DNA of 64,000 bases from the NCBI RefSeq assembly GCF_038443705.2, contig NZ_CP151767.2, positions 868,001 to 932,000 on the forward strand. Reading direction: 5' to 3'. Under the pieces are notes generated by a model. That model had not been told where the DNA came from, made no database searches, and saw only the letters and a list, made by a program, of their open reading frames with translations. Shown here one piece after another: positions 1-64,000 of this stretch (position 1 is its first letter; each line of letters starts with the position of its first letter). The position numbers were made by a program, and so were the translations under genes. The stretch comes from Yoonia sp. SS1-5 (GTDB taxonomy: Bacteria > Pseudomonadota > Alphaproteobacteria > Rhodobacterales > Rhodobacteraceae).

Positions 1-16
1 TGTCCAAATCATCCAT
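1..16 (-). CDS. GTA tail tape measure protein, first codons only (partial)
   Basis: Reading leftwards from 16, an ATG opens a frame MDDLD that runs off the window edge. It overlaps the end of the gene 10.1 homologue, whose stop is at 9-11, as genes in this cluster usually do. In gene transfer agent clusters the tail tape measure gene (g11) follows g10.1, so that identity is inferred from position. Only five codons are visible and no domain can be checked. Confidence 0.45.
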
Positions 17-212
17 CATTCATATCCTTTGGTTCGTCGGGGAAGGCATCCAGCAGTGATTTCAGCCTGTCGCGCCCCATCGGTTGCGCCGTCGGCGATA
101 GACCCAGCATCAACTGCAACTCTGCAGGCGTCAGCGCCCAGAATTGGGCCGGGGTCAGGCGCAAACCATGCAGGCCGGAACGCATAAGCCCCGCCCAATC
201 CAGACCGGTCAT
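9..212 (-). CDS. GTA gene 10.1 homologue, small phage tail assembly protein
   Basis: A 67-residue protein of the small GTA tail family that sits between g10 and the tape measure gene and is thought to act as a tail assembly chaperone. The sequence has the expected small-helix layout: a Trp-containing start (MTGLDWAGLMR), then LRLTPAQFWALTPAEL, then a short acidic tail. Its start overlaps the end of g10 by four bases, and the next gene starts inside its end, so translation is probably coupled. The role is inferred from position and family likeness. No catalytic residues are expected. Confidence 0.75.
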   Translation of the reverse strand: MTGLDWAGLMRSGLHGLRLTPAQFWALTPAELQLMLGLSPTAQPMGRDRLKSLLDAFPDEPKDMNDG

Positions 213-523
213 GTGGGCAGCGCAAAAGCGCGCGCCAGCAACGTCGCGGCAATCCGGGCGGCCCCAACCGGGCCACCCTCAATCTCGGCGCTGATCAGGT
301 CCTCGGACCGGCCCGTCCAGCCGCCGCCACGCAAGCCGGCCACAATAACGGCCATGACGTCGCGGCTGGAAAAGGCCCCCGTCTCGAAACGGCGGATCAG
401 ATCGACAAGCGATCCGGTCCCCAAACCCGCCTCAAGCTCTGCAAGGGCGCCCAGCGTCAGCTTGCACTCGCGCGGTGTGCCATCAATGGCCACACTGACC
501 TGCCCCGCCCAGGGATTGGCCAT
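209..523 (-). CDS. GTA gene 10 homologue (gene transfer agent family tail protein)
   Basis: A 104-residue protein that begins MANPWAGQVSVAIDG and has the typical GTA-gp10 pattern of KLTLGALAELEAGLG followed by a loop with RRFETGAFSS and a C-terminal alanine-rich helix. In the GTA particle this small protein is associated with tail morphogenesis. It starts exactly at the stop of the major tail protein gene and runs into g10.1, which fits a single long late transcript. Length and position match the family. No frameshift is seen here. Confidence 0.8.
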   Translation of the reverse strand: MANPWAGQVSVAIDGTPRECKLTLGALAELEAGLGTGSLVDLIRRFETGAFSSRDVMAVIVAGLRGGGWTGRSEDLISAEIEGGPVGAARIAATLLARAFALPT

Positions 524-945
524 CAGATCAACGCCGTAAAGGTCAGCGCACCAGCCGAGGCCAGAGACAGCTCGTAGGTCGCCTCCCCGTTATGCGAGCC
601 TGCATATTCGATTGATGTGATCTGGAACGGGCCTTCGACCGTGCCAAAATCGGGGATAATAACCTGAAAGTCAGGGGTCTCCCCGTCAAAGAATATCTGG
701 CGGGCACGCTCGTCAGTCGATTCGTCCTTGAACACGCCAGAGCCCGAGATCGAGGCCGTCTTTACCCCCGCCCCGCCCAGCAGCTGACGCCAACCGCCGG
801 TACTTTCCAGGCTGGTGACGTCCACACTTTCGGCGTTGAAGCTTAGGCGCGTCGCGCGCAAACCGGCTGCAGTTTCAAACAATCCGTCACCGGTCATATC
901 AATCTTTACAAGCAGGTCTTTTCCGTTTTGGGCTGGCATGGCCAT
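523..945 (-). CDS. GTA major tail protein (gene 9 homologue)
   Basis: A 140-residue tail tube protein. The start MAMPAQNGKDLLVKIDMTGDG and the later segment SFNAESVDVTSLESTGGWRQ are hallmarks of the phage TP901-1/GTA major tail protein family, whose subunits stack to form the tail tube. A GTG lies one codon upstream. The ATG at 945 is preferred because a GGAGTG ribosome-binding sequence lies right before it, although the ATG at 939 is also possible. The gene sits between the g8 and g10 homologues in the standard GTA order. Confidence 0.85.
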   Translation of the reverse strand: MAMPAQNGKDLLVKIDMTGDGLFETAAGLRATRLSFNAESVDVTSLESTGGWRQLLGGAGVKTASISGSGVFKDESTDERARQIFFDGETPDFQVIIPDFGTVEGPFQITSIEYAGSHNGEATYELSLASAGALTFTALI

Positions 946-966
946 CACTCCTTCGAGGCATTTGGA

Positions 967-1380
967 TTAAGTGTCGTCGGCAACGCGGGCACGAAAAATC
1001 AGGTTGATCTGGCGCATATCGCCCGTGCCCACCCGCGCCGCCTTGGCTTTGTAAAAGCGCAGCGAAACAAGGCTGCCGCGTGTCAGGCTGAGAGGTGCGT
1101 CAACCAACGCATCAGAGACTGCCGCGGCGGCCGTCTTGGCCGACGAAAATCCGGCACTCTCTGTGACGACCGTGACCGTGAACTCATGCAAGGCGCCGCC
1201 ACCTGTCTTGTCCGATGCATCACGCACATCTTCAGGACCCAGCACCACGTAAAGCGATGGCAAGCTGCCGGCGGGCAGCGCATCGTAGATCGCGGTACCA
1301 ACCAGGTCCGCCAACGCCGTGTCAGCTGCGAGGCGCTGAAATACGGCAGCCTGCAGCGCCGAGGACATCGCATAACTCAT
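967..1380 (-). CDS. GTA gene 8 homologue, DUF3168 tail completion protein
   Basis: A 137-residue protein of the DUF3168 family, found in GTAs and related phages at the neck/tail terminator position. It begins MSYAMSSALQAAVFQRL and carries the family segment IYDALPAGSLPSLYVVLGPE. The open frame extends upstream to 1758, but the start at 1380 is chosen because its ATG overlaps the stop of g7 (ATGA-type junction) and because the product then has the family length. The upstream extension would run through g7 in another frame and is not expected to be translated. Confidence 0.8.
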   Translation of the reverse strand: MSYAMSSALQAAVFQRLAADTALADLVGTAIYDALPAGSLPSLYVVLGPEDVRDASDKTGGGALHEFTVTVVTESAGFSSAKTAAAAVSDALVDAPLSLTRGSLVSLRFYKAKAARVGTGDMRQINLIFRARVADDT

Positions 1381-1715
1381 GAGACAACCTCTTCCTCGGC
1401 AAAGCACAGCAAATACTGGGCGTTGGCATCGCGCTCGGCGACGGCGTTGATATGAAAAAGTCGCGCGCCATCGCGAAAGCGCTGACCGGCGGTCGGCCGG
1501 GACGCGGCACCATGGGGTGCGGCCCGCACGGTGATGCGGCAAGGAACGCGGGACACTGTCGCAGCAAAGGCTGCCGTCTCGCGACCTGATCCGGCCTTCA
1601 CCTCCGCCCAAAGGACGCCAAGGGTCTGCCAATCGCTGGTAAACCCGCCGGCCCCGTCCGAAACACGTGTCGGGGCCTCCAGCAAAAGGGACCTGTTCAA
1701 GCGGGGAACACTCAT
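1377..1715 (-). CDS. GTA phage head-tail adaptor protein (gene 7 homologue)
   Basis: A 112-residue protein of the phage head-tail joining family, which links the portal/connector to the tail. It begins MSVPRLNRSLLLEAPTRVSDG and has the typical GGFTSDWQTLGVLWAEV segment near residues 23-39. In this family the Trp-rich beta strand is followed by a conserved glycine- and arginine-rich part, as seen here. It overlaps both neighbours by four bases, so g6, g7 and g8 are translationally coupled. Confidence 0.8.
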   Translation of the reverse strand: MSVPRLNRSLLLEAPTRVSDGAGGFTSDWQTLGVLWAEVKAGSGRETAAFAATVSRVPCRITVRAAPHGAASRPTAGQRFRDGARLFHINAVAERDANAQYLLCFAEEEVVS

Positions 1716-2311
1716 GCGCGTGACCCCAGAAACAAGCGAACCGTGCGATAACGCTCAATCAGCGACGACACGCCAAAGGGCATCGCAGTTGCGCCGGTGC
1801 TGACGTCATGGCGATATTCATAATAATGGGCTGCCAACATCAAAACGGCCTGCGCCAGATCAGCGGGTAAATCGCCCCATTCGGGGCCGAAACCCGCCAG
1901 CATCTCGATGCGGACCGATCCATTTGCGGGGATCGCGGGAAGGCAGGCGGCAACAGCCTTAAGGCTGGGGCGCTGTTGATCCAGTTCCAGATACCAGGCG
2001 TCGGTATCGGCAATTGTCTCGTCACCGGTCACATCCAGCAGGGTAACGGCCGCAATAGCACTGACCGGGGCCACTGGCAGCGGTTGGCGACGATCATCGC
2101 GCCATGCGGTCAAGGTCCAACTGAATTCGCGCTCGATCAGGACTTTGCCAGTCCGGGCCTCAATTGCGGCAATGGCGGCACGCAAGTAGCTCTCCAGTAT
2201 CGAATCTTGAAACCCGTCATCCGAGAACCCCGAGCCCAGGCGCATATGGTCTTTGAAAATTGCGACCGGCAGCGCCGATTGTGGCACGGTGGTCTCTTCG
2301 ACTAACATCAT
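1712..2311 (-). CDS. GTA head-tail connector protein (gene 6 homologue, phiE125 gp8 family)
   Basis: A protein of about 199 residues starting MMLVEETTVPQSALPVAIFKDH. It belongs to the phage connector family with a helical N-terminal half (SILESYLRAAIAAIEARTG) and a C-terminal WGDLPADLAQAVLMLAAHYYEYR segment. An upstream GTG would add seven residues. The ATG at 2311 is preferred because GGAGAA lies seven bases before it. It follows the capsid gene after a gap of 173 bases in which no gene was found. In the particle it forms part of the neck below the portal. Confidence 0.8.
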   Translation of the reverse strand: MMLVEETTVPQSALPVAIFKDHMRLGSGFSDDGFQDSILESYLRAAIAAIEARTGKVLIEREFSWTLTAWRDDRRQPLPVAPVSAIAAVTLLDVTGDETIADTDAWYLELDQQRPSLKAVAACLPAIPANGSVRIEMLAGFGPEWGDLPADLAQAVLMLAAHYYEYRHDVSTGATAMPFGVSSLIERYRTVRLFLGSRA

Positions 2312-2484
2312 GGAAATTCTCCGAAAAATCACTGACCCCAGCAGATCAGGTCGTCAGAACCCGGGCGCACGCCCCCCGCATCACTCGGACGGAAGGGAGC
2401 AGCTAGACAATGCGGGGATTGCCTTGCGCGCGCCCGGGGTGGTGCCGCCCCCGGGACAGAGAGCAGCACCGTTTCACGCCAACA

Positions 2485-3666
2485 TCAGCTGGTCGCGAAC
2501 CGCAAAAGCTTGATGGCCGCAAAATCGCTCACCGCGCCGCCGACACGCTTTGTTGCATAGAAAAGGACATGCGGTTTGGCGCTGAACGGATCGCGCAAAA
2601 CGCGCAGATCGGGGCGCTCGGCGACCGTGTAACCAGCCGTGAAATCACCAAACGCAATAGAATAACTGTCCTCGGCGATATCCGGCATATCTTCGGCGAT
2701 CAGCACGCGATACCCCATCAGGCGGGCGGGCTCACCAACCGCCAGGCCGTCGACCCAGACGAAGCGACCGTCATTATCCTTCAACTTGCGGACATGTCCG
2801 GCAGTCTTGGAATTCATCACGAATGTACCATTTGCGCGGTACTCAGCCCCAAGCGAATAGACCAGATCGACAATCGGATCCGCGCGGGTGATGCCGCCTG
2901 CCGTGCCGGACGCCACATAGCCAATATTGCCCCAATCCCATGTGTCATTCTCGACAGCGGGATAGCTCAAAAGCCCGGTAGGTTTGTCAGCACCATCACC
3001 CGAAATGAAGGCCGCTGCCTCTGAACGGGCAAACTTGTCGGCGATGCGCCCGGCCAGCCAGGTCTCGATATCAAAGGCGCTGTCATCCAGCAGACGCTGC
3101 GAGGCCTTGGGCAATGCGGACAACTCATGCAGCGGGATCGTGATCCGCTCGATCTGCGGGGTTGTCGTCTCGGTAATGGTGCTGGCTTCGGTGGCCCAAC
3201 CAGCGCCCAGGTCCGAATGATCCACCAGCACATCATAAGAGGTCGCATCGACATTAACGACATTTGCAATCGCACGAATGGATGCGGTTGAACTCAGCGT
3301 GTTCTGGATCGTCTCTGCGGTCTGCGGATCCACCAGATAACCACCTTCGGCCGCGATGGTCGTCGCTAAGGCCTTACCCTCGATCTCCAGGCCACGCAGG
3401 GCGTCATCGTCGCCAGAGCGTAGATAGGCGGCAAAGGCCTTTTGATGCGGCGCTTCCTCGCGCGCAGCGGCCGACAGCGCGGGACGGGCAGCAATCATCG
3501 TCTTTCGGTCCAACTTATTCATCCGGTCATCCTGTCTTTGAAGTTTGGCGCTAACGCCGTTGGAGAAGTCTTTGAAATCGTTCATGAAGCCGGCAATCGC
3601 GCGGTTCAGTTCCTCGGCCGGAGACATATCTTCCCCAGCCTGAGACTTGGTCTCAGTTTTACGCAT
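2485..3666 (-). CDS. GTA major capsid protein (gene 5 homologue, HK97 fold)
   Basis: A 393-residue phage major capsid protein of the HK97 type. The first 60 residues or so are charged and helical (scaffold-like delta domain, with MNDFKDFSNGVSAKLQRQDD). The mature shell domain follows, starting around EGKALATTIAAEGGYLVDP, with the P-loop-like segment TTTPQIERITIPLHELSALPK and the family motif INDKF-like region RIADKFARSEAAAF. The prohead protease gene lies directly upstream, consistent with removal of the N-terminal domain during maturation. The GTA capsid packages short random pieces of host DNA. Confidence 0.9.
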   Translation of the reverse strand: MRKTETKSQAGEDMSPAEELNRAIAGFMNDFKDFSNGVSAKLQRQDDRMNKLDRKTMIAARPALSAAAREEAPHQKAFAAYLRSGDDDALRGLEIEGKALATTIAAEGGYLVDPQTAETIQNTLSSTASIRAIANVVNVDATSYDVLVDHSDLGAGWATEASTITETTTPQIERITIPLHELSALPKASQRLLDDSAFDIETWLAGRIADKFARSEAAAFISGDGADKPTGLLSYPAVENDTWDWGNIGYVASGTAGGITRADPIVDLVYSLGAEYRANGTFVMNSKTAGHVRKLKDNDGRFVWVDGLAVGEPARLMGYRVLIAEDMPDIAEDSYSIAFGDFTAGYTVAERPDLRVLRDPFSAKPHVLFYATKRVGGAVSDFAAIKLLRFATS

Positions 3667-3698
3667 CTTTCATCCTTTGGTTTTGGTACTGGGCGGGG

Positions 3699-4229
3699 TC
3701 AGTCCCGCGCCATCACGCGGCGCGCAGTCTCAAAAGCGGCGGCCAAATCACGCATCAGATCAGCTTGGGGCGCATCACCCTTTGCTGCCACACGCGCATC
3801 CGGAAGCATCGGGAATGTGACAAGCGACACCTCCCAAAGCTCCAACTCGGACAAAAGGCGGCGCCCCTTGTCATCCTTGTGGGATTTCACAGTGCGATAT
3901 CCGATCGACAGGCCGTCAATCGCCCCTGCCCCGATCAGCGATGCAGCCTCACGGCCTTTGGCAACATCCGTCAGCAAGCGGCCCTTGACCCAAAGGCCCT
4001 TGGCGTCCTCGCGGACCTCATCCCAGACGCCAATGGGCTGTGCGGGATCATGTTGCCATAACATCTTGACTGACCGCTGATTGGTCAGTGATGTGGCATA
4101 GGCGCCGGCAACAACGGTATCGCCGCCCTGATCGGGTTTCCCGAATAGGGAGGCATAACCGCTGATGATCGTCCCATCGGTCACGGTGACCTCCGTGCCC
4201 AACGCGCAGAACTTGTGTTCCAAACTCAT
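3699..4229 (-). CDS. GTA prohead protease (gene 4 homologue, HK97 family S78)
   Basis: A 176-residue phage prohead protease, MSLEHKFCALGTEVTVTDGT at the start. This serine protease family processes the capsid and scaffold domain during head maturation. Visible family features are the ISGYASLFGKPDQGGD segment, the histidine in MLWQHDPAQPIGVW (about residue 60) as candidate catalytic His, and the GLSIGYR segment (about residue 110) that carries the candidate Ser. It overlaps the small g3.5 gene by four bases and lies 32 bases before the capsid gene. Confidence 0.88.
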   Translation of the reverse strand: MSLEHKFCALGTEVTVTDGTIISGYASLFGKPDQGGDTVVAGAYATSLTNQRSVKMLWQHDPAQPIGVWDEVREDAKGLWVKGRLLTDVAKGREAASLIGAGAIDGLSIGYRTVKSHKDDKGRRLLSELELWEVSLVTFPMLPDARVAAKGDAPQADLMRDLAAAFETARRVMARD

Positions 4230-4438
4230 ACCGGTCTCCCGCTCAGTGTTTTTACAATTTCAAAGATCAGCAAACCAGCGCAGCTGCAGACGATCACCCA
4301 AATCTGCCATTCCAGCCGGGACACCATCTGCTCGATCCGGCTTAGGCGGACATCGACCTGCGCAAACCAGAAGTCAGACACTGGTGGCGGCGAATACTGG
4401 CGAGGGCGCCCTTTGAGGTCGACGATTTTATCGCTCAT
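4226..4438 (-). CDS. GTA gene 3.5 homologue, small single-pass membrane protein
   Basis: A 70-residue protein starting MSDKIVDLKGRPRQYSPPP. It has a short helical segment (VRLSRIEQMVSRLEWQ) and then one hydrophobic stretch of about 20 residues (IWVIVCSCAGLLIFEIV). Small proteins with this layout lie between the portal and prohead protease in GTA clusters (orfg3.5), but their role is not known. The start at 4438 is inside the end of the portal gene. A longer frame from 4486 exists but would run far into the portal gene. Membrane placement is inferred from hydrophobicity only. Confidence 0.65.
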   Translation of the reverse strand: MSDKIVDLKGRPRQYSPPPVSDFWFAQVDVRLSRIEQMVSRLEWQIWVIVCSCAGLLIFEIVKTLSGRPV

Positions 4439-5609
4439 CGCCAGCCTCCAATGCCGGTAGCCCCAGCAGGTTGCGCTTTTCGGCATCTGTCAGGAATGCC
4501 GCTTCGGAAACGCGGCGCCATTGTGCATCGCGTTCCACCGACAAGGCCGGGATCTGATCAAGGTCGGGCCGAAGCTGAACCTGCTCGCCATGATAGTCCG
4601 ACAACCAGTCAGCAAGGGCGCTGGCGACACGGGTCGCCAGTGGCAGAACCGTTAATCGGTAAAAGGCGCGGTTGGCCTCCTGATAATTCGCATATGTGGC
4701 GTCCCCCGGAATGCCCAGCAACATTGGCGGGACACCAAAAGCGACCGAGATTTCGCGGGCGGCGGCCTCTTTGGTTTTCTGAAACTCCATGTCGGACGGG
4801 GAAAAGCCCATCGGCTTCCAGTCCAGACCGCCTTCCAGCAGCATCGGCCGGCCCGCATTCCGGGCGCCCTGGTGCTGGGTCTCCATCTCGCCCAACAGCC
4901 GGTCATACTGATCCGCGCTCAGTGAGGCCTGACCATCCGCGCCGCGATAGACAATCGCGCCTGATGGGCGGGCGGCATTGTCCAGCAAGGCCTTGGACCA
5001 ACGGGATGCGGCGTTATGCACATCAATGGCACTTGCGGCGGCCTGCAAAGGCGAGAATCCATAGTGATCGTCTTGGGGATGAAAACTCTTGATATGGCAG
5101 ATCGGGCTGTGATCGGGGGACACGGCAAAACGATGCTTGCGACCACCAACATTATACTCATAGGCCGCCGGCCAACCATCGGGACCAGGCACAATCGACA
5201 TCCGGTCCGAGCGCAACACGTGCAACTCGACAGGCAAGTCCTCATCCGCTACCGCCTCGAGATAGCCGTTGCCGGTCAACAGGATCTGGCCAAACAACGC
5301 CTCCAGCAACTCCGCGCGGCCCTGCCCGCTATTCGGACGGGCAAGCAAAGTCTGCACCGGGTGCATCTCATAGCGACGTTCGGCATCCTGCAAGACCAGC
5401 GGCAGGGCCGCGGCCGCCTCCGCAATCAGCTTGACCGCACGAAAGCCGATGGGATTGCCGGTGAACCCGGCCCGCGTCAGCGATGTGACGTCACGCGGAC
5501 TCCACACCACACGGCCTGCACCCTGCATCGCCATGACACGGCCAGTCGCCGAGGCCTTGACCTCGGCAGCGGGCACATCAGGCTTTGCACGGTTTAGAAA
5601 ATCAAACAT
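4428..5609 (-). CDS. GTA portal protein (gene 3 homologue, HK97 family)
   Basis: A 393-residue portal protein. Portal rings occupy one capsid vertex, let DNA in during packaging and anchor the tail. The sequence shows the family order: PIGFRAVKLIAEAAAALPL near residues 55-73, LLTGNGYLEAV near 115, HIKSFHPQDDHYGFSPLQAA near 165-185, and the conserved REISVAFGVPPMLLGI and YANYQEANRAFYR stretches near 290-320. The ATG at 5609 is preferred over the TTG one codon upstream. It is separated from the terminase gene by 111 bases without a recognisable gene. Confidence 0.9.
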   Translation of the reverse strand: MFDFLNRAKPDVPAAEVKASATGRVMAMQGAGRVVWSPRDVTSLTRAGFTGNPIGFRAVKLIAEAAAALPLVLQDAERRYEMHPVQTLLARPNSGQGRAELLEALFGQILLTGNGYLEAVADEDLPVELHVLRSDRMSIVPGPDGWPAAYEYNVGGRKHRFAVSPDHSPICHIKSFHPQDDHYGFSPLQAAASAIDVHNAASRWSKALLDNAARPSGAIVYRGADGQASLSADQYDRLLGEMETQHQGARNAGRPMLLEGGLDWKPMGFSPSDMEFQKTKEAAAREISVAFGVPPMLLGIPGDATYANYQEANRAFYRLTVLPLATRVASALADWLSDYHGEQVQLRPDLDQIPALSVERDAQWRRVSEAAFLTDAEKRNLLGLPALEAGDER

Positions 5610-5720
5610 CAATCACTCCTTGGTCCGGGCCAGTCTGACCGGCTGCAATCCACGAAAAACAATTTGCGTCAGAAGAGTTACAAAGAAGAAACGGGTCCGT
5701 ACGGGGATCGGGCAACACCC

Positions 5721-7076
5721 TCAAAGGCCGCGAATACGGGGGTCCCGCCACTTTGCAGCCGGATCAATCATCAGATCCTGCAGGGCCCAGACCAATGCAT
5801 CAACACGGTCCGGGGACCCCTGCCCGGCATAGCCCCTGATGGTCATTTGACACATCTGATCCTCCAACGCGCCTAAACCGTGCAAATGCGATACACGGCC
5901 CTGCTCATACAAGGCGGCAACAGGTTCGGCGCGGGCCGACTTGCTACGGGTCGCGTGGACAGATCTGTAAGGCACCAAAGGATCCACCTGACGGATTACA
6001 GCCTCAACCATGTCGCCACCCTGATTGACCTCTGCAACAAGACGGTCGGCATCATGACGCCGCATGGCCGCGATGGCTGCCTTGGCCCATTCCGCAGGTC
6101 GGGCCGCATGCATCGTGGCATCCTCAAGCACGATGGCCCGCCAATCCTGGATCGGGCCAGACATATCGACACCAGCAATGATGATCCCGCATTCGTCCGA
6201 TTTGGCATGAGATGTGCCGGGGGGGTCAATGGCGACAACAACGCGGGTCAGTGACGGGGCTTTTGCAATCTGCGCCGTGGCAAGCTGCTTGGGCGTCCAC
6301 AAGGCATCATCAACCTCTGCCTGCATGATGCCATCAATCTCTTGCCGACCAAGGGATGTGCCACCGTATCGGGCCTCGACCTCTGTCAGAAAACTCGCCG
6401 CCAGATTGGCCCGATTGGCATATGTCGACGCATGGGTCACCACGGTTGTTTCCTGCTCAAGTATATTGGCCAAAACGGCAGATCGCCGGGGGGTCGTGGT
6501 CACGCAAACGCGGGGATCCACGCCAAGCCGTACGGCAAACTGCAGCATGTCCCATGGATCACCGGTCAGGGGCCATTTCGCCAGCTCATCTGCCCAGGCC
6601 GCATCAAATTGCGGGCCACGCAATGCCTCCGGGGCGTGGGCCGAAAAGGCCTGCGCGCTGGCACCATTCGGCCATATCAGCATTTGACGACCGGCAATCC
6701 ATGTCGGTTTTCGGTCCGCGGGGGACACGGCCATGATCCCGCTCTCCCCAAAGATCATGACCTCGCGGGCTTGCTCCAGCGTATCGGCGACAAGGGCCAC
6801 ACGGGCCGAAATACCGGGGGCCACACGTGTGGGGCCCTCTACCTGCTGACGGACCCATTCCGAACCTGCACGGGTCTTGCCCGCACCACGGCCGCCCAGA
6901 ACCACCCAGTTGCGCCAGGCGCCAGCCGGGGGGATCTGGTGCGGCATGGCCCAGAACTCGAACAGGTAAGGCAGGGCTTCAAGCTGCCGGGGGGTCAGTG
7001 TCTTCAAGAACGCTGCTTGCGTCGGTCGTGTTGCGGATGCGATCAAGCTGGCGCCCGATCTCAATCCGGATTGCAT
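5721..7076 (-). CDS. GTA terminase large subunit (gene 2 homologue)
   Basis: The DNA-packaging motor ATPase/nuclease of the gene transfer agent. The ATPase domain shows a Walker A-type loop GGRGAGKTRAG, a Walker B/DEAD-like segment AWADELAKWP and the coupling motif VCVTTTPRRS. The C-terminal nuclease half has VVAIDPPGTSHAKSDECG with acidic residues suited to metal binding. The start is uncertain. The frame is open to 7172, but the ATG at 7076 (MQSGLRSGASLIAS) gives about 27 residues before the conserved LTPRQLEALPYLFEFW segment, close to relatives. Even so it overlaps the end of g1 by 98 bases. Confidence 0.88.
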   Translation of the reverse strand: MQSGLRSGASLIASATRPTQAAFLKTLTPRQLEALPYLFEFWAMPHQIPPAGAWRNWVVLGGRGAGKTRAGSEWVRQQVEGPTRVAPGISARVALVADTLEQAREVMIFGESGIMAVSPADRKPTWIAGRQMLIWPNGASAQAFSAHAPEALRGPQFDAAWADELAKWPLTGDPWDMLQFAVRLGVDPRVCVTTTPRRSAVLANILEQETTVVTHASTYANRANLAASFLTEVEARYGGTSLGRQEIDGIMQAEVDDALWTPKQLATAQIAKAPSLTRVVVAIDPPGTSHAKSDECGIIIAGVDMSGPIQDWRAIVLEDATMHAARPAEWAKAAIAAMRRHDADRLVAEVNQGGDMVEAVIRQVDPLVPYRSVHATRSKSARAEPVAALYEQGRVSHLHGLGALEDQMCQMTIRGYAGQGSPDRVDALVWALQDLMIDPAAKWRDPRIRGL

Positions 7077-7338
7077 CAAAGTCGGGGGTTTCGGCTGTGT
7101 CGAGCTTTCCATAATGGACGTCAAACGCCTCCTCTGCCGACAACACCTTGAGGTGTGCGGCTTGCAATTCATTCATTTTTGTCACGATTGATTTTGGTGT
7201 ATCGCCTTGAGTCGTGCCCAAGGTTTCAAGCATATGGACAAGCGTCTCCCGGATTTGTCTGAACAGCTTCTTGGTCTCCGCAACACGTGTTGCGGGGTCG
7301 TCATGGGCACCGATGGCCCGTTTCTTGGGTTTCGTCAT
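6979..7338 (-). CDS. GTA gene 1 homologue, small terminase-like DNA-packaging protein
   Basis: A 119-residue basic and acidic helical protein starting MTKPKKRAIGAHDDP. Its position right before the large terminase gene, its size, and the pattern of two predicted helices (TKKLFRQIRETLVHML, then KMNELQAAHLKVLSAEEAF) match the GTA orfg1 family, considered the small terminase. It is the first gene of the GTA run, with 171 bases of non-coding DNA between its start and the mltG stop. No strong ribosome-binding site is seen before the ATG. Large and small terminase genes overlap by about 98 bases. Confidence 0.75.
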   Translation of the reverse strand: MTKPKKRAIGAHDDPATRVAETKKLFRQIRETLVHMLETLGTTQGDTPKSIVTKMNELQAAHLKVLSAEEAFDVHYGKLDTAETPDFDAIRIEIGRQLDRIRNTTDASSVLEDTDPPAA

Positions 7339-7481
7339 GATAAACTGGCCTGTAAGGATGCTTCCGTTACAGTCGAGAGCCGACGCTACATACTTTGGTA
7401 ACTTCGCCTTCTAGCCATTAAGAAATACGGCAAAACACTGAAAAATGTCAAACAATCTGGGGTTGTGGCTCGGGCCGCGCG

Positions 7482-7496
7482 TTAGTAATTCGTTAA
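7482..7496. promoter_or_regulatory. CtrA-like half-site pair upstream of the GTA cluster
   Basis: The plus strand reads TTAG-N7-TTAA, one mismatch from the alphaproteobacterial CtrA consensus TTAA-N7-TTAA. It lies about 144 bases upstream of GTA g1 and 14 bases past the mltG stop, inside the only non-coding gap before the cluster. GTA production in Rhodobacterales is known to depend on CtrA. Direct binding here is an inference from a short motif. Confidence 0.4.
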
Positions 7497-7509
7497 CATT
7501 TGCAGAAGG

Positions 7510-8667
7510 TTAACCATCACTGGCGCGCTCGGCCTCGATCTCGCGCCAGCGCGCAACGTTGCGATTGTGATCATCCAGATTGGTGGCAAACGCGTGGCCA
7601 CCCGTTCCGTCAGCAACAAAAAAGATGTAGTCTGTCGTGTCAGGGTTCAGCGCGGCTTCAATACTCGCGCGACCCGGATTTGCGATCGGCGTCGGGGGCA
7701 ATCCCTCAATCACATATGTGTTCCACGGGGTCTCGGCGCGCAACTCGCTCTGCCGCAAACCACGGCCCAGAACACCTTCGCCCTGCGTGATACCATAGAT
7801 GACCGTCGGGTCGGTTTGCAGCCGCATGCCTTGATTGAGACGGTTCACAAATACGCTGGCAACCTGACGGCGTTCATCGGCAATGCCCGTTTCCTTCTCG
7901 ACAATGCTGGCAAGAACAAGCGCCTCTTCCGGGGTTTGCAGCGGCAGGCCCTCGGCGCGATTTTCCCAGGCCTCGGCAAGAATGGCTTCCTGCTTTGTGG
8001 TCATGCGCGCAAGCACGGCCGATACAGGCTCACCGGGGCGCAACTCATAGCTTTCCGGCGCAAGTGATCCTTCCGGCGGGGTCTGGTCCACATCGGCTTG
8101 CAACACGTCCAGCTCGCTCAAAGAATATGCAATCTGCCAGCTGGTGACACCTTCGGCAATCGTCACCTGATAGGTGGTGTCACTGCCTTCGCGGACCTCG
8201 GCATATTCGGCCGGGCGCGGATCGTCCACCGCATCAAAGCTGGCAATCTCGACAAATTCATTTGTTGCAGGATCAAGCTCGCGGACATCGACCAGTGTCC
8301 GGTTGATCCCAACACGATAAATGACCTGCGTGCCGCATGTATTGCGGCCACCACGGGTCACGATGTCGACAATTTCTTCCATCGACGCCTGTGGGGGAAC
8401 ACGAAAGCTGCCGGCTTTCAACTGGCCGGACTTTTCCGAATAATCGGCACCGATCTTGAAGATCGACGGCGAAGTGACCGCGCCGTTTTCGACCAGCTGA
8501 TCGGCGACCGCACTCATGTTGGACCCGCTGGGCACCTGCAAACAGATCGCTTGGCCCAGAGGGCCGGGATCACGAAATTGCTTTGTGCCCCAGCCAATTG
8601 CGCCAACAACCAGAAACAATGCGACCGTCAGAAACGTCAGCGCATTTGCGGCGATGTGGCGCCACAT
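7510..8667 (-). CDS. mltG: Endolytic murein transglycosylase MltG
   Basis: A 385-residue inner-membrane lytic transglycosylase that cuts nascent peptidoglycan strands and so sets glycan chain length. One N-terminal membrane helix is visible (ALTFLTVALFLVVGAIGW). The periplasmic YceG domain follows, with the family motifs EALVLASIVEKETG (catalytic Glu in the LASIVEKE stretch), VFVNRLNQGMRLQTDPTVIYG, and the C-terminal TPWNTYVIEGLPPTPIANPG. Its ATG overlaps the fabF stop by one base, so it is co-transcribed with fabF. The GTA cluster follows it on the same strand. Confidence 0.95.
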   Translation of the reverse strand: MWRHIAANALTFLTVALFLVVGAIGWGTKQFRDPGPLGQAICLQVPSGSNMSAVADQLVENGAVTSPSIFKIGADYSEKSGQLKAGSFRVPPQASMEEIVDIVTRGGRNTCGTQVIYRVGINRTLVDVRELDPATNEFVEIASFDAVDDPRPAEYAEVREGSDTTYQVTIAEGVTSWQIAYSLSELDVLQADVDQTPPEGSLAPESYELRPGEPVSAVLARMTTKQEAILAEAWENRAEGLPLQTPEEALVLASIVEKETGIADERRQVASVFVNRLNQGMRLQTDPTVIYGITQGEGVLGRGLRQSELRAETPWNTYVIEGLPPTPIANPGRASIEAALNPDTTDYIFFVADGTGGHAFATNLDDHNRNVARWREIEAERASDG

Positions 8668-9929
8668 CAGGTGACTTTCCCAAAGATGACGCTTGCATTG
8701 GTGCCACCAAACCCAAAGGAGTTTGACAGCGCGACATCAATCTTGGTTTCGCGTTTTTCGTTGGCGCAAAGATCGACAACTGTTTCGACCGCCGGATTAT
8801 CAAGGTTGATTGTGGGCGGGGCCACCTGATCGCGGATCGCAAGGATTGAAAAGATCGCTTCAATCGCCCCCGCCGCACCCAGCAAATGGCCCGTTGCGGA
8901 TTTCGTTGATGACATGGTCAGCTTTGCAGCCGCCTCCGGGCCGACAAGGCGCTCTACCGCGCCAAGCTCAATCGTGTCGGCCATGGTCGAGGTACCATGC
9001 GCATTCACATAGTCGATCTGCGACGGCTCGATACCGGCATTGCGGCAGGCAGCGCGCATAGCGCGCTCCGCACCTTCATGATCCGGCGGCGGGGCGGTGA
9101 TATGGTGGGCATCGCCGCTTAGGCCATAGCCCAATATCTCGGCGTAAATTTTGGCGCCGCGTGCCTTGGCGTGCTCATACTCCTCCAAAACGACCATCCC
9201 GGCACCCTCACCCATGACAAAGCCATCGCGATCTTCGTCCCATGGACGGCTGGCAATCTTGGGGTTGTCATTATGCTTTGTACTCAATGCCTTACAGGCA
9301 TTAAACCCGGCAATACCCACCTCGCAAATCGCGGCTTCGGCACCGCCAGCCACCATGACATCGGCATCGCCATGCTGGATCAGACGCGAGGCATCGCCAA
9401 TTGCATGCGCGCCAGTTGAACAGGCGGTCACAACAGCGTGGTTCGGGCCGCGGAAGCCATATTTGATCGACACCTGCCCAGATATCAGGTTGATCAGCGC
9501 ACCAGGCACAAAGAATGGCGATACCCGGCGGGGGCCTTTCTCGGCCATCATCACGGCGGTGTTGGCGATGGAATTCAGCCCACCGATACCCGACCCCATC
9601 AAAACCCCGGTGCGTTCAAGGCTCTCGCGATCCTCCGGCATCCAGTTGGCATCCTTGATGGCCTGCTCTGCAGCGGCCAGGCCAAACAGAATGAAGGTAT
9701 CGACCTTTCGCTGTTCCTTGGGTTCCATGTATTTGTCGGCATTGAACGTACCAGCGGTCCCATCACCCAGCGGGACCTCACACGCGTATTGCGTGGTCAG
9801 CTTGCTGGGATCAAAACCCGTGATTTTACCTGCACCTGACTGACCATCCAGCAAACGGCTCCAGGTGTCGTCCACACCATCGGCAAGCGGGGTTACCAAA
9901 CCCAACCCAGTGACTACAACGCGACGCAT
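8667..9929 (-). CDS. fabF: Beta-ketoacyl-ACP synthase II
   Basis: A 420-residue condensing enzyme that elongates acyl-ACP with malonyl-ACP in type II fatty-acid synthesis. It has the Cys-His-His triad: the Cys in VTACSTGAHAIGDA (about residue 170), His in YVNAHGTSTMADT (about 310), and His in SATGHLLGAAGAIE (about 350). The start is MRRVVVTGLGLVTPL, as usual. Length is normal for FabF. It is the last fatty-acid gene in this set and is coupled to mltG. acpP lies upstream, but a PilZ-like gene on the other strand separates the two. Confidence 0.97.
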   Translation of the reverse strand: MRRVVVTGLGLVTPLADGVDDTWSRLLDGQSGAGKITGFDPSKLTTQYACEVPLGDGTAGTFNADKYMEPKEQRKVDTFILFGLAAAEQAIKDANWMPEDRESLERTGVLMGSGIGGLNSIANTAVMMAEKGPRRVSPFFVPGALINLISGQVSIKYGFRGPNHAVVTACSTGAHAIGDASRLIQHGDADVMVAGGAEAAICEVGIAGFNACKALSTKHNDNPKIASRPWDEDRDGFVMGEGAGMVVLEEYEHAKARGAKIYAEILGYGLSGDAHHITAPPPDHEGAERAMRAACRNAGIEPSQIDYVNAHGTSTMADTIELGAVERLVGPEAAAKLTMSSTKSATGHLLGAAGAIEAIFSILAIRDQVAPPTINLDNPAVETVVDLCANEKRETKIDVALSNSFGFGGTNASVIFGKVT

Positions 9930-10135
9930 ATTCTGCCCTCACCTCTTGGCGTATTTACGGACACTGATACATCAGGCCTTGGCAGAGGGGCAAGAGGACC
10001 CGCGCCATTCGGCAAGAGAACGCAAGGGCATGGTTCAGCTTACATTAACCAATCTGACCTAAAGAAGAGCGGTGTGGGCAGGCGGATCAATCAGTACGAT
10101 TATTTGCGATCATCTTTACGTTCTGCGTCAACATC

Positions 10136-11056
10136 ATGGGAATGCCCGCCTTTGCGGATCAAAGCTGCGCTGTGATGATCGGTCTGTACAATCTGCACTT
10201 TGCACAAGACAGGCTTGCGCGGGGGTACGATCAGACCAGCTTTGCATTCGACGTCAGTTTCCTTGAACGGCAGGTCGGTGTTTTTTCGCAAGGGCTGGAT
10301 GCAACATCATTGGGGGTCGAGGCGCAGTCATCCGCACATCTGACATTCGAACGATTGATTGACAGCGCAAGGCATGCTGTCAGGGCAATTGACCCATCCG
10401 ACCCGAACACGGCGGCCACGTATTTCGATCAGCCACAGGTGCGTCAAACACTGGCCGCCGCAGATCATCTGCTGGCAAAGATGCATTGCGCGCGGGTCGC
10501 CTCAGAACGGCCGGGTCAAACGTCCGCACAGCCACATTTCGACGAGGCCCCAACCCCGGCGCGGCCACCATCAACGACAACGCAGACCCGTGGCGGAACC
10601 ACAGACAGCGATGATGGGCCCGCTTCGCCGATCAAGGCATCCTATGTGACGTTGATCTTGTTGATCGGCAGCATCATCGGCACAATCATTGCGGTGCGGC
10701 TGATACGGCGGCATTTACAGCGCAAACGCAGACGCGCGCGGCGATATCCGGCGCTCTACGCAACGCGGTACACGCGCGAGGGGCGCGAATATGAGGGCGT
10801 CCTGCACGATATCAGCGGCAACGGCGCAAAACTGGCGCATGACGCCGAGAATGCGCCGAAACTTAAAACCGCCATCGCGATCATGATCGGGGCCGATTGG
10901 CATCACGGTGTCATCGCGTGGAATAACCAGCACTACAGCGGGATCCTCTTTAACAAAGCCCTCAGCGCTGCGCAGGTCGCGGACATCCGCAATTCCGCCG
11001 GCATTTCAAAGACACTCGCTCAAACGCAACGCGGCGCCCCATTGGACGCCGCATAA
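10136..11056 (+). CDS. Membrane-anchored PilZ-like domain protein
   Basis: A 306-residue protein. A coiled, secreted-looking N-terminal half of about 170 residues precedes a Pro/Thr-rich linker (about 125-165), one membrane helix near residue 180 (YVTLILLIGSIIGTIIAV), a very basic stretch (RRHLQRKRRRARR) and a C-terminal PilZ-like fold. The latter has YPALYATRYTREGREYEG, a DISGNGAKL segment and GVIAWNNQHYSGILF. PilZ domains often bind cyclic di-GMP, and the basic stretch directly before the fold would suit that. A signal-peptide-like leader is encoded just upstream of the ATG without a usual start codon, so the true start may be non-standard. It sits alone, opposite to the fab genes. Confidence 0.6.
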   Translation: MGMPAFADQSCAVMIGLYNLHFAQDRLARGYDQTSFAFDVSFLERQVGVFSQGLDATSLGVEAQSSAHLTFERLIDSARHAVRAIDPSDPNTAATYFDQPQVRQTLAAADHLLAKMHCARVASERPGQTSAQPHFDEAPTPARPPSTTTQTRGGTTDSDDGPASPIKASYVTLILLIGSIIGTIIAVRLIRRHLQRKRRRARRYPALYATRYTREGREYEGVLHDISGNGAKLAHDAENAPKLKTAIAIMIGADWHHGVIAWNNQHYSGILFNKALSAAQVADIRNSAGISKTLAQTQRGAPLDAA

Positions 11057-11080
11057 ACGATCAAGATATGTGGTGGGCAG

Positions 11081-11314
11081 TTACTGCGCGCCGTTGATGA
11101 ACTTTACTGCGTCACCAAAGGTTTGAATGGTTTCAGCAGCGTCATCAGGGATTTCGATACCGAACTCTTCTTCAAAAGCCATCACCAGCTCAACAGTATC
11201 AAGGCTATCTGCGCCCAGATCATCAATGAAGGAAGCCGATTCCGTCACTTTATCTTCTTCAACACCAAGATGTTCTACAACGATCTTGCGTACGCGCTCA
11301 GCAACGTCGCTCAT
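11081..11314 (-). CDS. acpP: Acyl carrier protein
   Basis: A 77-residue acidic acyl carrier protein. The phosphopantetheine-bearing serine lies in [18 protein letters not shown] near residue 37. It carries growing acyl chains for FabD, FabG and FabF. Length and sequence are fully typical, and the codon choice looks like that of a highly expressed gene. It lies downstream of fabG on the same strand, with 194 bases between, which may include its own promoter. The convergent PilZ-like gene ends 24 bases away. Confidence 0.98.
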
Positions 11315-11508
11315 ATCAATTCCTCATGTCTTTCTGGGCTTCGGCCCGTTTTCACTCTGGGCATTCGCCCTCTTCGTCGATCCGGTTGTTTCCGGACCAA
11401 TACCAATCTGCGCAGAGACATCTGACGTCGGGTCACATGCACATTTTGGCAAATCTGCGTGGCCTATAACAGAGAATTCCGTATAGGCAAACGATTTCAC
11501 CTCCGCGC

Positions 11509-12246
11509 CTAGAACATGGCCATGCCGCCATTCACATGCAAGGTCGTGCCGGTCACATAAGCGGCCTCAGGGCTAGAAAGATACAGTACAGCAGCCGCAA
11601 TTTCATCGGAATCGCCCATCCGGCCCGCAGGAATCTGGCCCAAAATTCCGGCCTTCTGATCATCTGTCAGCTTCTCGGTCATGGCGGTTGCAATAAATCC
11701 GGGCGCCACACAATTGACGGTAATGCCGCGGCTGGCGACCTCATAAGCGATGGATTTGGACATACCAACCATACCGGCCTTCGAGGCCGCATAGTTCGCC
11801 TGTCCGGGGTTGCCCGTCGCACCGACAACGGACGAGATGTTCACAATCCGGCCCCAGCGGGACTTCATCATGCCGCGGATCACACCTTTGCACAGGCGCA
11901 TGGTCGACGTCAGATTGACCTCCAGCACCGATGCCCATTCCTCGTCTGACATGCGCATAAAGATGTTGTCGCGGGTGATGCCTGCATTATTCACCAAAAT
12001 ATCGACCGCGCCCATCGCATCGGCGGCCTGTTTTGGCAGCGCATTGACCGCATCTGCATCGCTCAAATCGCAGGGCAGGACATGCGCCCGTGACTCCAAA
12101 TCAGCGGCCAGCGCCTCTAATGGGGCAACACGGGTTCCCGACAGAGCGACAGTTGCACCAGCGCCATGCAGCGCTGTCGCAATCGCATTACCAATCCCAC
12201 CAGAGGCACCCGTCACAAGTACATTTTTTTCTTTTAAATCAAACAT
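11509..12246 (-). CDS. fabG: 3-oxoacyl-ACP reductase
   Basis: A 245-residue short-chain dehydrogenase that reduces 3-oxoacyl-ACP with NADPH. Visible are the cofactor loop VTGASGGIGNAIA (residues 11-23), NNAGITRDN (about 86-94), the catalytic Ser in IVNISSVVGATG and the YAASKAGM motif with Tyr and Lys near 150. The C-terminus GTTLHVNGGMAMF is the usual FabG ending. It lies directly downstream of fabD with 15 bases between, so the two form an operon, and acpP follows. Confidence 0.96.
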   Translation of the reverse strand: MFDLKEKNVLVTGASGGIGNAIATALHGAGATVALSGTRVAPLEALAADLESRAHVLPCDLSDADAVNALPKQAADAMGAVDILVNNAGITRDNIFMRMSDEEWASVLEVNLTSTMRLCKGVIRGMMKSRWGRIVNISSVVGATGNPGQANYAASKAGMVGMSKSIAYEVASRGITVNCVAPGFIATAMTEKLTDDQKAGILGQIPAGRMGDSDEIAAAVLYLSSPEAAYVTGTTLHVNGGMAMF

Positions 12247-12261
12247 CTGAAAGACCCTATT

Positions 12262-13200
12262 CTAGTCCTGAAAAGCTGCGGCAGCGGCGCGCACATCATC
12301 CGGCGTACCAATTGCTTGCGGTGTGACGGCACGATCAATCCGCTTGATCATCCCTGACAGGGCCTTGCCTGCGCCAATTTCATATATGTCACTCACACCC
12401 TGTGCGGCCATAAAGGCGACGCTTTCGCGCCAGCGCACGGATCCGGTGATCTGTGCTACTAACAGCGTCCTGATCTCTTCGGGGTCAGTCACCGCCTCGG
12501 CTTTGACATTGGCAACAACCGGCACCATGGGGGCATTGATCTGCACGTCGGCCAGCGCGGCAGCCATAACATCCGCAGCCGGGGCCATCAGGCTGCAATG
12601 GAATGGGGCGCTGACAGGCAGCAACACGGCGCGTTTGGCCCCCTTTTCCTTGGCAATGACCAATGCGCGTTCCACGGCCGCCTTATGCCCTGAAACGACG
12701 ACTTGCGCGGGGTCATTGTCATTTGCAGCCTCGCAGACGTCACCTTGCGCAGCCTCCGCGGCGACAGCGGAAGCCGCCTCAAAATCCAGCCCCAGCAACG
12801 CGGCCATGGCACCAACACCAACGGGAACGGCCTCTTGCATCGCGGTGCCGCGGGCGCGCAACAGGCGGGCCGTGTCGGCAATGCTCAGCGCATCCACAGC
12901 CGCAAGGGCTGAATATTCGCCCAGGGAATGACCCGCGACAAAAGACGCCGAGGTGACGCTGACGCCCTCGGCCTGCAGGGCGCGCAGGGCCGCCAGCGAT
13001 GTGGCCATCAAGGCCGGTTGCGCATTGCGGGTCAGCGTCAGATCGGCGATGTCGCCCTCCCAGATCAATGCCGACAGATCCTGATCCAGCGCGTCATTGA
13101 CCTCTTCAAACACCGCTTTTGCGGCTGGATAGGCCTCTGCAAGTGCCTTGCCCATGCCGATGGTTTGCGCCCCCTGGCCGGGAAATACGAATGCGCGCAT
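12262..13200 (-). CDS. fabD: Malonyl-CoA:ACP transacylase
   Basis: A 312-residue enzyme that loads malonyl groups onto ACP. The start MRAFVFPGQGAQTIGMG is chosen at 13200 because it gives the normal family N-terminus and has GAGGAGGG just upstream. A longer frame to 13230 only adds ten basic residues. The nucleophile elbow GHSLGEYSALAAV (Ser near 90) and the VSGHKAAVERAL and SAPFHCSLMAPAAD segments (His near 200) complete the active site. First gene of the fabD-fabG pair on this strand. Confidence 0.96.
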   Translation of the reverse strand: MRAFVFPGQGAQTIGMGKALAEAYPAAKAVFEEVNDALDQDLSALIWEGDIADLTLTRNAQPALMATSLAALRALQAEGVSVTSASFVAGHSLGEYSALAAVDALSIADTARLLRARGTAMQEAVPVGVGAMAALLGLDFEAASAVAAEAAQGDVCEAANDNDPAQVVVSGHKAAVERALVIAKEKGAKRAVLLPVSAPFHCSLMAPAADVMAAALADVQINAPMVPVVANVKAEAVTDPEEIRTLLVAQITGSVRWRESVAFMAAQGVSDIYEIGAGKALSGMIKRIDRAVTPQAIGTPDDVRAAAAAFQD

Positions 13201-13361
13201 CTGCGCCCTCCTCTTGATCTGGGTCTTCACGCAGGCTTAGCGCGCCCAGCCGGGGCGCACAAGCAACCCACCCGATGCACAGGGGCTGCGCATTTCTTGC
13301 ACTGTGCGGTCAGCCGCGCGGATGATAAAAGCAGCCAAGCAAACAGGAACGGGATCTGACC

Positions 13362-14558
13362 ATGTCAACAGCGAACACCCAGACAGTTTACGGCAGCGTA
13401 ACAAAGACCTTTCACTGGCTCACCGCACTTCTGATTATCACCATCATTCCACTGGGGGCCATCGCCAACCGGCTGCCATTTGAAACAGATGCGCAGATCG
13501 CACTAAAGGCGACCCTGTTTTCCCTGCACAAAACACTGGGCATCATTGTGTTTGCTGTCGCCTTGGGGCGGATCATCTGGGCGATCACCCAAACCAAGCC
13601 CGGGCCGCTTCACCCCGAACGCAAGGCCGAAACCTTGTTGGCCGAGATCGTGCATTGGCTGCTTTACGTCTCACTTGTCGCGGTCCCGCTGACCGGCTGG
13701 ATTCACCACGCAGCAACAACCGGCTTTGCGCCCATCCTGTTGCCAATCGGGCAAGGACTGCCGCTTGTGGGCAAGGATGAAGGCACGGCAGAGCTGTTTG
13801 CGGGTCTGCATTGGATCTGGTCGAAAATCATGGTCGGCGCGATCCTGCTGCATATTGCGGGCGCGTTGAAGCATCAGATCATTGACAAGGATGCGACGTT
13901 GCGCCGGATGTGGTTCGGGCAGTCCGAAACGCCTGCTGTCGGCCCGCATCACAGCAGTCTCGCCCCTCCGCTGGCGGCCGTGCTGATTTATGCCGCAGCA
14001 ACAGCCGCCGGTGCGGGCGCGGGCATTCTCAGCCACCAATCCGAACAAGGTGGCCCCGCCCTTGATGCGGTGGCCTCACAATGGCAGGTCACGAATGGTG
14101 AGATAGCGATCACCGTCGCCCAACTTGGCAGCCCCGTCACAGGCAGTTTCGAAGACTGGACATCCAGCATCACATTCGATCCCGACGCCCAAGGCAAAAT
14201 GGGCGAAGTGACAACGACAATCGCCATTACATCGCTCAAGCTTGGCTCTGTGTCCGATCAGGCAATGGGCGCCGACTTTTTTGACGCCACAACCTTCCCC
14301 ACCGCGGTTTTCCAGGCCGACATCGTGCAAGACGGCGACGGTCTTCGGGCAGAGGGAACGTTGCGGATCAAGGAAAACGAAATGCCAGTCAGCCTGCCTT
14401 TTGATCTGACAATTGCGGGCGATGATGCCGAAATGTCGGGGGGGACAACGCTTGATCGGCGGGACTTTGCAATTGGTCAAAGCATGTCCGACGAAAGCAG
14501 CCTTGGATTTAACGTTGAGGTTTTGATTTCCCTCAACGCAACGCGCACGGCCGAATAA
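13362..14558 (+). CDS. Cytochrome b561-YceI domain fusion protein
   Basis: A 398-residue two-domain protein. Residues about 1-185 form a cytochrome b561 unit with four membrane helices and histidines placed for b-type heme: FHWLTALLI (about 19), LHKTLGIIV (about 50), IVHWLLYVS (about 98) and ILLHIAGALKH (about 165). A membrane helix near 207-225 leads to a periplasmic YceI-like lipocalin domain (about 240-395), with WTSSITFDPDAQG and the YceI signature DFFDATTFPTAVFQA. YceI domains bind isoprenoid lipids such as ubiquinones, so the fusion suggests quinone-linked electron transfer at the membrane. A separate YceI gene lies just downstream, convergent. Confidence 0.85.
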   Translation: MSTANTQTVYGSVTKTFHWLTALLIITIIPLGAIANRLPFETDAQIALKATLFSLHKTLGIIVFAVALGRIIWAITQTKPGPLHPERKAETLLAEIVHWLLYVSLVAVPLTGWIHHAATTGFAPILLPIGQGLPLVGKDEGTAELFAGLHWIWSKIMVGAILLHIAGALKHQIIDKDATLRRMWFGQSETPAVGPHHSSLAPPLAAVLIYAAATAAGAGAGILSHQSEQGGPALDAVASQWQVTNGEIAITVAQLGSPVTGSFEDWTSSITFDPDAQGKMGEVTTTIAITSLKLGSVSDQAMGADFFDATTFPTAVFQADIVQDGDGLRAEGTLRIKENEMPVSLPFDLTIAGDDAEMSGGTTLDRRDFAIGQSMSDESSLGFNVEVLISLNATRTAE

Positions 14559-14575
14559 GGCGCCACACGCACAAG

Positions 14576-14611
14576 AAAAGGGCCGCCACTGCGATAGTGG
14601 CGGCCCTTTTT
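14576..14611. terminator. Bidirectional rho-independent terminator
   Basis: A hairpin with 12-base GC-rich arms (GGGCCGCCACT and its complement) and a four-base loop, followed by a T run on the plus strand and preceded by AAAA. It lies between the b561-YceI fusion gene and the convergent YceI gene, and can end both transcripts. Confidence 0.9.
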
Positions 14612-14632
14612 GGTACCTTTCGTCAGGCGCTC

Positions 14633-15211
14633 TTATTCAGCCTTGGACGCCTCGATTGAGATATTCACTTCAACTTCGTCGCTGACGAATGGCGCAAATG
14701 CACCAACTTCAAAGTCAGAGCGGAGAAGTGTTGTTGTCGCATCAAATCCAGCCCATGGTTTTTCGCGCTGCGGGTGAACACCCACCTGGTTCAGCTTGGC
14801 GTCCAGAACGACGGGCTTCGTGATGCCGTTCAGCGTCAGATCGCCCGTGATCAGCGCGGTGTCATCACCGGTCACTTCGATAGCGGTTGATGTGAACGTC
14901 ACCATTTCGTCCTCTGCCGCAGCAAAGAAATCGTCGCTCATAAAGTGGCCAAAGCGGGCTTCCCAGCCTGTCAGCATGCTTCTGACGGGGAATGAGACAC
15001 TGACAGAGGATGCGGCAGGATCTTCCTGGTCAAACGCGATCGTGCCTTCAAAGCCAGAGAACATGCCATATGTCGTGGAATAACCCAGGTGGTCATAGCT
15101 AAAAACGATCTGGCTGTGGCTTGCATCCAGAACATAATCCTCTGCGGCAGCAAAGGCAGGCGTCGTCAACGTGGCTGCGACCAGCGTCGCAGCAGTCAGA
15201 AGGGTCTTCAT
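14633..15211 (-). CDS. Secreted YceI family protein
   Basis: A 192-residue protein with an N-terminal signal peptide (MKTLLTAATLVAATLTTPAFA, cleavage after AFA) and a single YceI beta-barrel domain. Family features are YVLDASHSQIVFSYDHLG near residue 30, SDDFFAAAEDEMVTFTST near 95, and the late segment FDATTTLLRSDFEVGAFAP. YceI proteins are periplasmic lipid-binding proteins that bind polyprenoid or amide lipids. The role here is not known. It is convergent to the b561-YceI fusion gene, so this locus carries two different YceI domains. Confidence 0.88.
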   Translation of the reverse strand: MKTLLTAATLVAATLTTPAFAAAEDYVLDASHSQIVFSYDHLGYSTTYGMFSGFEGTIAFDQEDPAASSVSVSFPVRSMLTGWEARFGHFMSDDFFAAAEDEMVTFTSTAIEVTGDDTALITGDLTLNGITKPVVLDAKLNQVGVHPQREKPWAGFDATTTLLRSDFEVGAFAPFVSDEVEVNISIEASKAE

Positions 15212-15323
15212 CGTGATCTCCTCAGATGTGTGTTACGCAACCCTTAAGATAGTGCGCAACGGTCCAAGGCAATTCCACAAAATCGAACACGCATTGTTCG
15301 GCAGCCCGCGCAGCGGGATTTGG

Positions 15324-15926
15324 TCAGGCGGCGCGGGCCTGCGAAAACGACCCGCCAGCGGCGGTACACACCATCAAATCACGCGCCAATTGGTCCCGAA
15401 GGCCGATCAACTGCGCCTCGGTGCCTTCGGCGACAGCAACGGTTTGCACGGTATTGCGGTAGCGCAAGACGAGCGTCGAGAGGGACGATTCCGGATCAGT
15501 TTCGATGAAAACACCACCAATCGTGTCAAAACCGTAGCAGCCCACAGTGGTCGGCTTGCCCGCGCGGTTACAGATGACCTCGCGAATTTCGCCAACGGCA
15601 TTGTCAACGTGAAGCTCGGGACGGGTGCCGCGGCTGGCGAACCATAGCAGGTAGAATGCAACGGCGCCGAACAATGTCGCCGCACCAACGCGGAACGCGC
15701 CTGTGCCGCCATCAAAGGCAATCGAGGGCATCAAAAGAATGCCGAAACAGGCCGTCAGGAAACATGCGCCAAAGAAAAATGACGCGATCTGCGACATCAC
15801 AACGCTTAATGACGGGCCACGGCCGGACCGAACGACATAACCCCAATAGGTATCTTCCACCGAAAACGTCGATGGGCGGGCTAGATGTTGTGCGCCACCA
15901 GGCACTGCGACATTGATATTGGTCAT
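15324..15926 (-). CDS. Hypothetical inner-membrane protein with two membrane helices
   Basis: A 200-residue protein I do not recognise as a named family. The first 40 residues are soluble, then two hydrophobic helices are seen at about 44-66 (MSQIASFFFGACFLTACFGILL) and 76-95, followed by a soluble C-terminal domain. That domain has a run of beta-like segments (ELHVDNAVGEIREVICN, VGCYGFDTIGGVFI) and an Arg/Asp-rich helix at the end. The layout suggests a small membrane-anchored protein of cytoplasmic location. It stands alone between yceI and the ribosomal operon, on the opposite strand to the latter. Confidence 0.6.
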   Translation of the reverse strand: MTNINVAVPGGAQHLARPSTFSVEDTYWGYVVRSGRGPSLSVVMSQIASFFFGACFLTACFGILLMPSIAFDGGTGAFRVGAATLFGAVAFYLLWFASRGTRPELHVDNAVGEIREVICNRAGKPTTVGCYGFDTIGGVFIETDPESSLSTLVLRYRNTVQTVAVAEGTEAQLIGLRDQLARDLMVCTAAGGSFSQARAA

Positions 15927-16193
15927 CAGCCAATCCTCACCACTGCGATACGATATTGCTGCATGTCAAACTTGACAATAAAGGGGCAAGCTCAAGGCAT
16001 CGTTAAGAAATTTGCGATTGTTGCCATGCTGTGGCATTTGGGCGGCACACAAGGGTTGCATCAATGGCATCGGGCTGTATAAGGCCGCATTCTTCCGCAG
16101 AACTTATGAACTGCGCAGTCTCTCGTGGATGGGGGGCGGAAGATGCAAACGCCCCATCCTTTGAAATGCGCCGATATATGAACTGGAGTACGC

Positions 16194-16547
16194 ATGCCGC
16201 TATACGAGCATGTCATGATTGCGCGTCAGGACTTGTCCAACACGCAAGCTGAAAGCCTCATCGAACATTTCGGAACCGTTCTTGCCGATAACGGCGGCAA
16301 GTTGCTGGAAAACGAATATTGGGGCGTCAAGACGATGGCCTACAAGATCAACAAGAACCGCAAAGGGCATTATGCCTTTCTGCGCACAGACGCCCCTGCC
16401 CCTGCCGTGCAGGAAATGGAACGCCTGATGCGCCTGCACGAAGACGTCATGCGTGTGCTGACCATCAAGGTTGACGCCCACGAAGAGGGCCCATCCGTGC
16501 AGATGCAAAAACGCGAAGAACGTGGCGACCGCCGCGAGCGCCGTTGA
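16194..16547 (+). CDS. rpsF: 30S ribosomal protein bS6
   Basis: A 117-residue ribosomal protein of the small subunit that pairs with bS18 on the platform. It begins MPLYEHVMIARQDLSNTQ and keeps the conserved NEYWGVKTMAYKINKNRKGHY segment (about 40-60). The C-terminus is basic and acidic (QMQKREERGDRRERR), longer than in enteric bacteria but common in alphaproteobacteria. It opens the rpsF-rpsR-rplI operon. The next gene starts 21 bases on. The 267 bases upstream are non-coding and should hold the operon promoter. Confidence 0.98.
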   Translation: MPLYEHVMIARQDLSNTQAESLIEHFGTVLADNGGKLLENEYWGVKTMAYKINKNRKGHYAFLRTDAPAPAVQEMERLMRLHEDVMRVLTIKVDAHEEGPSVQMQKREERGDRRERR

Positions 16548-16568
16548 TCTAGGAAAGGACAAACAATC

Positions 16569-16796
16569 ATGGCAACCAAACCATTTTTCCGCCGTCGCAA
16601 GTCTGATCCGTTTGAAGGCGATAACGCCCCAAAGATCGACTATAAAGACACCCGCCTTTTGCAGCGCTACATCTCTGAGCGCGGCAAAATCGTTCCCGCC
16701 CGTATCACCGCTGTCGGTGCCAAGAACCAGCGCGCGCTCGCCCGTGCGATCAAACGCGCCCGGTTCCTTGCCCTGCTGCCCTACGCTGTAAAGTAA
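16569..16796 (+). CDS. rpsR: 30S ribosomal protein bS18
   Basis: A 75-residue basic protein, [19 protein letters not shown], with the conserved [30 protein letters not shown] core split across residues 25-52 and the [18 protein letters not shown] end. It binds the 30S platform next to bS6. GGAAAGGA lies nine bases before the ATG. Middle gene of the rpsF-rpsR-rplI operon, with rplI starting nine bases after its stop. Confidence 0.98.
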
Positions 16797-16805
16797 GGAC
16801 ATATC

Positions 16806-17444
16806 ATGGATATCATTCTACTTGAGCGCGTCGCAAAGCTGGGTCAGATGGGCGAAGTGGTTTCCGTCAAGGAAGGCTACGCGCGCAACTTTCTGCTGCC
16901 ACAGGGCAAAGCCCTGCGGGTGAACGCCGCCAACATGGCGCGGTTCGAGGCTGAAAAGGCCCAGATGGAAGCCCGCAACCTCGAAAGCAAAAAAGAGGCC
17001 GATGCGCTGGCCGCAAAGCTGGATGGACAAAAGTTCATCATCATCCGCTCTGCATCTGACGCAGGCTCGCTTTATGGCTCGGTCACCACACGCGATGCGG
17101 CTGATGCGGCAACTGAGGCTGGCTTTACCGTCGACAAAAAGCAGGTCGTGCTGCAAGGCGCGATTAAAGAGCTGGGCTTGCATGACGTCAGCGTCATTCT
17201 GCACCCCGAGGTTGAGGCAACAATCACGCTGAACGTTGCGCGCTCTGTCGAAGAGGCTGAACTGCAAGAAGCCGGCAAATCCATTGCCGAGCTGGCCGCA
17301 GAAGAAGAAGCCGCCGCTGAATTCGAAATTCAGGAACTGTTCGACGATATCGGTGCTGCGGCATCTGATGACGAAGAACTGGCTGAAAGCGCTGGCGTCG
17401 AAACGGCTGATGAGCCCGCCGCTGACGACAGCGACGACGACTAA
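16806..17444 (+). CDS. rplI: 50S ribosomal protein bL9
   Basis: A 212-residue protein. Residues 1-149 are the normal bL9, beginning [19 protein letters not shown] with [14 protein letters not shown] near 28. A long acidic C-terminal tail follows (about 60 residues rich in Glu, Ala and Asp, ending DDSDDD). Many alphaproteobacterial bL9 proteins carry such tails, but their role is not known. bL9 binds 23S rRNA near the L1 stalk. It closes the operon. A strong terminator follows within 25 bases. Confidence 0.98.
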
Positions 17445-17467
17445 ACGCCAGCAGCTTAGAAGATCTG

Positions 17468-17498
17468 AAGGCCGCCCCAACATTTGGGGCGGCCTTTT
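17468..17498 (+). terminator. Rho-independent terminator of the rpsF operon
   Basis: A hairpin with arms AAGGCCGCCCC and GGGGCGGCCTT and loop AACATTT, followed by TTTT. It lies 24 bases after the rplI stop. Confidence 0.9.
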
Positions 17499-17564
17499 CA
17501 TTTGCATCACCCCCCGACCACCGACATCAATGGAGGCGGCGCGCGTCATCACGGGGGCAATTCC

Positions 17565-18374
17565 ATGGACCACCCAGAAATAATCCAAACCATCACGGAT
17601 GCAATCATCACGAAACCTCAAATCCGGGCGTTGTTTCTGGGCGGAAGCTATGGAACCGGCATGGCGGATGCCTATAGCGATATTGATTTTGTCATCGTGA
17701 CCCCCGAAGGCGCCACAGACGATATTGCCGCAATCTGGCAGGACGCCATCGCGCAAACCGGCGAGATTGTCCTGTGGTGGGATCGAAAACCTGTTCCAGT
17801 CCTGATCAACGCAATCACTGATGACTGGACCCGCACAGACGTGATGATCCTCAAACCCGATCAGATGGGCGCCCAATCACAAGCCAACCTGAGGCCACTA
17901 TTCGATCATGACGGTATCCATGATCGCTTGAAGGAACGACCCGCGCCAACAAAACCTGACCTGAAGAAGGCAAAATATCAGTTTGAGGAATTTATCCGTA
18001 TTCTCGGCCTTCTCCATCTGGTTGTCGGGCGCAAGGAATACATCAACGGCGTTTTGGGCGTGTTCCACTTGCGCAATCTGCTGGTGGATCTGTTGATCCA
18101 GGAAACCGACGCGCCACATCGGGGCGGGCAATTGCACCTCAACCGGCTGATCACAGATGAACAAAAGGCGTTGCTAGTCGCGCTGCCGCCGCCGGTTGCA
18201 GACCGGGACCAGTTGATCGCGGCCCACCTCGCTTATGCCAAGGCGTATCTACCGCGCGCCCGAAAAAGGGCCGCCAAGTTGGGCATCGCATGGCCCGACC
18301 GGTTCGAGACCGCGACTTGGGCCAAACTGCACGCGGACCTCGGGACCACGCGGCCTTATGATCCGGTCCAGTGA
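17565..18374 (+). CDS. Nucleotidyltransferase domain protein
   Basis: A 269-residue protein with a pol-beta-type nucleotidyltransferase core near the start: FLGGSYGTGMADAYSDIDF carries the GSYG loop and the two metal-binding Asp residues (D-I-D). The C-terminal part is helical, with HLRNLLVDLLIQETD. The pattern resembles aminoglycoside-type and other small nucleotidyltransferases, but the substrate cannot be told. The ATG at 17565 is chosen because the core begins about 20 residues after it. The longer frame from 17484 runs through the rplI terminator. Single gene, convergent with the next. Confidence 0.75.
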   Translation: MDHPEIIQTITDAIITKPQIRALFLGGSYGTGMADAYSDIDFVIVTPEGATDDIAAIWQDAIAQTGEIVLWWDRKPVPVLINAITDDWTRTDVMILKPDQMGAQSQANLRPLFDHDGIHDRLKERPAPTKPDLKKAKYQFEEFIRILGLLHLVVGRKEYINGVLGVFHLRNLLVDLLIQETDAPHRGGQLHLNRLITDEQKALLVALPPPVADRDQLIAAHLAYAKAYLPRARKRAAKLGIAWPDRFETATWAKLHADLGTTRPYDPVQ

Positions 18375-18401
18375 ACCGGATCACCACGGCGCTGAGATGC
18401 C

Positions 18402-18740
18402 TCAGATACCGACCGCGTTAAAGGCCGACCGGACCACAAGGCTCATCAAACCCTTGCGGAACCGCTCCAGCCGGGCCTGTGACAGGCCAAGCGCCTTGAG
18501 GGCATGCATCTTGGCAAGCGATTTCTGACCACCGACAAGAAACTCGAAATCATCCTTTGAAATCGTGCCGGCTTTCAGCGCCTCACCCCAGCGCTTGATG
18601 GATTTTTTGTTCAGCTCAACAAAGTCCTTCGCGTCCGAGCGGGCGTGATCCACAGCATCACCGACACTGTTCTTGGCAAGTGTCTTTACGCCATCCTCGA
18701 CGCCCTGGACAAAGCCATCCCAATCAAATGTTACAGCCAT
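18402..18740 (-). CDS. Small hypothetical cytoplasmic protein
   Basis: A 112-residue helical protein, MAVTFDWDGFVQGVEDGVKTL, without signal peptide or membrane helix. The middle is charged (KDFVELNKKSIKRWGEALK), and there is a short hydrophobic C-terminus. I do not recognise a family. Coding pattern and a clear ribosome-binding region (AAGGAGAT before the ATG) support it as real. It lies 24 bases downstream of a lipoprotein gene on the same strand and is probably co-transcribed with it. Confidence 0.65.
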   Translation of the reverse strand: MAVTFDWDGFVQGVEDGVKTLAKNSVGDAVDHARSDAKDFVELNKKSIKRWGEALKAGTISKDDFEFLVGGQKSLAKMHALKALGLSQARLERFRKGLMSLVVRSAFNAVGI

Positions 18741-18764
18741 GATAATCTCCTTAAAATAAATGGT

Positions 18765-19202
18765 TTAGCAGTCAGCAGGGCGCTTCTTGGTGACCTCGAC
18801 GCAAATAATGATGTCGTAAGCTTCGGCGATCTGAATGGAACTTTCACCGGCCAGAAATGTACTCAACCTGCCCTGCTCTTCCCACCGGGCGGCAAAACCA
18901 CCCAAAAGGTTCTCCTCGGGATCACGCAACGTGTCCCACAGCCGGGTCGACACGTCATTGCGCGGACGGCCCTTGGCAAACTCATAGGCCGCATCCACAT
19001 CAACAAGCAGTTGTTCAACGGCATCCTGATGCTGGGCATAAGGTTGGTCGGCCTTGGCAATGATCGCCAAGCTTCGCGCCTTCAGGCTGGTCGCGCTCTT
19101 GAAAGCTTCCTGACTGAATGGGCTGATGAATGGCCCGCAAGAGGCCAACAGGAATAGCAGTGCAAAAAGCGCTGCTCCTTTGCGTTGCAAAAAATGTCTC
19201 AT
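18765..19202 (-). CDS. Small lipoprotein of unknown function
   Basis: A 145-residue protein with a lipoprotein signal: MRHFLQRKGAALFALLFLLASC, lipobox L-A-S-C with Cys at residue 22. The mature part is helical and charged (SATSLKARSLAIIAKADQPY, then WDTLRDPEENLLGG). The start at 19202 is chosen because the signal begins there. The frame extends 29 residues upstream without a signal function. It probably sits in the outer or inner membrane leaflet. It lies upstream of the 112-residue gene, as part of a small two-gene unit. The function is not known. Confidence 0.65.
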   Translation of the reverse strand: MRHFLQRKGAALFALLFLLASCGPFISPFSQEAFKSATSLKARSLAIIAKADQPYAQHQDAVEQLLVDVDAAYEFAKGRPRNDVSTRLWDTLRDPEENLLGGFAARWEEQGRLSTFLAGESSIQIAEAYDIIICVEVTKKRPADC

Positions 19203-19316
19203 GAAAATCCTCCGTGCAATGAGGGCATCATAGGCGACATCGGCAAATTCACAAAGTAAGGCTATCCACCATCGCGGCAGCGGGGGCAAGCATTGCCAGC
19301 CCCCGCCGCGTTTGCG

Positions 19317-19682
19317 CTATGATATTGTGTACTGGAACGACGCGCCCTGGCCTCTGTTGCGGCGGATCGTCAATGTGTCGCCGCTGCGTTCCCAGACCTG
19401 GCAGTCTTCCGGTGACGGGCCACGCGGCCCCGCCGTCAGCGTGCGACACCAAAAGCCATCCTTGACCTGCCATGTGCCGCGGGTATCGGCACCCGAGAAC
19501 ATGCCGCTCAACGTGCCATCGGCGTTCATGACGGCGAAATCCGTTTCATTCAGCCGCAAGGTCTTGCCCACCAAAGGGGCAAAATCAGCCGCCGTTGACA
19601 GCTTGCCGGCGGCGGGCGCCGGATCAGTCATTTGGCAGGCGGACAGCAAAAGTACGGAAAGGAATGCGATTTTCTTGAACAT
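19317..19682 (-). CDS. META/HslJ-like small lipoprotein
   Basis: A 121-residue lipoprotein with signal MFKKIAFLSVLLLSAC, lipobox L-S-A-C at residue 16. The mature part has LVGKTLRLNETDFAVMNADG, then GTWQVKDGFWCRTL and a final beta strand FQYTI, which is a compact beta-rich fold. The start at 19682 has GAGGA before it. An ATG four codons upstream exists. Similar small beta lipoproteins are common in Rhodobacterales. The role is not known, and the META/HslJ likeness is only a structural impression. Confidence 0.55.
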   Translation of the reverse strand: MFKKIAFLSVLLLSACQMTDPAPAAGKLSTAADFAPLVGKTLRLNETDFAVMNADGTLSGMFSGADTRGTWQVKDGFWCRTLTAGPRGPSPEDCQVWERSGDTLTIRRNRGQGASFQYTIS

Positions 19683-19745
19683 GGAAATCCTCACTATCTC
19701 AACAATGGTGAAAGGCTACGGCGATCCACGGCGCAAAGCAACGGT

Positions 19746-20255
19746 TCAACCGCCGAACGGTTTTCTGGGTGGGTTGCGCCAGTCCAACGGCAGATCATCA
19801 AACAAGGATGAAGGCCCCCCACCCCATTCGCGCATCCAGCGCGAAACCGGCGCAAATGATGCGGCACGTTCCCAGGTGAAATAGCCCAACGCGCCCTTGG
19901 CCGGAATGGGATCACACATGGCCGCATGATCCAGAACCAGTCCCATCTGGCCACCAAACCATTCGCTGTCGCTTTCAGAAACGATATCGACAACATCCAC
20001 CGCGCCAATAATGGCACCGCGGACCAACTGATCAGGCCGGGGGCAATCCAGACCGTGACGCGCCAACCGCCACGCGCCCCAGTCATATTCATCCTGCTTA
20101 AGTCCACTGGCCGCATGGATCGCAATCCGGCGACAGGTCATACCACCGGCCCGGATCGAACCGGCAGAGCGATTCTCGATTTTCTTGTGCCCTGCCACAA
20201 TCGCCCAGGCCCAGGGTTGCCGGACAGACAGCGCGCATGAAGGAAGATCAACCAT
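19746..20255 (-). CDS. ASCH/PUA-like domain protein
   Basis: A 169-residue protein, MVDLPSCALSVRQPWAWAIVAG, whose LSVRQPWAWAIVAGHKKIENR segment is typical of ASCH-type PUA-like folds that bind RNA or nucleotides. A second conserved-looking segment is GAIIGAVDVVDIVSES near residue 90, and GYFTWERA near 130. A TTG start three codons upstream is possible. The ATG at 20255 is preferred. No catalytic role can be assigned. It is upstream of the small lipoprotein gene on the same strand, 64 bases apart. Confidence 0.6.
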   Translation of the reverse strand: MVDLPSCALSVRQPWAWAIVAGHKKIENRSAGSIRAGGMTCRRIAIHAASGLKQDEYDWGAWRLARHGLDCPRPDQLVRGAIIGAVDVVDIVSESDSEWFGGQMGLVLDHAAMCDPIPAKGALGYFTWERAASFAPVSRWMREWGGGPSSLFDDLPLDWRNPPRKPFGG

Positions 20256-20358
20256 GAAAGACAATTAGCGGAATTCCGGCAAAGGCAACCAACATCCTCT
20301 TGTGAGCCGGGCCATTCATCGGTCTACTGTGGGCATATCACACATTGGGGGTTCACAA

Positions 20359-22317
20359 ATGTCATTGCGTCTCAATCGCCGTCACTTCATCGCCGGGTCT
20401 GCCGGGCTGGTTGCCATGCACCCATTCTCGGTCAATGCAGCCACCGGGCAGGCCCATCTGCGCCTGATGGAAACAACCGACCTGCATGTCCACGTTTTTC
20501 CCTATGATTACTATGCGGACAAACCTGTCGACACAGTCGGGCTGGCGCGAACCGCCAGCATCATCGAAGGCGTCCGGGCGGAATCCACCAATTCACTGCT
20601 GCTCGACAATGGCGACTTTCTGCAGGGCAACCCGATGGGTGACTACATCGCCTACGAGCGTGGTATGAAAGAAGGCGACATGCACCCGGTCATCACCGCG
20701 ATGAATACGCTCGGGTTTGACGGCTCTACCTTGGGCAATCACGAATTCAACTATGGTGTTTCCTTCCTGATGAAATCCGTGGCGGGCGCGGCCTTCCCGG
20801 TCGTCTCGGCCAATGTTGTCAAGGAAATGGGCGCGACGCCGACCGCAGACACAACGCTCGTGCCGCCCTACACCATTCTGGAACGCGAGATCACCGATGG
20901 GGATGGCAATACAGCCCCGATCAAGATCGGCCTGATCGGCTTTGTGCCGCCACAGATCATGAATTGGGACCGCAAACATCTGGAAGGCAACGTGCAGGCC
21001 CGCGACATCATTGAAAGCGCGCGCGCCTATGTCCCGCAGATGAAAGAGCAAGGCGCCGATATCATTGTTGCACTTTGCCATTCAGGGATCGGGGCTGCCA
21101 ATGCCGAGGATGGGATGGAAAACGCCGCAATCCCGCTGGCCGCGGTCGACGGGATTGATGCGATCCTGACCGGGCACAGCCATCTGGTCTTCCCCTCGTC
21201 GAACTACGATGACTGGGCCGGGGTTGATACCGCCGCAGGGACCATCGGCGGCAAGCCCGGTGTGATGGGCGGCTTCTGGGGCAGCCACATGGGGCTTGTC
21301 GATCTGCTGCTAGAGCGTGATGGCAACAGCTGGCGGGTCCTGTCCCATACCGCCGAGGCGCGGCCGATCTCCAAACGCAATGAAGACCGCAGCGTGACCG
21401 CACTGGTCGAGGATTTCGCGCCCGTGCTGGCATCCGTGCAGGATGTGCATGACGAAACACTGGCCTATGTCAGAACCGCCGTCGGCAAGACCGCAGCCCC
21501 CCTGCACAGCTACTTCGCGCTGGTGGCCGATGATCCCTCGGTGCAGATCGTCTCCAATGCGCAGATGTGGTATATCAAGGATCAGATGGTCGGAACCGAA
21601 TATGAGGGGCTTCCGATCCTGTCGGCTGCGGCACCGTTCAAGGCGGGTGGGCGCGGCGGGCCGGACTATTTCACCGACGTCCCCGAAGGCGATGTGGCGA
21701 TCAAGAACGTGGCTGATCTTTACCTTTACCCCAACACGGTCCGGGCGGTGAAAATCACCGGCGCCGAGGTCAAGGACTGGCTGGAACGGAGTGCAGGCAT
21801 GTTCAATCAGGTCGATGCTGGGGCCAGTGACGCCACACTGCTGAACCCCGACTTCCCAAGCTACAATTTCGACGTGATGGATGGGGTCACCTATGAAATC
21901 GACCTGACGCAACCGTCGAAATTCGACCGGGACGGGAATGTGATCAACGCAGATGCCAACCGGATCGTGAACCTGCAATATGATGGGGCGCCTATCGACC
22001 CTGATCAGACCTTTATTGTTGCCACGAACAATTATCGGGCGTCAGGGGGCGGCAGTTTCCCCGGGGCCAAGGGCGACACGGTTATCTTCGAGGGGCCGGA
22101 CACCAATCGCGACGTCATCGTGCGCTATATCGTCGATCAAGGCACCGTGGATCCAAAGGCCGATGCAAACTGGTCATTCAAGCCGATGCCCGGCACGTCC
22201 CTGATGTTCGAAACAGGGCCTGCAGGGGCGGCATATGCGGACAGCGTGGCAGGGATGAAGATCGCACCCGCCGGGACGTCCGACAGCGGCTTCGCCCTGT
22301 TCCGGATCGAGATGTAA
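20359..22317 (+). CDS. cpdB: 2',3'-cyclic-nucleotide 2'-phosphodiesterase/3'-nucleotidase
   Basis: A 652-residue periplasmic enzyme that frees phosphate from nucleotides. The N-terminus has a Tat signal (LRLNRRHFIAGSAGL). The calcineurin-like metallophosphatase domain shows ETTDLHVHV (about 40), DNGDFLQGNP (about 85), LGNHEFNYG (about 130), CHSGIG (about 235) and TGHSHLVFP (about 270), the usual metal ligands. The 5'-nucleotidase C-terminal domain follows from about 390, with NNYRASGGGSFPGA. The ATG at 20359 is chosen because the signal begins there. A GTG at 20302 would add 19 residues. Single-gene unit with a hairpin right after. Confidence 0.88.
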   Translation: MSLRLNRRHFIAGSAGLVAMHPFSVNAATGQAHLRLMETTDLHVHVFPYDYYADKPVDTVGLARTASIIEGVRAESTNSLLLDNGDFLQGNPMGDYIAYERGMKEGDMHPVITAMNTLGFDGSTLGNHEFNYGVSFLMKSVAGAAFPVVSANVVKEMGATPTADTTLVPPYTILEREITDGDGNTAPIKIGLIGFVPPQIMNWDRKHLEGNVQARDIIESARAYVPQMKEQGADIIVALCHSGIGAANAEDGMENAAIPLAAVDGIDAILTGHSHLVFPSSNYDDWAGVDTAAGTIGGKPGVMGGFWGSHMGLVDLLLERDGNSWRVLSHTAEARPISKRNEDRSVTALVEDFAPVLASVQDVHDETLAYVRTAVGKTAAPLHSYFALVADDPSVQIVSNAQMWYIKDQMVGTEYEGLPILSAAAPFKAGGRGGPDYFTDVPEGDVAIKNVADLYLYPNTVRAVKITGAEVKDWLERSAGMFNQVDAGASDATLLNPDFPSYNFDVMDGVTYEIDLTQPSKFDRDGNVINADANRIVNLQYDGAPIDPDQTFIVATNNYRASGGGSFPGAKGDTVIFEGPDTNRDVIVRYIVDQGTVDPKADANWSFKPMPGTSLMFETGPAGAAYADSVAGMKIAPAGTSDSGFALFRIEM

Positions 22318-22329
22318 ATCACAAATTCA

Positions 22330-22358
22330 CGCAACGGCCGGGACGTCTGGCCGTTGCG
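22330..22358 (+). terminator. Hairpin after the cpdB gene
   Basis: Inverted repeat with ten-base arms CGCAACGGCC and GGCCGTTGCG around a nine-base loop, 13 bases after the cpdB stop. There is no T run after it, so it may act as a rho-dependent or mRNA-stabilising hairpin rather than a classic terminator. Confidence 0.5.
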
Positions 22359-22794
22359 CGTTCGGAATGACACAACTATCTGGTTTTACGTCATTTTGAC
22401 CAGGAAGCCTACGTGCAGAACCCGTACACACGGCGTACATACAAGTGCACAACGACGTACTTGAAGTCAGGCTCTTTCCGTTCATCTACAACCCAGTGCC
22501 AAGCGAACTGAAGAGTGCGTCTTACCATGGGCGAGTTCTGGGGAATTGTTGGGGATAAACAAAAAACCGTCGCATGCCCGATTAGAACTCAAAGTCCCGA
22601 ATGCTGCGGGTTATTACACCAACGGCAGTACCGCGCAGAAAGCAGACATTGCAAAGTTGCGAAACTTGGCAAGGCTAAGCAGAAACCAGACCGGCCCTGT
22701 CGAAGTTCCACGGTGTCTAGAGCCATCGACTTAGAAGATTTATGCTACCTATGGTAAGGCATTGGTCAGGATCACTAGTTGAGAGGATACAATC
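22359..22794. other. Intergenic stretch at the edge of a low-GC island
   Basis: 436 bases with no gene I can support. Two short open frames are present, but they start at non-ATG codons or have no ribosome-binding site, and their products look random. The base composition is visibly richer in A and T than the flanking genes. GAGAGGATACAATC directly precedes the GTG of the next gene and includes its ribosome-binding site. Confidence 0.5.
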
Positions 22795-23538
22795 GTGCCA
22801 ATTTCACCGCCTAACGCGTCTGTTGCCAAGGAACTCGGCCGGAAAATCTATCTCTCTTTGTTGCAGCAGGTCCCGTTCGTGGGTGGTCCATATTCGGCTA
22901 TGGTTGACGTCATGCGACCGGGAGATCATCAGGTCGAAAACGAGCGATGGCAAGAGGAAGTGACTGCGGTTTTGAACTCACAGGAAGACGCGATAAGGAT
23001 CCTTACGGCCTCCTTTCCGTTGTCGGACGACGCGAGTTACCTTGGTAAATGGCTGTGCGAGAAATCGGAAACGGGCGGGCGCTTCGACAACTTTGACAAC
23101 AGCCAAATCGAGGCACAGTTTCAGGACGCTTCGAGCAATGAAATCATGGACGCTGTAGGTGAGTTAGAACTCAATGGCATGATTTCTGTGTCACACGCAC
23201 TTTCACATCGATTCAGAAGTGTTCGACCACTAACCAAACTATTTGAGGTCTTCGACCCGATAGTTCACGATGTTTCCCCTCGAGCAGATGCAGTAACTGT
23301 TGCGGAAGTTATCTTATCTTCAGAAAAAAGTCAGGTTTCTGCATCGGATGTCGAAGCAAAGTTCAAGTGGTCGACACGGCGCACCAACCCTGCGTTTTCC
23401 ATAGTCGGTGAATTTATTGGCGAAGGTCGGAAGAGCTCGCCCTTGGGACAACCCTATGTCTATAGATCGATGTGGGCAAACTCTGCTGAACGAGCTTCGC
23501 TAAAGCGGTTTGTTTCTGAGGCTCATGGTAAGCCGTAG
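22795..23538 (+). CDS. Unknown protein of a small acquired island
   Basis: A 247-residue soluble protein, MPISPPNASVAKELGRKI at the start, that I do not recognise. It has no signal or membrane helix. The C-terminal third (VTVAEVILSSEKSQVSASDVE, then KFKWSTRRTNPAFSIVGEFI) looks like a winged-helix fold with its recognition helix, so DNA binding is possible but not shown. The start is GTG with GAGAGGA 7-13 bases before it. Codon use is clearly more A/T-rich than in neighbours, and no co-directional partner is present. Recent transfer is likely. Confidence 0.6.
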   Translation: MPISPPNASVAKELGRKIYLSLLQQVPFVGGPYSAMVDVMRPGDHQVENERWQEEVTAVLNSQEDAIRILTASFPLSDDASYLGKWLCEKSETGGRFDNFDNSQIEAQFQDASSNEIMDAVGELELNGMISVSHALSHRFRSVRPLTKLFEVFDPIVHDVSPRADAVTVAEVILSSEKSQVSASDVEAKFKWSTRRTNPAFSIVGEFIGEGRKSSPLGQPYVYRSMWANSAERASLKRFVSEAHGKP

Positions 23539-23588
23539 GAGAATCTAGGTGGACCACTCAAAAGTGGTAAGTGAAGGCCAAGACATGA

Positions 23589-23816
23589 AAGACGGAGCTG
23601 TCAGCTGATCGGTCAGAGGGACCGCATATCCAATGTCCGGTTTGGGCTGATTTAGGCGGAGAATTTCATTTTCGTTCCGCGGTCGGCGCGGGATTTGAAT
23701 TCGACAATGGATCCACACTCATGCTGTCATGGGACCATCGCTCCAACGGCGACACACGCGCGACCAAACCCGGACTAGAAAATTTGTCGGTCCGCTACGC
23801 GGTCAGTTTGAACTAA
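23589..23816 (+). pseudogene. C-terminal fragment of a PagL-like lipid A deacylase
   Basis: An open frame without a start codon, 75 codons long, ends in a clean stop at 23814-23816. Its last 48 residues (from FRSAVGAGFEFDNGS to VRYAVSLN) closely parallel the end of the next intact gene (FRSALGIGYTFDNGS to AIRWST). The segment WDHRSNGD keeps the H-x-S pair expected for PagL catalysis. The region upstream is broken by a TGA at 23586, and no N-terminal part is found. It is the 3' remnant of a paralogue. Confidence 0.7.
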
Positions 23817-23942
23817 TGACGTTTGTCACATCATAAGTTATCTACCGTGCAGGCGACTTGATCTTCATAGGCGCCTTAGTTTTATCAATCCTTGGTGCCT
23901 TTCACGGCAGGCTCCACCGGCCACACAAAATAGGATGACATC

Positions 23943-24461
23943 ATGGACGGTACACTTGGTCTGATCTGGGTGCTGACAAGTTTCACAGATATGGCGTTGA
24001 ATGATTGCCCCAGCGGTTGCCTTGATACCGAAAAGCAAGCACCACAGGTGCTTTATCAGCTGGGTAATCTGCAATCTGATGGATTTCAGAGCGAGAATGA
24101 GGCCTACCTTGGCTACGACAGCCATCGTCGACGCGGCCCCTTTCGCCCCACTTACGGTCTTTCGTTCACCACCGATGGGGCCGCATGGTTCGGGATCGGC
24201 TGGAAATGGAGCACCCAATACATCTACGACACCCCATTATTCATCGAAACCTCGATGATGCCCGGTGTCTATAGGCAAGGTGACGGCGCTGATCTTGATG
24301 GAACTCTGCAGTTTCGATCGGCACTTGGTATTGGCTATACGTTTGACAACGGCAGCAAAGTGACGATCAGCTACGACAGCATGTCCAACGGGGATTTTCG
24401 CGATGCACGCCCGAGCCGCGAAACGCTCGCCATCCGTTGGTCGACCAACTGGGAGGGATAG
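23943..24461 (+). CDS. PagL-like acyloxyacyl hydrolase homologue lacking the catalytic His
   Basis: A 172-residue outer-membrane beta-barrel-like protein of the lipid A 3-O-deacylase family. Alternating strands are visible (YQLGNLQSDGFQSENEAY, then RPTYGLSFTTDGAAWFGIG, TPLFIETSMMPGVY, RSALGIGYTFDNGSKVTISY). In PagL the active site is H-x-S near the last strands. Here the segment reads YDSMSNGD, with Ser where the His is expected, so it may be inactive. The N-terminus (MDGTLGLIWVLTSFTDMALN) is a poor signal peptide, so the true start or signal may be lost. It follows a decayed paralogue, on the same strand. Confidence 0.6.
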   Translation: MDGTLGLIWVLTSFTDMALNDCPSGCLDTEKQAPQVLYQLGNLQSDGFQSENEAYLGYDSHRRRGPFRPTYGLSFTTDGAAWFGIGWKWSTQYIYDTPLFIETSMMPGVYRQGDGADLDGTLQFRSALGIGYTFDNGSKVTISYDSMSNGDFRDARPSRETLAIRWSTNWEG

Positions 24462-24463
24462 AT

Positions 24464-24480
24464 CCATCTTTCGAAGATGG
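24464..24480. terminator. Short hairpin after the PagL-like gene
   Basis: Perfect inverted repeat CCATCTT-TCG-AAGATGG starting three bases after the stop. No T run. Possible weak terminator or stabiliser. The rest of the stretch up to 24713 holds no gene I can support. Confidence 0.4.
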
Positions 24481-24713
24481 CGTGAGGATAGCGATATCCA
24501 AGCGACGCAGCCTCGTCTTTCGACAGTAATGCCAGGCGCAATGGGTCGCTATTATCGGTCAAATTGGCAATCTTCACCTTTAATGCAGACGTTGGCCCGG
24601 ACCGCACAAGGTGATTGATACGTTCATCCCAAGTCGCCTTTGGGCTGGCTGCGGTCATCATAAGGCAAGCAGCGGGTAACGGCACAGTTCTGCAAACTGG
24701 CCAACGCCGAAAC

Positions 24714-24746
24714 AAAAAAGGGGCACCTACACGGACGCCCCTTTTT
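24714..24746. terminator. Terminator of the trigger factor gene
   Basis: An A run, a hairpin with arms GGGGC and GCCCC (loop of about 14 bases), and a T run on both strands. It lies about 20 bases past the tig stop when read on the minus strand. Confidence 0.75.
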
Positions 24747-24766
24747 CATAGAATATTCAGATCGCT

Positions 24767-26098
24767 TTACTCTTCTTCCAGCTTCTCAACAGCCTTCTGC
24801 AGGTCGTCTTTGCTGACCTCTTTGTCTTTCACGGCAGCCTGTTCAAAGATGTGGTCAACAACTTTGTCCTCAAACAAGGGCGCCTGCAACTGCTGGCGGA
24901 ACTGCGCGTTCTGCTGCACGAAGTCAAAGAACTGACGCTCCTGACCGGGGTACTGACGCGCCTGGTTCATAATCGCTTGCGTCATCTCCTGATCCGAGAC
25001 TTTCACATCCGCTTTCTGACCGATATCCGCCAAAAGCAGGCCTAGCTTCACGCGGCGCTCGGCCAGTTTTGTGTGCTCGTCGGTCGGCTTGATTTCCGGG
25101 TGATCATGGCCTTCAACCTCGGGGTTTTCCTCATGCCACAGCTGGTGTGCAATCTGGTTTGCCTCGGCCTCCACCAGCGACGCAGGCAATTCGAAGGACA
25201 CTTTCTTGTCCAGCACATCAAGCAAGCCGCGCTTTGCAACAGCCCGGGAGGCACCGGTATACTCGGCTTCCAACCGCTCCGAGATCTGCGCCTTCAACCC
25301 ATCAAGGTCTTCTGCGCCGAACTTCTTGGCCAGCTCATCATCCAACTTCGGCTTTTTCGGACCTTTGACTTCCTTGATCGTGCAGCTGAAGACAGCTTTC
25401 TTACCGGCCAGATTTTCGGCCTGATAATCATCGGGGAACGTCACTTCGACGTCTTTTTTGTCACCCGCCTTGACCTTCAGCAGGCCATCTTCGAACCCGG
25501 GAATAAAAGAATTTGAACCAAGCACCAGCGGATAATCCTCAGCCGCGCCACCTTCAAATGCCTCGCCATCAACCTTGCCGACGAAATCCAGAATAACCTG
25601 GTCGTCTTTCTTGGCCTGGGTCTTCTTGGCTTCGTAGCTCACCGCTTGCGGGCTCTCTGCGAGGCTATCAAGCGCTTCCTTGACAGAGTCTTCATCGGCT
25701 TTGACAACCATGCGCTCCAGCTTGATCTTGGTGAAATCCACATCCTCGATCTCTGGCAGCTTTTCGTAAGAGACGTCGACATTCACGTCATCGCCTTCTT
25801 TCCAGTCCTCGTTGGTCATCTTCATTTCGGGCTGGGCCGCGGGGCGATCACCTGATTCCTCCAGATGCGATGTCAGCGCGCCATCAATGGCTTCCTGCAT
25901 CGATTCGCCCATCAGGCGTTGGCCGAACTGCTTGCGCAGCAGAGCCATCGGCACTTTCCCTTTCCGAAAGCCCTTCATTTCGATCGTGGGCTGTGCCTCT
26001 TTCAGCTTCTCTTCGACTTTGGCGTCGAGCTCGGCTGCGGTGACCGTAATCGCGTAACCACGCTTGAGGCCTTCATTGAGGGTCTCAGTGACCTGCAT
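24767..26098 (-). CDS. tig: Trigger factor, ribosome-associated chaperone
   Basis: A 443-residue chaperone that binds nascent chains at the ribosome exit. The N-terminal ribosome-binding domain (1-115) carries the signature [17 protein letters not shown]. The FKBP-type peptidyl-prolyl isomerase domain follows, with [17 protein letters not shown] near 170. The C-terminal helical arms end in an acidic tail ([16 protein letters not shown]). Length is normal. A tRNA-Leu gene lies just upstream on the same strand, and a terminator follows the stop. Confidence 0.97.
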
Positions 26099-26120
26099 TG
26101 ATATGTCCTTCTACATATTT

Positions 26121-26205
26121 TGGTGCGGGTGAAGGGACTTGAACCCCCACGCCTTGCGGCGCCAGAACCTAAATCTGGTGCGTCTACCAATTCCGCCACA
26201 CCCGC
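26121..26205 (-). tRNA. tRNA-Leu (UAG anticodon)
   Basis: An 85-base cloverleaf with the 3' CCA encoded. Acceptor arms GCGGGTG and CACCCGC pair fully. The anticodon stem CCAGA/TCTGG holds the loop TTTAGGT with anticodon TAG, read as UAG in RNA, which decodes CUA and related Leu codons. The long variable arm (CGCCGCAAGGCG) is typical of tRNA-Leu. The T loop has GGTTCAAGTCC. tRNA genes are frequent integration sites, but no repeat of its 3' end was found nearby. Confidence 0.97.
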
Positions 26206-26386
26206 ATGATCAAGAAGGGGCAAGCACAGGCCTGCCCCAAGTTTGGCCGCTGTCTAACAAAGGTCGCTGTCGGATGCGAGCGGAAAATTGATCACGAAAT
26301 GAGCATGAAATAAGCCGCTCGTTAACGTTTTCTCGCCACGTTTCACAGGCCTATTGGACGCACTGCCAAAAACCGGAACAAAGCTC

Positions 26387-26853
26387 ATGCAATCCAGCGC
26401 TCGCCAACATCCTGTCAACCCGGCCAGTCTCGTCAGAACCGATCTGGGGCTTTGTGCGGGAACATGCCTGATGACAACAGACGGGGAAATCCCGGTTGAA
26501 CATCTGACCACCGGCGACCGTATCATCGTGCGCGATGGCGGGATTGCGATCTTGCGCGAGGTCAAATCGCGACAGGCCAGGATCAGCCCGATTGTGATCA
26601 AGGCCGGCTCATTGGGCCATACCAAGCCGGGCGTGGACATGACGGTCACTCCTGCCACCCGCATCCATGTCCGCGACTGGCGCGCCTCAGTTCTGTTCGG
26701 CCAGCCCAGCGCCGATATTGAGGCGCGGCGCCTTGCGGACGGCGAATTTGTCGCGCGCAGGCCCTCTCGACTGATGCAGTTGTTTGACCTGCATTTCGAC
26801 ACGGATCAGATTGTCTATGCTGATGGCGTCGAAATCATGATCCCCGCCGCGGC

Positions 26854-26857
<4 letters not shown>
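26387..26857 (+). CDS. Hint-domain (hedgehog/intein-like) protein
   Basis: A 156-residue protein with a Hint fold. The start of the fold is DLGLCAGTCLMTTDGEIPVEHLTTGDRII split over about residues 20-48, with Cys in a G-T-C setting as in proteins that use this domain, and HVRDWRASVLFG near 105. Rhodobacterales often carry such domains in proteins linked to secretion or RTX-like products, but here the domain is nearly the whole protein. The ATG at 26387 is preferred over a TTG at 26354. It is single, convergent to the nnr gene, whose stop it touches. Function not known. Confidence 0.7.
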
Positions 26858-29101
<2,244 letters not shown>

Positions 29102-29133
29102 ACACAAGATATCTAACAGAGGACCCCACACTT

Positions 29134-30540
29134 ATGGACAACAAAGCTGTTCTGAAATTGATCAAGGACGAGGAAGTCGACTATGTCGATATCCGCTTCA
29201 CTGACCCGCGCGGCAAGCTGCAGCACGTGACCGTGGTCGCCGATCTGGTTGACGAAGACTTCCTGGAAGAAGGCTTCATGTTTGATGGATCATCCATCGC
29301 TGGCTGGAAATCCATTGACCAGTCCGACATGAAACTGATGCCACAGGCCGACAGCGCCTATCTGGATCCGTTCTACGCCGAAAAGACGGTCTGCATTCAC
29401 TGCAACATCGTTGAACCCGACACAGGCGAAGCTTACGACCGTGACCCGCGCGGCACCGCCGTCAAGGCAGAGGCCTACCTGAAATCCTCCGGCATCGGCG
29501 ATGTGGCCTATTTTGGCCCCGAAGCGGAATTCTTTGTCTTTGATGATGTGCGCTTCAGCGTATCCATGAACAAAGTGTCTTACGAAGTAGACGCAATTGA
29601 CGGCGCGTGGAACACCGACACCGAATACGAGATGGGCAACACAGGCCATCGTCCCGGCGTCAAGGGCGGCTATTTCCCGGTCAACCCAATCGACGACGCG
29701 CAGGAAATGCGCTCCGAAATGCTGTCCACGATGAAGCGGATGGGCATGAAGGTCGACAAACACCACCACGAGGTGGCGTCCTGCCAGCACGAGCTTGGGC
29801 TGATCTTTGGGTCGCTGACCACGCAAGCGGATGAGCTGCAGAAATACAAATACGTCATCCACAACGTCGCCCAGGCCTACGGCAAGTCGGCCACATTCAT
29901 GCCAAAGCCCATCGCCGGCGATAACGGTACCGGCATGCACGTGAACATGTCGATCTGGAAAGATGGCAAGCCCTTGTTCGCAGGCGACAAATATGCGGAT
30001 CTGTCGCAAGAGGCACTGTATTTCATCGGCGGTATCCTCAAGCACGCCAAAGCCTTGAACGCGATCACCAACCCATCCACAAACAGCTACAAGCGCTTGA
30101 TCCCGGGCTTCGAAGCCCCCGTGCTGCGCGCCTATTCCGCCCGTAACCGGTCGGGCTGTGTCCGGATCCCATGGGCCGAAAGCCCCAAGGCAAAGCGTGT
30201 CGAGGCCCGCTTCCCCGATCCGGCAGCCAACCCATATCTGTGCTTTGCAGCCCTGCTGATGGCTGGCCTTGACGGGATCAAGAACAAGATTGATCCGGGC
30301 CCGTCCTCTGACAAGGATCTCTACGATCTGCCCCCAGAAGAGCTGGCTGCAATCCCAACGGTTTGCGGATCGCTGCGTGAAGCGCTGGAAGCCCTCGAAG
30401 CAGACCACGAATTCCTGCTGGCCGGTGACGTGTTCACCAAGGACCAGTTGGAAGGCTATATGGAACTGAAATGGGAAGAAGTGTACGCGTACGAGCACAC
30501 ACCACACCCCATGGAATACAAGCTGTATTACAGCTGCTAA
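29134..30540 (+). CDS. glnA: Glutamine synthetase type I
   Basis: A 468-residue enzyme that makes glutamine from glutamate, ammonia and ATP. Features seen are the N-terminal [24 protein letters not shown], the [17 protein letters not shown] loop (about 50), the catalytic segments [13 protein letters not shown] and [15 protein letters not shown], and the adenylylation-type Tyr in [12 protein letters not shown] near 398. Its length and last residues are typical of GSI-beta enzymes under adenylyltransferase control. Second gene of the glnB-glnA unit, with a terminator close behind. Confidence 0.98.
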
Positions 30541-30573
30541 GGCCTGGCTGGCGAAATACGCCGCCAAATCATC

Positions 30574-30606
30574 TGGGCGCCTCCCGCAAGGGGGCGCCCT
30601 TTTTCG
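30574..30606 (+). terminator. Rho-independent terminator of glnBA
   Basis: Hairpin with arms GGGCGCC(TCCC) and (GGGG)GGCGCCC, loop GCAA, followed by TTTTT, 34 bases after the glnA stop. Confidence 0.9.
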
Positions 30607-30647
30607 TATTCATGCGGTCTTAAAACTTGATCGCTATAAGGCGACGG

Positions 30648-32126
30648 ATGAGCGCCCGCGACACACCCCTGCCCGGCTACAGCCATTTTGATGCGACCCG
30701 TGATGCGCGTATGGGCCAACGGGTCAAGCTGCCAGAAGTGCTCGGCGCGCTCAGCCATGCGCTTGATCTGACGCAGGGCCAACCGCGCGGGCACGCGCTG
30801 CGGTGCTGCTGGATTGGGACGCAGATCGGCACGGCACTGGGGCTGACGCCTGAACAGATGGCTGACCTTTACTACGTGCTGCTTCTCAAGGATCTGGGGT
30901 GCAGCAGCAATGCGGCCGCGATTTGCGCGCTTTATCAAACGGATGACATCGCCTTTAAACATGATTTCAAGCTCGCCGATGGCAATCTGGGCGCGATTCT
31001 ACGGTTTGTCCTGTCGAAAACCGGTGTGGGTCTGGGCGTTGCTGACCGGATGCGCGCGACGCTGAAGGTCATTCGCAAAAGCGACAGGATCGCACAAAAC
31101 CTGATCCAAACCCGCTGTCAAAAAGGCGCGGATATTGCCGAACGGCTGCGGTTTTCTGCGGCTGTGCAGGATGGCATCCGATGCCTTGATGAGCATTGGG
31201 ATGGCAGCGGACGACCGCAGGGATTGGCGGGGCACGCCGTGCCGTTGGCGGCCAATATCGCATTGCTGGCGCAAGTTGTTGATGTGTTCCATCAGGCAAA
31301 TGGCCGATCAGCCGCCGCTACCGCGGTCCGCTCTCGCGGCAATAGCTGGTTTGATCCTTCGCTTGTCGACGTGTTTTTGGCGTGTGCAGCCCAAGACAGC
31401 TTTTGGTCAGGGGTCGAAGATCCACAGATTGAAACGGTCGTTTTCGCCGCCGCACCGGCCCGCGCCGACCCACCGATGGATGACACCTATCTTGATGACA
31501 TCGCCTATGCCTTTGCAGACGTGATTGACGCCAAAAGCCCGTTCACGGCTGATCACAGTCGGCGCGTCATGCTTTATGCTGACATGATTGCGGGGGAGTT
31601 GGGTTTTTCTGCCGATCATCGCACCTGGCTCCGGCGGGTGGCCTTGCTGCATGATGTCGGCAAGCTGGCGGTCAGCAACACGATCCTCGACAAACCGGGC
31701 AGGCCAAGCCCGGCAGAATGGGACGTGATCAGAAGCCACCCCACACTCAGCGCGGAAATCCTGACCCGGGTCAGCGTCTTTGCGGATATGGCGCCCGTTG
31801 CGGCAGCCCATCACGAGCGGTTGGATGGCAAGGGGTACCCCAACGGGTTAAACGCTAAGACGCTGAGCATAGAGGCGATGGTGCTGACCGCCGCAGACGT
31901 TTTTGACGCGCTGTCGGCGGATCGCCCCTATCGGTCCGCTTTGCCCGTTGGTGAGGCGTTGCAGATCATGCGCGCCGGCGCCGGGACGATCCATCATCCA
32001 ACATGTCTTGACGCCCTCGAACGCGGCCTCGCGCGGCTGGGCCAGAGTGACGAACTTGATCTGCAGCATGGGCATATTCCTGCCGAAAATGCGCCGCGGC
32101 ACCCCGGCACCTCCATGTCGGGCTGA
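30648..32126 (+). CDS. HD-GYP domain cyclic-di-GMP phosphodiesterase family protein
   Basis: A 492-residue protein. The C-terminal half is a well-formed HD-GYP domain: ADHSRRVMLYADMIAG, LLHDVGKLAVSN (His-Asp), the paired HERLDGKGYPNGL (GYP motif) and ADVFDALSADRPYR. This fold breaks down cyclic di-GMP. The N-terminal half repeats the same plan in a worn form: GHALRCCWIGTQIG, LLLKDLGCSSNAAAI (Lys instead of His) and EHWDGSGRPQGL (GRP instead of GYP). It is thus a tandem with one dead copy. No receiver or membrane domain is seen. The ATG at 30648 is preferred to a TTG at 30627. Stands alone. Confidence 0.85.
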   Translation: MSARDTPLPGYSHFDATRDARMGQRVKLPEVLGALSHALDLTQGQPRGHALRCCWIGTQIGTALGLTPEQMADLYYVLLLKDLGCSSNAAAICALYQTDDIAFKHDFKLADGNLGAILRFVLSKTGVGLGVADRMRATLKVIRKSDRIAQNLIQTRCQKGADIAERLRFSAAVQDGIRCLDEHWDGSGRPQGLAGHAVPLAANIALLAQVVDVFHQANGRSAAATAVRSRGNSWFDPSLVDVFLACAAQDSFWSGVEDPQIETVVFAAAPARADPPMDDTYLDDIAYAFADVIDAKSPFTADHSRRVMLYADMIAGELGFSADHRTWLRRVALLHDVGKLAVSNTILDKPGRPSPAEWDVIRSHPTLSAEILTRVSVFADMAPVAAAHHERLDGKGYPNGLNAKTLSIEAMVLTAADVFDALSADRPYRSALPVGEALQIMRAGAGTIHHPTCLDALERGLARLGQSDELDLQHGHIPAENAPRHPGTSMSG

Positions 32127-32194
32127 TGCGGGTTGGCAATGATTGAACAGGTCGCGAAATTCGACTAAACAGCAATGATTGGGGATGTCGGGGA

Positions 32195-32530
32195 ATGAAT
32201 ATTGTGATGACGATGACAAAGTTTGCAAAGCTTGGCTGCGTTATGGCTGGCGCTGTCTTGATTGCGGGATGCGAGGTTGCACCGGATGGCTCGCGCGGGA
32301 TAACGGATACCGGGATTGATGGCGGACCGCTGGAAGACGGCGTTGCGTCCATCTGGGTTGATCCGGATGGCTGCCAGCACTGGTTTATTGATGACGGGAT
32401 CGAGGGCTATATGTCGCCGCGATTGAACCGGGATGGCACGCCACGCTGTGACGCACGCGAGGATACCCGCACAACGATGCTGACCAAAGACGGCAGCTCC
32501 ATCATCATGGAACCGGAACCAAACCGCTAA
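32195..32530 (+). CDS. Small lipoprotein of unknown function
   Basis: A 111-residue protein with a lipoprotein signal ending LIAGC (Cys at residue 26), then a Gly/Asp-rich stretch (PDGSRGITDTGIDGG) and a beta-rich ASIWVDPDGCQHWFIDDG segment. GGGGA precedes the ATG directly. Three Cys are present in total, and the last two could pair. It resembles small outer-membrane lipoproteins common in roseobacters. No function can be given. It lies 68 bases after the HD-GYP gene and 150 before the dddP-type gene. Confidence 0.6.
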   Translation: MNIVMTMTKFAKLGCVMAGAVLIAGCEVAPDGSRGITDTGIDGGPLEDGVASIWVDPDGCQHWFIDDGIEGYMSPRLNRDGTPRCDAREDTRTTMLTKDGSSIIMEPEPNR

Positions 32531-32682
32531 ACGCTGACGGCGCGTTGTGACTGTTTGAAAACCGCGGGCGCGGGCGTCCGTGCACGCAATGTGTCGCGAC
32601 CATAGCGCCAAAATGTCGGTGTCAGACAGGACCGGATGTTTTGCTGCTGCAACCCTTGACCGGGCGTCAAAGGGTTGTGGCG

Positions 32683-34026
32683 ATGAATACGCATTACAGT
32701 GATATCCGCAAAATTGATCCCACCAGGGGCAGCACCCTTGGCGATGGGACCCCCAATAATGATGACCGGATGGAGATCGGGCCGACCCGGCTTGCCTTTG
32801 CGGAATGGGCCGCCGCTGGGCTGGTTCTGCCGAACCTGCCGGACATGCGCGCGTGGCGTCACAAGCGTCTGACCGACGCCGTCGTGACCCGGGACTATGG
32901 CGGAATACTGATGTTTGACCCGCTCAACATCCGCTACGCCACGGACAGCACCAATATGCAATTGTGGAACAGCCATAACCCGTTCCGCGCCTGTCTTGTT
33001 TGTCCGGATGGATATATGGTCGTGTGGGATTACAAGAACGCGATGTTTCTCACCTCATTCAATCCGCTTGTGGCCGAGCAGCGCACTGGCGCGGATTTGT
33101 TTTATTTTGATCGCGGTGATCAGCTTGGCCCCGCTGCCGAACGCTTTGCCAGTGAGGTGCGTGACATCGTCCGCGAACACGGCGGGGGTAACATGCGTCT
33201 TGGCGTGGACAAGGTCATGCTGCATGGGTTGCGCGCCCTTGAGGCTACGGGTTTTTCGGTACATCCCGGCGAAGAACTCACCGAAAAAGCGCGCAGCATC
33301 AAAGGGCCCGATGAAATACATGCGATGCGCTGCGCCTCTTATGCTTGCGAGGCTGCCTGCGAAGCCATGGAAACAGCGGCCCGGCAGAATGTGCCAAATG
33401 GGCAAATGTCGGAAGACGACATTTGGGCCGTCCTGCATGCCGAAAATATCCGGCGCGGTGGCGAGTGGATCGAAACGCGATTGCTGTCCTCTGGCCCCCG
33501 CACAAACCCGTGGTTTCAGGAATGTGGCCCACGCATTGTCCAGAACAATGAAATTGTCGCGTTTGATACAGATCTGGTTGGCGCCTATGGCATCTGCATT
33601 GATATCAGCCGCACATGGTGGATCGGCGACCAGAAACCACGCCCCGACATGATTGCGGCGATGCAAATCGGCGTGGAACATATCGCCCATAACAAGGCGC
33701 TGCTAAAACCCGGTGTTTCGCTAAACGACATCACCCATCATTGTCACGCACTGCCCGAGATCTATCAGGTTCAAAAATATGGCTGCATCATGCATGGGGT
33801 CGGCCTATGTGATGAATGGCCGCTGATCGCCTATCCTGATCGCTGGGTCCCCGGCGCATTTGACTATCATCTGGAGCCAGGGATGACCTTGTGCGTCGAG
33901 GCGCTGATCAGCCCGGAAGGGGGCGATTTTTCGATCAAGCTGGAAGATCAGGTTCTGATCACCGAGACCGGCTATGAAGATCTGACCCATTATCCCCATG
34001 ATCCGGCGCTGATGGATACCGCCTGA
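32683..34026 (+). CDS. dddP: DMSP lyase, DddP type (M24 peptidase fold)
   Basis: A 447-residue enzyme of the M24 creatinase/aminopeptidase fold that splits dimethylsulfoniopropionate to dimethyl sulfide and acrylate. Almost the entire sequence follows the DddP pattern: HYSDIRKIDPTRGSTLGD at the start, MFDPLNIRYATDSTNMQLWN near 85-105, ENIRRGGEWIETRLL near 265, then FDTDLVGAYGICIDISRTWW with metal-binding Asp residues, MHGVGLCDEWPL with His, VEALI with Glu and KLEDQVLITETGY with Glu. The ATG at 32683 matches the family start. It is not next to known DMSP transport or acrylate genes in this window. Confidence 0.92.
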   Translation: MNTHYSDIRKIDPTRGSTLGDGTPNNDDRMEIGPTRLAFAEWAAAGLVLPNLPDMRAWRHKRLTDAVVTRDYGGILMFDPLNIRYATDSTNMQLWNSHNPFRACLVCPDGYMVVWDYKNAMFLTSFNPLVAEQRTGADLFYFDRGDQLGPAAERFASEVRDIVREHGGGNMRLGVDKVMLHGLRALEATGFSVHPGEELTEKARSIKGPDEIHAMRCASYACEAACEAMETAARQNVPNGQMSEDDIWAVLHAENIRRGGEWIETRLLSSGPRTNPWFQECGPRIVQNNEIVAFDTDLVGAYGICIDISRTWWIGDQKPRPDMIAAMQIGVEHIAHNKALLKPGVSLNDITHHCHALPEIYQVQKYGCIMHGVGLCDEWPLIAYPDRWVPGAFDYHLEPGMTLCVEALISPEGGDFSIKLEDQVLITETGYEDLTHYPHDPALMDTA

Positions 34027-34036
34027 CCACAAGCCG

Positions 34037-34059
34037 GGATGGATTGAAATCCATCCTAC
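34037..34059. repeat. Palindromic repeat, copy 1 (GGATGG...CCATCCTAC)
   Basis: GGATGGATT-GA-AATCCATCC followed by TAC. Read on the minus strand it begins GTAGGATGG and supplies the TAG stop of the endonuclease-family gene. The same element occurs at 36988-37013. Confidence 0.65.
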
Positions 34060-34919
34060 GGCGTCAGCCGCATATCACCGACCACCCCCCGATGATCAGA
34101 CCCAAGATAAGGCCGGTAGCGCACAGCCCCGCCGCCCGGCCCGTGTAAGTGGTCAAGAAAAAGTGGTGTACCCTGCAAATGATAGGTTGCCCGCAACGGT
34201 CCGGCGGTACGCAGATCAGCGACCTGCCTGATCTGCCCAATACTGGCCGCCCAAGGGAATATGTTGAAATCACCCCCAATCACCATGGGTCCGTCAAACG
34301 CTGCGATCATGCGGATCACAGACGCCGTCGCACCCGCATTATTATAGGGGTGGGGCCAAAACAGATGCGTCGACACCACCCAGACAGGGCTGTCATCATG
34401 CATAATCTGTGCGGCCGTTGCCGCACGTCCATCGGTGCAGGCGGTCTGTAGGAATGGCGCGCGTGAGAGCACCGCAATACCGCTCCATCGTGCCGATCTG
34501 CACAGGTGCTGGTGTGGATAGCCCTCTGCCAACAGCGCCAAGAGTTGGTCGTTCCGCGTCGAGACCTCTTGCAGCAAAACCACATCTGCGTCGCTTTCCA
34601 TGATATCAGCGGCTAGCGCGGGAAGCTCTGCGTTCCGATACCAGACATTCTTGGTGTAGACCCGGAGCGATCCGCCCTCATGTTGCATGACGAAATACGG
34701 CAATGTGGTGATCGCAGCCGCGACCCCAACCCCCGTCACCGCTAGGCGCACCACCGCCCCCCAGTTCACCAAGATGCCCAACAGACACAGCAGCCCGAAT
34801 GGAAACCGCAAAAGCGACACACTATCGGCAGCCGGATGCAGCCGGCCTGCAAAGCCCACCAAAGTGGTGGCAGCAATGACCAACAGGCCCAGTCGCAGAC
34901 CCCAACGCAATACCTTCAT
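34056..34919 (-). CDS. Endonuclease/exonuclease/phosphatase family membrane protein
   Basis: A 287-residue protein. Three hydrophobic N-terminal helices lie at about 4-22, 35-55 and 57-75 (LGLLVIAATTLVGFAG; LLRFPFGLLCLLGILVNW; LAVTGVGVAAAITTLPYF). The EEP domain follows: VYTKNVWYRNAELPALAADI, VVLLQEVSTRN (Glu), VWVVSTHLFW, MVIGGDFNIFPWAAS (Asp/Asn) and LGSDHRGVVGD (catalytic Asp-His). Targets may be phospho-sugars, lipids or DNA and cannot be told. The start at 34919 is chosen as the beginning of the membrane segment. The longer frame to 35129 overlaps the divergent gene's start. Confidence 0.8.
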   Translation of the reverse strand: MKVLRWGLRLGLLVIAATTLVGFAGRLHPAADSVSLLRFPFGLLCLLGILVNWGAVVRLAVTGVGVAAAITTLPYFVMQHEGGSLRVYTKNVWYRNAELPALAADIMESDADVVLLQEVSTRNDQLLALLAEGYPHQHLCRSARWSGIAVLSRAPFLQTACTDGRAATAAQIMHDDSPVWVVSTHLFWPHPYNNAGATASVIRMIAAFDGPMVIGGDFNIFPWAASIGQIRQVADLRTAGPLRATYHLQGTPLFLDHLHGPGGGAVRYRPYLGSDHRGVVGDMRLTP

Positions 34920-35024
34920 CTTGGTAACATCTCTCACCTTGCCGCGACCTGCCCGGTGCCACACTTGTCTGCGCCCGCCGGACTGGCCATGTCTGCCCCA
35001 AGTGAAAAGAAAGGTCCATGCAAC

Positions 35025-36230
35025 ATGCCAACCGAAAAACTCTCTTTTAAAGGTCATGCGGGCGACACGCTGGCAGCCCGCCTGGATTTGCCACAAGGAC
35101 CGCATCTGGCAACCGCCTTGTTTGCCCATTGCTTCACCTGTTCCAAGGATATCACCGCCGCCCGCCGCATAGCTGCGCGCTTGTCCGCCATGGGCATTGC
35201 CGTGCTGCGTTTTGATTTCACCGGCCTAGGCCATTCGGCAGGCGAATTTGAGAATACCAGCTTCAGCTCGAATGTTGACGATCTGCACGCCGCCTATCAG
35301 GCTCTGGATGCCCGCGGCATGACGCCTTCCCTTCTTATTGGCCATTCTCTGGGCGGTGCGGCCGTATTGAAGGCGGCCCCGGATATGCCCGCGATCAAGG
35401 CCGTGGTCACAATCGGTGCCCCGTTTGACCCCGGACATGTCACCCATAATTTTGCAAACGCCATTCCCAAGATCGTTGATGAAGGCGTGGCAGAGGTCAC
35501 ATTGGGCGGCCGGCCGTTTCGGATCGGCAAAGGGTTCGTCGAAGATGTGTCGCAGGTTGCGTTGACCCGATCAATTGCCAAGCTTGGCGCGGCCTTGCTG
35601 GTATTGCATGCCCCGCGCGACGCAACCGTCGGGGTCGAGAATGCCTCTGATATCTTTCTGGCCGCCAAACATCCCAAAAGCTTTGTGACCTTGGACGACG
35701 CGGATCATCTGGTCTCGCGTCCCGCTGATGCGGAATATGCGGCAGATGTTATTGCGGCCTGGTCCAAACGCTATCTCGCCCTCAACACCCCCGCGCCGGC
35801 CCCGGATGTTCCCGAAGGGGTCACCCGCGTGACCGAGGCAGACGCAAACGGATTCTTGCAGGATATCCAATCAGGCCCACATCACCTGCCCGCCGACGAA
35901 CCGGTCAAATTTGGTGGCACAAACAAGGGGCCAAGCCCGTATGGGCTGATTGCTGCCGGTCTTGGGGCCTGCACCTCTATGACGGTCAGGATGTATGCCC
36001 GCCGGAAAGGATGGCCCCTGTCCGGCATCAGTGTCGATATCATGCATGCAAAGGAACATGCCGAAGATGCGGCGGATCCGGGTGCGAAGGTCGATCACTT
36101 TGAACGGGTCGTGCATCTGACAGGCGATCTCAGCGATGATCAGCGGGCGCGCTTGCTGGAAATTGCCGATAAATGCCCTGTGCACAAGACACTCGAACGC
36201 AGCTCAACCATCAGTACACGGCTGGGCTGA
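35025..36230 (+). CDS. Alpha/beta hydrolase-OsmC fusion protein
   Basis: A 401-residue protein. Residues about 1-255 form an alpha/beta hydrolase with nucleophile elbow LLIGHSLGGAAVLKA (Ser near 104), and a late HLVSRP region that carries a candidate catalytic His. Residues about 265-401 form an OsmC/Ohr-like domain with GPSPYGLIAAGLGACTSMTVRMYARRKG, including the reactive Cys, and a second Cys in DKCPVHKTLE. OsmC proteins reduce organic peroxides. The natural fusion suggests detoxification of a peroxidised ester. The ATG at 35025 is the family start. The gene is divergent to the EEP gene. Confidence 0.88.
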   Translation: MPTEKLSFKGHAGDTLAARLDLPQGPHLATALFAHCFTCSKDITAARRIAARLSAMGIAVLRFDFTGLGHSAGEFENTSFSSNVDDLHAAYQALDARGMTPSLLIGHSLGGAAVLKAAPDMPAIKAVVTIGAPFDPGHVTHNFANAIPKIVDEGVAEVTLGGRPFRIGKGFVEDVSQVALTRSIAKLGAALLVLHAPRDATVGVENASDIFLAAKHPKSFVTLDDADHLVSRPADAEYAADVIAAWSKRYLALNTPAPAPDVPEGVTRVTEADANGFLQDIQSGPHHLPADEPVKFGGTNKGPSPYGLIAAGLGACTSMTVRMYARRKGWPLSGISVDIMHAKEHAEDAADPGAKVDHFERVVHLTGDLSDDQRARLLEIADKCPVHKTLERSSTISTRLG

Positions 36231-36244
36231 CGACCCTGCGGAAC

Positions 36245-36279
36245 AAAAAAGGGTGCCGAATTTTCGGCACCCTTTTTGT
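36245..36279. terminator. Bidirectional rho-independent terminator
   Basis: AAAAAA, arms GGGTGCCGAA and TTCGGCACCC with a TT loop, then TTTTT. It lies between the hydrolase-OsmC gene and the convergent bioY gene and can serve both. Confidence 0.92.
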
Positions 36280-36296
36280 TGTCATTGAAGTCCGCG

Positions 36297-36896
36297 TTAT
36301 TGACGGGCGCTTCCGAAAAGCTTCCAAAGCCCCGGCACCAAGAGTGCGGCCAGCCCCAGCTTCAGCGCATCACCGATCAGAAACGGTGTCAAACCCCAGG
36401 CAAGGATCGGTTGATCCCAACCGTAGAGCGTCCCAAGCCATGCGAGACCTGGCAGATAAATCAGCACATTGCCGATCAACATAGCCGCCGCCATCAGCAG
36501 AACAGAGCGATCCCAGCCTGCGCGCGCAGCCCACCCCAATGCGAGGGTGGCCAAAACATACCCCACCAGATAGCCGCCCGTGCCGCCCATCATATAGGTC
36601 AGACCGTTACTCTCGGCTGAGGATCCGGCAAAAACGTCAAAACCCAGGGCGCCAATAATCATGTAGCCAAAAATAGTTGCGAACCCCAACCGCGGGCCAT
36701 AGGCCGCACCGATTGTCAGCACGGCAAATGTGCCCATGGTGATCGGCACCGGCCACATCGGGATTTTGATCTTTGCGGCAATGGCCAGCACGGCAATGCC
36801 AAGCACAACCATCGCCACCTGTTTGATCCGCAAGGCGCTGCCTTCGGATGGGCCAAAATTCTCTGTTAGAACGCTGTCATTGAGCGCGAGGGCCAT
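36297..36896 (-). CDS. bioY: Biotin transporter substrate-binding component BioY
   Basis: A 199-residue membrane protein, the biotin-capturing S component of an ECF transporter. About six hydrophobic helices are seen. Family signatures are IKIPMWPVPITMGTFAVL near residue 47 and GGTGGYLVGYVLATLALG near 110. The start at 36896 (MALALNDSVLTENFG) has GGGAG before it. The longer frame to 37088 is unlikely, as it runs into the upstream repeat. No bioM or bioN is next to it; solitary BioY is known. It lies downstream of a palindromic repeat. Confidence 0.92.
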   Translation of the reverse strand: MALALNDSVLTENFGPSEGSALRIKQVAMVVLGIAVLAIAAKIKIPMWPVPITMGTFAVLTIGAAYGPRLGFATIFGYMIIGALGFDVFAGSSAESNGLTYMMGGTGGYLVGYVLATLALGWAARAGWDRSVLLMAAAMLIGNVLIYLPGLAWLGTLYGWDQPILAWGLTPFLIGDALKLGLAALLVPGLWKLFGSARQ

Positions 36897-36987
36897 GCGA
36901 CACTCTCCCTTATTTATGTTATCTTGCGCTTTTATTGCCTGATGCCGCAACGCGGCGCAAGTCAGATAGCGCCAACATCCCGACGGC

Positions 36988-37013
36988 GTAGGATGGGTCT
37001 TGACCCATCCTAC
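36988..37013. repeat. Palindromic repeat, copy 2 (GTAGGATGGGTC...GACCCATCCTAC)
   Basis: Perfect inverted repeat with 12-base arms around TT. Its right edge supplies the TAG stop of the DUF6314-type gene at 37010-37012. Same element as at 34037-34059. Confidence 0.7.
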
Positions 37014-37423
37014 CTCAGGAATTCGGTGATCGCCGTGTAATTCTTGCGCGGTCCATTGACCACCCAAACCGCGCGCCAGCGCGGCCAATGCACAAAATCA
37101 TATCGAACGGTATAGGTATCCTCGCCACATAGATGGTCAGTCCCCGACACGTATCCTTGCGGCACAAAACTGTGAAATGGGCCGCCATCAGCAAACTGCA
37201 TATCAACGCCGGTTTCGGTGAACACCCAGATATAGCTTCGTGTTGCGGCCATCTGCGGCCCCTGCCCCATCTGCAGCGTGCCGGTCTCATCATAACGCAG
37301 GCGATCAGCAGCTAATTCAGTAAAAACAGCCCGCCCCTTCATCTGGCCCGCCTGCGCAGCCTGCTTGTCGGTGATCTGCCGGTCTAAAGACCATTCGCCG
37401 ATGAAATCAGTCGGTTTCAACAT
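37010..37423 (-). CDS. DUF6314 family protein
   Basis: A 137-residue soluble protein with compact beta-rich sequence: DFIGEWSLDRQITD, then GRAVFTELAADRLRYDETG, SYIWVFTETGVDMQFADGGPFHSF and HLCGEDTYTVRYDF. The alternation suggests a lipocalin-like barrel. Family assignment to DUF6314 is from likeness to small Rhodobacterales proteins of this plan. The function is not known. The stop codon is provided by the palindromic repeat. It overlaps no neighbour. The 109-residue gene upstream ends right at its start and is probably in the same unit. Confidence 0.65.
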   Translation of the reverse strand: MLKPTDFIGEWSLDRQITDKQAAQAGQMKGRAVFTELAADRLRYDETGTLQMGQGPQMAATRSYIWVFTETGVDMQFADGGPFHSFVPQGYVSGTDHLCGEDTYTVRYDFVHWPRWRAVWVVNGPRKNYTAITEFLR

Positions 37424-37753
37424 CTATTCTATAACCATCCCATCCGTCATGCTACCATCCACACCAATAAAGCGAATTTTGCCCGGCTTGACCATGACAT
37501 CATAGCAATCCCAACCATCGCTCGGCGGCCATTGGCTGCAATATTGATCGCCACGCACAGCCCAATATCCCCAACTGGCTTCGCCCGCATCATACACCGT
37601 ACGTCCAGAGGCGAAAAATGACTGCGTGGCATTGTCGTAAATCAGCGATTGGTCGCGCAAGGCCGCACTGATCGCGGGACCATCAGCCCATTGCCAATCC
37701 ACAGCCCCCGCCATGGCGGGCATCAGAACCGCCATCATCGCAAATCTGAACAT
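37424..37753 (-). CDS. Small secreted protein of unknown function
   Basis: A 109-residue protein with a signal peptide (MFRFAMMAVLMPAMAGAVDW, cleavage after AMAGA) and a short mature domain with many aromatic residues: SWGYWAVRGDQYCSQWPPSDGW. Two Cys residues (in DQYCSQW and GWDCYDV) may form a bridge. The frame is open far upstream, to 38503, but that part runs opposite to purB and is a shadow. Start at 37753 is the beginning of the signal. It ends one base before the next gene begins, suggesting co-transcription. Confidence 0.6.
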   Translation of the reverse strand: MFRFAMMAVLMPAMAGAVDWQWADGPAISAALRDQSLIYDNATQSFFASGRTVYDAGEASWGYWAVRGDQYCSQWPPSDGWDCYDVMVKPGKIRFIGVDGSMTDGMVIE

Positions 37754-37837
37754 CGCATCTCTCTCTTGAGGGTTCTGCCCACCGGGCTTATGACCGCACC
37801 GAAACGTCTCATGCCCCTCCATAAAGGTTTCCATATC

Positions 37838-39145
37838 ATGATCCCACGCTACGCACGCCCCGAAATGACAGCAATCTGGGATCCGGCAACCAAGTTTCGG
37901 ATATGGTACGAGATCGAGGCCCATGCCTGCGACGCACAAGCCGCGATTGGCGTGATCCCCAAGGAAAACGCCGCCGCCGTTTGGAAAGCCAAGGACGTTG
38001 AATTTGACGTGGCCCGCATCGACGAGATCGAGGCCGTGACAAAACATGACGTGATCGCCTTTCTGACGCATCTGGCCGAACATATCGGGGCAGAGGATGC
38101 GCGCTTTGTGCATCAGGGCATGACCTCCTCCGATGTTCTTGACACAACGCTGAACGTCCAACTGGTGCGCGCCGCGGACATTCTGCTGGCGGACATGGAT
38201 CGCGTGCTTGCGGCACTGAAAACCCGCGCGATCGAGCATAAGGACGACGTCCGGATCGGGCGCAGCCATGGTATCCATGCAGAACCAACCACGATGGGCC
38301 TGACCTTTGCGCGCTTCTACGCCGAAATGGATCGGGGTCGCGCACGCCTGCTGGCGGCCCGGGCCGAAATCGCAACCGGTGCCATCTCGGGCGCGGTTGG
38401 CACATTTGCCAATATCGACCCTTCGGTCGAGGAACATGTGTGTGCGAAAATGGGCCTGACCCCCGAGCCGATCAGCACCCAGGTCATCCCCCGTGACCGG
38501 CATGCGATGTTCTTTGCCACGCTGGGTGTCATCGCCTCAAGCATCGAAAATATCGCAACCGAAATCCGGCATATGCAGCGGACAGAGGTCCTTGAGGCCG
38601 AAGAGTTCTTTTCCAAGGGGCAAAAGGGCAGCTCTGCCATGCCCCATAAACGCAATCCGGTCCTGACCGAGAATCTGACAGGGCTCGCCCGACTGGTGCG
38701 GATGTCGGTGGTGCCGGCACTTGAGAATGTCACCCTCTGGCACGAGCGCGATATCAGCCACTCCTCGGTTGAACGGGCCATAGGTCCGGATACGACGATC
38801 ACGCTGGATTTTGCCTTGAACCGGCTTGCAGGCGTCATCGAAAAGTTGGTGATCTATCCCGGCAACATGCTGGCAAATATGAATAAATTCCGCGGTCTGG
38901 TCATGTCGCAGCGTGTGTTGCTCGCACTGACCCAGGCTGGTGTCAGCCGCGAGGACGCGTATCGGCTGGTCCAACGCAATGCGATGCGGGTCTGGGAGCA
39001 AGGGGCCGATTTCAAAACAGAGCTTCTGAACGATGCCGAGGTCAAGGCAGCGCTGTCATCGGCCGAAATCGAGGAAAAATTCGATCTTGGGTATCATACC
39101 AAACATGTCGATACGATTTTCGCCCGTGTGTTTGGCACGCGCTAG
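37838..39145 (+). CDS. purB: Adenylosuccinate lyase
   Basis: A 435-residue enzyme for two steps of purine synthesis, removing fumarate from SAICAR and adenylosuccinate. It starts MIPRYARPEMTAIWD, as usual for the family. Seen are TSSDVLDTTLNVQL (about 95), GRSHGIHAEPTTMGL with catalytic His (about 140), and the signature GSSAMPHKRNPVLTENLTG (about 265) with the flexible loop Ser. The frame extends upstream to 37649 but without family features. It lies convergent to luxI, separated by a strong hairpin. Confidence 0.96.
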   Translation: MIPRYARPEMTAIWDPATKFRIWYEIEAHACDAQAAIGVIPKENAAAVWKAKDVEFDVARIDEIEAVTKHDVIAFLTHLAEHIGAEDARFVHQGMTSSDVLDTTLNVQLVRAADILLADMDRVLAALKTRAIEHKDDVRIGRSHGIHAEPTTMGLTFARFYAEMDRGRARLLAARAEIATGAISGAVGTFANIDPSVEEHVCAKMGLTPEPISTQVIPRDRHAMFFATLGVIASSIENIATEIRHMQRTEVLEAEEFFSKGQKGSSAMPHKRNPVLTENLTGLARLVRMSVVPALENVTLWHERDISHSSVERAIGPDTTITLDFALNRLAGVIEKLVIYPGNMLANMNKFRGLVMSQRVLLALTQAGVSREDAYRLVQRNAMRVWEQGADFKTELLNDAEVKAALSSAEIEEKFDLGYHTKHVDTIFARVFGTR

Positions 39146-39151
39146 GAGAAA

Positions 39152-39184
39152 GTGACCGGCCGTATGTCCCGACCGGCCGGTCAC
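39152..39184. terminator. Hairpin between purB and luxI
   Basis: Inverted repeat GTGACCGGCC...GGCCGGTCAC with about 13 bases between the arms, seven bases past the purB stop. It is GC-rich but without a T run. A likely bidirectional terminator for purB and luxI. Confidence 0.55.
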
Positions 39185-39195
39185 CAGTGTTTCAT

Positions 39196-39888
39196 CTAGA
39201 TCACCGAGGGCGCATGTACTGGCAGTTGCTGCGGCACATGTGTCGCGCGCGGAACCTGCGATGGGATCACGTTCAATGTATCGGACTTGCGTCGATTGAT
39301 TGCGCTTGGCACGGTTGGCATGCTCACACAGGCATAGCGGCGGCCATCTTCGGCATTGCGGTAGGGATCACCGATTCGCACCGCATCGTAGCCCAGCTTG
39401 CGCAATGTCCGCGCCATCGCCAGCGGTGAAAGTGACATCAGTTCTGTCGCACCCTGCTTGCGGGCCACGCCGATCGCGCCATCCAGCATCAGTGACAGGC
39501 ACTCCGACCGTTCGGCCCCTGTTGTGACCTCGTCCGAAATGACGACCCGGGTAACTTCCCAGACATTCGCCGTGGCATCTGCTTTTGGCAAAATATCCGC
39601 TGGAATCCCGATGAGCTTTCCTGCGACAGCATCACGCAGCATATACGTATGCGAACCCCATTTGGCCGTTGTGGCCATGACACGCGCGCCGCCTACAACT
39701 TCGCCGTCACGCAACGCCAGCGAATAGTACGCAGTGGGGTTGTCGTACTGGTCCATCTCGACATCGTCATCATGCGGGATCTGCCATCCAAGCTGATCTA
39801 CAAAGAACCGCTTACGCAGTCCCAGGAAATCATAGAATGCGGAGCCATACTTATGAAGCTGCGCCAGATTAAACGTAATATTTTCCAT
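39196..39888 (-). CDS. LuxI family N-acyl-homoserine lactone synthase
   Basis: A 230-residue autoinducer synthase that joins an acyl-ACP and S-adenosylmethionine. The conserved Arg, Phe, Trp and acidic residues are in LRKRFFVDQLGW and EMDQYDN (residues about 25-50). GGARVMATT (about 65) has the usual Arg, and WEVTRVVIS (about 110) has the Glu-Arg pair. The last 30 residues form an unstructured tail that is not part of the family core. The start at 39888 is preceded by GAGAGAAAG. It lies downstream of the luxR-type gene, 167 bases away, on the same strand. Confidence 0.93.
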   Translation of the reverse strand: MENITFNLAQLHKYGSAFYDFLGLRKRFFVDQLGWQIPHDDDVEMDQYDNPTAYYSLALRDGEVVGGARVMATTAKWGSHTYMLRDAVAGKLIGIPADILPKADATANVWEVTRVVISDEVTTGAERSECLSLMLDGAIGVARKQGATELMSLSPLAMARTLRKLGYDAVRIGDPYRNAEDGRRYACVSMPTVPSAINRRKSDTLNVIPSQVPRATHVPQQLPVHAPSVI

Positions 39889-40055
39889 AGTGATCTTTCT
39901 CTCTGCTATACGGCGAGTGGGGTGTTGATCCACAGCCATTGATTGTTGCGTGTACTACAGCAGCTACAAATTAGCTCGAATTGTTCGGAAAGGTGAGAAA
40001 AATCAACGTCAACTTCGAAACTGTTCAAAATTGGCGCTTAATAGCAGCTTAAAGG

Positions 40056-40664
40056 CTATATCAGCCCGTATTGACTCGCCAAGGTCGCGGCCTGCGTACC
40101 GGTCTTGGCACCAAGTTTCAGCTTGGCATTTTTCAGACGTTGCTTGACAGCACCTTCGCTGACACTCAACTCATGGGCGATTTCCTTGAGGCGTTTACCA
40201 TCCTTTACCATGCTCAAAGCTTCCAATTCAGCACGAGTCAAGTTGGTCGGCGGTGCCGTTTCATTGTGCCGTCTGGTCAGAAACGCCTTCAACAGCTTGA
40301 CTTCCAAATCGGTATATTCGCGGTCAGAACGGGTGAAAGACCCAAAGGAACGCTGCCCATCCGGGCTGCCATCAAAAATGGAAATCGTCACGCCGTACCG
40401 CATGCCAAAGGCCTGCGCCTGCCTGACGATTTTTTTCGGATCGTCCAGCGGAAGATCGCTCCAACGGCAGGTGCCGACATTGCCGTATGCCCATCTAACA
40501 ACTGGATCAAAAAGCATAAAACGATGGTTGGTGTAATGCTCAACCCAGTCGGGCGGCAGTTCATTAACCTCTTCCATCGGGAATGCAAACCCGATCCTTA
40601 GTGCTATGTAATATCCCGCTGGAGCTAGCTGTCTAATCTCCTCCGGGCCCATGAGTGCCGACAT
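40056..40664 (-). CDS. LuxR family AHL-dependent transcriptional regulator
   Basis: A 202-residue regulator. The N-terminal AHL-binding domain (1-140) shows the family pattern: DWVEHYTNHRFMLFDPVVRW (Trp, Tyr, Asp, Pro), CRWSDLP (Trp), FGMRYGVTISI (Gly). The C-terminal HTH is LTRAELEALSMV, then GKRLKEIAHELSVSEGAVKQRLKNAKLKLG at 150-190. It precedes the luxI-type gene on the same strand, and its start is 138 bases from a divergent gene that encodes a close relative of its N-terminal half. Regulation of luxI is likely. Confidence 0.94.
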   Translation of the reverse strand: MSALMGPEEIRQLAPAGYYIALRIGFAFPMEEVNELPPDWVEHYTNHRFMLFDPVVRWAYGNVGTCRWSDLPLDDPKKIVRQAQAFGMRYGVTISIFDGSPDGQRSFGSFTRSDREYTDLEVKLLKAFLTRRHNETAPPTNLTRAELEALSMVKDGKRLKEIAHELSVSEGAVKQRLKNAKLKLGAKTGTQAATLASQYGLI

Positions 40665-40802
40665 TCAAGTACCTCGAGGCTTCCTTTTCGCATAAAAGCC
40701 TTGTTGCCTTTGCACTGTTATACCTACAATGGCGATACGCAATGCCCTCATTGAGAGTATTTCGAACGTAATGTGTTTGGCAACCGGAAAGCGAGTACCA
40801 GA

Positions 40803-41306
40803 ATGTCTCGGACGCAAGTGGAGATCAGTGGGGTCTTGGGCGAGTTAAAAGAGTTGGCACCGGCCGGGTACGCGATTGGTCTGCAGATCAAATACACAAC
40901 GCCGAAATTCATGTTTCAAAGCTACAGCAAAGACTGGCTCAACTACTACTCACAAAATGGTTTGCTGATGAACGATCCCACGCTTGGCTGGGGTTTCGAG
41001 AATGTCGGCGCTGTGCGCTGGTCCAAACTGGCTGACCAGGACACGGCTGGCGTTCTCAAGATGGCGGCGGAATATGGCATCAATTTTGGAATCACCTGCG
41101 CCAAGGAAACCAATGACAGTGACGGCATTCGCAGCATTGGCAGTTTTGCCCGCGGCGACAGGGACTTCACCGATGATGAGGTCCGCAAGATTTCTTTGGC
41201 ATTTGACGAATTGCACGATGGCACCGAACATCAGGCGCAACTGTCCCCCGACACGGTGACGCAGCTGAAAAACATGTCGGTCATGGTCACACATCCGGGG
41301 TCCTGA
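40803..41306 (+). CDS. AHL-binding-domain protein without DNA-binding domain
   Basis: A 167-residue protein that matches only the ligand domain of the neighbouring LuxR. DWLNYYSQNGLLMNDPTLGW keeps Trp, Tyr, Asp and Pro, RWSKL keeps the next Trp, and YGINFGITCA keeps the Gly. Then GSFARGDRDFTDDEVRKI parallels GSFTRSDREYTDLEVKLL of the LuxR. The sequence stops after LSPDTVTQLKNMSVMVTHPGS, at the point where the HTH would begin. No HTH is found in the following bases in any frame. It may sequester AHL or form inactive heterodimers, as TrlR-type proteins do. A GTG ten codons upstream is an alternative start. Confidence 0.85.
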   Translation: MSRTQVEISGVLGELKELAPAGYAIGLQIKYTTPKFMFQSYSKDWLNYYSQNGLLMNDPTLGWGFENVGAVRWSKLADQDTAGVLKMAAEYGINFGITCAKETNDSDGIRSIGSFARGDRDFTDDEVRKISLAFDELHDGTEHQAQLSPDTVTQLKNMSVMVTHPGS

Positions 41307-41357
41307 TCCCCTTTTGTTCCTAACCATTCCTTTACGCTAGCGCGCTATGAATCCGGC

Positions 41358-42401
41358 ATGGATTTTTCAAACAATACTGCCGGTACGGCCGCACTGACCC
41401 GCCGACGCAAGGCGGCGATGATTGTGCAAATGCTCATCAGTGATGGTGGCAGCCTGTCTTTGTCGCGCCTGCCCGAAGGGTTGCAAGAGGTGCTGACCGG
41501 GGAACTGGGCGCAATACGTCTTGTGGATAAGGGCACCGTCTCTGCCGTTGCCGAAGAATTCGTGACAGAGTTGGAGGCCGTTGGCCTTGCCGCCCCCGGA
41601 ACCCGCGATGGCGCGATCATGGCGCTGGCGGACCATCTTAGCCCCTCGCTGGCGGACAGGTTGCGCGCGCAAACCGATGGCGTGCGCAACGGGGATCATT
41701 GGCCGCGCATTGTCGACCTTCCCATCGAAACCATTGTTGACATGATGACAGCGGAAAGCATCGAAATCTGCGCGGTCGCCTTGTCGAAACTGCCTGTGTC
41801 AAAGGCCGCAAACGTCCTGGCCAAAACGCCGGGCGACCGCGCGCGCCGCATCACCTTTGCGATGTCAAAAACCGCCGACATCACACCCGATGCCGTCCGG
41901 CGCATCGGCGCATCGCTGGCCAAGGAATATGGCCGCCCCCGCGACATCGCCTTTGAAAAGGCGCCGGTCCCGCGCCTTGGCGCGATACTGAATTCCACGG
42001 TCACCGACACCCGCGAGGACGTGCTGGAAGGGCTCACATCCATGGACCCCGGCTTTGCGACCGAAGTGCGCAAGGCTATCTTTACGTTCAAGGATATCGC
42101 CTACCGGGTCAAAGCGGTCGATATCCCCAACAGCCTGCGCAGCATTGATGGCGCGGATTTGACCAAGGCCCTGACCGCCGCGCTGGCCGGCGAAGAGGCG
42201 CTGCAGAAATCGGCCGAGTTCATATTGGCATCGCTGTCACAGCGCATGGCCACGCAACTCCGCGAGGAGGTGCAGGAATTCGGTAAGATCAAGAAGGCGG
42301 ATGGTGAAACCGCGATGGCAGCGGTCACAAAGGCCATTCGCGATCTTGTAGATGCTGGCGTGATTACCCTGATCGACCCCGATGAACAGGATGAAGAATA
42401 G
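41358..42401 (+). CDS. fliG: FliG-like flagellar motor switch protein
   Basis: A 347-residue protein with the plan of FliG, the rotor protein that sets direction of flagellar rotation. The N-terminal domain has LTRRRKAAMIVQMLISDGG near residue 14. The middle region is helical. The C-terminal torque domain has RKAIFTFKDIAYRVKAVDI, then LRSIDGADLTKALTAALAGEE with charged residues used for stator contact. No other flagellar gene is near, so it is solitary here. Divergence from standard FliG is considerable, so a related rotor role is possible. Confidence 0.75.
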   Translation: MDFSNNTAGTAALTRRRKAAMIVQMLISDGGSLSLSRLPEGLQEVLTGELGAIRLVDKGTVSAVAEEFVTELEAVGLAAPGTRDGAIMALADHLSPSLADRLRAQTDGVRNGDHWPRIVDLPIETIVDMMTAESIEICAVALSKLPVSKAANVLAKTPGDRARRITFAMSKTADITPDAVRRIGASLAKEYGRPRDIAFEKAPVPRLGAILNSTVTDTREDVLEGLTSMDPGFATEVRKAIFTFKDIAYRVKAVDIPNSLRSIDGADLTKALTAALAGEEALQKSAEFILASLSQRMATQLREEVQEFGKIKKADGETAMAAVTKAIRDLVDAGVITLIDPDEQDEE

Positions 42402-42551
42402 CGCACAACGACAGCAATCACGGGAATTGGGGCCAGCCATTTGGGTAAGGCGATCACCACCCTATTGTCGCCCTGTTCCTGAAGTTTTCGCATGATTGCC
42501 AGCGTTGAAAACGCATGGACAGCCACGCCGCATCTGTCATAGCCTTAGCGC

Positions 42552-42902
42552 ATGACACAGACTGATGAACCATTTGACGGACGCCGCTGGCATGACATGG
42601 GCGGGCAGCCCGCGGGCCCTGTACCAGATGATCAGCACGACTTTTCCATATGGGAAAAACGCATTGATGCGCTGATGGTGATCAGTTCCACCAAGGGGTA
42701 TTTCACCGTCGACGGCCTGCGCCGGGTGCTCGAGGATATGGGCCCGGATGCATTTGATACGATGACCTACTATGAACGCTGGATGGCCTCGATCAATCAA
42801 AACCTGATTGAAGCAGGCGTCTACAGCACCGCAGAACTTGCACAAAAAATGTCCGAAGTCGCATCGCGGGGCAACACCTATGGGGATGCCGCCGGTGGGT
42901 AA
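42552..42902 (+). CDS. Nitrile hydratase/thiocyanate hydrolase beta-type subunit, N-terminal half
   Basis: A 116-residue protein equal to the first half of nitrile hydratase beta: RRWHDMGGQPAGPV at the start, then DFSIWEKRIDALMVI, and YYERWMASINQNLIEAGVYSTAEL near the end. In three-subunit enzymes such as thiocyanate hydrolase the beta-type chain is split in this way. The next gene encodes the other half, and its start overlaps this stop. Together with the third gene it should form the hydratase. The start at 42552 fits the family. Confidence 0.8.
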   Translation: MTQTDEPFDGRRWHDMGGQPAGPVPDDQHDFSIWEKRIDALMVISSTKGYFTVDGLRRVLEDMGPDAFDTMTYYERWMASINQNLIEAGVYSTAELAQKMSEVASRGNTYGDAAGG

Positions 42903-43182
42903 GCGCCATTATATGCGGGTCCGCGCCGACATGCCGCCCGGCCATGTGCGTACGCCGGCCTATCTGCGCGGCAAGACCGGATGGGTCGAACGCGTTCTGG
43001 GCCCCTTTCCAAACCCCGAACAACTGGCATATGGGCATCAGGGTGAGAACCTGTCCCTGATGCGTGTTCGCTTTACCATGGGGGACATATGGGGCGCTGC
43101 GGCGGAGAACCCGCAAGACACGCTTGATGCCGAAATCTATAGCCATTGGCTGGAACCAGCAGAGCCGCCGCATGCCACATGA
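42880..43182 (+). CDS. Nitrile hydratase/thiocyanate hydrolase beta-type subunit, C-terminal half
   Basis: A 100-residue protein equal to the SH3-like C-terminal part of nitrile hydratase beta: YMRVRADMPPGHVRTPAYLRG, then KTGWVERVLGPF and LMRVRFTMGDIWGAA. The segment GHVRTPAYLRGK is the family hallmark. Start is the first of two in-frame ATGs (42880 or 42886), just inside the end of the previous gene. The alpha-type gene starts inside its 3' end, so all three are coupled. It corresponds to the alpha chain of thiocyanate hydrolase. Confidence 0.78.
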   Translation: MGMPPVGKRHYMRVRADMPPGHVRTPAYLRGKTGWVERVLGPFPNPEQLAYGHQGENLSLMRVRFTMGDIWGAAAENPQDTLDAEIYSHWLEPAEPPHAT

Positions 43183-43837
43183 TCATCACGACCACCTGTC
43201 GCCATCGGGCCACCCCTACCGTCCGGACAATGACCAGCCGCTGACATACTGGCAGCAGATGGAAATCGCCGTGCGTGAAATCCTGATTGCAAAAGGCATC
43301 ACAACCGCCGCCGAGATCAACGCGCAGATTGACGCGATGGACGCGCGCAACCCGGCGCATGGGGCCGCTGTGGTAGCGCGCGCCTGGACAGATCCGGCAT
43401 TTCGTGATGATCTGATGGCCGATGCCAGTGCAGCCAGCGCCGCCATGGGTTTTGACATCGGGCCGATGAAACTTATCGCCGTCGAAAACACGGCAGAGGT
43501 CCATAACGTGATCGTCTGCACGCTGTGTTCCTGCTACCCGCGCAATCTGCTGGGATTGCCGCCGGATTGGTACAAGTCGCGCGCTTACCGATCCCGCACC
43601 GTCAAAGAACCGCGCAAGGTGTTGGCTGAATTTGGCGTCACCCTCCCCGAGGACGTGACCGTGCGGGTCCATGACAGCACAGCCGATATGCGCTACATCG
43701 TCATCCCCGCCAGGCCAGCTGACACCGATGGTTGGTCTGCCGATCAACTTGCGGGGCTGGTGACACGCGACAGCATGATCGGCACCGGGTTGGCCAAGAC
43801 CCCGGCGGCGCTTGCCGGGACGGAAACAGGCGGATAA
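43172..43837 (+). CDS. Cobalt-type nitrile hydratase alpha / thiocyanate hydrolase gamma-type subunit
   Basis: A 221-residue catalytic subunit. The metal claw is VCTLCSCYPRNLLG near residue 111. Thr in the C-T-L-C-S-C motif marks cobalt rather than iron enzymes. After it comes PPDWYKSRAYRSRTVKEPRKVLAEFG, the conserved stretch that supports the active site. The N-terminus MPHDHHDHLSPSGHP is rich in His and could bind metal. It starts in the 3' end of the previous gene (ATG at 43172). No cobalt activator gene is seen nearby. It hydrates nitriles or thiocyanate; the substrate cannot be told. Confidence 0.85.
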   Translation: MPHDHHDHLSPSGHPYRPDNDQPLTYWQQMEIAVREILIAKGITTAAEINAQIDAMDARNPAHGAAVVARAWTDPAFRDDLMADASAASAAMGFDIGPMKLIAVENTAEVHNVIVCTLCSCYPRNLLGLPPDWYKSRAYRSRTVKEPRKVLAEFGVTLPEDVTVRVHDSTADMRYIVIPARPADTDGWSADQLAGLVTRDSMIGTGLAKTPAALAGTETGG

Positions 43838-43847
43838 GCAGACATGT

Positions 43848-44756
43848 ATGACCCGCCAAATCACGGATACACCGCCCCCCACGGGCTCTACCACTGATTG
43901 GCTGGCGGATCGCGCCTTGCGCGGCCTGATCAATGTTGTCCTCAAATTACCATATGAAACCCGGGTTCCGATGATGGGGTCTGCCTTGCGGCGCGCGATT
44001 GGGCCACTGACCGGTTACCGCCAACGTGCCGAAGACAATATTGCGCTGATCTATCCGGATATGGGCCCCTATGATCGGCGCGCAATGGCCGAGGCCTGTT
44101 GCGACAATTTCGGACGCACCATCATTGAAAACTATTCCTGGCAGGATTTCGGCAAGCGCCTGTCAGAAACAGCGCCCACCGGCCCCGGGCTGGCAGCGCT
44201 TGCGCAGGCCAGCGCAGACAAGCGGCCCGTCATTTTTGTCACGGCGCATTTCGGCAATCACGAAGCACCGCGTCAGGTATTGACCCGGATGGGGTATGAA
44301 ATCGGTGGGCTCTATCGCCCCATGCAGAACAGCTATTTCAATGCCCATTACGCGGCCACAATGACCTCATGGGGTGGGCCGGTTTTTGCACAAGGTCGGC
44401 GCGGCACGATGGGCTTTACCCGACATCTGAAATCAGGCGGCATGGGCACGTTGCTTTTTGATGTCTCCGCCAAGGGTATTGCCCTGCCCTTTCTTGGCCA
44501 GCCTGCACATACATCAACGTCCGCCGCTGACATCGCCTTGCGACTGAACGCGGTCATTATCCCCTATTTTGGCATCCGACAGCCAGACGGTCTGTCATTC
44601 GCTGTCGAGGTTGAGGCACCAATTGCACATACCACCGCGCCTGACATGATGCTTGCGATCACCCAAAGGCTCGAGGCGCAGATCGCCCGCAATCCCCATC
44701 AGTGGTTCTGGGTGCATCGCCGTTGGAAAGCCCGCAAAAACGCCTCCAGCGTTTGA
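43848..44756 (+). CDS. Lysophospholipid/lipid A acyltransferase family protein (LpxL-like)
   Basis: A 302-residue membrane-associated acyltransferase. Motifs of the family are VTAHFGNHEAPRQVL (H-x4-E pattern near residue 130), the GLYRPMQNSYFNAHY segment (about 160), and MGTLLFDVSAKGIALPFLG (about 205). LpxL-like enzymes add secondary acyl chains to lipid A. The short N-terminal hydrophobic part (RGLINVVLKLPYE) may attach to the membrane. It starts ten bases after the nitrile hydratase gene and may be co-transcribed, though no functional link is known. Confidence 0.82.
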   Translation: MTRQITDTPPPTGSTTDWLADRALRGLINVVLKLPYETRVPMMGSALRRAIGPLTGYRQRAEDNIALIYPDMGPYDRRAMAEACCDNFGRTIIENYSWQDFGKRLSETAPTGPGLAALAQASADKRPVIFVTAHFGNHEAPRQVLTRMGYEIGGLYRPMQNSYFNAHYAATMTSWGGPVFAQGRRGTMGFTRHLKSGGMGTLLFDVSAKGIALPFLGQPAHTSTSAADIALRLNAVIIPYFGIRQPDGLSFAVEVEAPIAHTTAPDMMLAITQRLEAQIARNPHQWFWVHRRWKARKNASSV

Positions 44757-44762
44757 CGAAAT

Positions 44763-44831
44763 ACCTGATACATCAAATATCCCCTAACGCGTTGAAATCT
44801 TTGATTTCAGGCAGCGTTAGGTAATTCAGGT
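44763..44831. terminator. Nested hairpin between convergent genes
   Basis: Three inverted repeats in one another: ACCTGA/TCAGGT at the ends, CCTAACGC/GCGTTAGG in the middle and TGAAATC/GATTTCA around a short loop. A T run follows. It separates the acyltransferase and DUF1223 genes and can end both. Confidence 0.6.
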
Positions 44832-44846
44832 TTTTCGCATAACGCT

Positions 44847-45536
44847 TTAGCGCAGCTCGGACGCACCAACAATCGGGCCGCTTCTGGCTTGCTGTACAAT
44901 CACAACGATCGGATCATTGCCCGAGACCGTGGCCGAGATATCCAGCGCGGACGCGCCATCCCACTGGCCGATGACATCCCATGAACTGACAACATTGGCA
45001 TAGGAAAGCTGCCGCCCGGCATTCTCACCACGCCGAATATCAACCGTTTCCTGCGGCGAATATCGCACAAGCTGCACAACATAGTCACCGCGGGCGGACG
45101 CCTCTGCCTGAATTTGCAAGGTGCTACCTGATCGGGACAGCGACACGTCAACCGGATCGACCCGCGCTTGATGGGCCTCGACGCGGCTCATCACCTGCCG
45201 CGGCCGGGATCCAACAACGTGGTCCTGTCCGTTAATCACCATCTGTGGGGTGTAAACCGTTGTCGCGCTGGCGGCCTGCGCATAGCCGTGCTGGCGGGCC
45301 GTGTATTGTGGGCTGGCAAAGACATCCTTCCAGCCGATATAGTCCCAGTAATCCACATGCAGCGCCAATGCGATCACATCATCGCGCTTGGCCAGCTCAT
45401 GCAGGAATGCATCCGCTGGCGGACAACTGGAACAGCCTTGCGATGTATATAACTCGACCACAACAGGGCTGTCAGCCGCAGCTTGTGTTGTGTGCAGCAG
45501 GCCGGTCAATGCAAGAGCGGTTAATAGTGGGCGCAT
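44847..45536 (-). CDS. DUF1223 secreted thioredoxin-like protein
   Basis: A 229-residue protein with a signal peptide (MRPLLTALALTGLLHTTQAAA) and a thioredoxin-like first domain: VVVELYTSQGCSSCPPADAFL with C-x-x-C (residues about 35-38), then HVDYWDYIGWKDVFASPQY. The DUF1223 family is common in alphaproteobacteria and periplasmic. Its exact role is not known. The C-terminal half is beta-rich. Convergent to the acyltransferase gene. The 218 bases upstream, before acnA, hold no gene. Confidence 0.85.
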   Translation of the reverse strand: MRPLLTALALTGLLHTTQAAADSPVVVELYTSQGCSSCPPADAFLHELAKRDDVIALALHVDYWDYIGWKDVFASPQYTARQHGYAQAASATTVYTPQMVINGQDHVVGSRPRQVMSRVEAHQARVDPVDVSLSRSGSTLQIQAEASARGDYVVQLVRYSPQETVDIRRGENAGRQLSYANVVSSWDVIGQWDGASALDISATVSGNDPIVVIVQQARSGPIVGASELR

Positions 45537-45754
45537 GGGAAGTCCTATTTGGCAGTCCCGTAACCTCTAGGCATGTTTGACTGAAATGGCCAATCAACGA
45601 ATTGCGAGGGCGGTGTCATGATTGTTTCAAAGGCCATTCTCGATTCCAAACGAATTTGTGTGCAATGGTATACAATTGCCCCTTGATCGTTTCTCCCCCA
45701 TGATGCAAAAGCCAGTCACAACCTTCATAGCCTATGCCAGGAAAGGGAATCGCC

Positions 45755-48445
<2,691 letters not shown>

Positions 48446-48453
48446 GGATGGAT

Positions 48454-48484
48454 AGCCCCGGCGGAAACGCCGGGGCTTTTCTAT
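48454..48484 (+). terminator. Rho-independent terminator of acnA
   Basis: Arms AGCCCCGGCG and CGCCGGGGCT with a GAAA loop, then TTTT, nine bases after the acnA stop. Confidence 0.92.
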
Positions 48485-48512
48485 TCGGAATGTCTGTAAA
48501 GAGTCCATTATG

Positions 48513-48613
48513 TGAATTTGATTTTCTCGCTGCGTGCGCACGCAGCGCAGAAAATGCGGCACGTGCATGATTATGTCCGCTGCAATGCGGAGGAGAAACC
48601 GGTCATTGATTCT
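48513..48613 (+). repeat. Diverged direct repeat, left copy, beside the integrase
   Basis: About 100 bases that share blocks in the same order with 49551-49650: TGAATT, TTTTCTCGCTGCG, GAAAA, GCATGAT, GCTGC and then (A)CCGG(T/C)CATT. The internal CGCTGCGTGCGCACGCAGCG inverted repeat is only in this copy. The remaining bases up to 48837 hold no gene I can support. Confidence 0.5.
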
Positions 48614-48837
48614 GGTCGCAGCGAGAAAGTTTGCCCCAATTAACGAGATGTGGGACAAACCCGTGGTTGGATCTGAAGTCTCGGTAGCTGATTAGCTCTA
48701 TGCCCAGTTCGTCAATGCACTTTCAGAGACACTAGGTGTTGGTGCCTTCGGACGACGGCCATTCAATCCGATGATATATTCAAGGCGTCAGCGCGGTGCT
48801 GATGTCTGGGTATGGAGGGAGGATTGGAGGGCATACT

Positions 48838-49470
48838 ATGCCAAGAGTCCAACTTCCCGCAGTCACCCCTAAACGCAAAGCCTGGAACAAGGGGCGGATC
48901 ATCGGGCAGAAACGACCGCTGCTTCCCAAACAGGTGTGGGCAATCCGCGCGCGGCTCGAACTTGCCGGCTATCTTCGCGACCTTGCGCTGTTCAACGTTG
49001 CGATTGATAGCAAGTTGCGAGGCTGTGATCTGGTCAATCTCGCCGTGACCGACTTGGTCAAAGATGATCGCGTTCGCGAACGGGTTTCGGTGATCCAGAG
49101 CAAAACCAAAAGGCCAGTTCAGTTCGAATTGACTGAAAACACAAGAGATACTGTCACTGCCTGGGTGAGTTCACCCGAGATGATCGGTTGCCACTACATG
49201 TTCCCTAGTCGCTTCCACGATCGTCCACATATCTCAACGCGTCAGTATGGTCGGCTTGTTCGTGATTGGGTGACAGCGATCGGATTGGAACCGAGCGGCT
49301 ACGGTACCCATTCAATGCGCCGGACCAAAGCTGCGGAGATCTACCGCAAGACGGGCAACCTTCGGGCTGTGCAACTTTTACTTGGCCATACGAAGGTCGA
49401 TAGCACGGTGCGTTACCTCGGTGTTGAACTCGAAGATGCTCTAAGTATCGCCGAGCGCATCGACATCTAA
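48838..49470 (+). CDS. Tyrosine recombinase (integrase) catalytic domain protein
   Basis: A 210-residue site-specific recombinase of the tyrosine type. The catalytic set is visible: Arg in DSKLRGCDLVNLAV (about 60), H-x-x-R in THSMRRTKAAEIYRKTG (about 160), then LLGHTKVDSTVRYLGV with His and Tyr nucleophile (about 180-195). It has only the catalytic domain and no usual N-terminal arm-binding part. Such short integrases occur on plasmids and in islands of roseobacters. ATG at 48838 is preferred over one 14 codons upstream, which lacks coding character. Flanked by diverged direct repeats. Confidence 0.8.
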   Translation: MPRVQLPAVTPKRKAWNKGRIIGQKRPLLPKQVWAIRARLELAGYLRDLALFNVAIDSKLRGCDLVNLAVTDLVKDDRVRERVSVIQSKTKRPVQFELTENTRDTVTAWVSSPEMIGCHYMFPSRFHDRPHISTRQYGRLVRDWVTAIGLEPSGYGTHSMRRTKAAEIYRKTGNLRAVQLLLGHTKVDSTVRYLGVELEDALSIAERIDI

Positions 49471-49550
49471 ACTATATTGGCGGACGACATCAGCTGTTCG
49501 CCAACTTAAACGACCAAACCGCGGCGAAAGCGAAGTTCGACCCCGATGTA

Positions 49551-49650
49551 TGAATTCGTTTTCTCGCTGCGCGAGTTCGCTCTGCCGAAAAATAAGGTCG
49601 ATGCATGATCACCAGCGCTGCTACGTGGCGTAAGACCCGGCCATTCAGGC
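49551..49650 (+). repeat. Diverged direct repeat, right copy, beside the integrase
   Basis: Shares ordered blocks with 48513-48613 in the same orientation. The stretch 49471-49814 has no gene I can support beyond this repeat. A 62-codon minus-strand frame over it is probably by chance or a relic. Confidence 0.5.
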
Positions 49651-49814
49651 GGTAATCACCCACTTTGATGGGCTTCACAGCACTGCATCTGCAGCAATTC
49701 TTGCTGCTCTCGGACGCAAGGCAGTCCTCGTGATGAATATGCTACGCCTCGTGATTGCGAGTGAAGTCGCTCGGTTGAATTTGCGTGAAAGAAACGAAGC
49801 GTAGAAAAAAGACT

Positions 49815-50198
49815 TTAGGTCTTGTCGCGGAGTGACCGGTCATATGCAACTCTTGATCCCATCACAGTATCAAAACTGCCCGCCGCCCACGTCACGAGTG
49901 GTTTCAGGACGCCAACCAACTCCCGTCCAAGCGCCGTCAATTCATACGACACGGCCAGCGGCGGGCCTGCGTGAACTGTGCGGGTGATATATCCGTCGCG
50001 CTCCAACGATCGCAGGTTTTGCGTCAGTACCCGCTGGGTGATGTCGCCGATCAACCGCTTGATCTTGCCGAACCGCTCTGGCCCGTCCTCAAGCGCGAGT
50101 AGGATCAGGCACTGCCATTTGCCTGTGACTTTGGCCAAAATATTGCGAACGGGGCAAAGCGCGCTGTCCTCATCCGAGGCGACGGTGATCTGAAGCAT
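49815..50198 (-). CDS. HxlR family transcriptional regulator
   Basis: A 127-residue winged-helix regulator. CPVRNILAKVTGKWQCLILLAL (Cys near 15) and LIGDITQRVLTQNLRSLERDGYITRTVH are family signatures, and the C-terminal wing is PPLAVSYELTALGREL. HxlR proteins often sense aldehydes or reactive carbonyls through the N-terminal Cys. The gene is divergent from the SnoaL-like gene, and the 92 bases between them should hold both promoters. It likely regulates that gene. Confidence 0.88.
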   Translation of the reverse strand: MLQITVASDEDSALCPVRNILAKVTGKWQCLILLALEDGPERFGKIKRLIGDITQRVLTQNLRSLERDGYITRTVHAGPPLAVSYELTALGRELVGVLKPLVTWAAGSFDTVMGSRVAYDRSLRDKT

Positions 50199-50290
50199 AC
50201 CAGGTTCCTTTAAAGTGCGTAATTGATACTAGGTTCTGATTTGATACCAATATGTCACTCACACATCAATATGATTCGAAAGGACCTATC

Positions 50291-51061
50291 ATGACCCCAA
50301 CGGAAATCGTTCTCGCCGCTGCGACCGCTATTTTCATCGACTTTGATGTCGATGCTGCAAAGGCCTTGCTGGCACCTGACTATATTCAACACAACCCTGC
50401 GGTACCGACCGGCGCAGACCCGATCCTTGGCATTATCCCAGTCTTGGCAGAAAGCGGGATTACGGTCACGCCACACCGCGTAATCGCCGAACGCGATATG
50501 GTTGTTGTCCATTCGACCTATGACAACGCCCAGCTGTTGGGCGGCGAGACGCTTGTGGCATTCGACGTGTTCCGCGTGGAAGACGGCAAAGTGGCTGAGC
50601 ATTGGGACAATCTACAACCGCTGGCCCCGGCCAATCCGTCAGGCAACACGATGACGGATGGCGCTCTTGAGATCACCGATCTGGAAAAGACTGAAGCCAA
50701 CAAAGCACTGGTTGTCGACTTTGTCGAAACCGTGCTGCAAGGCGGCGATGCCTCGAACATCACTGACTTCATCGCGCCCACGCAATACATCCAGCACAAC
50801 CCGCAGATCGCCAATGGTCTGGACGGTTTGGGTGCTGCCTTAGGGGCGATGGCGGCAGCTGGGATTTCGATGGTCTACACCGACACACCGCTCGTCGTCG
50901 CACAGGGGAACTTTGTCTTCACAGGCTCTGAGGGCACGTTTGGTGGCGCGCCGACTGCCTTTTTCGATTTGTTCCGTGTAGAAGACGGCAAAATCGTTGA
51001 GCATTGGGATGTCGTATCTGAAATCCCGGACGAAATGGCCCATGACAACGGCAAATTCTAA
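50291..51061 (+). CDS. Tandem SnoaL-like (COG4922-type) protein
   Basis: A 256-residue protein made of two SnoaL-like domains, about 1-120 and 140-256. Both carry the same marks: YIQHNPAVPTG with FDVFRVEDGKVAEHWDN, and YIQHNPQIANG with FDLFRVEDGKIVEHWDV. The fold is a small cone-shaped barrel that may act as hydrolase, isomerase or aldol-type enzyme. Natural substrate is not known. AAAGGACC precedes the ATG. It faces the HxlR gene. The single-domain protein at 60422 is a relative, so three copies of this domain exist in this locus. Confidence 0.75.
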   Translation: MTPTEIVLAAATAIFIDFDVDAAKALLAPDYIQHNPAVPTGADPILGIIPVLAESGITVTPHRVIAERDMVVVHSTYDNAQLLGGETLVAFDVFRVEDGKVAEHWDNLQPLAPANPSGNTMTDGALEITDLEKTEANKALVVDFVETVLQGGDASNITDFIAPTQYIQHNPQIANGLDGLGAALGAMAAAGISMVYTDTPLVVAQGNFVFTGSEGTFGGAPTAFFDLFRVEDGKIVEHWDVVSEIPDEMAHDNGKF

Positions 51062-51123
51062 GCCACCCTCATGAAATCAACATCACAGCGGCGGGTCCAT
51101 CCATGTCGCTGTGATCGTCCCAC

Positions 51124-51990
51124 TTACGGCCAGTCCGAAAACCCGCGCCGCAAGTCTTGCAGATCATCACTGTCAGGCCGAGACACCACCGCACGGTATG
51201 CCCCCGGCGATAGATCGGTGCGGCGTTTGAAAAAGTGGCTAAAGCGCGAGGCATCCGAGAATCCCAAATCTGCCGCAATCTTCTTGAGCGGCAGACCCGA
51301 ATTCTCCAATCGCGCTTTGGCCTCTGCAGTGATGCGCTCATGTACCAGCTCAGCCGGAGACCGACCCGTATCGCGTTTGCAGATCCGGTGCAGGCGGTCG
51401 TATTCAACGCCAAGCGTGTCGGCGTAGCGGGCAACTTTCCAGTGTTCCTTGTAGTGCAGCTCGACCAGATGGCGGAACTGGCGCAGCACATTCGTGGCAT
51501 CAGCGCTGACGGATGTGTCTTCCGGCGTATGGACCCGAAGGGCCGCGATGAGCAGCAGGCGCAGGAACGCAGACATCGACATGGGCGAGCGGCGTTCAGG
51601 TTCTTCAAGCTCATGGGCAAACCAGTCAAAAAGCGTCTCGATTTGCGGGACTTTGGGGTCTTCAGACATCGTGGCGGAGAATGGCGTTTCGACCAGCATC
51701 CGCAAATGCACCGATTCCGAACGTGCGCCGATGGCGTCCAAGATAATGGCGTCGCTCAGCCCCAAAAGCCGCGCGCTTGCCCCTGCTTTCAGTGTTAAGA
51801 CGTCACGACTGTTGCCCGGCCAAAAGAACAGCGCCGGACCATGCCGTTCATTCTTGTCCTCCCCAATCAGCAAGGTGCCGCGAGTCAAAAACAAAAGCGT
51901 TGCGAATCCGTCAGGAAACCTGCGGCGCAAGGACCGATTATGCAACGCATCGCGCTCGTCTTGCAGTGTGGCGTAAGCATCTTGCATCAC
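51124..51990 (-). CDS. AraC family transcriptional regulator
   Basis: A 288-residue regulator. The N-terminal half (1-150) is a cupin-type ligand part of no clear specificity. The C-terminal two-HTH unit begins near 185: YADTLGVEYDRLHRICKR, then KKIAADLGFSDASRFSHFFKRR (second HTH) and TDLSPGAYR. It is divergent to the aldehyde dehydrogenase gene at 52097, with 106 bases between, so it is the probable regulator of that gene and the ABC transporter genes behind it. Confidence 0.88.
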   Translation of the reverse strand: MMQDAYATLQDERDALHNRSLRRRFPDGFATLLFLTRGTLLIGEDKNERHGPALFFWPGNSRDVLTLKAGASARLLGLSDAIILDAIGARSESVHLRMLVETPFSATMSEDPKVPQIETLFDWFAHELEEPERRSPMSMSAFLRLLLIAALRVHTPEDTSVSADATNVLRQFRHLVELHYKEHWKVARYADTLGVEYDRLHRICKRDTGRSPAELVHERITAEAKARLENSGLPLKKIAADLGFSDASRFSHFFKRRTDLSPGAYRAVVSRPDSDDLQDLRRGFSDWP

Positions 51991-52096
51991 AAATCCTAGA
52001 ATTTCACATTTAATGACCAGAAATTAACATTACATGCAAGATATTCCTAATCTAGCATTATTGACGGGAGGACGGACGCAAATCCGTTAAGAGTGC

Positions 52097-53518
52097 ATGA
52101 TAGCTTTGACATCGTCACAATTGGCTGCTGAGCCGAGCGTTATTGCGCGCAAGAACCCGGCGACAGGGGATGTGGTCAGCCGCGAGATTGCGCATGACTT
52201 GGCCGATTGCCTGCGGTTTGTGTCGCATGCGGCGGCTGCGTTTCCTGCGTGGTCTGCTTTGGCGGTCGATACCCGTGCGGATTATCTGCGGGCGCTCGCG
52301 GATCAGTTAACCGCAGATAAAGACGCCCTGTGCCAAGCGATGTGTGACGAGATCGGAGCGCCACAAAAATGGGCTGCGCATAACGTCGCCTTTGCCGCCC
52401 GTCTTCTGCGAGGTGTCGCGGATCAAGCTGACGCCCTGCACCATCCCGAAACACTGACGACCGACAATGCTATCATCAGCCAAGCCCACCGCGTCCCGTG
52501 CGGTGTGTGCCTTGGCATCGCGCCTTGGAATGCGCCGTTGATCTTGGGTGTTCGCGCCATCGCCGCCCCTTTGCTTTGTGGCAATACGGTTCTGCTGAAA
52601 GGCAACGAGATTGCGCCGCGCACCTTCCGCCTGATCGGCGATGCGGTGGTCCGGGCCGGGTTTCCTCAGGACGTCGTGCAGGTGTTCTTGAGCCCGCAGG
52701 AAGAGAGCGAGCGGATTGTTGATGCATTGATCGAGCATCCTGTGGTGCGCCGCGTGAACTTTACCGGGTCCACACGGATTGGTCGCCGGATCGCAGAACT
52801 CTGCGCCACACATCTCAAGCGGCCTTTGCTAGAGCTGGGCGGGCAGGCCCCTATGGTCGTGCTGGACGATGCTGATCTCGACCTTGCCGCGTCAGAGGCG
52901 GTCAAGGGGGCGTATCTCAACCAAGGGCAGATATGCATGTCCACGGAACGGTTGATCGTGCAGAACGACGTTGCAGATGTGCTGATCCAAAAGATCGAAA
53001 AGCTGCGCAGGGCTTTGGTGGTCGGTGATCCCAATGATGCCGCGACAGATATCGGGCCGGTCATCAGTATCGGTGCGGCCGAGCGTCTGTCAGGTCTGCT
53101 CAGCGATGCAGTCTCCAAAGGCGCGCGCCTTGTTGGCGGCGGCAGAATGCGCGACGCCTTCTTTGACCCGACGCTACTTGACGGTGTTGAGGCGGACATG
53201 CGGCTTTACACCGAAGAAACATTCGGGCCGATCCTGTCCGTCACGCGCGTCGCGACCGACCAAGAGGCGGTGACGGTGGCCAATGACAGCGACTACGGGC
53301 TGGCGGCATCGGTTTTCAGTGAAAACCCGAACCGCGCGGACCAGATCGCAAATCAGATTCACACGGGCATTTGCCACATCAACCGCTGCACCGTGGATGA
53401 CGACCCACTTGCCCCGTTCGGGGGGGTGAAAGCCAGCGGCTATGGCCGGTTCGGCGGGCGGTGGGCCTTGGACGAATTTACCGAACTACGTTGGATTACA
53501 AAGAGGAAAGACCCCTGA
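52097..53518 (+). CDS. Aldehyde dehydrogenase (aromatic-aldehyde type)
   Basis: A 473-residue NAD(P)-dependent aldehyde dehydrogenase. Visible are GIAPWNAPLILGVRAIAAPL (about 140), the glycine loop NFTGSTRIGRRIA (about 220), catalytic Glu in LELGGQAPMVV (about 245) and Cys in NQGQICMSTERL (about 280). The end PFGGVKASGYGRFGGRWALDEF is typical of the salicylaldehyde/vanillin dehydrogenase group. It starts the gene run with the ABC importer. A second relative lies at 58974. It probably oxidises an aromatic aldehyde to its acid. Confidence 0.9.
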   Translation: MIALTSSQLAAEPSVIARKNPATGDVVSREIAHDLADCLRFVSHAAAAFPAWSALAVDTRADYLRALADQLTADKDALCQAMCDEIGAPQKWAAHNVAFAARLLRGVADQADALHHPETLTTDNAIISQAHRVPCGVCLGIAPWNAPLILGVRAIAAPLLCGNTVLLKGNEIAPRTFRLIGDAVVRAGFPQDVVQVFLSPQEESERIVDALIEHPVVRRVNFTGSTRIGRRIAELCATHLKRPLLELGGQAPMVVLDDADLDLAASEAVKGAYLNQGQICMSTERLIVQNDVADVLIQKIEKLRRALVVGDPNDAATDIGPVISIGAAERLSGLLSDAVSKGARLVGGGRMRDAFFDPTLLDGVEADMRLYTEETFGPILSVTRVATDQEAVTVANDSDYGLAASVFSENPNRADQIANQIHTGICHINRCTVDDDPLAPFGGVKASGYGRFGGRWALDEFTELRWITKRKDP

Positions 53519-53527
53519 ATTCAGGGG
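53512..53527 (+). promoter_or_regulatory. Hairpin across the dehydrogenase stop, before the binding-protein gene
   Basis: Perfect inverted repeat CCCCTGAATTCAGGGG that contains the TGA stop of the dehydrogenase gene, followed by AAGGGAGGA and the ATG of the binding-protein gene. It could work as a transcript stabiliser or attenuator that separates the enzyme and transporter levels. Confidence 0.45.
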
Positions 53528-53543
53528 CGTAAGGGAGGAAACA

Positions 53544-54830
53544 ATGACAAGAACATTCACGCGGCGCGCGGCGCTCGCGACCGGAACAGCTGTGCTTGGG
53601 ACATTTGTACTTGGTCGGTCTCGGGCAGTCGCACAATCATCGGACATACTCAAAATCGGTTTTATCAGCCCCATCTCCGGCCCGCTTGCCGGGTTTGGCC
53701 AAACCGACGGCTATGTGCTGGACCAAGCACGCACTGCGCTGGCAGGTGGCGTGACGATCAACGGCACGGCTTACGGTGTTGAGCTGCTGGACCGCGACAC
53801 GCAGTCCGATCCAGCCCGCGCAGGCCAGCTTGCCCGTGATCTGATCAATAACGACGCTGTCGATCTAATGGTCGCCGTCTCCACGCCTGAAACAATCAAT
53901 CCTGTTTCAGACGCCTGCGAGGCCGCTGGCGTGCCCTGCATCTCAACCGTGATGCCGTGGGAGGCGTGGTATTTCGGGCGCGGTGCGGTGTCCGGAGAAG
54001 AAAGCCCGTTCAAATACACTTACCACTTCGGCTTTGGGGTGGACGAATTCTATCAGGCCTATATCTCTCAGTGGGATCTGGTTGAGACCAACAAACGCGT
54101 CGGCGTGATGTACCCCAATGACGCCGACGGCAATGCGATCCGGGCTGTACTTGCACCGAAGCTGGTGGAGGCAGGCTACGAGGTTATTGATCCGGGTGCC
54201 TATGAGACGGGTACCACAGATTTCTCAAGCCAGATTGCGACTTTCCGCGAGGCGGGCATCGAGATTTTCAACACCTTCCCGATCCCGCCGGATTTCGCTG
54301 CGTTCTGGCGTCAGGCAGCCCAGCAGGGTTTGCACCGTCAGGTCAAGATCGTGCAGCTTGCCAAAACGGGTCTCTTCCCTGCTGATATCGAAGCCTTGGG
54401 TGGTTTGGGCAACAACATGGCAAGTGCCGCCTATTGGCACCGTGATTTTCCGTACAGCTCGCCCACAACAGGCCTGACCGGTGCAGCCCTCTGCGATGGG
54501 TATGAAGCAACAACGGGCAACCAATGGACCCAGCAGCTTGGTGCCAGCCTGTCTGCGATTGATGTGGCCATGGCCGCTTTGTCGGCGGCAAGCGATCCCA
54601 AGGACCGCGAAGCTGTGGCCGCCGTGCTGCCGACCCTCAAGGCAGACACCATTGGGGGCACCGTCGATTTCACCGCCGGGCCGGTCAAGAACGTCGCGCA
54701 TGGCCCGATTATCGGCACGCAATGGCAGGCCGCTGAAGGGGGTGATTTCCAGTTCGACTACGTCATCACCGAAAACGCCACGGATATGAGCGTGCCCGTC
54801 ATAGGGGAGCTTCGGGCCTACAACGCCTGA
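53544..54830 (+). CDS. ABC transporter substrate-binding protein (branched-chain amino acid type)
   Basis: A 428-residue periplasmic binding protein. The N-terminus is a signal with twin Arg (TRRAALATGTAVLGTFVLG, likely Tat). The mature part has IGFISPISGPLAGFGQTDGYV, VELLDRDTQSDPARAGQLA, and VGVMYPNDADGNAIR, typical of the Leu/Ile/Val family that also binds aromatic acids. AAGGGAGGA precedes the ATG. It is followed by ATPase and permease genes in the order G-F-H-M, so it is the ligand-capturing part of one importer. With catabolic enzymes around, an aromatic substrate is likely. Confidence 0.92.
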   Translation: MTRTFTRRAALATGTAVLGTFVLGRSRAVAQSSDILKIGFISPISGPLAGFGQTDGYVLDQARTALAGGVTINGTAYGVELLDRDTQSDPARAGQLARDLINNDAVDLMVAVSTPETINPVSDACEAAGVPCISTVMPWEAWYFGRGAVSGEESPFKYTYHFGFGVDEFYQAYISQWDLVETNKRVGVMYPNDADGNAIRAVLAPKLVEAGYEVIDPGAYETGTTDFSSQIATFREAGIEIFNTFPIPPDFAAFWRQAAQQGLHRQVKIVQLAKTGLFPADIEALGGLGNNMASAAYWHRDFPYSSPTTGLTGAALCDGYEATTGNQWTQQLGASLSAIDVAMAALSAASDPKDREAVAAVLPTLKADTIGGTVDFTAGPVKNVAHGPIIGTQWQAAEGGDFQFDYVITENATDMSVPVIGELRAYNA

Positions 54831-54839
54831 GACATTTCC

Positions 54840-55574
54840 ATGACACAGACTGACACTCTCATTTTGCAGGCTAGCGGTCTTTCGATGGCATTCGGAGGCT
54901 TCAAAGTCCTCGAAAACATCGATCTGCGCGTGACGCAGGGCGAGATTGTCGGCGTGCTTGGCCCCAATGGGGCTGGCAAAACCACGCTGATGAACCTACT
55001 GACCGGTGCCTATGCGCCAACGGCCGGTCGCGTACATATGATGGGTCAAAATGTGACCGGCCTCGCGACAGCCGCGCGGTGTCGACAAGGTTTGGGGCGC
55101 ACGCATCAGGTGCCGCGCCCCTTTTCGGGCATGACCGTGTTCGAAAATGTGCTGGTGGCGGTGGGTCATGGCCGCACGACCCCGGCACATGATCCGATTG
55201 CGGTGGCTTGGGACGTTTTGCACGATACCGGGCTTGCGATGGTCGCGAACCGTCAGGCCAGTACATTGGGTCTGTTGGATCGCAAACGGCTTGAGCTTTC
55301 CCGCGTGCTAGCCACCGATCCACAGGTCTTGCTGTTGGACGAGATCGGCGGTGGATTGACCGAAGGTGAGGGCGACAAGCTGGTTGCGCTGATCCGCAAA
55401 ATTCACGCGCGCGGTGTCACGATTATCTGGATCGAACACATCATGCGCATGCTGATGGACAGCTGCTCACGCTTAATTTGCATGGCTGGCGGCCAGATCA
55501 TCGCCGACGGCGCACCGAACGAGGTCATTGACGCGCCCGCCGTACAATCTGCTTATTTTGGAGCGGCAGCATGA
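54840..55574 (+). CDS. ABC transporter ATP-binding protein, LivG type
   Basis: A 244-residue ATPase of the branched-chain amino acid importer group. Walker A is GPNGAGKTTLMNLL (about 41-54). The LivG-type segment GLGRTHQVPRPFSGMTVFENV follows. The signature motif is a weak LGLLDRKRLELSRVLATDP, Walker B LLLDEIGGGL and H-loop WIEHIMRMLM. It overlaps the next ATPase gene by four bases. It drives uptake by the permease pair that follows. Confidence 0.92.
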   Translation: MTQTDTLILQASGLSMAFGGFKVLENIDLRVTQGEIVGVLGPNGAGKTTLMNLLTGAYAPTAGRVHMMGQNVTGLATAARCRQGLGRTHQVPRPFSGMTVFENVLVAVGHGRTTPAHDPIAVAWDVLHDTGLAMVANRQASTLGLLDRKRLELSRVLATDPQVLLLDEIGGGLTEGEGDKLVALIRKIHARGVTIIWIEHIMRMLMDSCSRLICMAGGQIIADGAPNEVIDAPAVQSAYFGAAA

Positions 55575-56278
55575 CCACGCTTATCGCCCAGAACATGAGT
55601 GCCGCCCACGGCCAGCTAACGGCGGTGCGTGACGTCAGCCTGTTACTGGAACCCGGCGAGATGTTGTTTTTGGTCGGCGCAAATGGCGCTGGCAAAACAA
55701 CACTTTTGCGCACGATTGCGGGTGATCATGCGCAGGGCAGCGGGGCGATCACGCTGTCGGGCGTTGATATTTCGGATCATCCTGCGCATCTGCGGGCACG
55801 CTCCGGTCTGGCGCTTGTACCCGAGGGGCGGCGGTTGTTTCCCAATATGACTGTGCGTGAAAACCTCATGCTTGGCGCATCCACATCCCGCGAAGGGCCT
55901 TGGACTGTCGCCGCGATATACGAGGCGTTCCCGAATTTGGCCAGGCTCGACCGCGCGCTGGCGGGCAGACTTTCGGGCGGAGAACAACAGGCGGTGGCCA
56001 TCGGGCGCGCGCTTATGGGCGATCCCGTGGCGATTATGTTGGATGAAGTGTCTTTGGGCCTGTCTCCGGCTGCGGTTGATTTGGCCTATGACGCTTTGAG
56101 AAAAGTCCGCGACATGGGGCTGGCATTGCTGGTCGTCGAGCAGGACCTGAACCGGGCAATCGCACAGGCGGACCAAATTGTCGTGATGTGCGAGGGGCGC
56201 GTCACGCTCCGCACACGGCCGCAGGACACAACCGTTGCAGCGCTCGCAGCGGCCTCTTTCGGGCAGGTAGCAGCATGA
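55571..56278 (+). CDS. ABC transporter ATP-binding protein, LivF type
   Basis: A 235-residue second ATPase of the importer. Walker A is VGANGAGKTTLLRTI, LivF hallmark GLALVPEGRRLFPNMTVRENLMLGA (about 85), signature LSGGEQQAVAIGRALMGDP, Walker B IMLDEVSLGLSP, H-loop VVEQDLN. It starts inside the end of the LivG-type gene and overlaps the first permease gene by four bases. Confidence 0.92.
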   Translation: MTTLIAQNMSAAHGQLTAVRDVSLLLEPGEMLFLVGANGAGKTTLLRTIAGDHAQGSGAITLSGVDISDHPAHLRARSGLALVPEGRRLFPNMTVRENLMLGASTSREGPWTVAAIYEAFPNLARLDRALAGRLSGGEQQAVAIGRALMGDPVAIMLDEVSLGLSPAAVDLAYDALRKVRDMGLALLVVEQDLNRAIAQADQIVVMCEGRVTLRTRPQDTTVAALAAASFGQVAA

Positions 56279-57162
56279 TGGGACTGGTGATCAGCGCGGC
56301 CTTGCTGGGCGGGTATTATGCCATCCTCGCGACAGGTCTGGCGTTCATGTATTCGGTGATGAACATCATCAATCTGGCGCATGGCGCGTTGATCGTCATG
56401 GCGGCCTACGGGCTTTATGTGCTGGGGACGCTGGGTATCGCGTTGCCCTTGGGCATCGCAGTGATGTCCGTGGCAATGTTCGCTTTCGGGATGATCTTGC
56501 ACAGGACTGTCCTGTCACGCGCATCGGGTGGTGGAGAACTGCTGCCACTGCTGGCGACCTTTGGCATTGCGATTATCCTCGACAATTTGATGTTCCAGAT
56601 GTTTGGGGCGGACAACCTGTCGTTGGCCCCTTTTGTGGGTGATTTATCTTGGGCCTCTTTCGAATTGCCGGGCGACATCTTTGTCGGCCAGTTGAGCGTC
56701 TATATCCTTGTTGCGGCCCTTATGATCATCGCGCTGATCGAGGCGATGATGCGTCGCACAGATCTTGGGCGGCGCATTCAAGCGACATCACAAGATCGCG
56801 CGACTGCCTCGCTTCTGGGAATCAACACGGGCCGCACTGCCGGGATAGCGACCGGCATTGCCTTGGCCGCAGGAGTGTTCGCTGCTGCAGCCATGGGTCT
56901 GCGCAGCGCGTGGGGGCCGTATTCGGGATCGGCCCAGCTGCTATTCGCGTTTGAAGCCGTGGTAATCGGCGGGATGGGCAGCATGTGGCGCGTGTTGATC
57001 GGCGCTATGGTTCTGGCATTCGCGCAATCCATCGGCGCTGCGATCCACCCGCAAGGGTTCCTGATCGGGGGCCACCTGACCTTTCTGATCGCGGTCTTCT
57101 ACCGGCTGCCCGCATGGCGTGTCGCCCTCACAAATTTACGTCAACCGAGGGGCCCGGCATGA
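56275..57162 (+). CDS. ABC transporter permease, LivH type
   Basis: A 295-residue permease with about eight membrane helices. The start MMGLVISAALLGGYYAILATGLAF is in the LivH pattern, with MNIINLAHGALIVMAAYGLYVLG next. The coupling segment is RRTDLGRRIQATSQDRATASLLGIN (about 155-180), where the ATPase docks. Its ATG overlaps the LivF-type stop. A frame to 56188 is a shadow in the previous gene. Confidence 0.9.
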   Translation: MMGLVISAALLGGYYAILATGLAFMYSVMNIINLAHGALIVMAAYGLYVLGTLGIALPLGIAVMSVAMFAFGMILHRTVLSRASGGGELLPLLATFGIAIILDNLMFQMFGADNLSLAPFVGDLSWASFELPGDIFVGQLSVYILVAALMIIALIEAMMRRTDLGRRIQATSQDRATASLLGINTGRTAGIATGIALAAGVFAAAAMGLRSAWGPYSGSAQLLFAFEAVVIGGMGSMWRVLIGAMVLAFAQSIGAAIHPQGFLIGGHLTFLIAVFYRLPAWRVALTNLRQPRGPA

Positions 57163-58178
57163 GAACGCGCGCGCCCATTACAGTCACACGCAGCGGCGCG
57201 ACCGCACATATCACGCTGGTCCTGCTGGCTTTGGCCGCCGTGGGCGTGGCGTGTCTGCCGTGGTTGTCCGGGGTCGGCGGGTCCGGGCGCGCTGTGGCCT
57301 TGCTGGTCTATATCCTGCTGGCGGTCATGTGGAACGCGCTTGCGGGATTCGCGGGGCTGGTGTCCATCGGGCAGACGCTGTTTTTCGGCGTTGCCGCCTA
57401 CACGACCATTCGCCTCGCTGATGCGGGCGTTGACCCGTATCTGGCGATCCTGTTGGCCATCGCTGCTGGGGCTCTGCTGGGGTGGATCACATCGCTGTTC
57501 ATGCTGTCGCTGTCGGGGGGCGAGTTCGCCATCGGCATGTGGGTGCTGTCGTCTCTGGCGCATCTTTGCGTCAATCTTGACCCGCTGATCCAGGGGGAAA
57601 CAGGCACATCGCTCATTGCTTTAAACGCCTACGCGATTGAGACACGCAGCGCGTGGACGTTGTGGCTGGCCTTGGCGGTGACACTGGCCGTTCTAGCGGC
57701 GCTTTTGGTGTTGCTGCGCAGCAGTACTGGTGCCGCCATCACCGCGATCCGGGATGATGAGGTCGGTGCACGATCCATCGGGGTGGACGTCATGCGCACC
57801 AAACGCATCGTCTTTGTGCTTGCGGCCACGGGCACGGCGGCGGCAGGCGCGCTTTGGCTTGCGTCAAACACCACGTTCCAGCCGCGTGCCTACTTTGGCG
57901 TACAGTGGACGGCCTATATGCTGTTTATGGTTCTCGTCGGCGGGCTTGGCCGGATCGAGGGCGCACTGATCGGCGCTCTGCTCTTCTTCGTTATTGAAAC
58001 GCTCTTTGGCGCTTATGGCGCGTGGTATCTGGTCGGGCTTGGCGCGGTTGCGGTGGGTTTCGCGCTTTTCTTGCCAAATGGCCTATGGGGCTGGATCGGT
58101 CCCCGCCTGCCGGGAGAGGCGATCCCGACCGGCTATCTCATCACTGAAATCAACAAGACATCCAGGGAGGAAATCTGA
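57159..58178 (+). CDS. ABC transporter permease, LivM type
   Basis: A 339-residue permease, with about nine membrane helices. AGFAGLVSIGQTLFFGVAAYTTIRL (about 60-84) and SSTGAAITAIRDDEVGARSIGVDV (about 188-212, the coupling loop) are LivM signatures. The ATG overlaps the LivH-type stop. The C-terminal tail is longer than usual (about 20 residues, ending NKTSREEI), running to the start of the SDR gene. The overlap with the SDR start (TGATG) suggests the importer and enzymes are one transcript. Confidence 0.9.
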   Translation: MRTRAPITVTRSGATAHITLVLLALAAVGVACLPWLSGVGGSGRAVALLVYILLAVMWNALAGFAGLVSIGQTLFFGVAAYTTIRLADAGVDPYLAILLAIAAGALLGWITSLFMLSLSGGEFAIGMWVLSSLAHLCVNLDPLIQGETGTSLIALNAYAIETRSAWTLWLALAVTLAVLAALLVLLRSSTGAAITAIRDDEVGARSIGVDVMRTKRIVFVLAATGTAAAGALWLASNTTFQPRAYFGVQWTAYMLFMVLVGGLGRIEGALIGALLFFVIETLFGAYGAWYLVGLGAVAVGFALFLPNGLWGWIGPRLPGEAIPTGYLITEINKTSREEI

Positions 58179-58963
58179 TGCTTTTGGGAAAGAACATTGT
58201 TGTCACCGGGGCCGCGTCAGGCATCGGGCAACGCACCGCCGAGTTGGCGCAATCGCAGGGGGCCAATGTGTTCTCGGTCGACAGGAACACGCCAGACAAC
58301 CAGGTCGGGCATTTCATTGCTGCTGATCTTGGTTCCGCAGAGGGTGTCGAGGCTTTGGTGAACGCATTGCCAAACGGGATCGACGCGCTGGCCAATGTCG
58401 CAGGACTCTCGGGCACGCCGGGCAAAGTGCCGACGATTGCGGTGAACTTTCTGGGGTTGCGTGCATTGTCGTTGGGGCTGGCACCCAAGATGAACCAATA
58501 TGGGTCGGTCATCAACGTGGCGTCCATCGCGGGTTTCGGCTGGCGCGGCAATCTTGAACGGACGCGCAAGGCCATCGACGTCGAAGGCTTCCCCGATCCT
58601 GCGCAATTCTGCGCGGACCACAACATTCAGGATGAAACATCCTATCCAGACAGCAAGGAACTGCTGCTGATGTGGACTTTCCGCGCGGCCCACGATCCGG
58701 TGTTCAAGGACCGTGGCATCCGGGTGAACGCCGTCAGCCCCGGCCCGGTCGAAACCCCGATCCTTTTGCAGTTTCGCGATGTGCTGGGCGATGACCGCGT
58801 CAACAGCGACATTAACCGCGTTGGCCGTGCGGGCACGGCAAACGACATCGCGCCATCCATCCTGTTTCTGGCATCTGACGGGGCGCGTTGGGTGAATGGT
58901 ACGAACATTGCGTGTGACGGTGGCCTTGAAGCGTCCGTCATGTCTGAAGCCATGAATTTCTAA
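58178..58963 (+). CDS. SDR family alcohol dehydrogenase (coniferyl-alcohol dehydrogenase-like)
   Basis: A 261-residue short-chain dehydrogenase. VVTGAASGIGQRTAE is the cofactor loop, ANVAGLSG takes the place of NNAG, and the active Tyr and Lys are in SYPDSKELLLM (about 170). An insertion between 125 and 165 (NLERTRKAIDVEGFPDPAQF) resembles that of 3-alpha-hydroxysteroid/coniferyl alcohol dehydrogenases. GGGAGGAAA precedes the start. It lies directly after the importer and before an aldehyde dehydrogenase, which suggests the pair oxidises an aromatic alcohol to an acid. Confidence 0.85.
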   Translation: MLLGKNIVVTGAASGIGQRTAELAQSQGANVFSVDRNTPDNQVGHFIAADLGSAEGVEALVNALPNGIDALANVAGLSGTPGKVPTIAVNFLGLRALSLGLAPKMNQYGSVINVASIAGFGWRGNLERTRKAIDVEGFPDPAQFCADHNIQDETSYPDSKELLLMWTFRAAHDPVFKDRGIRVNAVSPGPVETPILLQFRDVLGDDRVNSDINRVGRAGTANDIAPSILFLASDGARWVNGTNIACDGGLEASVMSEAMNF

Positions 58964-58973
58964 GGAAAATCAA

Positions 58974-60419
58974 ATGACTGTAGAACTTTTGATCGGTGGC
59001 CGCGAGGTCACCGCACAGGACAATCGTACCTTTGAACGCCGTGATCCTGTCACAGGTAAGGTGGCCACGACGGCTGCTGCTGCAAGCGTGGCGGATGCTT
59101 TGAAGGCGGTCGATGCGGCTGCAGCGGCGTTTCCGGCGTGGGCCGAAACGGGGCCGGGGGCGCGGCGCATGTTGCTGCTCAAAGCCGCAGATGCGCTTGA
59201 AGTCAGGACCGATGACATCATCAAACTAATGATTACCGAAACAGGTGCCACCGGGCCTTGGGCTGGTTTCAACTGCATGCTCGCCGCCGGTATGCTGCGC
59301 GAGGCGGCTTCTATCACCACACAGATCACCGGCGATGTGATCCCCGCCAACAAACCCGGCAGCCTTGCCATGGCACAGCGCAAGCCACTGGGCGTGTGTC
59401 TGGGCATCGCGCCGTGGAACGCGCCTGTTATTCTAGGCGTGCGCGCGGTTGCTACAGCAATTGCCTGCGGCAACACGGTTGTGTTGAAAGCGTCCGAAAT
59501 GTGCCCGGCTGTGCACAGTGCCATCGGGGCTGTGTTCAAGGACGCAGGGGTCCCCGATGGGGTGCTGAATGTCGTGACAAATGCGCCTGAGGATGCAGCG
59601 GTTGTGGTTGATGCGCTGATCGCAGCGCCTGCCGTGCGGCACATCAACTTTACCGGTTCAACCAATGTGGGGCGGATCATCGCGCAAAAGGCAGCGGCGC
59701 ATTTGAAGCCTGTCCTGCTCGAACTGGGCGGCAAGGCCCCGATGGTTATTCTTGAGGATGCCGATCTGGAAGGTGCCGTGAACGGTGCCGCATTCGGGGC
59801 GTTCATGAATCAGGGTCAGATTTGCATGTCCACCGAACGGATCATTGTGCACGAGAGCATCGCGGATGATTTCGCCCGCGCTTTTGCGGCCAAGGCGGCC
59901 AAGCTGCCCGCAGGCAATCCGCGCGACAAGGTCGTACTGGGCTCGCTCGTGACATTGGGCGCGGCAGAGAAAATGGACGGGATCATCGCAGATGCCGTGG
60001 CCAAGGGCGGCAAGGTGCTGGCCGGTGGCACGCGCGACGGGTCCGTGGTCACGGCGACCGTGATCGACAACGTCACGCCCGAGATGCTGATCTATCAAGA
60101 AGAGAGCTTTGGCCCGGTCAAACCCATTATCAGGGTGAAAGACGATGCTGAGGCTGTGCGCGTGGCCAATGACACCGCTTATGGTTTGTCGGCGTCCGTC
60201 TATAGCGCCGACATAAGCCGCGCGATGAAGATCGCCGATCAGATTGAAAGCGGGATCTGCCACATCAACGGCCCCACCGTCGGGGACGAGGCGCAGATGC
60301 CCTTCGGTGGCGTCAAGGACAGCGGCTATGGCCGCTTTGGCGGCAAGGCGGGGATCGACAGCTTTACCTCAACACGCTGGGTCACGATCGAAGACCCGGC
60401 ACAGCATTACCCGTTCTAG
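58974..60419 (+). CDS. Aldehyde dehydrogenase (salicylaldehyde/vanillin dehydrogenase-like)
   Basis: A 481-residue NAD(P)-dependent dehydrogenase. LGIAPWNAPVILGVRAVATAI (about 140), NFTGSTNVGRIIA, LELGGKAPMVILED with catalytic Glu (about 250), NQGQICMSTERII with Cys (about 284), and PFGGVKDSGYGRFGGKAGIDSF at the end are present. It is a close relative of the enzyme at 52097 and may have arisen by duplication. It lies ten bases after the SDR gene and two bases before the SnoaL-like gene. Probable product is an aromatic acid such as 4-hydroxybenzoate. Confidence 0.9.
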   Translation: MTVELLIGGREVTAQDNRTFERRDPVTGKVATTAAAASVADALKAVDAAAAAFPAWAETGPGARRMLLLKAADALEVRTDDIIKLMITETGATGPWAGFNCMLAAGMLREAASITTQITGDVIPANKPGSLAMAQRKPLGVCLGIAPWNAPVILGVRAVATAIACGNTVVLKASEMCPAVHSAIGAVFKDAGVPDGVLNVVTNAPEDAAVVVDALIAAPAVRHINFTGSTNVGRIIAQKAAAHLKPVLLELGGKAPMVILEDADLEGAVNGAAFGAFMNQGQICMSTERIIVHESIADDFARAFAAKAAKLPAGNPRDKVVLGSLVTLGAAEKMDGIIADAVAKGGKVLAGGTRDGSVVTATVIDNVTPEMLIYQEESFGPVKPIIRVKDDAEAVRVANDTAYGLSASVYSADISRAMKIADQIESGICHINGPTVGDEAQMPFGGVKDSGYGRFGGKAGIDSFTSTRWVTIEDPAQHYPF

Positions 60420-60421
60420 CC

Positions 60422-60805
60422 ATGGCTGATCTGGAACAGAACAAGCGCAATGTCATCGCATTCTACGAACAGATGTTCAACGACTGCGATCCGCGTGGTG
60501 CCGTAGCCGAATATGTGGGGGAGGAGTACATCCAGCATAACCCCCATGTGGAGACCGGCAAAGCCGGGTTCATCGCGTATTTCGAACGCATGGCGGCAGA
60601 GTTTCCGGGCAAGCGTGTCGTCATCAAACGCGCGCTCGCCGAAGGCTGCCACGTTGTTTTGCACTGCCACCAGGTCTGGCCGGATGGCCTTGAATACGCG
60701 GGTATCGACATTTTCCGGCTCAATGAGGGCGGGAAGATCACTGAGCATTGGGATGTCTTGCAGGAACTGCCGACGACCAGTGCTCACACCAACGGGATGT
60801 TCTGA
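60422..60805 (+). CDS. SnoaL-like (COG4922-type) single-domain protein
   Basis: A 127-residue protein with one SnoaL-like domain. EEYIQHNPHVETGKAGF and IDIFRLNEGGKITEHWDVLQELP match both domains of the protein at 50291. It begins two bases after the dehydrogenase stop and is surely co-transcribed. The shared YIQHNP and EHWD segments probably line the pocket. Function is not known. As part of an aromatic pathway it may act on a ring-cleavage or side-chain intermediate. Confidence 0.78.
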   Translation: MADLEQNKRNVIAFYEQMFNDCDPRGAVAEYVGEEYIQHNPHVETGKAGFIAYFERMAAEFPGKRVVIKRALAEGCHVVLHCHQVWPDGLEYAGIDIFRLNEGGKITEHWDVLQELPTTSAHTNGMF

Positions 60806-60891
60806 TGAATTTTCTCAAACGGCTGTTCGGATTGGGCCGAACCGAACCACAAAAACCCAAATCAACTGAAAGTCCAAAGGGAGGAAAAACC

Positions 60892-61686
60892 ATGGCTGGA
60901 AGACTAGAAGGCAAAGTAGTGCTGCTCACAGGAGCGGGTGGCGGATTGGGGCAGGCGCAAGCGCGGCTGATGGCAAAGGAAGGCGCGATTTTGATGCTCG
61001 CTAACTTGCCCGAAGACCCGATTATCGCCGAAGGTAAACCCGCAACAGGTTTGTGGGACAACGCGCAAAACGTTGCCAAGGAAATCCGCGATGCTGGCGG
61101 CAAAGCCGATGTTGTCGCACTTGATGTGACCAAGGAAGACCAGTGGGACGCAGCGGTCGCTAAAACCGTTGCCGCCTTTGGCAAGCTGGACGTCCTGGTG
61201 AACAATGCGGGTATTTATTACCACGCGGGTCTGCTGGATCACACGGTCGAAAAATTCCATCAGATTGTGGGCGTAAACCAGCTGGGTACGTTGCTGGGTA
61301 TGAAGGCCGCGGTTCCTGCGATGAAGGAAAATGGCGGCGGGTCGATCATCAACTTTGCCTCCATCTACGGCATCGCTGGTGCAGGCGTCTCAACCGCTTA
61401 TCAATCCACCAAGGGTGCTGTCCGTCTGATGACCAAATCCGCAGCACTTGAGTTCGTGGGTGACAACATTCGCATCAACTCGATCTGTCCGGGCATGTTC
61501 GACACGAACCTGTTTGAATCCTCTGTCCCCAAGGAGGCATGGGGCCCGTTGGTCGATCTGGTGCCAATGAAGCGCTTCGGCAAGCCTGACGAGATTGGCT
61601 ATGGCACCGTGTTCCTCGCCTCGGATGAATCCTCGTTCATGACGGGATCCGATCTGGTGATCGATGGCGGTTACACCTGCCCCTAA
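60892..61686 (+). CDS. SDR family oxidoreductase
   Basis: A 264-residue short-chain dehydrogenase. VLLTGAGGGLGQAQAR is the cofactor loop, VLVNNAGIYYHAG and the active Tyr/Lys in TAYQSTKGAVRLM follow, ending GSDLVIDGGYTCP. The start at 60892 is preferred because AAAGGGAGGA lies just before it. An ATG at 60805 that overlaps the stop of the previous gene would add a basic 29-residue N-terminus (MNFLKRLFGLGRTEPQKP). Which is used cannot be told. The substrate is likely an alcohol made in this pathway. Confidence 0.85.
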   Translation: MAGRLEGKVVLLTGAGGGLGQAQARLMAKEGAILMLANLPEDPIIAEGKPATGLWDNAQNVAKEIRDAGGKADVVALDVTKEDQWDAAVAKTVAAFGKLDVLVNNAGIYYHAGLLDHTVEKFHQIVGVNQLGTLLGMKAAVPAMKENGGGSIINFASIYGIAGAGVSTAYQSTKGAVRLMTKSAALEFVGDNIRINSICPGMFDTNLFESSVPKEAWGPLVDLVPMKRFGKPDEIGYGTVFLASDESSFMTGSDLVIDGGYTCP

Positions 61687-61692
61687 CCAACA

Positions 61693-61728
61693 GGGGCCGC
61701 GCGGTGATGCGCGGCCCTCCCTTTTGTC
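61693..61728 (+). terminator. Hairpin terminator before pobA
   Basis: Arms GGGCCGCGC and GCGCGGCCC with a GGTGAT loop, then TCCCTTTTG. It ends the long importer-enzyme unit, so pobA and pca genes may have a separate promoter or be partly read through. Confidence 0.7.
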
Positions 61729-61748
61729 TCAAGCAATCAGGACCAAAC

Positions 61749-62918
61749 ATGAAAACCCAAGTTGCAATCATTGGCGGTGGCCCATCGGGTCTCTTGTTGT
61801 CTCAGCTGCTGCACACACACGGGATCGACTCCATCGTGCTGGAGCGCAAGACCAAGGACTATGTGTTGTCACGCATCCGCGCGGGCGTGCTGGAGCGTGG
61901 CTTGGTCAGCTTGATGAAAGAGGCAGGCGTATCCGAGCGGATGGATGCCGAGGGCTATCCCCATCATGGCACCATGATCTCATATGGTGATGAGATGTTT
62001 CGTCTGGAATTTAGCGAGCACACGGGCCACGCGGTGATGGTCTATGGCCAGACCGAAGTGACGCGCGACTTGTATGATGCGCGTGAAAAGGCGGGTGGCA
62101 AGATTGAGTTCAACGTCGAGGATGTGGTGATCTGTGATGCCAAATCCGAGACGCCTTATATTACCTACACCATTGATGATGAGCCGCGCCGGATCGATTG
62201 TGATTTCATCGCCGGCTGCGATGGGTTCCACGGTGTCAGCCGCAAGACAATCCCTGAAGATGTGCGCACCGAGTTTGAGAAAGTCTATCCATTTGGATGG
62301 CTTGGCATCTTGTCTGAAACGCCGCCGGTGAATGACGAATTGATTTATGCCACGTCCGATCGCGGCTTTGCCCTATGTTCGATGCGCAATGAAAACCTAA
62401 GCCGTTATTACATCCAATGCGATATGTCAGACAGCGTTGATGACTGGACAGATGATGCGTTCTGGGCTGAACTCAAACGCCGCATTCCCGCCGATCAAGC
62501 CGCAAATCTTGTGACTGGTCCAAGTATTGAAAAATCCATCGCGCCTTTGCGCTCTTTCGTGTGTGAACCGATGCAATGGGGCAAGTTGTTTTTATGCGGT
62601 GACGCAGCCCATATTGTGCCACCTACGGGTGCTAAGGGATTGAACACTGCCGCCTCAGACGTGAACTATCTGTTCCGTGCGCTCTGCGACTTCTACGAAA
62701 ACGGCGATAGTGCAGGGATCGAAGCCTATTCCGAAAAAGCACTATCGCGCGTCTGGAAGGCCGAGCGGTTTAGCTGGTGGTTCAGCTCCCTGATGCACCG
62801 CTTTCCCGATCAAGGCGGATTTGAGCAAAAGATGCAGTTGGCCGAACTCGCGTTTCTGCGGTCCAACAAATCGGCCCAACAGGCGATGGCGGAAAACTAT
62901 GTAGGCTTGCCCTACTGA
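61749..62918 (+). CDS. pobA: 4-hydroxybenzoate 3-monooxygenase
   Basis: A 389-residue FAD enzyme that converts 4-hydroxybenzoate to protocatechuate with NADPH and oxygen. FAD loop GGGPSGLLLSQLL (about 9-21), IVLERKTKDYVLSRIRAGVLE (about 30-50), the DG motif IAGCDGFHGVSR (about 155) and GDAAHIVPPTGAKGLN (about 285-300) are all normal. Length matches the family. Start at 61749 is the family start. It lies behind a terminator and directly before pcaD, which starts at its last base. Confidence 0.96.
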   Translation: MKTQVAIIGGGPSGLLLSQLLHTHGIDSIVLERKTKDYVLSRIRAGVLERGLVSLMKEAGVSERMDAEGYPHHGTMISYGDEMFRLEFSEHTGHAVMVYGQTEVTRDLYDAREKAGGKIEFNVEDVVICDAKSETPYITYTIDDEPRRIDCDFIAGCDGFHGVSRKTIPEDVRTEFEKVYPFGWLGILSETPPVNDELIYATSDRGFALCSMRNENLSRYYIQCDMSDSVDDWTDDAFWAELKRRIPADQAANLVTGPSIEKSIAPLRSFVCEPMQWGKLFLCGDAAHIVPPTGAKGLNTAASDVNYLFRALCDFYENGDSAGIEAYSEKALSRVWKAERFSWWFSSLMHRFPDQGGFEQKMQLAELAFLRSNKSAQQAMAENYVGLPY

Positions 62919-63712
62919 TGCAAATTTTCGCACGTCCATATGGGGGATTACACTGGCGTGAAGACGGTGATCCGGCGGGGATGCCATTGGTGTTTGCAAA
63001 CTCGCTTGGGACCGACTTGCGCCTGTGGGACCCGTTGTTGCCACATCTTGCGGCGGGCTGTCGCATCATCCGCTACGATCTGCCGGGACACGGACTATCC
63101 AGCGGCCCCGATGGCCCTTATGCGATGGAAGGTCTGGCGCAGGATGCGGCTGACCTGATTGAACATCTTGGAATTAGCAACCCGATTTTTGTTGGCTGTT
63201 CTATAGGTGGCATGATCGGTCAGGCCCTGGCTGCCACGCGCCCGGACCTGATTGACGGGTTGGTTTTGTGCAACACAGCGGCCCGAATGGGTAATGCAGC
63301 AATGTGGCAAGACCGGATTGCGCAGGTAAATGCAGCCAGTCTGGATACCATTGCAGATGCGATCATGGAGCGGTGGTTCAGCCCCGCCTTCCGCGCCACG
63401 CAGGACGTTGTTTTGTGGCGCACGATGATGGCGCGCACGTCGGCTGCGGGCTATGTTGGGTGCTGCCATGCGCTCGCGGATGCCGATTTCACCCAGTCAA
63501 ACCCGAAACTCGACATGCCCGTTTGTGCTGTTTCTGGAGAGCTGGATTTGGCTTGCCCTCCTGACCACGTCCGCGCAACTGCGGCTTCGGTCAAAGCCGC
63601 ATCATACCACCAGATTGCAGATATCGGGCATCTGCCGAGCATTGAGGCCCCCGCCACATTGGGCCGATTGATTTCAGATTTTATCGACGAGGTACATCAC
63701 GATGGATCGTAA
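62918..63712 (+). CDS. pcaD: 3-oxoadipate enol-lactonase
   Basis: A 264-residue alpha/beta hydrolase that opens the enol-lactone of the beta-ketoadipate pathway. YDLPGHGLSS (about 50), nucleophile elbow FVGCSIGGMIGQALA (Ser about 92), the acid in VSGELDLACPPDHV (about 210) and His in ADIGHLPSIEAP (about 238) form the catalytic triad. The ATG overlaps the pobA stop. It is followed by pcaC, whose start overlaps its end. Functional link with pobA is clear. Confidence 0.94.
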   Translation: MQIFARPYGGLHWREDGDPAGMPLVFANSLGTDLRLWDPLLPHLAAGCRIIRYDLPGHGLSSGPDGPYAMEGLAQDAADLIEHLGISNPIFVGCSIGGMIGQALAATRPDLIDGLVLCNTAARMGNAAMWQDRIAQVNAASLDTIADAIMERWFSPAFRATQDVVLWRTMMARTSAAGYVGCCHALADADFTQSNPKLDMPVCAVSGELDLACPPDHVRATAASVKAASYHQIADIGHLPSIEAPATLGRLISDFIDEVHHDGS

Positions 63713-64000
63713 AACAGCAGGCATGAAAATACGGCGTCAGGTTTTGGGCGATGCCCACGTTGACCGCGCAGAGGCGGCAAAAGGCCCGTTGGACACCGCT
63801 TTCCAAGACCTAATCACCGAAGGGGCGTGGGGCACGGTCTGGGCAAGCGATGGTATCGCACAGCGTGAGAGATCCATGTTGACATTGGCCTTGCTGGCAG
63901 CGCTTGGCAACTTTGACGAACTGCCGATGCACATTCGGGCCACCGCCCGCACAGGGGCAAGCAAGCAAGACGTGGTCGAGGCGTTCCAGCATGTCGCAAT
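63702..64000 (+). CDS. pcaC: 4-carboxymuconolactone decarboxylase (partial at window edge)
   Basis: The first 99 codons of PcaC, which decarboxylates carboxymuconolactone to the enol-lactone. KTAGMKIRRQVLGDAHVDRA at the start, and the family core ITEGAWGTVWASDGIAQRERSMLTLALLAAL, are seen in order. The gene runs off the right edge before the end, so the typical last 30 residues are not seen. It starts within the last codons of pcaD. Protocatechuate 3,4-dioxygenase genes (pcaHG) are expected next, outside the window. Confidence 0.93.
   Translation, partial: MDRKTAGMKIRRQVLGDAHVDRAEAAKGPLDTAFQDLITEGAWGTVWASDGIAQRERSMLTLALLAALGNFDELPMHIRATARTGASKQDVVEAFQHVA

Follow-up and report, generated by a model that had tools for sequence, protein, structure and literature searches.

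What is the function of a LuxR-type protein that has an AHL-binding domain and no DNA-binding domain, encoded beside a complete LuxR/LuxI pair? This question is raised by a locus of Yoonia sp. SS1-5, lying in a stretch of 64,000 nucleotides that was analysed as a whole (the window). The gene order of this locus has been published twice. Cude and Buchan (2013) described a 'D topology' of luxRI, comprising luxR and luxI with fliG and adenylosuccinate lyase, for six roseobacters, and their table gives two luxR loci for each of these. For Loktanella and Rubellimicrobium, Subramoni (2015) described a 'group 4' ordered fliG - hp - abd - luxR - adenylosuccinate lyase, and suggested that ABD proteins could sequester ligand or interact with LuxRs. 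Both orders are the same as that in the window, and Roseobacter sp. CCS2, which is included in the D topology (Cude and Buchan, 2013), carries a truncated gene of the window type (L174). Text-term searches of Cude and Buchan (2013) turned up nothing about an absent HTH, and the parts of the two papers covered here give no mechanism for the truncated protein; both predate the report on CerN, a protein of Cereibacter sphaeroides (PMC11655674). In the open-licence literature, the association of the fliG/luxR/adenylosuccinate lyase order with quorum sensing was found only in these two papers, and CerN itself, judging mostly by titles, only in the 2024 paper; among the matches listed for LuxRs without a DNA-binding domain, no title linked CerN to the fliG - purB gene order. 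The gene order (2013 and 2015), the general hypothesis (2015) and the Cereibacter mechanism (2024) are, thus, already in print, and the link to CerN, the distribution, an asymmetry in the ligand pockets and a conserved tail are new here.

The truncated gene and its neighbours

The truncated gene (40803..41306, plus strand) encodes a protein of 167 aa (P0001) and is separated from fliG by 51 bases, exactly as in an earlier reading made from the letters without database searches (the sequence-only reading). That reading described an AHL-binding protein without a DNA-binding domain, divergent from an intact LuxR-LuxI pair, and the Pfam domains agree: the protein matches Autoind_bind (PF03472) at 50.4 bits (curated cut-off 23) and has the fold of a LuxR ligand domain, and GerE is absent from it. 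The partner LuxR (40056..40664, minus strand; 202 aa) has both Autoind_bind and GerE, with the GerE match starting at residue 141. LuxI comes next after LuxR (39196..39888, minus strand; 230 aa from the ATG at 39888; Autoind_synth). The outer neighbours, both conserved, are purB (37838..39145, plus strand), the adenylosuccinate lyase gene, named from the published gene order alone, and a divergent fliG (41358..42401, plus strand). When used as a query against its own genome, the truncated protein retrieved itself, a protein on the other contig with 40% identity, the neighbouring LuxR (35%) and a weak match (E 0.19).

The truncated protein had been thought to end cleanly where the HTH should start, and this has to be corrected. 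Its L147 falls in the same column as the Leu that opens the HTH in 111 of the 119 partner LuxRs, which leaves the protein with about 21 residues corresponding to HTH helix 1. These residues, 147-167 (41241..41303, plus strand), form a conserved tail comprising the putative equivalent of HTH helix 1 and an end motif, LxxMSxxxTHP; a structure model predicts a helix at 149-163, with lower confidence. Over 119 truncated proteins, the mean site rates of the tail are 1.00 (147-160) and 1.07 (161-167, with 82% of cells filled), near the 0.95 of the domain, and Leu155 is retained in 111 of these proteins, Ser159 in 96, Thr163 in 95 and His164 in 88. Judging from the alignment, the protein retains the first helix position of the HTH and a conserved end, about as conserved as the domain itself. 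Five truncated proteins, those of L090, L141, L146, L153 and L154, end directly after the ligand domain, without the tail, and three of these (L090, L146 and L153) form one branch in a tree of 121 rows. The claim that no HTH is left downstream was upheld: in a six-frame HTH-profile scan of the 400 bases 3' of 120 truncated genes, the best match (E 0.021) belonged to another genome, the window gave no match at E up to 1, and none of the 120 stretches contained an HTH. Because the loci outside the genus were chosen with the truncated-protein profile, the test is fair chiefly inside it.

Conservation and selection within the genus

A search of 146 genomes gave matches to the truncated protein in 73, including 53 of the 56 genomes of the genus; the gene is intact in 52 of these 56 and broken in one (L080 of G049), and three had no match. 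Of 27 named loci found by close alignment, many carry the label Yoonia or Loktanella and the remainder mostly that of uncultured Rhodobacteraceae; Y. vestfoldensis DSM 16212 is among the carriers of the gene. The order purB - luxI - luxR / truncated gene - fliG is constant in the fetched loci of the genus, except at contig ends and in the broken L080, and the 51 intact truncated proteins besides that of the window have 154-168 aa and C-termini close to the same place. One-ratio codon models gave an omega of 0.095 for the truncated gene (52 genes), 0.052 for luxR (52) and 0.070 for luxI (51), values that are rough because each is a single ratio on large, saturated divergences. The six pocket residues are among the slowest sites, with a rate of 0.06 against a domain mean of 0.95 (119 truncated proteins).

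The broken copy in G049 and the three genomes without a copy might point to a decaying pseudogene, a reading that we consider virtually excluded: decay is ruled out by the 52 intact copies in 56 genomes, by the omega of 0.095 and by the slow, near-invariant pocket sites, and the window copy has no signs of decay. The sequence-only reading had itself argued from pocket conservation against decay and proposed a dN/dS check. The two findings that it named as refuting it, an intact HTH at the same position in relatives and neutral drift of the pocket residues, were looked for and both came out in its favour: the downstream scan gave no HTH, and neither alignment counts nor site rates showed drift. 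The truncated gene is, thus, probably functional.

Two loci are damaged and one is unusual. An early stop and a frameshift interrupt the truncated gene of L080 (3992-4600), which continues into a remnant of fliG; luxI is split over two frames and LuxR is open, indicating a locus in decay. In L213 (G026; 5580-6700), neither luxR nor the truncated gene was found, fliG lacks its first half, luxI is reduced to a remnant of 30 residues, and the gap holds an ORF read as transposase-like. In L061 (G029; 3742-4992), luxR and the truncated gene are about 1.2 kb apart, as against about 0.14 kb elsewhere, and the truncated gene starts with TTG as the ORF was called.

Distribution in the family and pairing with LuxR

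The truncated-protein profile found matches in 255 of 395 genomes of the family, a count that includes full-length LuxRs. The luxI-luxR-truncated luxR arrangement, which it had been proposed to look for in relatives, recurs both in the genus and outside it: among 66 truncated loci fetched outside the genus, a partner LuxR was adjacent in 65 and called divergent in 61; a 'convergent' call, for L089, stems from the extents of the open frames, and by its start this gene is divergent as well. Conversely, the truncated gene lay alongside at 82 of 87 places with a partner-type LuxR. A luxI gene was present in 69 of these 82 pairs; the other 13 had none in the fetched stretch, at least one of them (L122) lying at a contig end. 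For the five partner-type LuxRs without a truncated gene, the fetched stretch held no luxI, no second LuxR and no remnant of a truncated gene, so that luxI goes with the truncated gene (69/82 vs 0/5; Fisher p 2.3e-4, relatedness not being controlled for).

This pairing bears on the idea, put forward in a general way for proteins with an ABD alone (PMC4338825), that the truncated protein is a sink that buffers AHL alone and never contacts LuxR. The intact pocket would allow this, but such a sink requires neither a particular partner nor a conserved tail, and the truncated gene stands beside one LuxR subtype in 65 of the 66 loci fetched outside the genus. A pure signal buffer, which the sequence-only reading had also considered, is less likely because of this nearly constant pairing, and we regard it as very improbable; the same reading's broader view, of a functional protein consisting of an AHL domain alone and probably acting through the neighbouring LuxR, fits the data.

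The fliG neighbour and flagella

Within the genus, an intact truncated gene and an intact fliG co-occur (52 of 52 genomes with the truncated gene, 0 of 4 without), but the two are adjacent, and a single deletion removes both. FlhA was found in only 36 of the 56 genomes, and 16 genomes without it keep the truncated gene, LuxR and fliG intact. In 11 of these 16 there was no match to flagellin, and in five only a fragment of 41-45 residues. The module is, thus, not a switch for flagella alone. The four genomes without an intact truncated gene all lack FlhA (Fisher p 0.013), three of them being assemblies that are 72-92% complete. A second, higher-scoring FliG occurs in only three of the 56 genomes (G016, G029 and G039), within about 25 kb of their own FlhA, and the window-type fliG (41358-42401) may have a role outside the flagellum. 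The genome of the window has two FlhA-family matches (G000:C2:1338034 and G000:C2:2768698) and, hence, possibly two export systems.

Relationship to CerN

The closest biochemically tested relative is CerN of C. sphaeroides. CerN binds the LuxR-type protein CerM only in the presence of AHL, and CerN with AHL weakens the binding of CerM to DNA, both in vitro and in E. coli (PMC11655674, sections 3.4 and 3.9); AHL alone also weakened CerM binding in vitro (PMC11655674). CerN does not, therefore, block a LuxR activated by AHL, but relieves one that binds DNA without it (PMC11655674). The published gene order is cerN, cerM, cerR, cerI, and the authors stress a Trp57Phe change in CerM (PMC11655674). 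In the C. sphaeroides genome used here, which matches plasmid pC of strain 2.4.1 at 100% over 2748 bases, a 160-aa protein without an HTH and a 206-aa LuxR are divergently encoded, with a second LuxR and then LuxI beyond the latter; these genes were taken to be cerN, cerM, cerR and cerI because the layout matches the published order. CerN scored 149 bits with the truncated-protein model and 101 with the partner model, and CerM 106 and 215.

In the more careful of two trees (75 rows), a starred branch (99/96) holds 30 of the 31 truncated rows, CerN among them, and a second starred branch (100/100) unites the 31 partner rows, of which CerM is one, with two further rows, C. sphaeroides paralogues. 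The main split of a quick tree of 121 rows is the same (99, starred), and CerN shares a branch there with all 53 truncated rows (83, not starred); the domain alignment behind both is short (143 columns). The partner LuxR of the window falls on the CerM side. In the 75-row tree, the full-length proteins closest to the truncated lineage are LuxRs here called GtaR-type, after a published orthogroup, which carry the HTH that the truncated lineage lacks; the protein on the other contig with 40% identity groups with them, and the window genome has a GtaR-type LuxR at G000:C1:38481. The exception among the truncated rows is L141 (G435; 2992-3621), which joins the GtaR-type rows in the 75-row tree and the truncated branch in the 121-row tree. 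Its first placement suggests that the HTH may have been lost twice, and an independent loss in L141 is possible; its truncated protein lacks the tail, and a pocket Tyr discussed below, which only three partners retain, is present in its partner.

On this phylogenetic evidence, the truncated gene is best described as the Yoonia member of an old lineage without an HTH, to which CerN also belongs. Both proteins are autoinducer-binding proteins of about 160 aa without an HTH, on the same branch, and both genes are divergent from a LuxR of the CerM side with luxI further downstream; the W, Y, D, P and W residues of the pocket are shared, and the six pocket positions read Y W Y D P W in the window protein, as in CerN. 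The two loci differ in that cerR lies between cerM and cerI and has no counterpart in the window, in that fliG and purB flank the window locus, unlike the CerN locus, in that the window partner keeps Trp57, unlike CerM, and in that the window protein is seven residues longer (167 vs 160). A recent duplication of the neighbouring LuxR is ruled out by both trees, which place the two genes in separate lineages. The sequence-only reading had rightly noticed that the protein shares a GSFxRxDRxxTDxEV segment with its neighbour, but this is no special link between the two, because similar segments run through both families.

The ligand pocket in truncated proteins and partners

The ligand residues named in the sequence-only reading are present, and the Tyr-x3-Trp pair of the window protein aligns with that of RhlR. 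We take Tyr53 of TraR, Tyr56 of LasR and Tyr64 of RhlR (the last equivalence obtained by counting in the alignment) to be a Tyr that touches AHL. This position, Tyr41 in the window protein, is a Tyr in 115 of the 120 truncated proteins, a Phe in four and a His in one (the broken L080), and all 16 GtaR-type LuxRs have Tyr. The 119 partner LuxRs have Leu in 86, that of the window included, Phe in 27, Met in three and Tyr in three, namely L081 (same genus), L123 and L141. The other pocket residues of the partners are retained, with Trp57 in 118 of 119, Tyr61, Asp70 and Pro71 in all and Trp85 in 114, and the Trp57Phe change of CerM is absent here. The partner LuxRs may, therefore, still bind AHL, and a loss of AHL binding by them is a prediction only. 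The retention of Tyr in the truncated proteins and its absence from most partners, together with the behaviour of CerN, suggest that the truncated protein is probably the AHL-sensing subunit.

The precedent invoked in the sequence-only reading was TrlR of Agrobacterium, likewise a LuxR-type protein without a DNA-binding domain, for which a dominant negative action was proposed. TrlR forms dead mixed dimers with the AHL-activated TraR (PMC11655674; PMC13043044), and a protein of this kind would raise the quorum threshold of the LuxR in the window. The absence of an HTH, the intact AHL pocket, the adjacent LuxR and the retention of most pocket residues by that LuxR would all suit an anti-activator, but 116 of the 119 partners lack the Tyr53 equivalent, and CerN, the nearest tested relative, targets a LuxR that binds DNA without AHL (PMC11655674). 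TrlR is, moreover, 88% identical to TraR (PMC11655674), whereas the window protein, with 35% identity and from a different old lineage, is not a near-identical copy of the resident activator. TrlR may, thus, serve as a precedent in function, not in origin, and action of this type seems unlikely in Yoonia; the class of mechanism had been named correctly, with CerN rather than TrlR as the closest tested relative.

Candidate regulatory DNA

A conserved palindrome upstream of luxI, AATTAGnGCTAAnTT (39967..39985, minus strand), is a candidate LuxR site and could serve in autoregulation. Sequences of the form TTAGnnCTAA, with at most one mismatch, occur upstream of luxI in 28 of 51 genomes (about 4.6 expected), and GTTGCC/GGCAAC occurs between LuxR and the truncated gene in 41 of 51 (2.6 expected); both contrasts are overstated, because the expected numbers were obtained by simply shuffling sequences that are related to one another. 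In the window, the palindrome pattern has two matches with up to two mismatches, the site itself with none and the other with two (1.94 expected), and between LuxR and the truncated gene it is found in 4 of 51 genomes (3.8 expected), which is not above chance. The divergent intergenic region (40665..40802) contains two candidate operator or leader elements: the conserved CTTGTTGC at 40700-40707 and a conserved 20-base stretch, TTGGCAACCnGAAAGCGAGT (40777-40796), directly upstream of the start of the truncated gene. Part of the GTTGCC/GGCAAC conservation falls in the latter, which may also contain the ribosome site. The published CerM site is at most slightly in excess between the divergent genes, with a mean best match of 9.5/15 in 51 regions (9.0 when shuffled) and 11/15 or more in 7 of 51 regions (10 of 255 shuffles).

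Proposed mechanism and significance

The reading that we prefer, with a probability of about 0.6, is that the truncated protein is the AHL-sensing half of a split receptor with a CerN-type mechanism. The divergent CerM-type LuxR would bind DNA as a dimer at low signal; AHL produced by LuxI would fold or activate the truncated protein, which would then pair with LuxR via the autoinducer-binding domains of the two proteins. Having a single DNA-binding arm, this mixed complex would leave the DNA. The likely effect is AHL-dependent release of LuxR from DNA. Domain content, gene order, phylogeny, selection, pocket asymmetry and pairing are observed for the window system; CerN-type action in Yoonia sp. 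SS1-5, and the genes responding to it, we infer from Cereibacter, the sole source for the AHL-dependent steps. This reading is favoured by the placement with CerN and CerM in the trees, the same layout, the biochemistry of CerN, the asymmetry at the Tyr53 position, the pairing, and the omega and pocket rates. Against it stand the partners that keep most pocket residues, including Trp57, the three partners with Tyr and the four truncated proteins with Phe, the effect of AHL alone on CerM in vitro, the additional cerR of Cereibacter, the at most slight excess of the CerM site, the 13 of 82 pairs without luxI and the placement of L141.

The near-obligate pairing (82/87) and the conserved C-terminal tail would also suit a lasting complex, in which the AHL-loaded truncated protein stabilizes or redirects LuxR and does not remove it from DNA. 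A dimer with a single HTH is, however, expected to bind palindromes poorly. As CerN with AHL lowers CerM binding (PMC11655674), we consider such an activating co-receptor rather improbable.

The split receptor may not be confined to Yoonia. It is conceivable, although we would put this at somewhat below even odds, that many Rhodobacteraceae have a two-subunit AHL receptor, kept even after the loss of flagella, in which the HTH-less subunit, with a full pocket and a newly conserved C-terminal tail, reads the signal, and a LuxR without the pocket Tyr hears AHL only through it; CerN and CerM would then be one case of this receptor. The analysis links a published and unexplained roseobacter gene order to the sole biochemically tested case, and makes a prediction at the level of single residues, at the Tyr53 position. 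The expected sign of the circuit changes, as AHL may take LuxR off DNA via a second receptor, and caution is called for in reading such luxR-luxI pairs as ordinary AHL-activated switches.
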